Under the pieces are notes generated by a model. The model was not told the origin of the DNA. It did no database searches and saw nothing but the letters and a program-made list of their open reading frames with translations. 43,045 bases of DNA from Pseudomonadota bacterium (GTDB taxonomy: Bacteria > Desulfobacterota > Desulfobacteria > Desulfobacterales > RPRI01), in NCBI GenBank assembly GCA_018901125.1, contig JAHIFE010000153.1, forward strand, positions 1-43,045, written 5' to 3'. This document shows positions 1 through 43,045 of this stretch, one piece after another. Each line of letters begins with the position of its first letter. Position 1 is the stretch's first letter. A program made the position numbers and the translations under genes.

Positions 1-141
1 AGCCAGTTTCAAAACGTCCCATTTTGGCCGATCTCTGCGTTGGGTGAAAATTTTAATCCTCGAAATACTCCATGTATTCCTGCGGTTAAAATTTTCACCC
101 GCCTTGACCTTGACCAAACTGAAACGTTTTGAAAGTGGCTC
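1..141. repeat. Dispersed palindromic repeat, copy 1 (about 142 bp)
   Basis: This copy differs at only two positions from the copy at 12657-12798; its first base probably lies just outside the window. The outer ends are imperfect inverted repeats (GCCAGTTTCAAAACG against CGTTTTGAAAGTGGC, one mismatch). A second, perfect 15-bp inverted pair lies inside (GGGTGAAAATTTTAA and TTAAAATTTTCACCC), with a small AATAC/GTATT pair at the centre. It has no coding capacity. The nested symmetry suggests a REP- or MITE-like non-autonomous element. Confidence 0.85.
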
Positions 142-232
142 GTTATTCCGAAAAAGCGGGACTATAGCTGGATAAAACGAAAAAAGAAAGATAAGCGATT
201 AAGACTATTGCTAAATAACTATCTGGATTTAT

Positions 233-308
233 TGGAGCCGACGGGCGGAGTCGAACCGCCTACCTGCTGATTACGAATCAGCTGCTCTACCGGGTGAGCT
301 ACGTCGGC
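233..308 (-). tRNA. tRNA-Thr (anticodon CGU), CCA encoded
   Basis: The reverse complement folds into a complete cloverleaf. The acceptor arms GCCGACG and CGTCGGC pair fully, with a U discriminator followed by an encoded CCA at 233-235. The anticodon arm CTGAT-TCGTAAT-CAG places CGU in the loop, which reads ACG (Thr). The T arm GGCGG-TTCGACT-CCGCC carries the standard TTCGA loop, and GAGC/GCTC forms the D stem. It is transcribed away from mfd, with only about 33 bp between the tRNA 5' end and the mfd start. Confidence 0.96.
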
Positions 309-341
309 TGAATTTTATTTCGAAAATTAGGTACTTTGTTT

Positions 342-3300
342 ATGTGTCAAAATCAAGAGAAAAATAATTCTTTCGACTATCTTCTTAAGTCCTTTTCAGA
401 AAGAGAGCAAGGAATAGATTTCGAAGGGCTGTCCGGTTCAAAAAAAGCTTATATCGCATTCAGGCTGTATACAAAACATAAATTACCGATGTTGGTTATT
501 GTGCCTTCGGTAAAAGAGTCAGCAGATTTTGTTAATGACCTTAATTATTTTTTTAACGGCCAAAATATTCCCGTAATGATTTTCCCCCAATACAATGTTT
601 CTTCTAAATCTGTGTCTTATCATAATGAAATAGCATCGGATCGTATCAGAACTCTCTATAAGGCCGTAGAAAGTCAAACCCCTCCAATTATAGTTACTAC
701 ACCAGGCGCATTGGCCGGAAGGCTTATTCCAAAGAATGAATTATTAAATTTTTCCGAGCTCATAGCAGAGGGCGAAGAGTTAGAAAGAGAGAGCCTGATC
801 GCAAAACTGGTTGCGGGGGGCTATTGCAGAACCGCTATTGTTGAGGAACCTGGAGATTATTGTATCAGAGGTGGTATCATTGATATTTTTACGCCTATTT
901 ATCCTGATCCTTTAAGGATTGATCTTTCCGGTGATATTGTAGAGTCAATAAGATTTTTTTCAGCAGCAAGCCAGAGAAGTATAAAAACTGTACGTGAAGC
1001 AGTTATCCTTCCTGCAAAAGAAGCAATAGTAAAAAGCAAAAATTTAAATCAAATTATCAGCCGGATAAGAGAACTCGCATCCGGTCTTAATATACCTGTT
1101 TCAAAAGTTAGAGCAACGATCGATAAAATAAAAAATGAGGGGATTCTGCCTGACATTGAAGGTTTAAACTGTCTGGTTTATTCAAAGCCCGATTCTCTTT
1201 TTGATTATCTTCCCGAAAATTCCATTTTTATTATGGATGAGCCTGAACAACTTAAACAAGCATCGGATGAACTGTTTGGCAAGGAGCTGAAAAATTATAC
1301 TTCTGCCAGCGATGAACAAAGATTGTGTATAAATCCTGATAATATATATCTGTCATGGGATGAAATATCGAAAATAATCAATGGAAAAAAGAATTATAAC
1401 TTCAGATCTATCGGCTTTTTAAGCAGCAATGAGAACAAACGTTGTTCAATTAAATGCGGTGATTTTATAAAAAGTAATGATTCTGTGATCCAGGATCTGA
1501 AAACCCGGATTAAAAAAGAAAACTACCTTTTGCCCCTCGTGCAATGGATTGATGATAAAAAAAACTTGCGCTGTTCTGCTTTAATTGTTTGCAGCACCAT
1601 TTCTCAGGCCGAAAGAGTTAAATCTCTCTTATTGCCATACGGGATTACAATACAAATAAAAGATAAATTTTCCGAAGGTATGGGTATAAAAGCAGAAGCA
1701 TATATTTGTATAGGACGCATTTCTTCCGGTTTTGTTTATCTTGAAGAAGCATTATCAATAATAACGGAAGATGAGATTTTCGGTGCAAAACATCATGTGC
1801 AAAGGCAATCAACAAGAAGACCGGCTTCAATGATTATTGCTTTTGAAGATTTAAAAAAAGGAGATCTTGTAGTTCATAATGATCATGGAATAGGACAATA
1901 CGAAGGTATTGTAAAACTTACGATTGACGGTTCAACCAATGATTTTCTGCTTATTTTATACAAAGACGATGACAGGCTGTATCTTCCGGTTGATAAAATG
2001 AACATGGTTTTTAAATACATGGGCGTTGACGAAATTGTGCCTGTTCTCGACAAAATGGGTGGGAAAGCATGGGATCGGGTTAAGGAACGTGCAAAAAAGT
2101 CCGCTGAAAAAATTGCTGGCGAACTTCTGAAATTGTATGCAACGAGAAAAATAAACGAAGGCTTTGCGCATAAAAAGCCGGACAGTTATTTCCAGGATTT
2201 TGAGGCAGGATTCACATATGAAGAGACACCTGACCAGCTTCGGGCAATTGATGATGTTCTAAGTGACATGGAAAATAATACTCCCATGGACAGGCTTGTA
2301 TGCGGTGATGTCGGATATGGTAAAACCGAAGTGGCTCTCAGAGCTTCATTTCTTGCAATTAATTGTGCCAAGCAGGTAGCGGTTCTTGTTCCTACAACGG
2401 TTCTTGCGGAACAGCATTTATCAACTTTTACTGCGCGATTCGAAAAATACCCGGTTAATATTGAATGTCTCAGCAGATTCAGAAGCATCAAGGAACAAAA
2501 AAGAATAATATCTGATATGTCATCCGGAAAAGTTGATATCGTTATCGGAACCCACAGGCTTTTACAAAAAGATATTGTTTTTAAAGACCTTGGACTTATA
2601 GTACTTGACGAAGAGCATCGGTTTGGTGTCAAGCATAAGGAAAAGCTGAAAAAATTAAGAAATAATGTAGATGTTCTTGCATTGACGGCCACACCGATTC
2701 CAAGAACATTGCATATGTCGCTTACCGGAATACGTGATATCAGCGTTATTTCCACCCCGCCTGAACACCGCCAGTCTATAATAACTTATGTATCCGAATT
2801 TGATGAAGCTCTGATTGCTGAAGCGGTAAGAAAAGAGCTTGCCAGGAAAGGCCAGATATATTTTGTTCATAACAATATTTTCACAATAGAAAAAATCGCA
2901 AATAAAATGCAGGAGCTTATTCCCGAAGTAAAAATCGGTATCGGGCATGGCAGACTGAGTGAAAATGAACTCGAAAGTGTTATGCTCAAATTCGTAAATA
3001 AAGATATTGATATGCTGGTTTGCACCACAATCATTGAATCAGGCCTTGATATCCCTTCGGCTAATACGATAATTGTAAACAGAGCCGATAGGTTTGGACT
3101 GGCGCAGATTTACCAGTTACGTGGCAGGGTAGGGCGGTCTGATGAACAGGCTTATGCTTATCTTTTTATTCCGAAAGACAGCATTCTTGGAAAAGATGCC
3201 CAAAAACGGCTGAAAGTATTGATGGAACACAGTGATCTTGGTTCAGGATTCCAGATCGCAATGAGTGATTTAAGAATAAGGGGAGGGGGTACAATTCTGG

Positions 3301-3857
3301 GCGCTTCCCAGTCAGGGCATATTGCAGCCGTTGGATATGAGATGTTTCTAAAGCTTATGGAAGAAGCGATTTGCGAACTTAAAGGAGAACCTGTAAAAGA
3401 AATCCTGGAACCGGAAATAAATATTTCCATGTCGGCATATCTTTCTGAATCATATGTGTCCGATATTGATCAGAGACTTACAGCCTACCGCCGTCTTGCA
3501 AAAATGACTGAACTTTACGAGGTCTCAGATTTTAAAGCCGAACTGGAGGATAGATTCGGATCTTTGCCTGGGGAGGCATCCAATCTTTTGATAAAAATCA
3601 TGCTAAGGATATTAGCGCAAAAATCAGGTATTCAACGCCTCAATTTAAAAGATCGCCAGCTTTTGCTGTATTTTGCGCAAGATTCATCTATAAAAAATCC
3701 TTCGGAACTCATTGATATGGTTATTTCAAATAAAGGCCGGTTCGAATTTACACCTGATCATGTACTTAAGGTAAATTTGACTAAACATAGTTTTATCAAG
3801 CAAATAGGTGAGGTTAAAAACATCTTGAAAGAAATTGCTCAACGTGTTAACAGCTGA
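342..3857 (+). CDS. mfd: Transcription-repair coupling factor Mfd
   Basis: Mfd is a superfamily 2 ATPase that removes RNA polymerase stalled at lesions and recruits UvrA. At 1171 aa the length is normal for the family. The first 350 or so residues are the UvrB-like, non-helicase module. A CarD-like RNA-polymerase interaction domain follows near residue 507 (GDLVVHNDHGIGQYEG). The translocase has Walker A CGDVGYGKTE near 652, the box DEEHRFG near 753, motif III LTATPIPRTLHM and motif VI QLRGRVGRS. A C-terminal TRCF regulatory domain completes it. The first in-frame codon is TTG at 336, but ATG at 342 is a more usual start. No truncation or frameshift is visible. Confidence 0.97.
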   Translation: MCQNQEKNNSFDYLLKSFSEREQGIDFEGLSGSKKAYIAFRLYTKHKLPMLVIVPSVKESADFVNDLNYFFNGQNIPVMIFPQYNVSSKSVSYHNEIASDRIRTLYKAVESQTPPIIVTTPGALAGRLIPKNELLNFSELIAEGEELERESLIAKLVAGGYCRTAIVEEPGDYCIRGGIIDIFTPIYPDPLRIDLSGDIVESIRFFSAASQRSIKTVREAVILPAKEAIVKSKNLNQIISRIRELASGLNIPVSKVRATIDKIKNEGILPDIEGLNCLVYSKPDSLFDYLPENSIFIMDEPEQLKQASDELFGKELKNYTSASDEQRLCINPDNIYLSWDEISKIINGKKNYNFRSIGFLSSNENKRCSIKCGDFIKSNDSVIQDLKTRIKKENYLLPLVQWIDDKKNLRCSALIVCSTISQAERVKSLLLPYGITIQIKDKFSEGMGIKAEAYICIGRISSGFVYLEEALSIITEDEIFGAKHHVQRQSTRRPASMIIAFEDLKKGDLVVHNDHGIGQYEGIVKLTIDGSTNDFLLILYKDDDRLYLPVDKMNMVFKYMGVDEIVPVLDKMGGKAWDRVKERAKKSAEKIAGELLKLYATRKINEGFAHKKPDSYFQDFEAGFTYEETPDQLRAIDDVLSDMENNTPMDRLVCGDVGYGKTEVALRASFLAINCAKQVAVLVPTTVLAEQHLSTFTARFEKYPVNIECLSRFRSIKEQKRIISDMSSGKVDIVIGTHRLLQKDIVFKDLGLIVLDEEHRFGVKHKEKLKKLRNNVDVLALTATPIPRTLHMSLTGIRDISVISTPPEHRQSIITYVSEFDEALIAEAVRKELARKGQIYFVHNNIFTIEKIANKMQELIPEVKIGIGHGRLSENELESVMLKFVNKDIDMLVCTTIIESGLDIPSANTIIVNRADRFGLAQIYQLRGRVGRSDEQAYAYLFIPKDSILGKDAQKRLKVLMEHSDLGSGFQIAMSDLRIRGGGTILGASQSGHIAAVGYEMFLKLMEEAICELKGEPVKEILEPEINISMSAYLSESYVSDIDQRLTAYRRLAKMTELYEVSDFKAELEDRFGSLPGEASNLLIKIMLRILAQKSGIQRLNLKDRQLLLYFAQDSSIKNPSELIDMVISNKGRFEFTPDHVLKVNLTKHSFIKQIGEVKNILKEIAQRVNS

Positions 3858-3940
3858 ATATTTCAAACAAATAATATGCCGGACTTGTAATAAGTCCATC
3901 TTAAACCAATAACATCAAACCATACTGCGATCGGATATTT

Positions 3941-4939
3941 ATGAAAAGCAAACTCAGAACACACTCAAATTGTATAATAACAATTTTCATTTTAGCAATA
4001 CTGCAAAGCGGTTTTATCTACAAAGGGTTATGCATGGCTGAAGTTGTAGACAGGGTTGTTGCTGTGGTTAATAATGATGTTATTACACTTAATGAACTTA
4101 CAACAGCCATGAATGTTTATGCTGAAAAAATAAAATCGCATGGATATCCTTTAGAACAAGAGCGTACAATGCTTTTTAAACTGCGTGAAGACATTCTGGA
4201 TCAGCTTATTAACCAAAAACTTACCGATCAGGAAATTGCGAAATACGAGCTTACTGCGAGCGATAAAGAGATTGATAATACAATTGAGCGCATTAAAGAG
4301 GCTAAATTTTTAACTGAAGAAGAGTTAAGGGATCTGGTAGCAAAAGATGGCCTGACGTTTGACGAGTTCCGCGGAAAGCTTAAGGAGAATATTCTCAGAT
4401 CAAGGCTTCTTGATATCAAAATTAAATCAAAGATAGTAATAACAAAAGATGATATTAAAGCATATTATGAAAGCCATAAGAGTGATTATATGCCAAAGAA
4501 AAAATACCATCTTTTAAACATAATAAAAAAAGTCGATTCCTATGCAGACGAGGATGAAAAACATGAAGCTATGCTGGTAATGGAAAAGATTTATGCAGAA
4601 TTAATTGAAGGGCGTCTGTTTGAAGAAGTTGGCAAAGATTATTCTGAATTGCCCAGTATAGAGACTTCGGATTTGGGGACATTTAAATTTGATGAATTAT
4701 CACAACAAGTGCAGGATGCTATAAAAGATCTTAAACAAAAAGAATTTACAAAAACACTTGAAAATGATCTGGGATATCAAATAATCTATATAAAGGAGAT
4801 TGAAATAAAGCCCGGCAAGTCACTTGATGAAGCGTATGCCGAAATTCAGGAGATAATTTTTAACAATGTTACCAATGAAAAATTTAAACTTTGGATAGAG
4901 CAACTAAGGCAACAGTCTTACATTAAGATTATTAAATAG
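3941..4939 (+). CDS. SurA-like periplasmic chaperone / parvulin peptidyl-prolyl isomerase
   Basis: The 332-aa protein begins with a basic stretch and a hydrophobic signal segment (about residues 10-30) ending near a GLCMAEV cleavage region, so it should be exported to the periplasm. Residues 34-170 match the SurA N-terminal chaperone domain (VVDRVVAVVNNDVIT, then ILDQLINQKL). A single rotamase (parvulin) domain follows at about 180-295 (KKYHLLNIIKK, then DLGTFKFDELSQ). E. coli SurA has two parvulin domains and 428 aa, so this is a one-PPIase version. It likely assists outer-membrane protein folding. It follows mfd by 83 bp and its stop codon abuts a palindromic repeat. Confidence 0.85.
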   Translation: MKSKLRTHSNCIITIFILAILQSGFIYKGLCMAEVVDRVVAVVNNDVITLNELTTAMNVYAEKIKSHGYPLEQERTMLFKLREDILDQLINQKLTDQEIAKYELTASDKEIDNTIERIKEAKFLTEEELRDLVAKDGLTFDEFRGKLKENILRSRLLDIKIKSKIVITKDDIKAYYESHKSDYMPKKKYHLLNIIKKVDSYADEDEKHEAMLVMEKIYAELIEGRLFEEVGKDYSELPSIETSDLGTFKFDELSQQVQDAIKDLKQKEFTKTLENDLGYQIIYIKEIEIKPGKSLDEAYAEIQEIIFNNVTNEKFKLWIEQLRQQSYIKIIK

Positions 4940-5022
4940 AGCCAATTCCAAAACGCCCCATTTGGGCCGATCTCAGCGTTGGTTTTAAATTTTAATCCTC
5001 AAAATACTCAATGTATTCCTGC
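4939..5022. repeat. Diverged, 3'-truncated copy of the dispersed palindromic repeat
   Basis: From the last base of the surA-like stop codon, about 84 bp align with the left and central part of the repeat at 1-141 and 12657-12798: GAGCCAATTCCAAAACG, GGCCGATCTCAGCGTTGG, AAATTTTAATCCTC and AATACTCAATGTATTCCTGC. There are roughly a dozen differences. The similarity stops at CCTGC and the right half is replaced by an unrelated hairpin. It is an older, decayed copy. Confidence 0.75.
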
Positions 5023-5024
5023 AT

Positions 5025-5062
5025 CTTTTGCGAAAACATCAATTACGATGGATTCGCAAAAG
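5025..5062. repeat. Hairpin: 10-bp perfect inverted repeat
   Basis: CTTTTGCGAA at 5025-5034 pairs perfectly with TTCGCAAAAG at 5053-5062. An inner CATC/GATG pair flanks the loop AATTAC. An overlapping pair, GATGGA and TCCATC, brackets the right arm. It lies between the surA-like gene and recO. There is no T-run after the right arm, so it is a poor intrinsic terminator for the rightward transcript. It may be part of a composite palindromic element with the truncated repeat to its left. Confidence 0.7.
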
Positions 5063-5125
5063 TCCATCATGATTGTTAATGATATAAATATACATATTCC
5101 TTTAATGTAACGGGATTATTAATAG

Positions 5126-5899
5126 ATGCCAAATTACACATTGCCTGCAATAGTACTTCGGCGTGTAGATTTTGGGGACTATGATTTAATATTGACTTTC
5201 TTCTCATTGAATAAAGGCAAGATATCAGCTATTGCAAAATCTGCGAAAAAAAGCTCAAAACGTTTTGGCGGAATTCTTGAATTATTCTCGGTTCTCCAGG
5301 TTGTATGCAGTTCCACGAAAGACAGAGAGCTTATGGTATTGCAAGAGGCAGACCTTATTAATTCATTTTCGGGTATAAGGGGAGACTTCAAAAAAACTGC
5401 ATATGCAAGTTATTTTTCTGAAATAATTAATGCATGGTCTGAAGCCGGATCAGAACAGGAGAATATTTATCGCCTTTTATACTATGTTCTTGAACAACTT
5501 GATATCTGCAAAATACCGGAAGAAATATTAAGCGTTATATTCCAGATGAGATTCGCTGATATAGCTGGTGTTCGTCCTAATTTGTCAGTATGTACGGACT
5601 GTCGTCTTGAGATAGACAGGATAAAAGAAGATCTTGTTGCCTTTGACTTTATAAAGGGAGGAATTGTTTGCCAAAAATGTGCCGGCATGTCTGTTAACCG
5701 GCTATTTCTTTCCAAAGGGACAATCAAGCGTCTCCTTTGGGTTGAAAACGGCGATTTGTCGAAGGCAGCGAAAATTCGATTTACTCCTTCTTCGGTAAAA
5801 GAAGGATTGGGGTTTCTGGAGTCATTTACAACTTATCATATTGGAAAAGAGCTGCAAAGCCTTAGATTTTTAAAACAGATCAGGAAAAAAGATGAGTAA
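5126..5899 (+). CDS. recO: DNA repair protein RecO
   Basis: RecO works with RecF and RecR to load RecA on SSB-coated gapped DNA. The 257-aa protein has the N-terminal OB-fold (LPAIVLRRVDFGDYDLILTF and an SKRFGG segment) and an all-helical C-terminal part. That part contains a four-cysteine zinc site made of CTDC and, about 20 residues later, CQKC. Length and layout fit the family. The last codons overlap the start of the following kinase gene, so the two are probably translationally coupled. Confidence 0.92.
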   Translation: MPNYTLPAIVLRRVDFGDYDLILTFFSLNKGKISAIAKSAKKSSKRFGGILELFSVLQVVCSSTKDRELMVLQEADLINSFSGIRGDFKKTAYASYFSEIINAWSEAGSEQENIYRLLYYVLEQLDICKIPEEILSVIFQMRFADIAGVRPNLSVCTDCRLEIDRIKEDLVAFDFIKGGIVCQKCAGMSVNRLFLSKGTIKRLLWVENGDLSKAAKIRFTPSSVKEGLGFLESFTTYHIGKELQSLRFLKQIRKKDE

Positions 5900-6944
5900 T
5901 ATTATAGATTTATTGAAATCAGAATCTGTTGAAGCATCGGTTCCCTGCCGTATTGATATGGGCGGAACATTAGATATAAGCACGTTTTATTATCCGCTGA
6001 TGCATCTTAACCCATGCACATTTAATATTGCTGTTAATTTAAGAACCAAAGTGTATCTGCATGCATTTGATAAAGGAAAGATAAAGGTTTCTTCGCGTGG
6101 TTTTAAAAGCGCGGTATATCCTATCGAAAAAGCTCCTTTCAACCACTCTCTGGGGCTTATGTTTGCTGTTGCATCATTTTTCAGGGCAGACGGAGTCCAT
6201 ATTGTCATTGATTCTTCATCTCCTCCAAGAAGTGCTTTGGGCGGATCATCTTCTGCCGCTGTAGCCCTTATAGCGGCGTTTTCAAAATTATTTGAAAAAA
6301 CTGGCAAAAAAGCATTGTCTAAACAGCATATTGCTCTGCTTGCACATGCAATCGAACAAAGCGTTGCAGGAGTGCCATGCGGACTACAGGATCAACTTGC
6401 AGCAGCTTTCGGCGGAGTTAACGCATGGTACTGGAATGATGGAGCTGATGGGGCTCCTTTTAAAAAGAAGATCATAATTAAAAAGAGTTTCTTCGCAGAT
6501 TTTAAAAAAAATCTGCTTCTTGCATATTGCGGCATTCCGCATGAATCAAAAAATATTAACGGCATATGGGTCAACCAGTTCGTTTCCGGCAAACATCGCA
6601 ATTTATGGGATGATATAGTGACATGCACAAGTAAATTTGTTGATGCCTTATCAAATCATGAATTTGTTGACGCTGCTTTACTTATGAACAAAGAGACTGC
6701 TATAAGGACAAAAATGACGCCGGACGTTTTAGAAGATATAGGGCGCAGGCTTGTAAAATCGGCACAAAATAATAACTGTGGAGCAAGATTTACCGGGGCA
6801 GGAGGCGGAGGCTGTATATGGGCTATAGGAGAGGCTTCCGATATTGAAAAATTAAAACCCAAATGGGAGTATGTGCTTTCGCAAAGAAAAGGAGCCCGCC
6901 TGCTTGATTTTGAGCCGGATTCAGAAGGTTTGCTGATAAACTAA
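5892..6944 (+). CDS. GHMP-family sugar kinase
   Basis: This 350-aa protein has the GHMP kinase hallmarks: an N-terminal substrate-binding segment (VPCRIDMGGTLD), the glycine/serine-rich ATP loop SPPRSALGGSSSAAVAL, and the C-terminal FTGAGGGGCIWAIG motif. The family includes galactokinase, mevalonate kinase and heptose-7-phosphate kinase. The closest style I recognise is a heptose- or galactose-like sugar kinase, but the substrate cannot be read from the sequence. It overlaps recO by 8 bp and precedes glyQ by 15 bp, an odd position between repair and translation genes that says little about its job. Confidence 0.82.
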   Translation: MSNIIDLLKSESVEASVPCRIDMGGTLDISTFYYPLMHLNPCTFNIAVNLRTKVYLHAFDKGKIKVSSRGFKSAVYPIEKAPFNHSLGLMFAVASFFRADGVHIVIDSSSPPRSALGGSSSAAVALIAAFSKLFEKTGKKALSKQHIALLAHAIEQSVAGVPCGLQDQLAAAFGGVNAWYWNDGADGAPFKKKIIIKKSFFADFKKNLLLAYCGIPHESKNINGIWVNQFVSGKHRNLWDDIVTCTSKFVDALSNHEFVDAALLMNKETAIRTKMTPDVLEDIGRRLVKSAQNNNCGARFTGAGGGGCIWAIGEASDIEKLKPKWEYVLSQRKGARLLDFEPDSEGLLIN

Positions 6945-6959
6945 TATGAGGTATGGAAT

Positions 6960-7832
6960 ATGAATTTTCAAGATGTTATCCTGTCATTACAAAAATACTG
7001 GTCGCGTAAAGGGTGTGTCCTTGCGCAATCATATGATATAGAAGTTGGTGCCGGTACTTTTCATCCTGCTACATTAATGAAAGCTCTGGGGCCTGAGCCA
7101 TGGAATGTTGCTTATGTCCAACCCTCAAGACGTCCAACAGACGGACGATACGGGGAAAACCCTAACAGGCTTCAACATTACTACCAATATCAGGTAATGC
7201 TTAAGCCTTCTCCGGGAGATATTCAGCAGCAGTATCTTATGAGTTTAAAAGCCCTTGGCATAAACCCTCTTGATCATGATATAAGATTTGTTGAAGACGA
7301 TTGGGAATCTCCTACGCTTGGCGCTTCAGGTCTTGGATGGGAAGTATGGCTGGATGGGATGGAAATAACGCAGTTTACATACTTTCAGATAGCAGGAAGC
7401 ATAGAACTTCATCCGATTTCCGTTGAGATTACATATGGACTGGAACGGATAGCCATGTACCTGCAAGGTGTTGACAATGTCTATAATCTTAAGTGGAATG
7501 ACTCTATTACGTACGGAGATATTTATCATCATCAGGAAGTAGAACAGTCAACTTATAATTTCGAAAAAGCCGATATCAGTTTTCTGCATAATCTTTTTGC
7601 ACTGTACGAGGCTGAGTCTTCAAGAATAATTAAAGACTCGCTTGTTATTCCCGCCTATGAATACTGTCTGAAATGTTCGCATACTTTTAACCTTCTTGAT
7701 GCCCGCGGTGCAATCAGTGTTACGGAAAGAACAGGTTACATAGCAAGGATCAGAAACCTTGCGAGGGCATGTGCGGAAGAGTATTTGAAGCAAAGAAAAG
7801 ACATGGGGTTTCCTTTGCTTCAAAAGAGGTGA
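6960..7832 (+). CDS. glyQ: Glycyl-tRNA synthetase, alpha subunit
   Basis: This is the catalytic subunit of the heterotetrameric class II glycyl-tRNA synthetase. At 290 aa it matches the usual length. Diagnostic stretches are [17 protein letters not shown] at the N-terminus, [30 protein letters not shown] and [16 protein letters not shown]. It lies directly upstream of the beta subunit, the common two-gene arrangement. A GAGG Shine-Dalgarno lies just before the ATG. Confidence 0.97.
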
Positions 7833-7901
7833 TCGCATATAATAATTCGGGGGCTATTAATTAGTCCTGCATGTAAATAGTTTTTGAAAACCGAGGTAAA
7901 A

Positions 7902-9983
7902 ATGGAAACTCTGTTACTTGAGATTGGAATGGAAGAAATTCCTGCAGGCTATATTGAACCGGCATTGAGAGCTCTTTCGGCTATTCTTTTGCAAAGACTG
8001 ACTGAAGAAAGAATAACACATGGAGATTTAAAAACATTCGGAACACCAAGGAGGCTTTCCGTTTGTGTTTTTGATGTTTCAACAAAACAGGATTCCCTGA
8101 CTACTGAAATTGTCGGGCCGCCGGAAAAAATAGGATTTGATGGCAACGGGCAGCTGACAATAGCCGGGAAAAAATTTGCGGAAAAAATGCGTATAAGTCC
8201 GAAATCCATTAATGTAAAGCAAACTGAAAAGGGATCTTATCTTTGTGCGGTCAAAACAGAGTCAGGAATAGAAAGCAAAGCCGTCTTAAAAAAAATACTT
8301 CCACAGGTTATTTTGCAAATTCCTTTTCCAAAAGTTATGAAATGGGCAGACCTTGATATCAGATTTGCAAGGCCTATCCAGTCTATCGTTGCTCTTTTAG
8401 GCAAGCAGGTTATATCCTTTAAGATTGGTAACATTAAAAGTTCAAGAAATAGTTTCGGCCATCGCTTCTTATGTCCCGGCAAAATTAAAATATCCCATCC
8501 GGGTGAATACGTTGAAAAGTTGAAAGAAGCCTTTGTGCTTGCAGACATTGATGAGAGAAAAAACAGTATCAAAAAGCATATTGCCCAAATTGCGGAAAAG
8601 CTTGATGGGAAAGTTTTGGATGATGAAGAACTTGTAGGTGTCGTAACTAACCTCGTCGAATATCCGGTACCGGTTGCCGGAAGTTTTGACAAATCTTATC
8701 TTGAAGTGCCGGATGAAGTTCTTATAAATTCAATGCGGGAGCATCAGAAGTATTTTGCAATAATTGATGCAAATAAAAGGCTTCTGCCAAATTTTATTGC
8801 TGTTAATAATACGCTGGCCAAAAACATGCAGGTAGTTGTAAAGGGTCATGAAAGAGTTTTAAGAGCTCGCCTTGAAGATGCCAGGTTTTTTTATAAAAAC
8901 GATATACATGTTTCACCTGATGACTGGGTTGAAAAACTAAAAGGAGTACTCTTTCAGGCAAAACTCGGCACCATGTACGAGAAAACTCAACGGATTGAAA
9001 AATTGGCTGCTTACCTTTCGGATCAAATAACTGATGATACACAAATCAAAAAGCAGGCTATAAGAGCTGCAAGGTTGTGCAAAGCTGATCTGGTAAGCCA
9101 TGTAGTGGGAGAGTTCCCGAAACTTCAGGGCATTATGGGAAGGATATATGCTGAAAACACCGGGGAAGATAAAAACGTTGCTCTTGCTATTGAAGAACAC
9201 TACAGGCCAGCCTATTCAGGCGGGGAGCTTCCGAAAACTACAGTTGGTGCAATAGTAGCAATAGCCGATAAGATAGATTCGATTTGTGGCTGTTTTTCTG
9301 CGGGGCTTATACCTACAGGAGCTTCAGATCCTTATGCATTAAGAAGGCAGGGAATCGGCATAATTCAGATAATGCTTGATAAAGGGTTTCCTTTTTCGTT
9401 AAGGAGCCTGATTGAAAAAAGTCTATCACTGTTTGAAATACAAGATGCTATCGAAATACACAGCAGAGCAGATAATGTATATGGTTTTCTGCAAAGCCGG
9501 ATATCACATTTGCTTACAGAAGAGGGCTATGCAAAAAATGTGGTTTCGTCAATTGTAACTATTTCCGTAAACCATGTGCCTGATGTCTGGAAACGTACAA
9601 TAGCGCTTGAAAAACTTAAATCTGCTTCCGACTTTGAACAGCTTGCAACTACATTTAAACGGGTAGTCAATATTATCAAAAAATCAGCTCCTGAAAATGC
9701 CGGTTGCGAAACTTATATAAATGAAGGATTGTTTGAAAAAGAATGCGAGTCGGCTTTGTTTTCGGCATATAAAGATATTAAAATAAGAGTATCGGAAAAT
9801 CTTTTACAAGGGGCCTATGAACAGTCCCTTCTTGACATTGCGTCTCTTAGGACTCCCGTTGATGATTTTTTTGACGGGGTTTTAGTAATGGCGGAAGATG
9901 AAAATATCCGTAACAACCGCATAGCCCTGCTCAGAGCTATTTCCGACCTTTTTGCGTTATTTGCAGATTTTTCAAAACTTTGA
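7902..9983 (+). CDS. glyS: Glycyl-tRNA synthetase, beta subunit
   Basis: The beta subunit binds tRNA-Gly and completes the glyQ-encoded enzyme. The protein is 693 aa and starts METLLLEIGMEEIPAGY, the family signature. It continues with TPRRLSV, VVGEFPKLQGIMGRIYA and SDPYALRRQGIGI, all typical of GlyS, and ends in an HD-like/anticodon-binding region. An upstream in-frame TTG at 7884 exists, but ATG at 7902 has GAGG five bases before it and starts the conserved N-terminus exactly. Confidence 0.97.
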   Translation: METLLLEIGMEEIPAGYIEPALRALSAILLQRLTEERITHGDLKTFGTPRRLSVCVFDVSTKQDSLTTEIVGPPEKIGFDGNGQLTIAGKKFAEKMRISPKSINVKQTEKGSYLCAVKTESGIESKAVLKKILPQVILQIPFPKVMKWADLDIRFARPIQSIVALLGKQVISFKIGNIKSSRNSFGHRFLCPGKIKISHPGEYVEKLKEAFVLADIDERKNSIKKHIAQIAEKLDGKVLDDEELVGVVTNLVEYPVPVAGSFDKSYLEVPDEVLINSMREHQKYFAIIDANKRLLPNFIAVNNTLAKNMQVVVKGHERVLRARLEDARFFYKNDIHVSPDDWVEKLKGVLFQAKLGTMYEKTQRIEKLAAYLSDQITDDTQIKKQAIRAARLCKADLVSHVVGEFPKLQGIMGRIYAENTGEDKNVALAIEEHYRPAYSGGELPKTTVGAIVAIADKIDSICGCFSAGLIPTGASDPYALRRQGIGIIQIMLDKGFPFSLRSLIEKSLSLFEIQDAIEIHSRADNVYGFLQSRISHLLTEEGYAKNVVSSIVTISVNHVPDVWKRTIALEKLKSASDFEQLATTFKRVVNIIKKSAPENAGCETYINEGLFEKECESALFSAYKDIKIRVSENLLQGAYEQSLLDIASLRTPVDDFFDGVLVMAEDENIRNNRIALLRAISDLFALFADFSKL

Positions 9984-10046
9984 GAAGTATCGTTTTTCAG
10001 TTGTTTTTTATGAAGATCAAACAAAATAAAATAAATGGAGGATAAC

Positions 10047-10298
10047 ATGCCTTTTGATCCTGATTTGGATAAAATATTAAAGCAGTGGAGATGTGAGGAA
10101 ACAGGTCTTGTAGTTTCCATAAATCGTTATGGTGACGGCGAAGCTAAGCTTCAGATAGGCCCTAGAGTATTTATAAAAAAAGATGGAAATGAAAGCCAGC
10201 GTAAGGCGGGTCGACTTACAATAGAAGATCTTATGTGGTTTTACGAAATTATTGATGAAGTAAAAGAAGAACTATCAAAGCTTGCCGTCCCCAAATGA
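10047..10298 (+). CDS. Small protein of unknown function between glyS and ligA
   Basis: I do not recognise a named family for this 83-aa, acidic, soluble protein (MPFDPDLDKILKQW...). It looks like a real gene. GGAGG lies five bases before ATG 10047, and it sits tightly between glyS and ligA. The predicted pattern is an N-terminal helix, a beta-rich middle (GLVVSINRYGDGEAKLQIGP) and a C-terminal helix (DLMWFYEIIDEVKEEL). There is no signal peptide or membrane segment. An ATG at 10035 lies upstream of the Shine-Dalgarno and is unlikely to be the start. Confidence 0.75.
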   Translation: MPFDPDLDKILKQWRCEETGLVVSINRYGDGEAKLQIGPRVFIKKDGNESQRKAGRLTIEDLMWFYEIIDEVKEELSKLAVPK

Positions 10299-10326
10299 TT
10301 GGTTTGATTTTCATTGCAACCTGTGA

Positions 10327-12366
<2,040 letters not shown>

Positions 12367-12373
12367 TATTTAG

Positions 12374-12445
12374 CCAAATTTCAGATAGTGTCAATCGATT
12401 GGCATTCCCCCAAATTTCGGATAGTGTCAATCAATTGGCATTTCC
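12374..12445. repeat. Two tandem 36-bp repeats downstream of ligA
   Basis: Two units starting CCAAATTTC at 12374 and 12410 share AGTGTCAATC, ATTGGCATT and a C-run end, with three or so differences. Each carries an internal palindrome around CAATCGATTG or CAATCAATTG. Such short tandem palindromic units resemble the ends of some insertion sequences (IS21-type ends carry repeated terminal motifs), but there is no transposase in the window and the link is a guess. Confidence 0.7.
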
Positions 12446-12656
12446 CCCTTATTCTGTAATTCCACATAAACCGCGTGTTTTCCATAATTAATCGAATCTA
12501 TAGTTATATTTCAATAAGCTACAAACTATAATATATCAAGGCATATCCTTTGCATATCCTGTTTCCGCTGGCATAAACTAATAATATTTAAGCTCGATCA
12601 ATCAATAGCTTTTATTAATATTTACGCTACCGAAAAAAGAAAAAGATTATTCTCAT

Positions 12657-12798
12657 GAGCCAGTTTCAAAACGTCCCATTTTGGCCGATCTCTGCGTTGG
12701 GTGAAAATTTTAATCCTCGAAATACTCCATGCATTCCTGCGGTTAAAATTTTCATCCGCCTTGACCTTGACCAAACTGAAACGTTTTGAAAGTGGCTC
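12657..12798. repeat. Dispersed palindromic repeat, copy 2 (complete, 142 bp)
   Basis: This complete copy runs GAGCCAGTTTC...GAAAGTGGCTC and is 139/141 identical to the copy at 1-141. It is flanked by TCAT on both sides (12653-12656 and 12799-12802), which may be a target-site duplication. The inner arms are slightly decayed (TTCATCC instead of TTCACCC). It lies only 25 bp before the parA start, so it forms part of the leader or promoter region of the chemosensory-Kai genes. Confidence 0.85.
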
Positions 12799-12823
12799 TC
12801 ATTAAAACACGAAAGGTATGCAC

Positions 12824-13642
12824 ATGTCTGAAATCGGTGAATGTATTGCTTTTGCCAACTACAAGGGCGGTACGGGTAAAACAACTTCCTGCTTGAGTCT
12901 TGCCGGGTTTCTTGCCAAAGGCGGCAGCAAGGTTCTCTTAATAGATTTTGATCCTCAGGCAAGCGCCACTTCGGGTATTGGTATTGACAAGCTTACGGTA
13001 AAGCGCTCTGTATATGATTCCATTCTAAGTCTTTGTAATGGCTATGAAGTAGTGCCGTTAAGAAATGTCATACTGGAAACAGATGTGGAAAATCTCCATC
13101 TTGTGCCATCGGAATGGGACCTCTCCGCTGCCGAGGTAAGTATGCAGAACACAAGGGACAAAATCACTTTACTCCGTACGTTAATTCGGAGTATCCAATC
13201 TATGTATGATTATATTCTAATTGATACGCCTCCCAGTTCAGGGTTGTTGCTGCTGAATTGTTTTGTTGCAGCAGATCACATGATTATCCCTTTTGATCCC
13301 GGCATATTTTCTGTAGAAGCCATTGACAATCTCAAAGCCGCATTTCTCGATGTCAAGCGCAATACCGGTCATCATTTTAATAAGATCACGATTCTCCTTA
13401 CCCGATATGTTGGACAGGACCCAATAGAAAGAATATTACACGGCGATAACCCGTCCCGCCAAGTCAGGAAATTGCTGTTAAGAATGTTCAAGTCTGTTTT
13501 TGTTGTTCCGGAGTCGCCGGAAATTTACCGATCACAACAGAAAGGGATTCCGATCTCTCATTACGCGCCAAAAAGTAAGGCCGGTAAAGCCTATAAGATA
13601 ATTGCTGATGCAATAAAAGATGAAACAAAACTGTCTAATTGA
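12824..13642 (+). CDS. ParA/MinD-family partition ATPase at the head of a chemosensory cluster
   Basis: This 272-aa protein has the deviant Walker A KGGTGKTT with signature Lys14 and Lys19, the Walker A' segment [11 protein letters not shown], and Walker [10 protein letters not shown]. These are ParA-family features. ParA ATPases form dynamic patterns on the nucleoid or at the pole. No parB or parS-like gene lies nearby. In other bacteria ParA paralogues inside che operons (PpfA of Rhodobacter, ParC of Vibrio) position chemoreceptor arrays, and I infer the same role here because the next gene is a soluble receptor. GAAAGG seven bases upstream favours ATG 12824 over ATG 12818. Confidence 0.9.
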
Positions 13643-13659
13643 CAAAGGAAGGTAAGATT

Positions 13660-16600
13660 ATGGGAACCACTGATAAAGAACGTAAACCTGGAAGATCTGT
13701 TTTCTTCCCGGATAAAGAAGAAAAAAACAATGTTGCTGTGAGCGAGGTTGGCTTTATGAATGACGCAAGCAAAGACACATCAAACCGGCACCACACCAGT
13801 GATTATCAATTGATGGCGCTTTTAAACGCGCTCAAGGCGGTAAGAGAAGGTGATTTCACCGTACAGCTGGATTTTGGCCAAGACGGAATCATGACCGATA
13901 TTGCTGCTGCGTTTAATGATATCAACAAATTAAACAAGAATTTATCCAATGATATTGTGCGTGTAAGCAGGATTATCGGTGATGAAGGGAACGTGACAGA
14001 GCGTGTTTCCATCGGGTCGGCGGCAGGTTCATGGAATACCAGCATTGAATCTGTAAATTCTCTCATCGATTATCTTGTCCAACCGACAGAAGAATTCGGC
14101 CGTGTTATCAGCAGTGTTGCCGAAGGGAACCTGGACAAAAAAATGGCGTTAGAAATAGACGGAAGGCCGTTAAAAGGTGAATTCTTAAAGATCGGCAACA
14201 GAGTCAACACAATGGTTGACCAGTTGAGCAGTTTTGCTTCAGAAGTAACCCGTGTGTCCAGAGAGGTCGGTACTGACGGAAAACTTGGCGGCCAGGCACA
14301 AGTCCCAGGGGTAGCCGGTACATGGAAGGATTTGACAGATAACGTCAATGCCATGGCGGCAAGCCTTACCTCGCAGGTGCGCGATATTGCCAGGGTGACC
14401 ACTTCGGTCGCAAATGGCGATCTATCACAAAATATCACCGTTGAAGCTCAGGGAGAGATCCTGCAGCTAAAAGAAACCATCAACAGGATGGTAGACCAGT
14501 TAAGCAGCTTCGCCTCGGAAGTAACCCGTGTTTCGAAAGAGGTCGGTATAGAAGGTAAGCTTGGTGGCCAGGCGCAGGTAAAGGGTGTTGCCGGTGTATG
14601 GAAAGACTTAACAGATAACGTGAATGCCATGGCGGGAAGCTTGACTTCCCAGGTGCGCGATATCGCCGTTGTCACCACTGCTGCTGCAACCGGAGACCTC
14701 ACTAAGAAGATTACCGTTGATGTAAAAGGCGAGATGCTTGAACTCAAAAACACGATAAACAAAATGGTGGAAAATCTGAGTACATTCGCATCAGAGGTCA
14801 CAAGGGTTGCCAGAGAAGTCGGTACAGAAGGCAAGCTTGGCGGCCAGGCAGAGGTTCCCGATGTAGCCGGCACTTGGAAAGACTTAACGGAAAACGTAAA
14901 TGCCATGGCGGTGAGCTTAACATCTCAGGTTCGTGACATCGCAAAGGTAACAACGGCTGTAGCCATGGGCGACCTTTCCCAGAAGATTACCGTTGATGTA
15001 AAAGGTGAGATGCTTGAACTCAAAAACACAATAAACAAGATGGTGGATAATCTGAATACTTTTGGTTCGGAGGTTACAAGGGTGTCAAGGGAGGTCGGTA
15101 CGGACGGAAAACTCGGTGGCCAGGCAGAAGTAAGTGGTGTGGGCGGAACATGGAAGGAGTTGACTGAAAACGTAAACATGATGGCGGCAAACCTTACAAA
15201 TCAGGTAAGAAACATTGCCGTTGTTACCACTGCGGTTGCAAGCGGAGACCTCTCTCAGAAAATTACCGTTGAGGCAAAAGGAGAGATCCTTCAACTAAAG
15301 GATACAATAAACAAGATGGTTGACCAGTTGAGCACATTTGCTTCAGAGGTTACAAGGGTGTCAAGGGAGGTCGGCACGGACGGCAATCTTGGCGGCCAGG
15401 CGGAAGTAAGCGGTGTGGGCGGAACATGGAAGGAGTTGACTGAAAACGTAAACATGATGGCGGCAAATCTTACAAATCAGGTAAGAAACATTGCCGTTGT
15501 TACCACTGCGGTTGCAAGCGGCGACCTTTCCCAGAAGATTACCGTTGAGGCAAAAGGGGAAATCCTTCAACTGAAGGATACAATAAACAAGATGGTTGAC
15601 CAGTTAAGCACCTTTGCTTCAGAGGTTACAAGGGTGTCAAGGGAGGTCGGTACAGACGGCAAGCTTGGCGGCCAGGCGCAGGTAAAGGATGTTGCAGGCA
15701 CATGGAAGGAGCTTACTGAAAACGTAAACATGATGGCGGCAAACCTTACAAATCAGGTAAGAAACATTGCCGTTGTTACCACTGCGGTTGCAAACGGCGA
15801 CCTTTCCCAGAAGATTACCGTTGAGGCAAAAGGGGAAATCCTTCAACTGAAGGATACAATAAACAAGATGGTTGACCAGTTAAGCACCTTCGCATCAGAG
15901 GTCACAAGGGTGTCAAGGGAGGTCGGCACGGACGGTAAGCTTGGCGGTCAGGCAGATGTAAAGGATGTGGGTGGCACATGGAAGGAGCTTACTGAAAATG
16001 TAAATATGATGGCGGCAAACCTTACAAATCAGGTAAGAAACATTGCCGTTGTAACTACCGCCGTTGCAACCGGCGATCTATCCCAGAAGATTACCGTTGA
16101 TGTAAAAGGAGAAATGCTTGAACTTAAAGATACAATAAACAAAATGGTGGATAATCTGAATACCTTCGCATCAGAGGTCACAAGGGTTGCCAGAGAGGTT
16201 GGTACAGACGGAAAACTTGGCGGCCAGGCACAAGTCCCCGGAGTTGGCGGTACATGGAAAGACTTAACGGACAACGTTAACGCTATGGCAGGAAGCCTTA
16301 CCTCGCAGGTGCGTGATATTGCCAAGGTTACGACTTCGGTTGCAAACGGCGACCTTACCCAGCAGATCACCGTTGAGGCAAAGGGGGAAATTCTCCAATT
16401 AAAGGAAACCATAAACAAAATGGTTGACCAGTTAAAAAGCTTTGCCGGTGAGGTAACCCGCGTGGCTAGGGAGGTTGGTACGGACGGCAAGCTTGGCGGC
16501 CAGGCACAGGTAAAGGACGTCGCAGGTACATGGAAGGAATTGACGGACAATGTCAATATGATGGCGGCCAATCTTACCAGCCAGGTCCGCAATATCGCCG

Positions 16601-18402
16601 TCGTCACAACGGCTGTTGCAAACGGCGAGCTTACCCAGCAAATCACCGTTGAGGCAAAGGGGGAAATTCTCCAATTAAAGGAAACCATAAACAAAATGGT
16701 TGACCAGTTGAGCACTTTCGCAGGCGAGGTAACCCGCGTGGCCAGAGAGGTTGGTATCGAGGGCAAGCTTGGCGGCCAGGCGGAAGTGAAGGGGGTTGGC
16801 GGAACATGGAAGGAATTAACGGATAATGTAAACATGATGGCGGCCAATCTCACCAGCCAGGTTCGTAACATTGCCGTAGTTACAACAGCAGTTGCAAACG
16901 GCGAGCTTTCTCAGAAAATTACTGTTGAAGCCAGCGGTGAAATTCTTCAGTTGAAAAATACGATAAACGGAATGGTTGATAACCTCAATATCTTTGCCGG
17001 CGAGGTAACCCGTGTAGCCGGGGAGGTTGGAAGTGACGGGAAATTGGGTGGCCAGGCCCTGGTTCCGGGTGTAGCCGGAACATGGAAGGAACTGACAGAC
17101 AACGTTAACGCTATGGCGGCAAGCCTTACCTCGCAGGTGCGCGATATTTCACGAGTCACCATAGCAATTGCAGAGGGAGATCTTTCTCAGAAAATCACCG
17201 TTGAAGCCCGCGGTGAAATTCTCGAACTTAAGAACACGATAAATGGCATGGTGGACAGCCTCAACAGCATTATCGGTGACATCAATGCCGTAATGTATAT
17301 GGTTGGCGATGGCGTACTCTCGCGGATGATTGAAGTTAAAGCGTCAGGAGAATTCGCCTCCATGGTTGACGGAATCAACAGTACCATAGAAAGCCTTAAA
17401 GGTATCGTCTCGGAACTCCGTGAAGCGGGTATAAACATTGGTTCGGTATCTCAGAAAACATTGAGTGCAGGCCAGGAAATGAATGCCCTGTTGTCGCAAC
17501 TTTCCGGTACTATTGAACAGATAGCGGATGGGGCAAAGGCCCAGGCTCAGCAAATTGTAGAAGCATCCAGGGAGAGTGAGGGCGTAGGAAAAACGGCTTC
17601 CAATACCCTGACCCAGGCGGAAAGCATGAACCAGTATACAGAGGTAGCCAATAAGGCAACGGGCGAAGGCAGCAAAGCCATGGAAGAAACTATCAAGAAC
17701 ACGGATTTGATGCTTGAAGGTTCAAACGAATCCGTAGGAAGAATTGAGTCACTCAGCAAAAGCAGTGAACAGATCCAGGAAATTGTTGATGTTATCCGCG
17801 ACATTGCTACCCAGACAAATATCCTTGCTATCAATGCCGCAATCGAAGCCGTTCGCGCCGGTAAGCAGGGGAAGGGCTTTGCAGTTGTAGCCGAAGAAGT
17901 CAAGACCCTGTCCGCAGACAGTAAATCACAGGCAAAAATGATCTCGACACTTGTCCAGTCGGTTATGAGAGAGACACAGGATACGGCGCTAACGATCAAA
18001 ACTATGGCCGGTAATGTAAGACTTGTAAAAAGTTCTATCGAATTGACATCAAGAACTTTCAAGGACATTAACCGTTCTATTGATGTTACATCAGGCACAT
18101 CAAGGGAAATATCGGTAGCCGCCGCTGATCAGAAGAACAGCATCGATGCGGTTTCACAGAGTCTTGATAAGATCAGTGGTATTGCTGCCGATACATCTAC
18201 CTCAGCCACACAGTCGGCGGAAGGCTCCAAAAGGCTGTTGGGCAAGATGCAGGAGCTAACGGCTATTGCCACAAACCTTGCCGATATGTCTGAAAAGTTC
18301 CAAAAGACCGTGGAACGATTTACGGTTGAGGACGTGGTAGCACAAAGAGTGACAAGTAAAATGAACATGAATAATGTAGCAAAGGCAAATGCGAAAATCT
18401 GA
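13660..18402 (+). CDS. Soluble poly-HAMP methyl-accepting chemotaxis protein
   Basis: This 1580-aa receptor has no transmembrane segment or signal peptide, so it should be cytoplasmic. After a hydrophilic N-terminus and a first diverged HAMP-like stretch, residues 186-1197 are eleven consecutive 92-residue units, each with GTWK[DE]LT[DE]NVN and GE[IM]L[QE]LK.TIN motifs. This is the HAMP-tandem type known from fungal Nik1 kinases and bacterial hybrid kinases. A last diverged HAMP follows, then the MCP coiled-coil with the hairpin tip [21 protein letters not shown] near 1383-1403. The tip is where CheA and CheW dock. GGAAGG seven bases before ATG 13660 supports this start over TTG 13639. It follows parA by 17 bp. 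Confidence 0.93.
14215..17250 (+). repeat. Eleven tandem 276-bp units inside the poly-HAMP receptor gene
   Basis: The coding sequence repeats with a 276-bp period from GTT at 14215 to ATG at 17250, giving eleven units with no indels. Units 4 to 7 (15043-16146) are the most alike at DNA level and share long identical tracts, such as the stretch encoding [21 protein letters not shown]. Other units differ mainly in synonymous positions. Recent duplication or gene conversion in the middle of the array is likely. The repeats also create periodic antisense open frames, which are artefacts. Confidence 0.92.
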
Positions 18403-18454
18403 AAGAAAGGTTCGTGATGCCATACATTTGACAAAAAATAGAGAGGGGCAAAAC

Positions 18455-19000
18455 ATGCAGGAGCAGGTTATAAATGACGAGATCGAGGCGGAAGAGGTAG
18501 AACAGGACCAGTATCTTGTTTTCAAGGCGATGTCCCAGGAGTTCTGTGTTAAGGCAATGTGGGTTCAGGAAATCTCAAGACCACTGGAATTGACACAGGT
18601 TCCAAATTCTTCCTCTTATATTGACGGCGTTGCCAATCTGCGGGGCAGGTTATCCACGGTTATTAATTTTCGTAAAAAAATCGGGTTTGAAGCAAAACCG
18701 CATGACGAGGAAACCCGTATCATCGTTATTGAGCACAAGGGGTTTCCAATAGGAATGACGGTGGATTCCGTTGAAGAGGTAATAAAAATCCCTGATGGTT
18801 TGGTGCATCTACTTCCCGAATCAGCAAGCGGCATGACAGAAAACGAACCGATAACCGGGATCGGCATGCTGCACAAAAGAATGGTTATCATGCTGGATAT
18901 CAAAAAGCTTCTTGAGGGAACCGCAATGCCCAATTTTGAAAAGATTAAACAGGCCCTCGACATCCAACAGACCGAAGGAGAGGGAATCGGTCAACAATAA
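18455..19000 (+). CDS. cheW: CheW-type coupling protein
   Basis: CheW links receptors to the CheA kinase. The 181-aa protein has a short acidic N-terminal tail and then one CheW domain: QYLVFKAMSQEFCVKAMWVQEI, PNSSSYIDGVANLRGRLSTVINFR and GFPIGMTVDSVEEVIKI. These fit the SH3-like beta-barrel layout. An in-frame ATG at 18389 overlaps the receptor gene, but AGAGGGG six bases before ATG 18455 makes the latter the likely start. Confidence 0.93.
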   Translation: MQEQVINDEIEAEEVEQDQYLVFKAMSQEFCVKAMWVQEISRPLELTQVPNSSSYIDGVANLRGRLSTVINFRKKIGFEAKPHDEETRIIVIEHKGFPIGMTVDSVEEVIKIPDGLVHLLPESASGMTENEPITGIGMLHKRMVIMLDIKKLLEGTAMPNFEKIKQALDIQQTEGEGIGQQ

Positions 19001-19058
19001 TTCACGTTATGCAACGGTTGAGCATGAGATATATGAGGTATAAAAGGAGGAGTACGGC

Positions 19059-19421
19059 ATGGCAAAGATCATGATTGTAGATGATGCATCTTTTATGAGG
19101 AGTTCGTTAAAATTTATCGCAGAAAAGTATGGACACACGGTTGTCGGTACTGCTTCGGACGGTAAAGAGGCGGTAGATCTCTATAAAAAAATTCAGCCTG
19201 ATATTGTAACTCTTGATATTCTGATGAGAGATCTGGACGGCATTTCCACATTGAAGCTGCTGCTCAAGCAGGACCCCCAGGCAAAGATTATCATGGTAAC
19301 TGCTATGGGGCAGGAGACAAAACAGGAAGAGGCAAGAAAAATCGGTGCGTTAGGTTATATAAGAAAACCATTCAAACCGGAAGATATAGTGGCAGAGATT
19401 GCGAGGATATACGGAGAATGA
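19059..19421 (+). CDS. cheY: CheY-like response regulator (intact)
   Basis: This single-domain receiver of 120 aa has all active-site residues: Asp8 and Asp9 (IMIVDDA), phospho-acceptor Asp53 (VTLDIL), Thr in MVTAMG and Lys in RKPF. It should accept phosphate from the CheA encoded two genes downstream. A strong AAGGAGG lies upstream of the ATG. The protein is clearly paralogous to the degenerate receiver at 22502-22870. Confidence 0.93.
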   Translation: MAKIMIVDDASFMRSSLKFIAEKYGHTVVGTASDGKEAVDLYKKIQPDIVTLDILMRDLDGISTLKLLLKQDPQAKIIMVTAMGQETKQEEARKIGALGYIRKPFKPEDIVAEIARIYGE

Positions 19422-19444
19422 ATGATGGCAGGAGCCGGTATGAT

Positions 19445-20464
19445 ATGATCAGAGTACTTATAGTCGATGATTCGAGCTTCATGAGAAAGTCCATATCCTA
19501 TCTCCTGAAGACTGATCCGGCGATAGATGTTGTGGACACCGCTGATAACGGTGAGGAGGCCGTGCTGAAGGTGAAGGAACACCGGCCCGATGTAGTACTT
19601 CTCGATATTGCCATGCCCATGATGGATGGACTTGACGCCCTTACGTATATTATGGCGGAGTGCCCGACTCCGGTTCTGATTTTAAGCGGGGTTGACAAAA
19701 GGGATATGACCGTTGTTCTTAAATCCCTCCGGTTAGGGGCTGTGGATTACATACAGAAGACAAAAGGTGAAATATCCTATGATATAGATATGATAAGGGA
19801 TGAAATTATCAACAAAGTTCATATAGCGGCAAAAGCCCATGTCAGTAGAATCGGATACAGTATGCCAGAAGAATCGTATGTGCTTGGAAAGGGCAAAAAA
19901 GCAGCGGGGAAAAAGATGGTTGTCATCGGCGCCTCGACGGGTGGGCCAAACGCAACTGCCGTCGTACTTTCAGGTATCCCTTCCTCCGTTACCGCATGTA
20001 TTCTGGTTGTTCAGCATATGGACAAAGAGTTTACACCTTTTTTCGCGGCACACCTGAAGGGAGAGTGCTCCCTTAATGTTTCATTGGCCAAAGACAATGA
20101 CATCATAAATCCGGGCAATATATTCGTTGCTCCAGGTGGAGTGCAAACCGGCATTATAGAAGACGGCATGCATAAAAGAATTCGGCTGAGCGGCAAGCCT
20201 GGTAAATTGCAATCCATAGATTACACCATGGAATCTGCAGTCATGGCCTATGGCGGAGATGTTGTAGGCGTACTTCTCACCGGTATGGGCAGTGACGGCG
20301 CCAAGGGTTTACAGGCAATCAGTAAGGCTGGTGGAACTACGATTGTACAGGACGAGTCAACATGTGTGGTCTTTGGCATGCCAAAAGCGGCCATTGCGCT
20401 GGAATGTGTTGATACAGTGGCGCCTCTGCAAGATATAGCAAAGACAATTATGAAAGTTATTTAG
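19445..20464 (+). CDS. cheB: CheB protein-glutamate methylesterase/deamidase
   Basis: CheB removes methyl groups from receptor glutamates and is activated by phosphorylation. The N-terminal receiver has DD at 8-9 and Asp54. A linker leads to the methylesterase domain with catalytic triad candidates Ser164 (GASTGG), His191 (VVQHM) and Asp284 (GMGSDGA), spaced as in Salmonella CheB. ATG 19445 has AGGAG ten bases upstream. ATG 19418, overlapping the cheY stop, has GGAG only one base away and is less likely. No cheR accompanies it. Confidence 0.94.
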   Translation: MIRVLIVDDSSFMRKSISYLLKTDPAIDVVDTADNGEEAVLKVKEHRPDVVLLDIAMPMMDGLDALTYIMAECPTPVLILSGVDKRDMTVVLKSLRLGAVDYIQKTKGEISYDIDMIRDEIINKVHIAAKAHVSRIGYSMPEESYVLGKGKKAAGKKMVVIGASTGGPNATAVVLSGIPSSVTACILVVQHMDKEFTPFFAAHLKGECSLNVSLAKDNDIINPGNIFVAPGGVQTGIIEDGMHKRIRLSGKPGKLQSIDYTMESAVMAYGGDVVGVLLTGMGSDGAKGLQAISKAGGTTIVQDESTCVVFGMPKAAIALECVDTVAPLQDIAKTIMKVI

Positions 20465-20477
20465 GAAATATTTGCTT

Positions 20478-22418
20478 ATGTCAGACACAGATAAAATAGA
20501 TTTAGCAATATTTATGGAAGATTATCTCTCCGACGCCAAGGAAGGTTTTCAGGAGGCGAACCGGACACTTCTTGCTCTTGAGAAAGACTATACCAGAAAA
20601 GATCATCTGAATAATATATTGAGGATTTTCCATACGTTAAAAAGTTCTTCCAGTATGCTTAATTTAACTGATATCATTGACTTTGCACACCGATGCGAAG
20701 ACTTCATCAGCCGTCTCATAAAACAGGAAATCCCGGTCGATAAGAATACGGTGGATTTTCTCTTTGAAGTCAATGATGCCATGGAAGCCATTGTCAAAGA
20801 AAGAGCGGTACAGGGGGGGGAGAAAAAACTATCCGACGCGACTCAGAAACTGGTTCAAACGATCCTGGAAAAAATGACCTATCTTGAGTCCAAGGAAGAG
20901 CTTTCCCGTCTGGGGATCATCGTTATTAATCAAAAGGGTATTATTGAATCTTTTAACCCTGCCGCGGAACTGATATTCCAATATCCATCTTCCGAAGTCG
21001 TCGGTCAGAATGTAAAAATGCTGATGCCGGAGCCTTACCATGAGAATCATGACACCTATCTTGAGCATTATTTCAAAAACGGTAATGCGGGAGACACAAG
21101 CGCCGGACGCCATGTGCACGGTCTTCGCAGGAACAAAACCACCTTCCCTATGGAATTGGCATTAAGTGACTTACATTTGGGCGAGAGGCATTTATTGATC
21201 TGGGTCGTAAAGGATGCATCCGTTTATGCGATTAAGCGAAATACTGTCTCGGAAATTGAAAAGATACAAACCGTTAAAATTCATGTTGATCTTATTGACG
21301 CTCTTTTTAACCTTGTTGGTGAACTGATTATTTCCCGAAACCGTCTTAACAACCTTGTTGCGGATATTCTGACCAAAGATATGAAGAATGTCATGATCTC
21401 CTTGAACCATATCATAACAGAACTTCAGGAGAAGGTTTCTTCTGCGCGTATGGTGCCTGTGGAGGAAATCTTTCAGAAATTTCCGAAAATGGTCAGGGAT
21501 ATTGCTCTGGAAAAACTAAAAGAGATAGAAATGCTTGTCGAAGGCAGCGATACGGAACTGGATAAAAGCGTCCTGAATGAAATCGGCCAACCTTTGATGC
21601 ATTTACTCCGAAATGCTGTAGGCCATGGAATAGAATCACCGGAAGTGCGGGAGCAGAACAAAAAAGGAAGACGGGGACTCATCAAGCTTTCGGCAAAACA
21701 AACGGAAAATCAAATCTTAATCGAAGTGGAAGATGATGGATCGGGAATTGATGTGGAAGCCATGAAGGAGATAGCGATAAGAAAAAACCATATCACTTTG
21801 GAAGAAGCCGGGAACATGCAGGAAAAAGATATTCTTTACATGCTTTTTAAACCGGGTTTCAGCAGTACGTTGGAGGTAACGGGGCTTTCAGGAAGAGGGG
21901 TAGGACTGGATATCGTAAAGACAGCCACAGAAAAACTTGGCGGGACGGTGGAGATATCCACCCGGAAGGGTGCCGGCACTCGCTTTTCCCTGAAGCTGCC
22001 GATTGCTCAGGCAATCATGCAGACATTGATGATCGGTGTCGGCAAGCATGTTTTTCTCGTGCCGTCCAATTCGGTGCTGGAGACGATGGAAGTCAAGAAA
22101 GAAAACATCAAAATGGTCGGAAAGCGGGAAGTATTCATCCTGCGAAATGAAGCCATTCCGTTCGTCAGGTTGAAAAAGCTATTGAATATAGACGCCGGGG
22201 AACAGGATAATACCCGGGTGGTTGTTATTATCTACCGGGGGGATAATTTTGTTGCCGTAGGTGTCGATGCCGTAGTTGACCAGATGGAAAACATCATTAA
22301 ACCTTTTGACACGATAGCTCAGACGTTCAAGGGTTTTTCGGGAGGCACGATTTTGCCGGATGGGAGTGTTGCCCTCCTCCTCGATATGACAAAGCTATTT
22401 GACTTAGAAACATTATAG
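20478..22418 (+). CDS. cheA: CheA histidine kinase with an embedded FixL-like PAS domain
   Basis: This 646-aa protein has an Hpt (P1) domain with phospho-His52 (RIFHTLKSSS). A PAS domain at about 140-250 replaces the usual P2. Then come the P3 dimerisation helices (LIDALFNLVGELIISRNRL), the P4 ATPase with N box HLLRNAVGHGIE (Asn379), G1 EDDGSGID and G2 GRGVGLDIVK, and a CheW-like P5. The PAS reads VGQNVKMLMPEP, then HDTY (His191) and GRHVHG (Arg211), closely matching FixL heme-PAS landmarks. In the N box the usual Asp (AxDHG) is Gly, but the essential Asn is kept. ATG 20478 is preferred over TTG 20472. Confidence 0.93.
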   Translation: MSDTDKIDLAIFMEDYLSDAKEGFQEANRTLLALEKDYTRKDHLNNILRIFHTLKSSSSMLNLTDIIDFAHRCEDFISRLIKQEIPVDKNTVDFLFEVNDAMEAIVKERAVQGGEKKLSDATQKLVQTILEKMTYLESKEELSRLGIIVINQKGIIESFNPAAELIFQYPSSEVVGQNVKMLMPEPYHENHDTYLEHYFKNGNAGDTSAGRHVHGLRRNKTTFPMELALSDLHLGERHLLIWVVKDASVYAIKRNTVSEIEKIQTVKIHVDLIDALFNLVGELIISRNRLNNLVADILTKDMKNVMISLNHIITELQEKVSSARMVPVEEIFQKFPKMVRDIALEKLKEIEMLVEGSDTELDKSVLNEIGQPLMHLLRNAVGHGIESPEVREQNKKGRRGLIKLSAKQTENQILIEVEDDGSGIDVEAMKEIAIRKNHITLEEAGNMQEKDILYMLFKPGFSSTLEVTGLSGRGVGLDIVKTATEKLGGTVEISTRKGAGTRFSLKLPIAQAIMQTLMIGVGKHVFLVPSNSVLETMEVKKENIKMVGKREVFILRNEAIPFVRLKKLLNIDAGEQDNTRVVVIIYRGDNFVAVGVDAVVDQMENIIKPFDTIAQTFKGFSGGTILPDGSVALLLDMTKLFDLETL

Positions 22419-22455
22419 GAAAGGGGATATACGGCATGAAAAATAATTCAAAAGT

Positions 22456-22479
22456 CAGGAATCGGAATTCCGGTTCCTG
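22456..22479. repeat. 24-bp near-perfect palindrome between cheA and the degenerate receiver gene
   Basis: CAGGAATCGGAA is followed immediately by TTCCGGTTCCTG. The two halves are reverse complements except for one T/G pair. It overlaps a possible 20-codon reading frame (ATG 22436 to TGA 22496) that has its own AAAGGGG upstream. It could be an operator or an mRNA hairpin that tunes expression within the operon. There is no T-run after it, so it is not an intrinsic terminator. Confidence 0.6.
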
Positions 22480-22501
22480 CATTTTCAGGAGGTATTGAAT
22501 T

Positions 22502-22870
22502 ATGGCAAGAATGATTATTGTAGACAGCTCAGCATTCATGAGAGGTGCTCTGAAGTTTATTGTTGAGAATTTCGGAAATGAAGTTATCGGCAGTACGGAC
22601 ACAGGCCAGAACGCAATTGAACTATGCACGGAACTAAAACCCGATATGTTGATTATAGAAATTTCAATCCGTGAGGGGATGGATGGAATCACCACGATGA
22701 AGGAACTGAAAAAAATTAACAATAGAATATTGGTCATCGTGACATTTGCTCCGGGAGAGGAAAACCTCGCGGAAGACGCTAAAACTGCCGGTGCGGTCGG
22801 ACAGATAAGCAAACCGTTTTTAGCAAAAAATATTGGCGAAGAACTTGGTAGGATATTAAAGAGTAAATAA
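22502..22870 (+). CDS. Degenerate CheY-like receiver (phospho-Asp replaced by Glu)
   Basis: This 122-aa receiver aligns end to end with the CheY at 19059-19421, for example FMRGALKFIVENFGNEVIGS against FMRSSLKFIAEKYGHTVVGT. At the phosphorylation site Asp53 is Glu53 (LIIEIS), and the acidic pair is DS instead of DD (Asp8, Ser9). Thr (IVTFA) and Lys (SKPF) remain. It therefore probably cannot be phosphorylated in the usual way and may mimic the active state or act as a structural adaptor. It has AGGAGG upstream and lies 83 bp after cheA. Confidence 0.88.
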   Translation: MARMIIVDSSAFMRGALKFIVENFGNEVIGSTDTGQNAIELCTELKPDMLIIEISIREGMDGITTMKELKKINNRILVIVTFAPGEENLAEDAKTAGAVGQISKPFLAKNIGEELGRILKSK

Positions 22871-22891
22871 TCAGCCCTGGGAGGAAAAACC

Positions 22892-23818
22892 ATGAAATGG
22901 TTTATCGATATATCAACAAGAAATAAGCTTTTTGCCGGATTTGGCATGATGATACTGATAACTGTAACAGTGAGCATTTTATCATATGTTAGTATTACGG
23001 GATTACATAATACACTTGTAAAACTTTTTGAGGCCGAAGTGCCATTGTCTTTGGAAATTGTTAAATCCAAAGCCGATATGAGCATGGAAAGAATGATCCT
23101 GGCCAGAATGATGGAAACAAATATACGTTCAGACCTGGATCTGCTGATGAATAATATAAAAGAAAACGACAAATCAATAAACTCGAAAATAAAAACGGTT
23201 GAGGAACTTGGCAACGGTAATGCGGATTACATGAAACTGATCGATCAATTGGTGGCTGCAAGAAAGGAATTTATAACGATTCGCGATACAAAAACAATAC
23301 CGCTTGTTTATGCGGGGAAGAATACCGAGGCAAAGAAGTATTTTTTCGGCACACAATTTGAGCAGTACGAAAAAATTATGGATATAGTAGCCAATCTCAG
23401 TAAACTGTCTGAGCAGTCCGATAGGGCGCTTATGCAGGTATCGGCACAAAAGGTAAGAGATGCTTTCATTCTCTTTTTGTTCGTCGGTTTTGTTGGGGTT
23501 AGTGTCGGGTTGATCATGGCTCTTTACTTAACGATGATTATCGCCCGTCCTCTCAAAGAAATCACTGAAATCGCAGAAAAGATCGCTTACGGAGACCTAA
23601 CCGTTCGTTTACCGCCGGCTCAGCGGGCCGATGAGGTTGGCAACCTCCTGCTCTCTTTCGGCATGATGGTGGAAAGTCAGAAAATGATGACGAAAGAAAT
23701 CAGCGATACCGTTGATGTTTTGGCTGAACACGCTGCCAGACAGACAGATGCGGAAGCCCATGGTCTTAATTCTCTTGTGCAAAAACTTAAAGGGTTGGTT
23801 ACGCAGTACAAAATATGA
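22892..23818 (+). CDS. Membrane chemoreceptor lacking the signalling hairpin (4HB-HAMP only)
   Basis: This 308-aa protein has TM1 at about 13-35, a periplasmic helical region at 36-190 like the four-helix-bundle MCP ligand domain, TM2 at 191-217, and a HAMP domain at 217-268 (RPLKEITEIAEKIAYGDLTVRL, then DEVGNLLLSF). After HAMP there is only a short helix, ending LVQKLKGLVTQYKI, which looks like the last residues of a full MCP. The roughly 250-residue coiled-coil hairpin is absent. The frame is intact and a strong GGGAGG precedes the ATG, so this is an organised short gene. It may pass its signal to a partner. Confidence 0.88.
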   Translation: MKWFIDISTRNKLFAGFGMMILITVTVSILSYVSITGLHNTLVKLFEAEVPLSLEIVKSKADMSMERMILARMMETNIRSDLDLLMNNIKENDKSINSKIKTVEELGNGNADYMKLIDQLVAARKEFITIRDTKTIPLVYAGKNTEAKKYFFGTQFEQYEKIMDIVANLSKLSEQSDRALMQVSAQKVRDAFILFLFVGFVGVSVGLIMALYLTMIIARPLKEITEIAEKIAYGDLTVRLPPAQRADEVGNLLLSFGMMVESQKMMTKEISDTVDVLAEHAARQTDAEAHGLNSLVQKLKGLVTQYKI

Positions 23819-23909
23819 ACGTAGTCCGTTAATTTCATGTTTTTTTGCCCCGCAGGATTATGGGGTTTATTCAAAGTATAACATCAGTACATAAATGAGG
23901 AGTTGAACC

Positions 23910-24545
23910 ATGACAAATAATATACTTACGCCGGAGCAGTTCGATTATTTAGAAGAGATGATGAATATCGGGGCCGGCAACGCCGCTACTGCTCTGGAGC
24001 AGTTCCTCAAAAGCAAGTTTGATATGTGCATGCCTATCATCCACGCAATTGTACCCCATAAAGCCTTTTCAGTCATTGGCGATCCTGCTCAGACGGTAAC
24101 CTGCGTTAAGATGAATATGATTGGTGACTGCACGGGAAAGATGTTTTTTGTTGTTCCTCAGAAACAGCAGGAGAGACTCGAAAATATAGCCATACATTCT
24201 GATGGGTTAGAAATAAAGAACAGTGATAAATCCGGCATATCGGTTGTTGAAGAGATTGGCAATATCCTTGCCGGTGTTTATCTTACGTCAATCCATGATT
24301 TATGCAGACTGAACATCTACCATACCATTCCGGTTGCCGCAACCGATATGGCACAAGCCGTTCTGGATGAAACCATTGCAATGATGAGCGCTAAAAGCGA
24401 GCTGCTGATTATTATAGTCAACAAATTTCTGGCGGCTGAACAGGATGAGGCGATTGATACCTATTTAATCATGATTCCCGACGTAAATTCGCTGAAAACG
24501 CTTACCGATTCTATCCGGGAGGCGAACAGACTTGTCCGTGGATAA
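23910..24545 (+). CDS. cheC: CheC-type CheY-phosphate phosphatase
   Basis: CheC dephosphorylates CheY-P and is stimulated by CheD. The 211-aa protein has two copies of the family helix motif with conserved Glu and Asn: EEMMNIGAGNAATAL near 15-29 and EEIGNILAGVYL near 115-126. Each is followed about 20 residues later by a Pro (MPIIHAIVP, YHTIP). This is the two-site CheC pattern, not the one-site CheX or FliY form. Its end overlaps the cheD start. Confidence 0.9.
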   Translation: MTNNILTPEQFDYLEEMMNIGAGNAATALEQFLKSKFDMCMPIIHAIVPHKAFSVIGDPAQTVTCVKMNMIGDCTGKMFFVVPQKQQERLENIAIHSDGLEIKNSDKSGISVVEEIGNILAGVYLTSIHDLCRLNIYHTIPVAATDMAQAVLDETIAMMSAKSELLIIIVNKFLAAEQDEAIDTYLIMIPDVNSLKTLTDSIREANRLVRG

Positions 24546-25098
24546 ACGTATTATTGTTAATATGGGAGAAGGGGCGGTAAGAAGGGCGCCTGCGGTTATT
24601 GCCTCTGTCGGGCTGGGTTCCTGTGTAGTATTGATGCTCTATGACCCAGGACCGCGTATCGGAGGACTGGCACACATACTGCTGCCCAACTCGCCTGTTC
24701 ATTCATCAGGTGAATGCGGGCAACGGTACCCGGACAATTGGAAAAGACAGCGGGGGGAAAACATTGCTCCCCCGGATAAACCTGTTTACCTCTATGCCGA
24801 TACCGCTCTCATAGCTCTTTTTAAGGAAATGACATGCATGGGGGCTTCTTCGTTCAATATTTACGCTATGATTGCCGGCGGGGCCAGGATGTTTTCCGAG
24901 GATGAACCGTCCGTAAACGGCATGGGAGCAAGAAACATTATGAGTATCAAGAAGCTTTTGAAAAGAGAAAAGATATCCGTCATTGGTGAGGATACAGGCG
25001 GCAGTCAGGGAAGGAGTGTTGATTTCCATCTGGATTCAGGCCGGGTTATGGTTAGAACCATCGGAGGGTCTATCAGGGAGATCATCGATAATGTATGA
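24532..25098 (+). CDS. cheD: CheD receptor glutamine deamidase
   Basis: CheD deamidates receptor glutamines and binds CheC. The 188-aa protein has the catalytic Cys in SVGLGSCVVLMLYDP, the His in GGLAHILLP, and the Thr in YADTAL, plus the FNIYAMIAGGARMF and IGEDTGGSQGRSVDFHLDSG blocks. It uses TTG at 24532 with GGGAGG nine bases upstream inside cheC, which suggests translational coupling. The stop overlaps the next gene's ATG. Confidence 0.93.
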   Translation: MSVDKRIIVNMGEGAVRRAPAVIASVGLGSCVVLMLYDPGPRIGGLAHILLPNSPVHSSGECGQRYPDNWKRQRGENIAPPDKPVYLYADTALIALFKEMTCMGASSFNIYAMIAGGARMFSEDEPSVNGMGARNIMSIKKLLKREKISVIGEDTGGSQGRSVDFHLDSGRVMVRTIGGSIREIIDNV

Positions 25099-26992
25099 AA
25101 AAATGACTCATAAAAAAGATTTCATGCAGGATAAGATAAATTATCTCAGGGAAAACACTGATTTTGTATCCTCAATTTTTGACAACCTCATAGGTTATGC
25201 TATAATTGTTGCAGATTTCGACGGCAATATTATTACATATAACGAAGGGGCGCATCTTATTTACGGATATGCTCCTGAAGAAGTAGTAGGTAAGGAAAGC
25301 ATTGAGATATTCTTGCCGGAAGAATTTATCAAAGAAGGAAACCTGGAACATATTATTTCCGAGCTTATCGGAAATGGCAGTTTTTCTTATGAAGGCGAGA
25401 AAGTTAAGAAGGACGGCAGCAGGTTTCCTTCCCATAGCCTCTTTACCCTGGCGAAAGACAAGAGTGATCAAATTGCAGGTTTTGTTGAAATTGTGCAGGA
25501 TCTGACTGCCCAAAAACATGCCGAAAACAGTATAAAAGCCGGAGAAGATAAATTGCGCCGGATTATCGAAACCAATGCCGACAGTATAATGATCGTGGAC
25601 GGGGATGGGGTAATCCGTTTTGTTAATCCAGCCGCAGAAACCTTGTTTGCACGCCCAAAAGAAGAACTGTTGGGGTCTTGTTTTGGATTTCCCACCATTT
25701 TAGGAGAGTGGAAAGAAACCGACATCGTCAGGCCAGCCTCATATGAGAAAGTTTTAGCTGAAATGCGTATTGCGAATATAGAGTGGGATGGAAAAGAATC
25801 TTATCTTGCCATGTTTCACGATATAACCGCCCTCAAAAACGCAGAAAGGTTGTTGAGGCAAAAGCAGGAAGAACAGCAAATTCTTCTTGATGCCGTTCCA
25901 GCAATGATCTTTTACAAAGACACCGAAAACAGGTTTATTCGTGTGAACAGGGCATTAGCAAAAGCTTCAGCAATGACGGTAGAACAGATGGAAGGTAAAA
26001 CTTGCTTCGAGCTTTTCCCGGACTTGGCAGAAAAGTACTGGAGTGACGACAAGGAAGTCATGGCTGCCGGAGTTGCGAAAAGAGACATAATAGAACCCAT
26101 GCAAACACCTTACGGAACCGTCTGGGTCAAAACCGACAAGATACCTTACAGGGATGCTAATGATGGCATTACAGGTATTGTTGGTTGTTCTATCGATATT
26201 ACCGCTTTAAAAAATGCGGAAAATGAGCTTGAGCTAATAAACAAAGAACTGGCAAAAAGCAACAAAGAGCTTGATGACTTTGCCTATATTGCATCCCATG
26301 ACTTACGGGAGCCGCTCCGTGGCATCATGAATTACTGCTCGTTTCTTATGGAAGATTATGGAGATAAACTTGATGCCGATGGCCGGTCAAAGCTGGAAAC
26401 TCTGATACGACTTTCCAGCCATCAGGAAAAACTCATTCAGTCGCTTCTCGAATATTCACGTGTCGGAAGGCTTGAATTGGCCGCTGAAAAGGTTGATCTC
26501 AATACTGTTATTGCTCATACCATCGAATCGGTGAAGGCCACCTTCCGGAATGGCGACATCAACATCCTTGTTCCCCGGCCCCTGCCTGTAGTTTTGTGTG
26601 ACCGCGTCCGGATCTATGCAGTTTTTTCAAATCTTATCACAAATGCCTTAAAATATAATGATAAACCCAAGCAGATTATAGAAGTAGGTTATATAACCCA
26701 ATCGTCGGCTCCAACAGAAGCAAGCCCCTGGCAATCCGTTGAATTTAAAAATACTTCCCATCAGATTTTCTATGTGAAAGATAACGGAATCGGTATCAAA
26801 GAAAATCATTTGGATAAGATTTTCACCATATTCAAGAGGCTTCACGCAAAAGATAAATACGGCGGGGGTACGGGTATCGGATTGACTATCGTCAAGAAGA
26901 TCATAGAGCTTCATCATGGAAGGATATGGGCCGAATCGACCTTCGGAGAAGGAACTGTGTTCTATTTTACCTTAAATGAGGATAATGAATGA
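25091..26992 (+). CDS. Cytoplasmic triple-PAS histidine kinase
   Basis: This 633-aa kinase has no membrane segment. PAS1 covers about 18-142 ([20 protein letters not shown]), PAS2 about 155-250, and PAS3 about 263-375. The DHp domain has the phospho-His403 in YIASHDLREPLRG, as in phytochrome-type kinases. The ATPase domain has Asn518 (LITNALKYND), VKDNGIGI and GGGTGIGLTIVK. PAS1 is strikingly like the PAS of the KaiA-like protein at 29487. A longer frame from 24983 lies inside cheD and is unlikely; ATG 25091 overlaps the cheD stop with GGGAG ten bases upstream. Its probable partner is the next gene. Confidence 0.92.
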   Translation: MYEKMTHKKDFMQDKINYLRENTDFVSSIFDNLIGYAIIVADFDGNIITYNEGAHLIYGYAPEEVVGKESIEIFLPEEFIKEGNLEHIISELIGNGSFSYEGEKVKKDGSRFPSHSLFTLAKDKSDQIAGFVEIVQDLTAQKHAENSIKAGEDKLRRIIETNADSIMIVDGDGVIRFVNPAAETLFARPKEELLGSCFGFPTILGEWKETDIVRPASYEKVLAEMRIANIEWDGKESYLAMFHDITALKNAERLLRQKQEEQQILLDAVPAMIFYKDTENRFIRVNRALAKASAMTVEQMEGKTCFELFPDLAEKYWSDDKEVMAAGVAKRDIIEPMQTPYGTVWVKTDKIPYRDANDGITGIVGCSIDITALKNAENELELINKELAKSNKELDDFAYIASHDLREPLRGIMNYCSFLMEDYGDKLDADGRSKLETLIRLSSHQEKLIQSLLEYSRVGRLELAAEKVDLNTVIAHTIESVKATFRNGDINILVPRPLPVVLCDRVRIYAVFSNLITNALKYNDKPKQIIEVGYITQSSAPTEASPWQSVEFKNTSHQIFYVKDNGIGIKENHLDKIFTIFKRLHAKDKYGGGTGIGLTIVKKIIELHHGRIWAESTFGEGTVFYFTLNEDNE

Positions 26993-27438
26993 ATTTAAAA
27001 GTGAACCAACCCATTCTGATTGTAGAAGACAGTCATGAGGACTACGAGGCCACCATCAGGGCGTTTAAAAAAACGAGCCTTTCCAACCCGATAATCCGCT
27101 GTGAAAGCGGAGACGATGCCCTTGATTACCTGCACAGGCGCGGAATATACTCAGATCAAAGTAAATTTCCCACACCTGGCATAATCCTGCTTGATCTCAA
27201 CTTGCCGGGCAGTGACGGCCGCGATGTGTTAAAAGATATAAAATCGCACGACTATCTCAAGAAAATACCGGTTGTTGTGTTAACTACCTCAAATGATGAA
27301 AGAGATATTGATCGCTGCTACGAGGCTGGTGCGAATAGTTATATATGTAAACCGCTAAATGTAGACGGTTTTATTAGATCAATCCAGCAACTTAAGGATT
27401 ACTGGTTTGAGATAGTTATACTTCCGAAAGGAGAATAA
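26989..27438 (+). CDS. Rcp1-like single-domain response regulator
   Basis: This 149-aa stand-alone receiver has acidic Glu13/Asp14 (ILIVEDSHEDYEAT), phospho-Asp69 (GIILLDLNLPGSDG), Thr in VVVLTTSND and Lys in CKPL. The sequence resembles the small regulators paired with cyanobacterial phytochrome kinases. Its ATG overlaps the kinase stop by 4 bp (ATGA), which points to a cognate pair. It has no output domain. Confidence 0.92.
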   Translation: MNLKVNQPILIVEDSHEDYEATIRAFKKTSLSNPIIRCESGDDALDYLHRRGIYSDQSKFPTPGIILLDLNLPGSDGRDVLKDIKSHDYLKKIPVVVLTTSNDERDIDRCYEAGANSYICKPLNVDGFIRSIQQLKDYWFEIVILPKGE

Positions 27439-27442
27439 AAAA

Positions 27443-29482
27443 ATGCAAAAGACACGGTTTAGCTTGTTAATTGTTGACGACAGTTCTGAGGATCGTGAGT
27501 TATATAAAAGATTCTTATATAAAGACACCGCCTTTGAATATCTTATCCGGGAGGCCGATAATGGTGAAGAGGCGCTTAAATTACTACAGTCGGAACAATT
27601 CAGCTTAATCCTTATTGACTACATGCTGCCCGATATCGATGGTATAGAGTTGTTAAAAACAATATCCGAACACGATCAGCTTCGGCGGGTTCCCAGTATC
27701 TTTCTTACCGGTCAGGGTAATGAAATGGTTGCTGTAGATGCATTAAAAAACTGTGCTTCCGATTATCTTGTGAAAGGTAAATTAACGGAACATCTTTTTC
27801 TTTATACAATCCATAAGGTTATCAACTCGAAGAATACGGAAAATATTCTGCTGGACCATTTTTCTTTTCTTGAAACGCTAATCGATACCATTCCCAACCC
27901 AATTTTCTATAAGAATACCACAGGTGAATTTACCGGGTGCAACAAGGCCTTCGAAACCTGTCTTGGTCTATCCAAAGACGCTGTCATCGGGAAAACCATT
28001 TATGACTTGTCGCCAAAAGAGTCAGCCAAGCAAACTAGTGAGATGGAGCAAAAGCTGTTTGTTAATCCTGGTGTTCAGCATTATGAATCACAGGTGAAAT
28101 ATGCGGACGGAATTTTGCACGATGTTATTGTTAATAAAGCAACCTTTAATAATAATAGTGGTGAGGTTGGTGGCCTTGTAGGGGTTATGCTTGATATTAC
28201 GGAAAGAAAAAAAATGGAGGAAAACCTCAATAAGACAAAAGACGCGCTTGAAGCGAGTGTGACGGAATTAAAGAAAGCAAATCAAATGATCCGTGATCAA
28301 CAAAAATCGGTTATTGAAGAGGAACGGCTCAAATTATTACTCCAATTGTCGGGTGCTACAGCTCATGAGTTGAATCAGCCCCTGACAATCATTCTGACAA
28401 GCATAGAGCTTTTGAAGATGAGAGATGGCTATCCGAAAGAGCTTGATGCCGATTTAGACAGAATCGAAAATGCCGGGCTTAGAATTGCGGATATCATAAA
28501 AAACATTTATTCCCTTCGAAGTGATGAAAAACGCCCGTATGTTTCCGGAGCTCCCATTATTAACCTTGATCAAAAGCTAAGCATACTTTCCATCGAGGAC
28601 TCGGAAGATGATTACGAAAAAATCTTATCCATCGTAAAGAATCGAACCGAGGTTGTCATGACACATATAGACAAAATCGGTGATGCATTACAGGCGTTGG
28701 GAAAAACTCACTTTGATATTATTGTATTAGATTATATGTTTGCGGATGGCACCGGCCTTGACTTTCTAAGGACGCTTAAGCGGGAAGGCATAAAAATGCC
28801 AGTGATTGTTCTCACAGGGCAAGGAAATGAGGTTATCGCTTCACAAATGATACAGGAAGGCGCTTGCGATTATATTCCGAAGCACTTGCTCAGCGAAAAA
28901 TCCTTCTTCAGAAGCATATCAAATGCCATGGAGAAGCACCGTCTTAAAAGAGATGTTAAGATAGCTATGGAAAAGATGGCTGAAATGTCAACTCATGATG
29001 AACTTACAGGTCTTCATAACCGGCGCTATTTTTCAGAGGCGCTGGAGCGTGAAACAGCGAGATCGAAAAGATATCATGAGACCCTTTCACTATGTATGGT
29101 CGATCTAGATCATTTCAAAAACATAAACGATACATATGGGCATTCCGCAGGAGACATGGTTTTGTCCGAGATAGGAAAAATATTGAAAGATTGCATCCGG
29201 GGAAGTGATGTAGCCTGCCGATATGGTGGAGAAGAGTTTGCCATTATTCTGACCAATACCAATATAGACAATGCAGTATACTTATCTGACCGGTTTATGA
29301 AGAAACTCTCCCTGCATGAATTTGAATATGATAGCTCTAAATTTAATCTGACAGGCAGTATTGGTATTGCTGCTTTAGACAACAATTCCTGGGAGCAGAC
29401 TCAAGCTGAGCTGATCAAAAGGGCTGACACAGCACTTTATAAGGCAAAGGAGCAAGGCAGGAATAGAATTGTAGTATATTAA
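27443..29482 (+). CDS. REC-PAS-DHp-REC-GGDEF diguanylate cyclase
   Basis: This 679-aa protein should make cyclic di-GMP. REC1 has Asp59 (LILIDYML). A PAS follows at about 145-255 and a coiled coil at 256-295. A HisKA-like helix pair carries His308 (ATAHELNQPLT) with no ATPase domain after it. REC2 has Asp430 (IIVLDYMF). The GGDEF domain has the active motif GGEEF at 595-599 with the inhibitory-site motif RGSD at 586-589. It begins 4 bp after the Rcp1-like regulator. The lone DHp could serve as a phosphate relay between receivers. Confidence 0.9.
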   Translation: MQKTRFSLLIVDDSSEDRELYKRFLYKDTAFEYLIREADNGEEALKLLQSEQFSLILIDYMLPDIDGIELLKTISEHDQLRRVPSIFLTGQGNEMVAVDALKNCASDYLVKGKLTEHLFLYTIHKVINSKNTENILLDHFSFLETLIDTIPNPIFYKNTTGEFTGCNKAFETCLGLSKDAVIGKTIYDLSPKESAKQTSEMEQKLFVNPGVQHYESQVKYADGILHDVIVNKATFNNNSGEVGGLVGVMLDITERKKMEENLNKTKDALEASVTELKKANQMIRDQQKSVIEEERLKLLLQLSGATAHELNQPLTIILTSIELLKMRDGYPKELDADLDRIENAGLRIADIIKNIYSLRSDEKRPYVSGAPIINLDQKLSILSIEDSEDDYEKILSIVKNRTEVVMTHIDKIGDALQALGKTHFDIIVLDYMFADGTGLDFLRTLKREGIKMPVIVLTGQGNEVIASQMIQEGACDYIPKHLLSEKSFFRSISNAMEKHRLKRDVKIAMEKMAEMSTHDELTGLHNRRYFSEALERETARSKRYHETLSLCMVDLDHFKNINDTYGHSAGDMVLSEIGKILKDCIRGSDVACRYGGEEFAIILTNTNIDNAVYLSDRFMKKLSLHEFEYDSSKFNLTGSIGIAALDNNSWEQTQAELIKRADTALYKAKEQGRNRIVVY

Positions 29483-29486
29483 AGAA

Positions 29487-30458
29487 ATGACAACAAAGGG
29501 TTTAATGAGAAAAAAAGAGATTCTTATAAATAGTCTTATAAATGACAGGATAAAGTATCTTCGGGAAAACACCGATTTTGTGTCCGCCGTCTTTGACAGC
29601 CTCATCGGGTATGCGATCATTGCCTCGGATTTCGACGGTAACATCATAGCATACAATGAAGGGGCGCATCATATATATGGCTATGTCCCCGACGAGGTCA
29701 TAGGCAGAAAAAATATCGAGGTTTTTTTCCCGGTAGAGTTTATCGCACAAGGCCGCTTTCAAATGGTTGTTTCCGAACTTCTCGAAAAGGGACGGGTTGC
29801 CTGTGAGGCGGAAAAGGTCCGCAAGGATGGATCTATATTTCCGGCCCGGATACTCTTTACCCTGACAACCGACAAAAATGGCCGAAACGTTGGTTTTGTC
29901 GAAATTGCTGAGGATCTGACGGAACGTAAATTGGCGGAAGAACTGACCCAGCAGGCACGGGAGAACGCGGCACGCGTAGAGCGGCTGGAGACGGAATTGC
30001 GTTCCCTGGCCGACCTTTCTTCCCCTCCCCCAACCGGTGTGACAGCCCGGATGTACGGCGTGGTGAGTTTGCAGGGCGGGTTCCCCGATACCTTCCGCAA
30101 GCTTACGGAAAATTATGCAGAGCTGATTGACCTGGCTCTGGAGCAGCAAGCCTACAAAGTTGATCATGATATATCCGGACGTCTTGGCGCAATGGCCGAA
30201 ACTCTCGGTTTTTACAGGGCTGGGCCGCGTGATGTCGTTGATATCCACACAACCGCGCTGAAGAAGAAAAGCCGGGCGGCCGCTACCATAGAAAAAAAGA
30301 AGGCATATAGCGGAGAAGGATGGATCATGGTCCTGGAACTGATGGGATATCTGGTGTCGTTCTATCGCAACCGTGCGCAGGGCACAGTCACCCTCCCAAA
30401 TCAACAAACGGAAAGTAAAAACAAGACTGTAGATACAAAGGAGGAAGAAAATGAATAA
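29487..30458 (+). CDS. PAS protein with a KaiA/RsbU-like helical C-terminal domain
   Basis: Residues 24-148 of this 323-aa protein are a PAS domain very similar to PAS1 of the upstream histidine kinase. A coiled coil at about 150-178 follows. Residues 200-297 are a helical domain that I can align by eye with the KaiA C-terminal four-helix bundle of Synechococcus: [11 protein letters not shown] with [23 protein letters not shown] with SQVLEIHMELMDT, and [14 protein letters not shown] with LIDVIAHLCEMYRRS. The DVVxIH motif also occurs in RsbU N-domains, which share the KaiA/RsbU fold. Its end overlaps kaiB by 8 bp. I infer a KaiA-like regulator of KaiC. ATG 29505 is an alternative start with AAAGGG just upstream. 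Confidence 0.72.
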
Positions 30459-30756
30459 GTTCAAGTTACGGTTGTACATCACCGGAAAAACGCCAAAATC
30501 GGAGCGCGCCATCGCGAACCTGAAAGAAATTTGCGAAAATGAACTGGACGGTCTCTATGAACTCTCGATCATAGATGTTCTTGAGAGTCCCCAACTTGCA
30601 GAGGATGAAAAGATTCTCGCCACGCCGACCTTGATCAAAGACCTGCCGCCGCCCCTCAAGCGGATCATCGGCGATCTATCCGATTCGGATAAGGTCCTCC
30701 TCGGGCTCGACCTTTTGCCTGCTATGGACAATACAAAAAAAGGAGATAAACGATGA
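30451..30756 (+). CDS. kaiB: Circadian clock protein KaiB
   Basis: KaiB is a small thioredoxin-like, fold-switching protein that binds KaiC. The 101-aa protein matches cyanobacterial KaiB along nearly its whole length: [50 protein letters not shown] and [16 protein letters not shown] lies shortly before the ATG. It overlaps the KaiA-like gene by 8 bp and kaiC by 4 bp, so the three products are probably made together. Confidence 0.95.
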
Positions 30757-32267
30757 ATGAGATCGAAGTCGGAATTGGCATAGAAAAAATCGAGACAGGC
30801 ATTGAAGGATTCGACATGATCAGTGAGGGCGGGCTTCCGAAAGGGCGGACCACACTGATTGCCGGCACCTCAGGAAGCGCCAAGACAGTATTTGCCGTCC
30901 AGTTTCTTTCCGAAGGGATCATCAAAAAAGATGAGCCGGGGGTTTTTGTCACCTTCGAAGAGCCGCCTGGGGATATCCGCAAGAACGTGATCTCGTTGGG
31001 TTGGGATGTGGCCAAGTGGGAGCAGGAAGGGAAATGGGCCTTTGTGGATGCCTCTCCTGTAGTGGGAGAAGATCATATCATTGCCGGAGAATACGACCTC
31101 GGGGCGCTGCTGGCCCGCATCGAATATGCGGTGCAAAAGATCGGTGCCCGTCGGATCAGCATGGATTCCCTCGGGTCGATCTTCGGAAGGTTCACCGAAC
31201 CGGGACTTGTGAGAAATGAACTCTTCAAAATTGCCGCAGCAGTGAAACAGATGGGTGTAACCGCCATCATCACAGCCGAGCGCACCCATGAATACGGAGA
31301 TATCGCGCGGTTCGGCATCGAAGAGTTTGTCGCCGACAACGTGATTATCCTGCGCAATGTCCTTGAGTCGGAAAAACGCCGCCGCACCATGGAGATCCTC
31401 AAATTCCGCGGCACCAGCCACCAGAAGGGGGAATACCCCTTTACGGTGATCAAGAACGTCGGCATTGTTGCCATACCGCTGTCGGGAATTGAACTGAAAC
31501 AGCGCTCTTCCACCGTCCGCATCAGCTCCGGAAATATCGATATAGACAAGATGTGCGGTGGCGGGTTTTTCCGTGACTCGATCATTCTGGTATCCGGAGC
31601 CACGGGATGCGGGAAGACGATGCTTTCCGCCGAGTTTGCCGCTGACGCCACGAAAAACGGGGAACGGGCTCTGCTGTTGGCCTTTGAGGAAAGCCGGGAG
31701 CAGCTTTTTCGCAATGCAAATGGCTGGGGCATTGACTTTGAAAAGATGGAGAATGATGGTATTCTCAAGGTGGTATGCCGATACCCGGAAGCGGAAGGGC
31801 TGGAGGATCATCTGATTCTCATCAAGAGCATCATCCGTGACTTCAAACCCCACCGGGTGATCGTTGATTCACTCTCTGCGCTGGAGCGCGTTTCTACCGT
31901 AAAGGGGTTCCGTGAATTTGTTATCGCTCTCACCTCCTTCATTAAACATCAGGAAGTTGCGGGACTCTTCACATCAACCACCGGCGAACTCATGGGAGGA
32001 ACGTCGGTTACGGAGGCGCACATTTCCACCATTACCGACACAATTATCCTACTGCGCTACGTGGAGATGTTCGGAGAAATGCGCCGCGGGATCACGGTGC
32101 TAAAGATGCGTGGCTCCATGCACGATAAGGATATACGGGAGTTCAATATTGACGGCAAAGGCATGCATATCGGCAAGGCGTTCAGCAATGTTACCGGAAT
32201 ACTCTCAGGCCATCCTGTTTTTTCCGCGCCCGAGGAAGTTGACCGGGTGAAAGACCTTTTTAAATAG
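30753..32267 (+). CDS. kaiC: Circadian clock ATPase/kinase KaiC (double domain)
   Basis: This 504-aa protein has the two RecA-like domains of KaiC. CI has Walker A GTSGSAKT (Lys44) and the catalytic EE pair at 69-70. CII has Walker A GATGCGKT (Lys288) and EE at 312-313. The autophosphorylation pair Ser425/Thr426 ([10 protein letters not shown]) and the neighbouring Thr420 are kept, so phosphorylation cycling is possible. The C-terminal tail is about 15 residues shorter than in Synechococcus KaiC but keeps a helical [11 protein letters not shown] end where KaiA would bind. In CI the last Gly of Walker A is Ala, a variant I believe is common in this family. Confidence 0.96.
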
Positions 32268-32306
32268 GCATAAAGCAGCAACTGGAGTCTTATGGAGGAT
32301 ATAAAT

Positions 32307-32591
32307 ATGAAAGATAAGACAAGAGCTCACGTTGTGATTTCCGGAAGGGTTCAGGGTGTTTTTTTCAGGATGGAAACAAAACAGGTTGCAGACAGTTTTA
32401 ATGTTTCCGGCTGGGTGAAAAACAACAGGAACGGTACTGTTGAAGCAGTTTTTGAAGGGGAGAAAGCCGCTGTTCACTCTGTAGTTGAATGGTGCAGAAA
32501 AGGTCCGCCCAATTCCAAGGTTAGTAGTGTTAATGTGATTGAAGAAGATTATAAGGACGAATTTAGAAGGTTTGAAATAATTTACAGATAA
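32307..32591 (+). CDS. acyP: Acylphosphatase
   Basis: This 94-aa enzyme hydrolyses acyl phosphates. The phosphate-binding loop SGRVQGVFFR with its catalytic Arg and the GWVKNNRNGTVEAVFEG segment with catalytic Asn are intact. GGAGG eight bases before ATG 32307 fixes this start; ATG 32292 lies upstream of the Shine-Dalgarno. It starts 39 bp after kaiC, with no terminator seen between, but its base composition returns to the AT-rich background. Confidence 0.93.
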   Translation: MKDKTRAHVVISGRVQGVFFRMETKQVADSFNVSGWVKNNRNGTVEAVFEGEKAAVHSVVEWCRKGPPNSKVSSVNVIEEDYKDEFRRFEIIYR

Positions 32592-32593
32592 AA

Positions 32594-32640
32594 AAAGCGG
32601 CTTGTTTTAATAATTTTCAATTAACAAAACAAGCCGCTTT
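32594..32640. terminator. Bidirectional intrinsic terminator between acyP and hup
   Basis: AAAGCGGCTTGTTTT at 32594-32608 and AAAACAAGCCGCTTT at 32626-32640 form a perfect 15-bp stem with a 17-base AT-rich loop. A-runs and T-runs at the stem ends serve both directions. It lies exactly between the convergent acyP and hup genes. Confidence 0.92.
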
Positions 32641-32650
32641 AAAGTTGAGT

Positions 32651-32917
32651 TTATTCTCTGAGCTTTTTGCCGGGCCGGAATTTAACAACCGTACAGGCTT
32701 TGATTTTAATGGGTTCACCTGTTTGAGGATTGCGGCCTTTACGGGCTTTCCTGCGGACTTTTGTGAAAGTGCCAAAACCAACTAGAGTAACTTTGCCGTC
32801 TTTTTTCTTAAGAGTTTTTGCAATGCTGTCCATGATCGAGTTTAGTGCAGCTGCTGCCGCGGTTTTAGAAATACCGGCATCTTCTGCTGCCTTGTCCACT
32901 AATTCTGCTTTTGTCAT
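32651..32917 (-). CDS. hup: HU-family DNA-binding protein
   Basis: This 88-aa nucleoid protein bends DNA non-specifically as a dimer. It has the HU/IHF pattern: MTKAELVDKAAEDAGISKTAA, then VTLVGFGTF and the flexible arm RKARKGRNPQTGEPIKI, ending VKFRPGKKLRE. A GGGGGG-containing Shine-Dalgarno precedes the ATG. It could be HU-beta or an HU-like paralogue; the sequence alone does not decide. Confidence 0.95.
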   Translation of the reverse strand: MTKAELVDKAAEDAGISKTAAAAALNSIMDSIAKTLKKKDGKVTLVGFGTFTKVRRKARKGRNPQTGEPIKIKACTVVKFRPGKKLRE

Positions 32918-32974
32918 AGTACGTTACCCCCCTTTTTTGTTATTGGTTAATATGGAAAATCCTTGCCCGTATTG

Positions 32975-33003
32975 CAAATACAGCAGCGTAAATATGATGT
33001 CAA
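32975..33003 (-). promoter_or_regulatory. Candidate sigma-70 promoter for hup
   Basis: On the minus strand a consensus -35 box TTGACA (32998-33003) is followed after 17 bases by TATTTG (32975-32980) as a weak -10. It lies about 60 bp before the hup start codon, a sensible distance for a strongly expressed gene. Confidence 0.5.
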
Positions 33004-33132
33004 GTAAAAACAGCATGCTGCGCACTTTTTTTATGTAAAACATTCTTAAACTGTGTTTGGCAGGCATCTATATGGCAAGTATAGCCCGGATATCAACTCT
33101 CCTAAGGGGCGCTGGTGTAGCATACTATATAA

Positions 33133-34212
33133 TTAAAACAGAGCATTAACGAAATTTTTGGGGTCAAAATCCTGCAAGTCATCGATGCTTTCGCCTATTC
33201 CGATATATTGGATCGGTAATTTGAAAGAATTGCATACGCTGATTACAATCCCTCCTTTGGCTGTCCCGTCAAGCTTTGTGAGCGCAATACCTGTTACTCC
33301 AATCGCTTCATTAAAAAGTTTCGCCTGGGATAAAGCATTCTGACCGGTTGTTGCATCAAGCACAAGCAGTATTTCATGGGGAGCATCAGGCATTTTTTTC
33401 GAAACCGACCGCTTTATTTTTTTCAGTTCTTCCATAAGATTTATTTTTGTGTGAAGCCTTCCCGCTGTATCTATAATTACGACATCAACGTTTCTTGCCA
33501 AAGCTGCTTCAACACCGTCATATGCAACAGCAGCAGGATCGGCGTTATGCATTTGCTTTACTATTTCAGCACCAGCCCTTTGCGCCCAGATTGTGAGCTG
33601 CTCGACAGCAGCGGCACGAAAGGTGTCTGCTGCAACAATCAGCACTTTTTTACCTGCAGCCGCATATTTTGCAGCTAGTTTCCCGATGGTTGTAGTTTTT
33701 CCGACTCCGTTTACCCCTATAACCATAATTACGTGCGGTTTAGCCGTGATTTTTTGCGATTCTGAAACTTTGTTGCTTAATAAAGCGAGGATTTCCTGTT
33801 TAAGAATTTCATTTAACTGTTCGGGTGCGGATATGGAAGAACTCTTTTTAGATATGCTTTGAATAAGATCGCTTGCTGTCTGAACACCGATATCAGACGT
33901 GATAAGAAGCTCTTCAAGCTCTTCTAACATATCATCATCTATGACTTTTTTACCCGAAAATATATTATTAAGCCCGTCGGAAATTTTATTACGGGCTTTA
34001 GAAAGGCGATCTTTAAGACGTTTAAAATAACCTCCGCTTTCAGGTTCTGGTGAAACGGCAGTTTCCGCTTTTGGCAAATCTGCTGTTTCCTTCTCTGCTT
34101 TTTTTTCTGTTTCTTTCTCTGTTACCTTCTCATCTTCCTTTCCTGCGTCCTTCTCTGTTGCCTTCTCAGGTATGATTTTTTCTTTTATTTTACTGAACCA
34201 GCCCAATATCAT
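33133..34212 (-). CDS. ftsY: Signal recognition particle receptor FtsY
   Basis: FtsY is the SRP receptor GTPase for co-translational membrane insertion. The 359-aa protein has a highly charged Lys/Glu-rich N-terminal region (about 10-65) and then the NG domain: GVNGVGKTTTIGKLA (G1), VAADTFRAAAVEQL, DTAGRLHTK (G3), TKLDGTAKGG (G4) and GIGESIDDLQDF at the end. It lies 15 bp after smc. AAGGAG sits only two bases before ATG 34212 but eight bases before a TTG at 34206, so the true start may be that TTG. Confidence 0.96.
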   Translation of the reverse strand: MILGWFSKIKEKIIPEKATEKDAGKEDEKVTEKETEKKAEKETADLPKAETAVSPEPESGGYFKRLKDRLSKARNKISDGLNNIFSGKKVIDDDMLEELEELLITSDIGVQTASDLIQSISKKSSSISAPEQLNEILKQEILALLSNKVSESQKITAKPHVIMVIGVNGVGKTTTIGKLAAKYAAAGKKVLIVAADTFRAAAVEQLTIWAQRAGAEIVKQMHNADPAAVAYDGVEAALARNVDVVIIDTAGRLHTKINLMEELKKIKRSVSKKMPDAPHEILLVLDATTGQNALSQAKLFNEAIGVTGIALTKLDGTAKGGIVISVCNSFKLPIQYIGIGESIDDLQDFDPKNFVNALF

Positions 34213-34227
34213 ATCTCCTTAGGAGTT

Positions 34228-37200
34228 TTAATTAATAGTAGCATTCTGTCTTTCAAGGTTTACCGACACAATCTTGGAAACGCCCATATGTTCCATGGTT
34301 ATACCAAAGAGCATGTCCGCAAACTCCATGCTTTTTTTATTGTGGGTTATCATTACTATCTGAGATTTTTCACCAATGATTTTAAGAAGATTATTAAAGC
34401 GATAAACATTGGATTCGTCGAGGGGAGCGTCTATTTCATCCATAATGCAAAAGGAAGCCGGTTTAAGAAGAAATATTGCAAATATAAAAGCTATGGCAGA
34501 AAGCGCTTTTTCTCCACCGGACATCAGGCTCATTCTGGTAAGTTTTTTGCCTGGCGGATGTATCATGTATTCAACCCCGGTTTCTAAAGGTTTGTCCGGT
34601 TCAGTAAGAATAAGGTTTGCGCTGCCTCCTTCAAAAAGACTGGGGAAAACCTCCCCTATTTTTTTATTGACTTCATTAAACGTTTCTAAAAAACGCTCCT
34701 GTGATATCTTGTTTATTTTCCTTATAACTTTATGAAGGTCTTCTATGGCTTTAACAAGATCTTCACGCTGCTGGGTAAGAAAATTAAAGCGTTCTTCAAG
34801 CTGTTCATATTCTTTTATAGCACCGAGATTTACATCGGTAAAATCCCCGATTTTCCTCCTGCTTCTGTCAAGCTCTTCTTCCATTTCCTTGACGCTTGAT
34901 TGAGATATGTCTTCTAAAGATTCACAACCCGCTCTTGCTTCTGCGAGAATACTCTGATAGCGATCTTCAAATCTTTTTGCGATATTTTCTCTCTGTACTT
35001 GTCTTTGAGACTGTTCAATTTCAAGCAGACGCAGTTTTTCCAAAGTTTGTTCACGCTCGTTTTTCACATTTGAAATAAGGTCATCATGTTCTTTCTGCCT
35101 GACATCAATGGTGTTATAATCATCCTCATTGTCTTTGAGAACTTTGCTTATAATTTGGGCCTTTTCGTACATTCCGGCAAGAGTCTGTTCATTTTCTGCG
35201 ATCTTTTGTTTTGATGTCTGCATTTTCTGCACTTTCTCTACTATCTCGTGCTCTGCCGCTTCCAGCTGCCTTATTCCGTCGTGATGAAAATCTTTGAGGC
35301 GGCTTAGTGAATTGTTGCCACTTTCGAATTTGGCATTTAAAGATGTAAGATTTAATTTGAGATCGACAACTTTTTGATCATAGGAAGTAAGCTCAGTCGT
35401 TGCAGTTTCTATCTTGCCGGAAATCATGTTTACCTTTTCACGGGCTTCGGATACTTCATTTTCAACTTTTGAAAGCGCTTCATTATATTTGGCGATTTCT
35501 TCATCAATATCGCTTTCTTCACCCATTAACTGTTCTTGTTCAAGCTGAATAACTTCATGATGGCGTTTTGCATGTTTTAATTCTTCAGAGGTTTTATAAA
35601 GAAATTTTTCGGCTTCGGTCTCATCCTGCCTGGCCCTGTATTCGCGCTCTTTTAATTTCTGCATGGCAATTTCCGCAGATTTTAATTCCGCTTCAAGGGA
35701 TTTTTGTGACATGCGGGCATTTTCGATCTGATGTTCAATATCAGATATTTGCTTTTCCAGTTCCTTGATCTCATTTTTCTTGGCAAGGATTCCTGAAAAG
35801 CTGTCTGAGCTTCCGCCTGCTATTGTTCCATTGTGTGAAATTATCTCGCCGGTTTTTGTAACTATAGTCTGAAATGCGCCATTGCTGTTAAAAATGTGGA
35901 GAGCTTCAGTAATATCTTCTGCAACAACAACATGCCCTATGAGAGTTTCAACCGTTTTTTGAAAACCCGGTTTAATTGACACGTGGTTTATCAGCAATTT
36001 TGAAAAATCAGGTTTTTTGTAATGCTCGCATTCCAGTTTCTTTATGGATGAAACAGGAACAAACCCGCTGCGGCCTGCTTTGTTTTCCTGAAGAAATTCA
36101 ATCAGAGACTTGCATGTGTTCTGGTCTTCAACCACTACATACTGAAGATATTCTCCCAGCGCCGCTTCCGTAGCAGTTTCAAAAGATGGTTCAGGTTCTA
36201 TGATATCGGCCATGAGTTCTGTTATACTACCTTCCACAGAGCTTTCCGGTCCGGCACTTGCGCGGCAGTGTTTCATTACTGCCTTAACACCATCCTTATA
36301 CCACTCGAAATTGTCTTCCATCTTCTTTAACGTAGTGTAAGAAGATCTTAACCTGTTCCTTTCCATGTCAAGGATTTGAACTGTTTTTATCTGATTGCCG
36401 AGCAATTTACTTTTTTCTTCAAGCTGTTGTTTATAGCCGGCTTCTTCTTTTACAATGTCATCAATTTTTCGCTTAAACGATTCGAGATCTTCTTTAGCCT
36501 TTAATTCTATGTTCGAGATTTCAGATACTTTTTTTGTTGCAAGTACAAATTCTTCGTCTGCTCTTTTAAGCCGCCTTTTTAAATTTTCTTTATTAGTTGA
36601 AGCATTTTGATAAATGTTTTTATACCTTGCTTCGTGAGCTACAAGATTCATCAAATTGGTTTTACAGGCATCAAGTTCACGGTTGTGCTCTGTCAGGCGG
36701 TTCCTGCTGTTTAGAGAAGCGTTGCGCTCAGCTTCCAGTTCGGCGTGTGTTTTGTTTATTTCATCTTTAATTGATACAGTTTGGGATTCAACATTCGATA
36801 TTTCGGAAAGTATTTTTTCGTTTCTTTCATTAAGGACTGTGCGGCTTGATTCGAGTTCGGAAACTTCGGCAACAAGTCTTTTCTCATCATTGCGAAGGTG
36901 AAGCAGGTCGTTTTCAAGCCTGTCCGTATTTCGCTGGATTTCAAATACGTTTGATTTTTGTTCTGAGATTTCCTGGTTTTTTTTGGTTAACTTAAATTTT
37001 ATGTCTTCTACAATTGCATCCAATTGTTGCAGTTTGGATATATGGCCAGAATCGGCATCCCTTAAATCTTTTAATATTTTATCTGTTTCATCAATGAGTC
37101 TTGTATATTCATCAAAATAATAAATGGTAATATCAGTATCGAGCTTTTTAATCCGATCCTGCAGATTCTTGAATATTTCGGCTTTTCTGGCCTGACGTTT

Positions 37201-37824
37201 TAATACCGCCATTTGCCGGTTAATTTCGGAAATAATATCCGTTACGCGCAAAAGGTTCTGGTTTGTGGCTTCTACCTTGCGCAACGCTTCGTTTTTTCTG
37301 CTGTTATAGCGGGTAACACCAGCAGCTTCTTCAATAAAAACTCTTCTTTCCTGAGGTCCTGCATCGATAATTGCGCCGATATTTCCCTGCTGTATTACAG
37401 CATATGATCTTGGGCCAAGGCCGCTGCCTAAAAAAATATTATGGATGTCTTTAAGCCGACAGGGCCTTTTATTTAAATAATATTCGCTTTCACCTGAGCG
37501 ATAAAGACGCCTTGTCAGCATTATTTCAGCAAAGTCCTTAAGCTCTTCAGGGGCTGAACCATTATCATTTGCAAGTGTCAGACTAACTTCTGCCATGTTT
37601 AACTGCGGCTTCCCGTTAGCACCTGCAAATATAACGTCTTCCATGGATTTCCCACGCAGCTGCTTAACGCTTTGCTCGCCCATAACCCATTTGAGCGCAT
37701 CAACTATATTGCTTTTACCGCAGCCGTTGGGACCAACAATAGCGCAAACACCGGCAGGAAATTCAATGTTGGCTTTGTCTATAAAGGATTTAAATCCGCT
37801 AATTTCAAGCGATTTAAGTTTCAT
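34228..37824 (-). CDS. smc: Chromosome segregation protein SMC
   Basis: SMC is the condensin ATPase. The 1198-aa protein has Walker A GPNGCGKSNIVDALKWVMG at 31-49, a first long coiled coil, a hinge in the middle (LGEYLQYVVVED to IAGGSSDSFSG), a second coiled coil, signature LMSGGEKALSA and Walker B FCIMDEIDAPLDESN. Length and layout are normal. An ATG at 37842 lies upstream of the GGAGG, so MKLKSLEISGFKSF from 37824 is the likely start. It forms a leftward pair with ftsY. Confidence 0.97.
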   Translation of the reverse strand: MKLKSLEISGFKSFIDKANIEFPAGVCAIVGPNGCGKSNIVDALKWVMGEQSVKQLRGKSMEDVIFAGANGKPQLNMAEVSLTLANDNGSAPEELKDFAEIMLTRRLYRSGESEYYLNKRPCRLKDIHNIFLGSGLGPRSYAVIQQGNIGAIIDAGPQERRVFIEEAAGVTRYNSRKNEALRKVEATNQNLLRVTDIISEINRQMAVLKRQARKAEIFKNLQDRIKKLDTDITIYYFDEYTRLIDETDKILKDLRDADSGHISKLQQLDAIVEDIKFKLTKKNQEISEQKSNVFEIQRNTDRLENDLLHLRNDEKRLVAEVSELESSRTVLNERNEKILSEISNVESQTVSIKDEINKTHAELEAERNASLNSRNRLTEHNRELDACKTNLMNLVAHEARYKNIYQNASTNKENLKRRLKRADEEFVLATKKVSEISNIELKAKEDLESFKRKIDDIVKEEAGYKQQLEEKSKLLGNQIKTVQILDMERNRLRSSYTTLKKMEDNFEWYKDGVKAVMKHCRASAGPESSVEGSITELMADIIEPEPSFETATEAALGEYLQYVVVEDQNTCKSLIEFLQENKAGRSGFVPVSSIKKLECEHYKKPDFSKLLINHVSIKPGFQKTVETLIGHVVVAEDITEALHIFNSNGAFQTIVTKTGEIISHNGTIAGGSSDSFSGILAKKNEIKELEKQISDIEHQIENARMSQKSLEAELKSAEIAMQKLKEREYRARQDETEAEKFLYKTSEELKHAKRHHEVIQLEQEQLMGEESDIDEEIAKYNEALSKVENEVSEAREKVNMISGKIETATTELTSYDQKVVDLKLNLTSLNAKFESGNNSLSRLKDFHHDGIRQLEAAEHEIVEKVQKMQTSKQKIAENEQTLAGMYEKAQIISKVLKDNEDDYNTIDVRQKEHDDLISNVKNEREQTLEKLRLLEIEQSQRQVQRENIAKRFEDRYQSILAEARAGCESLEDISQSSVKEMEEELDRSRRKIGDFTDVNLGAIKEYEQLEERFNFLTQQREDLVKAIEDLHKVIRKINKISQERFLETFNEVNKKIGEVFPSLFEGGSANLILTEPDKPLETGVEYMIHPPGKKLTRMSLMSGGEKALSAIAFIFAIFLLKPASFCIMDEIDAPLDESNVYRFNNLLKIIGEKSQIVMITHNKKSMEFADMLFGITMEHMGVSKIVSVNLERQNATIN

Positions 37825-38269
37825 ATAAAGACATGCCTCCATACTGAATGGTTAATGATGCTGTAATAAACCCTTCCTTAATACGAATGCTTATACAGAA
37901 ACAAGTCATTGGTTGATATTTCATCGAGATGGACTTTATCAAAAAACAAAACCAATGTAAAGAAAAAACGCAACAGAAAGTGTATTATGATAAATATGAA
38001 TACAATATATGGTGCTTTGACTTTTTGAATAAGAAGGATTTTATATGTAATTTTTTAAAATTCAATATATTTTTACATGAACCGATAAATTACCAAAACT
38101 ATCCATTACCCTATTGCACCTCTTTATAATACGTTGTAAAAAGCAAATAAGCATGAAACCGCCAAAGATATAATTTGCATAAGTGGCGGGCCAGTACGTG
38201 CGGAAAAAATTAAACAAGAGAGCAAATTATAAATACATTTTGAAAGTGGCTCAAGAGCCCCGGGAAATT
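37825..38269. other. Divergent intergenic region between smc and the PBP gene
   Basis: This 445-bp AT-rich gap must hold the promoters of smc (left) and the PBP gene (right). A weak rightward candidate is TTGACT at 38017-38022 with TTATAT at 38041-38046 (18-base spacer). A 66-codon frame at 37929-38129 has no Shine-Dalgarno and biased residues and is probably not a gene. A remnant of the dispersed repeat lies at 38236-38252. I see nothing else. Confidence 0.5.
38236..38252. repeat. Remnant of the right end of the dispersed repeat
   Basis: CATTTTGAAAGTGGCTC matches the repeat's right terminus CGTTTTGAAAGTGGCTC at 16 of 17 positions. It is followed by AAGAGCC, so GGCTCAAGAGCC forms a small inverted pair. 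It lies 17 bp before the PBP start codon. The short length makes chance possible, but the exact terminal motif argues against it. Confidence 0.5.
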
Positions 38270-40609
38270 ATGACGAAAAAGCGGAAAAAAAGCAGCCGCC
38301 GGAAACGGTCGATAAAACGGCTTATTTTCAAAGCGATCGCCGGCTTAACGATAACTGCGATAGCGGCTTTGGCTATTTATATGGTGTTTCTTTCATATCG
38401 CATCGATAAGCGCTTTGCAGGCCGCCTCTGGGATATTCCATCCAAGGTTTATTCCGACACCACACTTCTGTATAAAGGCCAGCAAATCAACCGCGCCCTG
38501 TTCATTGAAAAACTTACAAGACTGGGATATCGTGAAACGTCCCGCTCTGCCGGTCGTCAAGGGGAAATGCAGATTTCTGCCAGGGGGATAACAATCAAGC
38601 TTCATGAATTTCACTCTCCCATGTATAATCAGGAAAGCCTGCCGGTACAAATACAGCTGCAGGAAAACCAGGTGGCAGCCATCACAAATCTGGATACGGG
38701 CAAACCCATGGCTCTTCTCGAACTGGAGCCTGAAGAGCTGATGCAATACTATGGGCCTGATCGGGAGCGACGACGGCTTCTTTCCATCCGGAAGCTTCCA
38801 CCTCATGTGGCCTATGCAGTTCTGGCTGCCGAAGACAGCCATTTTTACAAACACCCGGGTGTCTCATTTAAGGGTGTGTTACGAGCATTTGTAGTTAACC
38901 TGCGTGCAGGCGGCATTCGTCAGGGAGGTTCCACCATCACCCAGCAGCTTGCAAAAAACTATTTTCTTACTCCGGAGCGAACATATAGCCGAAAGCTTAA
39001 GGAACTCCTGATCGCGCTTATTCTGGAACAAAAATTTGACAAGAGTGACATTCTTGAAATTTATATGAACGATATTTACTTTGGTCAGGAGGGATCCGTA
39101 GCCATCAGCGGCATGGGAGAAGCTGCCCGTTTTTATTTCGGGAAAGATGCCTCGGAGCTATCTGTGGCGGAAGCAGCCACCCTGGCAGGACTTATCAGAG
39201 GCCCAAATCTTTATTCGCCCTATAAAAATCCTGATAAATGTCTCAAAAGACGAAACGCAGTACTTTTGGCCATGAATCAAGAGAACTGGCTGAAAACGGA
39301 TGAATTTAAAGCAGCCATGCTAAAGCCCATGAAACCGGTCGGCTATACCACATCTGGCCGTCAGGCAGCTTATTTTATGGATTATTTGACTGACCAGCTA
39401 ACGGAGTTTTACTCTCTGCAGGCCCTTTCAAGTGAAGGCCTTTCCATCTATACCAACATTGATACTCAGGCGCAGGCAGCCGCTGAAAAAGCGCTTGAGC
39501 GGGGCTTGTCCCGCCTGGAGGCCGCCAATCCGCGTCTGAAAAAAAGCGACCCGGGAAAACAACTTCAGGGCGTTATTGTTGTCATGCAGCCCAAAACCGG
39601 GTACATAATAGCCATGGCAGGCGGTCGTGACTATGGCGTCAGCCAGTTTAACCGGGTCGCCCTGGCCATGCGCCAGCCTGGAAGCGCCTTTAAGCCTTTC
39701 GTCTACCTGACTGCCTTAGACAGTCATACACCCGTGTCAAAGCTGTCCAACATCCCCAAAACATTTATGATAGATGGCAAACCGTGGGAACCGAAAAATT
39801 TCAACGAAAATACCGCTTCAGAGGTAACTCTCAGAGAGGCTTTTGCTGAGTCACAGAACATTGCCACCATCAACCTGGCTTTTTCAGTGGGTTTAGAGCA
39901 TATTGCCGACACCGCTGATGCCTTTCATCTTCCCATAAAAAAACCGCCCTATCCGGCAATGGCGCTTGGCGCTATGGAAATCACCCCCCTCATGCTGGCC
40001 CGGGCTTACTGTGCTTTTGCCGCGGACGGTCTCCTGCCGTTTCCGCTGACCATCAGAGATGTTGTGGATGATACCGGAAAGGTTTTAGAAAGCAGGCACG
40101 CACACATTGAACGATTGATTAGTCCCGCAAAAGCTTATATAATGAGCGATCTGATGCGAAGTGTAGTGGATATCGGAACCGCCCGTTCATTAAAATACCA
40201 AGGGATTAATTGGCCCGTGGCCGGGAAAACCGGCACCACCAATGATTCGCGGGATGCCTGGTTCGTGGGCTACACACCGGATATCCTGGCTCTGGTATGG
40301 GTTGGATTCGACAATGGCGACAGTATCAAGGCCACCGGCTCCGTTGCGGCCTTGCCCATATGGGCAGATCTGATGAAGATGCTTCCTCAGTATGTATCCG
40401 GGGAATGGTTTGCCGTTCCTGCTGGCGTTGTGACCCGAACCATTTGCACGGACAGCGGTATGCTTGCCAATATCAACTGCTGTCCAAAAACCACAGAGGA
40501 AATTTTTTTAAGCGAAACCGCACCCACTCAAAACTGCGAACAGCACAGCTGTTTTTCTCCGTTTAAAACGATTCTGGAAGGAGTAAAAAAAATTGCCCCA
40601 ATTTTTTAA
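38270..40609 (+). CDS. Bifunctional penicillin-binding protein 1b-type (transglycosylase/transpeptidase)
   Basis: This 779-aa class A PBP polymerises and cross-links peptidoglycan. It has a very basic cytoplasmic N-terminus, one membrane anchor at about 24-44, and a UB2H-like segment (LYKGQQINRALFIEKLTRLGY) as in E. coli PBP1b. The glycosyltransferase domain has catalytic Glu188 (AAEDSHFYKHPG) and RQGGSTITQQLAKN. The transpeptidase has Ser472 (PGSAFKPF), SQN and Lys653 (GKTGTT). An open frame continues upstream to a GTG at 38183, but that part overlaps a repeat remnant, so ATG 38270 is the likely start. Base composition is richer in G+C than smc. Confidence 0.94.
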   Translation: MTKKRKKSSRRKRSIKRLIFKAIAGLTITAIAALAIYMVFLSYRIDKRFAGRLWDIPSKVYSDTTLLYKGQQINRALFIEKLTRLGYRETSRSAGRQGEMQISARGITIKLHEFHSPMYNQESLPVQIQLQENQVAAITNLDTGKPMALLELEPEELMQYYGPDRERRRLLSIRKLPPHVAYAVLAAEDSHFYKHPGVSFKGVLRAFVVNLRAGGIRQGGSTITQQLAKNYFLTPERTYSRKLKELLIALILEQKFDKSDILEIYMNDIYFGQEGSVAISGMGEAARFYFGKDASELSVAEAATLAGLIRGPNLYSPYKNPDKCLKRRNAVLLAMNQENWLKTDEFKAAMLKPMKPVGYTTSGRQAAYFMDYLTDQLTEFYSLQALSSEGLSIYTNIDTQAQAAAEKALERGLSRLEAANPRLKKSDPGKQLQGVIVVMQPKTGYIIAMAGGRDYGVSQFNRVALAMRQPGSAFKPFVYLTALDSHTPVSKLSNIPKTFMIDGKPWEPKNFNENTASEVTLREAFAESQNIATINLAFSVGLEHIADTADAFHLPIKKPPYPAMALGAMEITPLMLARAYCAFAADGLLPFPLTIRDVVDDTGKVLESRHAHIERLISPAKAYIMSDLMRSVVDIGTARSLKYQGINWPVAGKTGTTNDSRDAWFVGYTPDILALVWVGFDNGDSIKATGSVAALPIWADLMKMLPQYVSGEWFAVPAGVVTRTICTDSGMLANINCCPKTTEEIFLSETAPTQNCEQHSCFSPFKTILEGVKKIAPIF

Positions 40610-41051
40610 ATCAATTCTGGCAGGATGTTTTCTTCTGCTCCTGACCGGCTGCGTCTTCGAAAAGCCGGCATTGCGGCAGCCCAGGAGTATTCAACCGGAA
40701 GTAACAATTCAGGCACTTCCTCAAAGTGCCCAACCGACAGAAGCCCCTCCTGCCCCTAAAGCTCCGACTCCAAGGGCAATAGCTAGCCTGGAACTTTCAA
40801 AACAGGCTCAGTCGCTGATAGAAGCGGGCAAACCCGACGAAGCCATCCGATATCTGGAACGGGCCGTAAACCTGCATCCCGGTAGCGGAGAAAACTATTA
40901 TTATCTTGCCGAAGCATGGCTTCTGAAAGGAAACTATTCCCAGGCAGTTGAATACAATACCTTGGCGGCCAGCCACTTTAAGGATGAGTCGGAATGGATA
41001 AAACGCATAACCTCTCAAAAAAAACTCATCAATCGAATTAGTAAAAACTAA
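40593..41051 (+). CDS. TPR-containing lipoprotein
   Basis: This 152-aa protein starts with TTG at 40593 (GGAAGGAG nine bases upstream), inside the end of the PBP gene. The signal peptide ends in the lipobox LLLTGC, giving a lipid-anchored Cys near residue 20. A Pro/Ala-rich linker follows, then about two TPR-like repeats (QSLIEAGKPDEAIRYLERAVNLHP and YYLAEAWLLKGNYSQAVEYN). The overlap with a PBP1b-type gene suggests an outer-membrane activator of the PBP, analogous to LpoB or CpoB in role. That is inference, not homology. Confidence 0.88.
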   Translation: MPQFFKSILAGCFLLLLTGCVFEKPALRQPRSIQPEVTIQALPQSAQPTEAPPAPKAPTPRAIASLELSKQAQSLIEAGKPDEAIRYLERAVNLHPGSGENYYYLAEAWLLKGNYSQAVEYNTLAASHFKDESEWIKRITSQKKLINRISKN

Positions 41052-41073
41052 AAGAGTTCAAGTCTTCTATTGC

Positions 41074-42699
41074 TTAAGCGGCCTTCAAGATCAGGGCTTC
41101 CCGGGTTTTCGCAACTTCCGTGCTTTCAATATACTCGTCGAAAGTCATGAGTCTATCTATAACTCCGCCTGGGGTAATCTCGATAATTCGGTTTACTACG
41201 GTGTTCAAGAACTCGTGATCATGGGAGGTGAAGAGAATTACCTCCTGGAAATTAAGCAGGCTGTTATTTAAAGATGTGATAGATTCCAGATCAAGGTGGT
41301 TGGTGGGTTCATCCAGCATAAGAACATTGGATTCGGAAAGCATCATCCTTGAGAGCATACAGCGAACCTTTTCCCCACCGGAGAGCACGCTGATTTTTTT
41401 AACAGCCTCTTCTCCGGAAAAGAGCATTCGTCCCAAAAAGGTCCGGGCAAAGCTCTCGCCCTCTGTGGGGGGAGCATACTGCAGGAGCCACTCGATAAGG
41501 TTTCGGTCGCCGTTGAAATAGGTGCTGTGTTCCTTTGGAAAATAGGAGTGGGTGATGGTGAGCCCCCAGCAGAAAGTACCGCTGTCCGCTTCCATCTCCC
41601 CGGCCAGGATTTGAAAAAGGGTGGTCTTGGCCAGACTGTTTCCGCCCATAAAGGCGATCTTATCCCCGCTGCTCACAGTAAAACTCACGTTGTTAAGTAC
41701 CTTTTCACCATCGATAGTCTTGGTGAGTCCGTCAACTTCCAGAATCACGTTACCACATGGGCGTTCCGGTTTGAAGCAAATAAAAGGGTATTTTCTTGAT
41801 GACACAGGCATGTCTTCAATAGTTAGTTTCTCCAGGAGTTTCTTTCGGGAAGTGGCCTGCTTCGATTTGGATGCATTAGAGCTGAACCGCTGGATAAAAG
41901 CCTTCAGTTCATTTGCCCGGTCAGTACTCTTCTTGTTTTCCGCGTGTTTCTGCTTCAGGTTCAGCTGGCTGGCCTGATACCAGAAATCATAGTTCCCCAC
42001 GTATACCGAGATTTTGCCAAAATCGATATCTGCAATGTGGGTGCACACCTGGTTCATGAAATAACGGTCGTGTGATACCACGATTACGGTGTTCTGGAAT
42101 CTGCAGAGAAATTCCTCAAGCCAGGCAATGGACTTGATGTCAAGGTTGTTGGTAGGCTCATCTAAAAGCAGGACATCCGGGTTTCCGAACAAAGCTTGGG
42201 CAAGAAGCACCCGCACCTTTTCCCCGCCCTCAAGTTCCTTCATCTTTTTCTGATGCATATCCTCAGAAATTACCAGACTTTTTAAGAGAACAGCCGCTTC
42301 AGACTCTGCTTCATAGCCATTCATCTCCTCTAATTCGCACTCAAGCTCACTCGACCTGACTCCATCCTCTTCGGAGAAGTCTGGCTTTGCATAAAGAGAA
42401 TCTCTTTCCGTCAAAATATCGTACAGCTTTTTATGGCCCATGATCACAGTGTTTAAAACCGTCTCTTCGTCAAAGGCAAAATGATCCTGCCTTAAAACCG
42501 CGATCCGCTCTCTGGACCCCACGGAAATGGCTCCCGAGTCCGATTCAATATCCCCGGATAGTATTTTCAGAAAGGTGGACTTTCCTGCGCCGTTGGCTCC
42601 GATGAGACCGTAACAGTTGCCCGGTGTAAACTTCATGTTAACATCTTTGAACAGAATCCTCTTGCCGTAGGCGAGGGTGACGTTGGTTGCGCAAATCAT
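41074..42699 (-). CDS. ABC-F ATPase (YkpA/YbiT-like)
   Basis: This 541-aa protein has two ABC nucleotide-binding domains and no membrane part, the ABC-F layout of ribosome-acting translation factors. Domain 1 has GANGAGKST, signature LEGGEKVRVLLAQAL and Walker B VLLLDEPTNNLD. Domain 2 has GGNSLAKTTL, LSGGEKVRCMLSRMM and VLMLDEPTNHLD. The interdomain linker (about 235-300) is charged and helical. The second Walker A has Ala in place of the last Gly, as I recall from YkpA/YbiT relatives. It converges on the lipoprotein gene. A terminator-like hairpin lies in its leader. Confidence 0.92.
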   Translation of the reverse strand: MICATNVTLAYGKRILFKDVNMKFTPGNCYGLIGANGAGKSTFLKILSGDIESDSGAISVGSRERIAVLRQDHFAFDEETVLNTVIMGHKKLYDILTERDSLYAKPDFSEEDGVRSSELECELEEMNGYEAESEAAVLLKSLVISEDMHQKKMKELEGGEKVRVLLAQALFGNPDVLLLDEPTNNLDIKSIAWLEEFLCRFQNTVIVVSHDRYFMNQVCTHIADIDFGKISVYVGNYDFWYQASQLNLKQKHAENKKSTDRANELKAFIQRFSSNASKSKQATSRKKLLEKLTIEDMPVSSRKYPFICFKPERPCGNVILEVDGLTKTIDGEKVLNNVSFTVSSGDKIAFMGGNSLAKTTLFQILAGEMEADSGTFCWGLTITHSYFPKEHSTYFNGDRNLIEWLLQYAPPTEGESFARTFLGRMLFSGEEAVKKISVLSGGEKVRCMLSRMMLSESNVLMLDEPTNHLDLESITSLNNSLLNFQEVILFTSHDHEFLNTVVNRIIEITPGGVIDRLMTFDEYIESTEVAKTREALILKAA

Positions 42700-42726
42700 T
42701 GTTGTTTTGTTTCCTTTTCATTAAAT

Positions 42727-42757
42727 AAAAAAACCACAGGAATTAAACCCGTGGTTT
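42727..42757 (-). terminator. Intrinsic terminator/attenuator hairpin in the ABC-F leader
   Basis: On the minus strand AAACCACGGG pairs with CCTGTGGTTT (one mismatch) around a TTTAATT loop and is followed by a run of seven or more T. The ABC-F start codon is only 27 bases further on and that gap contains the AAGGAAA ribosome site, so no promoter fits between. On the plus strand no T-run follows, so it is directional. Confidence 0.75.
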
Positions 42758-43045
42758 AAAAGAGGAGTGACCTATATCATTGTTTGAAGTGAATGGAAAC
42801 CTTTTTTTCGGGTATGAAGGATTTGAGCTAAAGTCCGTTGCTGACTTAAAACTCTCTCAAAATACCTTCGTAATAATAAAATTGTAGATATTTATTGTTA
42901 AAAATTGTAGAATTTAATGAATCGTATCACTGCTGTCCAAAATAATATACAATTAAACATTTGGCATTAAAGAATTCAATCATTTACCTATAAAAAGTCC
43001 ACTATTTGAAGATCAGGTTGCCGGTTTTAGAAATATGCTGTCCAA
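42758..43045. other. Non-coding right end of the window
   Basis: About 290 bp upstream of the ABC-F hairpin contain no credible gene on either strand. The sequence is AT-rich with short repeated words (ATTGTAGA twice, TGCTGTCCAA twice, the second at the window edge). The promoter for the ABC-F gene should lie here, but I cannot identify it with confidence. Confidence 0.5.

Follow-up and report, generated by a model that had tools for sequence, protein, structure and literature searches.

A 4HB-HAMP chemoreceptor without its signalling hairpin, paired with a pseudo-receiver in a ParA/poly-HAMP/KaiBC chemosensory cluster

The window analysed here, that is the whole stretch of 43,045 nucleotides (contig JAHIFE010000153.1, positions 1 to 43,045, assembly GCA_018901125.1, a bacterium of the Desulfobacterota), carries a chemosensory cluster with its genes on a single strand, the forward (+) strand. 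By Pfam, the first gene of the cluster encodes a ParA-type ATPase (AAA_31; 12818..13642) and is followed by a poly-HAMP receptor with an MCPsignal domain (13639..18402), CheW (18389..19000), CheY1 (19059..19421), a receiver whose usual active-site residues are present in the alignment, CheB (19418..20464) and a CheA with Hpt, PAS, kinase and CheW domains (20472..22418). Two genes then follow that are the subject of this study, a single-domain pseudo-receiver, CheY2 (22502..22870), and a hairpin-less 4HB-HAMP receptor, referred to as the short receptor (22892..23818), after which come CheC (23910..24545), CheD (24532..25098), a PAS kinase, a receiver, a receiver-kinase-GGDEF protein, a PAS protein and, identified by NCBIfam, KaiB (30451..30756) and KaiC (30753..32267). 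A Pfam search of 23 window proteins found no CheR. The poly-HAMP receptor has no hydrophobic segment resembling a transmembrane (TM) helix, its maximal 19-residue hydropathy being 1.1 in the window and 1.04 in a distantly related member of the phylum, Deltaproteobacteria bacterium RBG_13_43_22 (MGQB01000031.1, hereafter G299). In the listed open reading frames this receptor measures 1587 aa in the window, 1482 aa at locus L075 (13256-17704) and 1758 aa at locus L113 (7521-12797), and its length appears to vary between genomes as if by gain and loss of HAMP repeats.

The cluster is present, wholly or in part, in six genomes. In a genome of the same genus, G005, 11 of the 14 cluster proteins other than CheY2 and the short receptor are more than 83% identical to those of the window and the remaining three (the poly-HAMP receptor, CheW and the receiver-kinase-GGDEF protein) are 76-82% identical. 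Parts of the cluster occur in G181 and G210, of the same order, and in G406, of the same phylum, where no KaiB or KaiC match was found within the 16 kb read. A near-complete set is found in G299, where the poly-HAMP receptor is 81%, CheA 68% and KaiC 92% identical to the window proteins, KaiC thus being far more conserved than CheA. A FliG_C match in each of the six genomes makes a flagellar output of the cluster possible.

The short receptor is an open reading frame of 308 aa with an ATG start, and the initial annotation, made from the DNA alone, had described its N-terminal part as a TM-4HB-TM-HAMP head. This description holds: Pfam places 4HB_MCP_1 at residues 7-176 (22910..23419, +) and HAMP at residues 213-262 (23528..23677, +), while by hydropathy residues 12-39 and 187-221 form two hydrophobic segments, giving the order of transmembrane segment, periplasmic sensor, transmembrane segment and HAMP found in an MCP head. 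After HAMP there is no Pfam match, and PF00015 (MCPsignal) is not matched anywhere in the protein at E<=0.001. Chemoreceptors control CheA through the tip of the signalling hairpin, and by both Pfam and alignment this defining hairpin, with its CheA/CheW-binding tip, is absent from the short receptor. What follows HAMP is a stub left from the hairpin's N arm (residues 263-278; 23678..23725, +), a 13-residue junction (residues 279-291; 23726..23764, +) and the C-terminal MCP tail, LNSLVQKLKGLVTQYKI (residues 292-308; 23765..23815, +). An AlphaFold model built on a two-sequence alignment, weak (mean pLDDT 59) and establishing nothing firm on this stump, has helices at 248-282 and 288-305 and would be compatible with a closed stump.

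Six MCPsignal proteins are encoded in the genome of the window; however, these are poor comparators, given that a profile of the short form matches only itself there at E<=1e-5, and as a single query the short receptor has three further matches at E<=1e-3. Comparison was made with receptors from other genomes. In a phylum sample of 395 genomes, with the best candidates (up to five) scored in each, 28 genomes have a match at E<=1e-12, and the best eight besides the window and G299 are longer receptors of 28-33% identity in open frames of 511-604 aa. All eight were aligned; the one from G482 was left out of the counts on account of a disrupted C-terminus. In all seven remaining relatives 250 residues lie between the two anchors that flank the 13-residue junction of the short receptor, in agreement with the earlier proposal that a hairpin of roughly 250 residues is missing with the frame intact. 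Furthermore, in each of the seven, 127 residues separate the post-HAMP V-x-x-L-A motif from the tip Glu and 124 residues separate the tip from the tail Leu. The loss is hence nearly symmetric: the far part of the hairpin, and with it most of each arm, is gone and the HAMP-proximal ends of both arms are left.

The similarity of the C-terminus to the last residues of full-length MCPs, also pointed out in the initial annotation, survives alignment. The tail scores 36.6 against the tails of the seven relatives. No shuffled post-HAMP region out of 200,000 reaches this value (z 6.2), by which a chance resemblance was rejected; among 1,737 17-mers from inside the cytoplasmic regions of the relatives themselves, the best score is 15. 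The score of the post-HAMP stub is likewise reached in 0 of 200,000 shuffles (z 5.1). Judged by these shuffle tests, stub and tail are homologous to the ends of an MCP signalling region, and descent from an MCP is further indicated by a midpoint-rooted tree of the head region. Among the 20 rows of this tree, the short receptor and its counterpart in G299 group together (100/100) beside nine full-length proteins (98/97), in a clade of 11 (99/97). The hairpin-bearing proteins are thus more distant and form the sister group, and given that the nine rows outside the clade are longer proteins too, the short state is probably derived and of single origin within this sample.

The second short protein lies at 121179-122102 of contig C31 of G299 and is of equal length to the short receptor, with 61% identity over residues 1-308. 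Its tail is LNSLAQKLKGLIEQYKI, and in the stub REISD stands against KEISD, while VDVLAE occurs in both copies. A deletion local to the window genome is ruled out by this orthologue. The initial annotation had left room for orthologues that carry the hairpin; the one found is equally short and keeps the tail. Nei-Gojobori estimates between the window and G299, obtained with a custom script, give an omega of about 0.21 (dS 1.3) for the short receptor and 0.24 (dS 1.2) for the post-HAMP part alone, the synonymous sites of the HAMP part alone being saturated, and for the two CheY proteins omega is 0.10 (CheY2; dS 2.0, near saturation) and 0.16 (CheY1; dS 1.15). This shows that both the short receptor and CheY2 have been under purifying selection between these genomes. 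Together with the orthologue of equal length, it bears out the suggestion of a clean in-frame loss in a protein that is deliberately short, not decayed.

Within the 395-genome phylum sample, with the best candidates scored per genome, the short form occurs in two genomes, those of the window and G299. A class sample of 389 genomes yielded no further short form, the only other match being a 549-aa frame in G210, and one of the five genomes of the class of G299 has it. A pattern-based contig scan (84,980 species), which detects close relatives only and may omit the window's own record, returned MGQB01000031.1 and one match at the level of HAMP in Caenibacillus. The short form had no match among viral contigs, PADLOC yielded none either, and a CheA-anchored scan of genome contigs yielded no relative; in a plasmid collection the short form matched two records, at 24.7% and 39.4% identity. 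Three other short frames of the phylum sample, of 302, 352 and 385 aa (G306, G458:C36 and G563), are by their coordinates cut by contig ends, their matches stopping 82, 60 and 306 bases from the ends respectively, and a 359-aa frame of the phylum-sample list (G335) contains two stops. Among closer relatives, 58 other genomes (9 of the same genus and 49 of the same order) have no close match to the short receptor, the best E value among the matches listed being 3.2e-15. These listed matches include a 312-aa frame in G017 that gives a 304-aa protein without the short-receptor tail, frames of 392-393 aa in G001 and G036 that give 385-aa proteins starting with an unrelated Cys-rich segment, and a 413-aa frame in G040 that contains a run of unread bases.

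The gene directly upstream of the short receptor, CheY2 (22502..22870, +), is a partner that goes beyond what the initial annotation observed. It is a receiver by sequence (PF00072, E 1.8e-17), the solved CheY structure 6er7 being the closest (E 6.5e-24), and alignment to 6er7 and 1tmy places E53 at the acceptor Asp, S9 at the second acidic Asp and F82 at the Thr/Ser position, with D8 and K104 kept. Only two of the five active-site residues of a CheY are thus present. According to a review, bacterial pseudo-receivers are receivers by sequence that lack key phosphotransfer residues, which is what is found for CheY2, and the change from Asp to Glu at the acceptor position is common among them; their switching is called a mystery, and an effect of such a Glu through binding to the conserved Thr and Lys is put forward there as a possibility (PMC12632262). 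In G299 a CheY2 of 71% identity with the same three active-site replacements lies directly upstream of the short receptor, so that the order is common to both genomes, with a spacing of 21 bp (window) or 26 bp (G299). CheY1 is the closest paralogue of CheY2 in the genome of the window, and in all six cluster genomes the cluster's CheY1 (39-42% identical) is the sole receiver match at E<=1e-18 besides CheY2 itself, with the best 150 of 190 candidates scored in G210. In a 17-row receiver tree CheY2 falls with the CheY1 proteins, with weak support (85/79). An imperfect 36-nt palindrome upstream of CheY2 (22450..22485) is a possible operator; no obvious copy of it was seen by eye in the upstream sequence of G299.

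Alignment with G005 shows that a segment of about 1,471 bp containing CheY2 and the short receptor (22415..23885, +) is absent from the cheA-cheC junction of that genome, where the two genes are 11 bp apart and the alignment jumps from window position 22414 to 23886. In G406 cheA adjoins cheC, in G299 the two are separated by a 168-bp gap with no long ORF in the three forward frames, and in G210 the contig stops after CheA. At the same junction in G181 (L077 5331-5717) there is an unrelated ORF for a 23S-rRNA-intervening-sequence protein (PF05635) amid short repeated motifs, and the junction may therefore be an insertion spot. From these comparisons we infer that the cheA-cheC junction gained the pair in the lineage of the window, the alternative being a loss in G005. 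Insertion by a visible mobile element was rejected, as there are no flanking repeats of at least 12 nt between 22350 and 24000, a length below which target duplications would escape. Each gene of the pair has a GC content of 0.409, against 0.427 for the window, with codon use near that of the neighbours and a dip in GC to 0.345 over 400 bp (22800-23199).

In G299 the pair lies elsewhere. On the contig that it shares with the cluster it is found 7 kb downstream of kaiC, the end of cheA being about 12 kb away, and it adjoins genes for CheR and a T2SSE/MshEN-type ATPase; its place in the cluster is hence not fixed. The CheR gene follows the pair, at L100 14307-15176. The suggestion to look for short orthologues beside poly-HAMP receptors proved apt, as this poly-HAMP receptor cluster is present on the contigs of both copies. 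CheY2 and the short form were not found in G005, G181, G210 and G406, four of the six cluster genomes, an absence that carries some doubt given that these are draft genomes; the cluster therefore exists without the module. A CheA of the cluster type (E<=1e-95) occurs in three of the 395 genomes of the phylum sample (best three to five candidates scored), including both carriers of the pair. As the window genome is the query, only G299 is informative for this co-occurrence; chance alone would give it with a probability of about 2 in 394, a value uncorrected for descent or joint transfer.

The retention of the short receptor together with CheY2 in two distant bacteria suggests a sensor module that works via partners and not via a kinase. 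The reading preferred here, held at about an even chance, is that the short receptor and CheY2 together make up a conserved accessory module of two genes, which belongs to the ParA/poly-HAMP-receptor/CheA/KaiBC cluster and acts by protein contacts, the members found so far coming from two genomes only. A full-length 4HB receptor would have lost almost all of its signalling hairpin, with the two arms cut at the same level, and the remnant would consist of the membrane sensor, HAMP and a stump formed from the two HAMP-proximal hairpin ends. Such a remnant may sense something periplasmic and relay changes in HAMP and stump to protein partners; given that the usual tip contacts to CheW and CheA are missing, its output would have to pass through contacts of HAMP or the stump. 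CheY2, as the conserved neighbour, would be the first candidate partner. It may be regarded as a CheY1-like receiver stripped of three of five phosphorylation-site residues, and in view of this loss, and of the Glu that replaces the acceptor, binding is its probable mode of action, as would be expected where phosphorylation chemistry is lacking. The pair could thereby bias the CheY1/CheC/CheD/poly-HAMP circuit without a kinase or a phosphotransfer step of its own. This mechanism is a proposal, as are the periplasmic sensing and the partner binding that it entails. A more specific version, in which the pair forms a kinase-free branch by which a periplasmic signal enters the Kai-linked cytoplasmic cluster through direct contact between receptor and pseudo-receiver, is tentative and rather doubtful.

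Given that the poly-HAMP receptor lacks a TM-like segment in both the window and G299 and that the short receptor is a sensor without an output, it is conceivable that the two are halves of a split receptor, the short receptor being the missing membrane sensor of the poly-HAMP receptor or forming mixed dimers with full-length 4HB receptors, so as to signal in trans to a shared CheA. The parts kept in the short receptor, HAMP and the HAMP-proximal ends, fit such an arrangement. This is nevertheless unlikely: four of the six cluster genomes show no short receptor, CheY2 is left unexplained, and a ParA beside a cytoplasmic receptor suggests nucleoid positioning away from the membrane, as in the PpfA/TlpT system so far as the accessible part of that report describes it (PMC3964821). 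Equally improbable is a dominant-negative or buffering role for the pair, in which the short receptor absorbs ligand or receptor subunits and the Glu of CheY2 mimics CheY-P, occupying CheC/CheD or the motor target. The position of cheC and cheD directly downstream would suit this role; however, CheY2 has Phe (F82) at the Thr position, and if a Glu acts by binding Thr and Lys, as proposed in the available part of the pseudo-receiver review (PMC12632262), a phosphomimetic effect is uncertain.

The patchy distribution of the short form, with no close match in the 58 closer genomes, and the absence of the pair from the same junction in G005 raise the possibility that the pair is what drift has left of an earlier unit of receptor and CheY genes, heading for loss. 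This is very unlikely, as length, tail and active-site changes have been kept at 61-71% identity and omega values of 0.1-0.2 in two families of the phylum and, despite the local dip, the pair is close to the neighbouring genes in overall GC content and in codon use. An assembly or gene-calling artefact might be feared in a draft of 241 contigs, as is the genome of the window, and yet the flanking junction aligns cleanly to G005, and the same short form in the independent genome G299 refutes it, so that its probability is negligible. Evolution has kept a receptor without its kinase-control part together with a CheY without its phosphorylation site, which implies that a HAMP domain with a stump and a pseudo-receiver can be useful by themselves. 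The pair offers a small natural system for asking how pseudo-receivers are regulated and which targets, apart from the output fused to it, a HAMP domain can address.

In a literature search of titles and abstract openings, with most subscription papers outside its scope, no description was found of an MCP that lacks its output and is paired with a pseudo-CheY. To our knowledge, neither a short receptor nor KaiBC is part of the PpfA/TlpT cluster. The likeness to that system, on the accessible part of the report, lies in a ParA-like ATPase gene beside that of a cytoplasmic chemoreceptor, as in the cluster of the window, and the term 'poly-HAMP' is absent from its text (PMC3964821). With full-length 4HB MCPs the short receptor has in common the head, HAMP, post-HAMP stub and tail, at about 30% identity, whereas the MCPsignal hairpin is theirs, 13 residues standing in the short receptor for 250. 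CheY2 resembles the pseudo-receivers in being a receiver with a change from Asp to Glu, while the pairing of a single-domain pseudo-CheY with an output-less receptor does not appear in the available part of the review on them (PMC12632262). The bipartite energy-taxis receptor CetA/CetB is alike in that receptor functions are split over two co-transcribed genes; however, as described in the accessible portion of that paper, its membrane protein retains the signalling domain and its partner is a PAS protein (PMC2628428), whereas the short receptor has no signalling domain and its neighbour is a pseudo-receiver, which places the pair outside the CetA/CetB type. GlnX of Corynebacterium glutamicum, which in the available part of its description has two 4HB modules, no HAMP and the kinase PknG as effector, differs in these respects and is nevertheless, like the short receptor, a membrane 4HB sensor without a known output domain, and one that works via a separate protein (PMC9769921).
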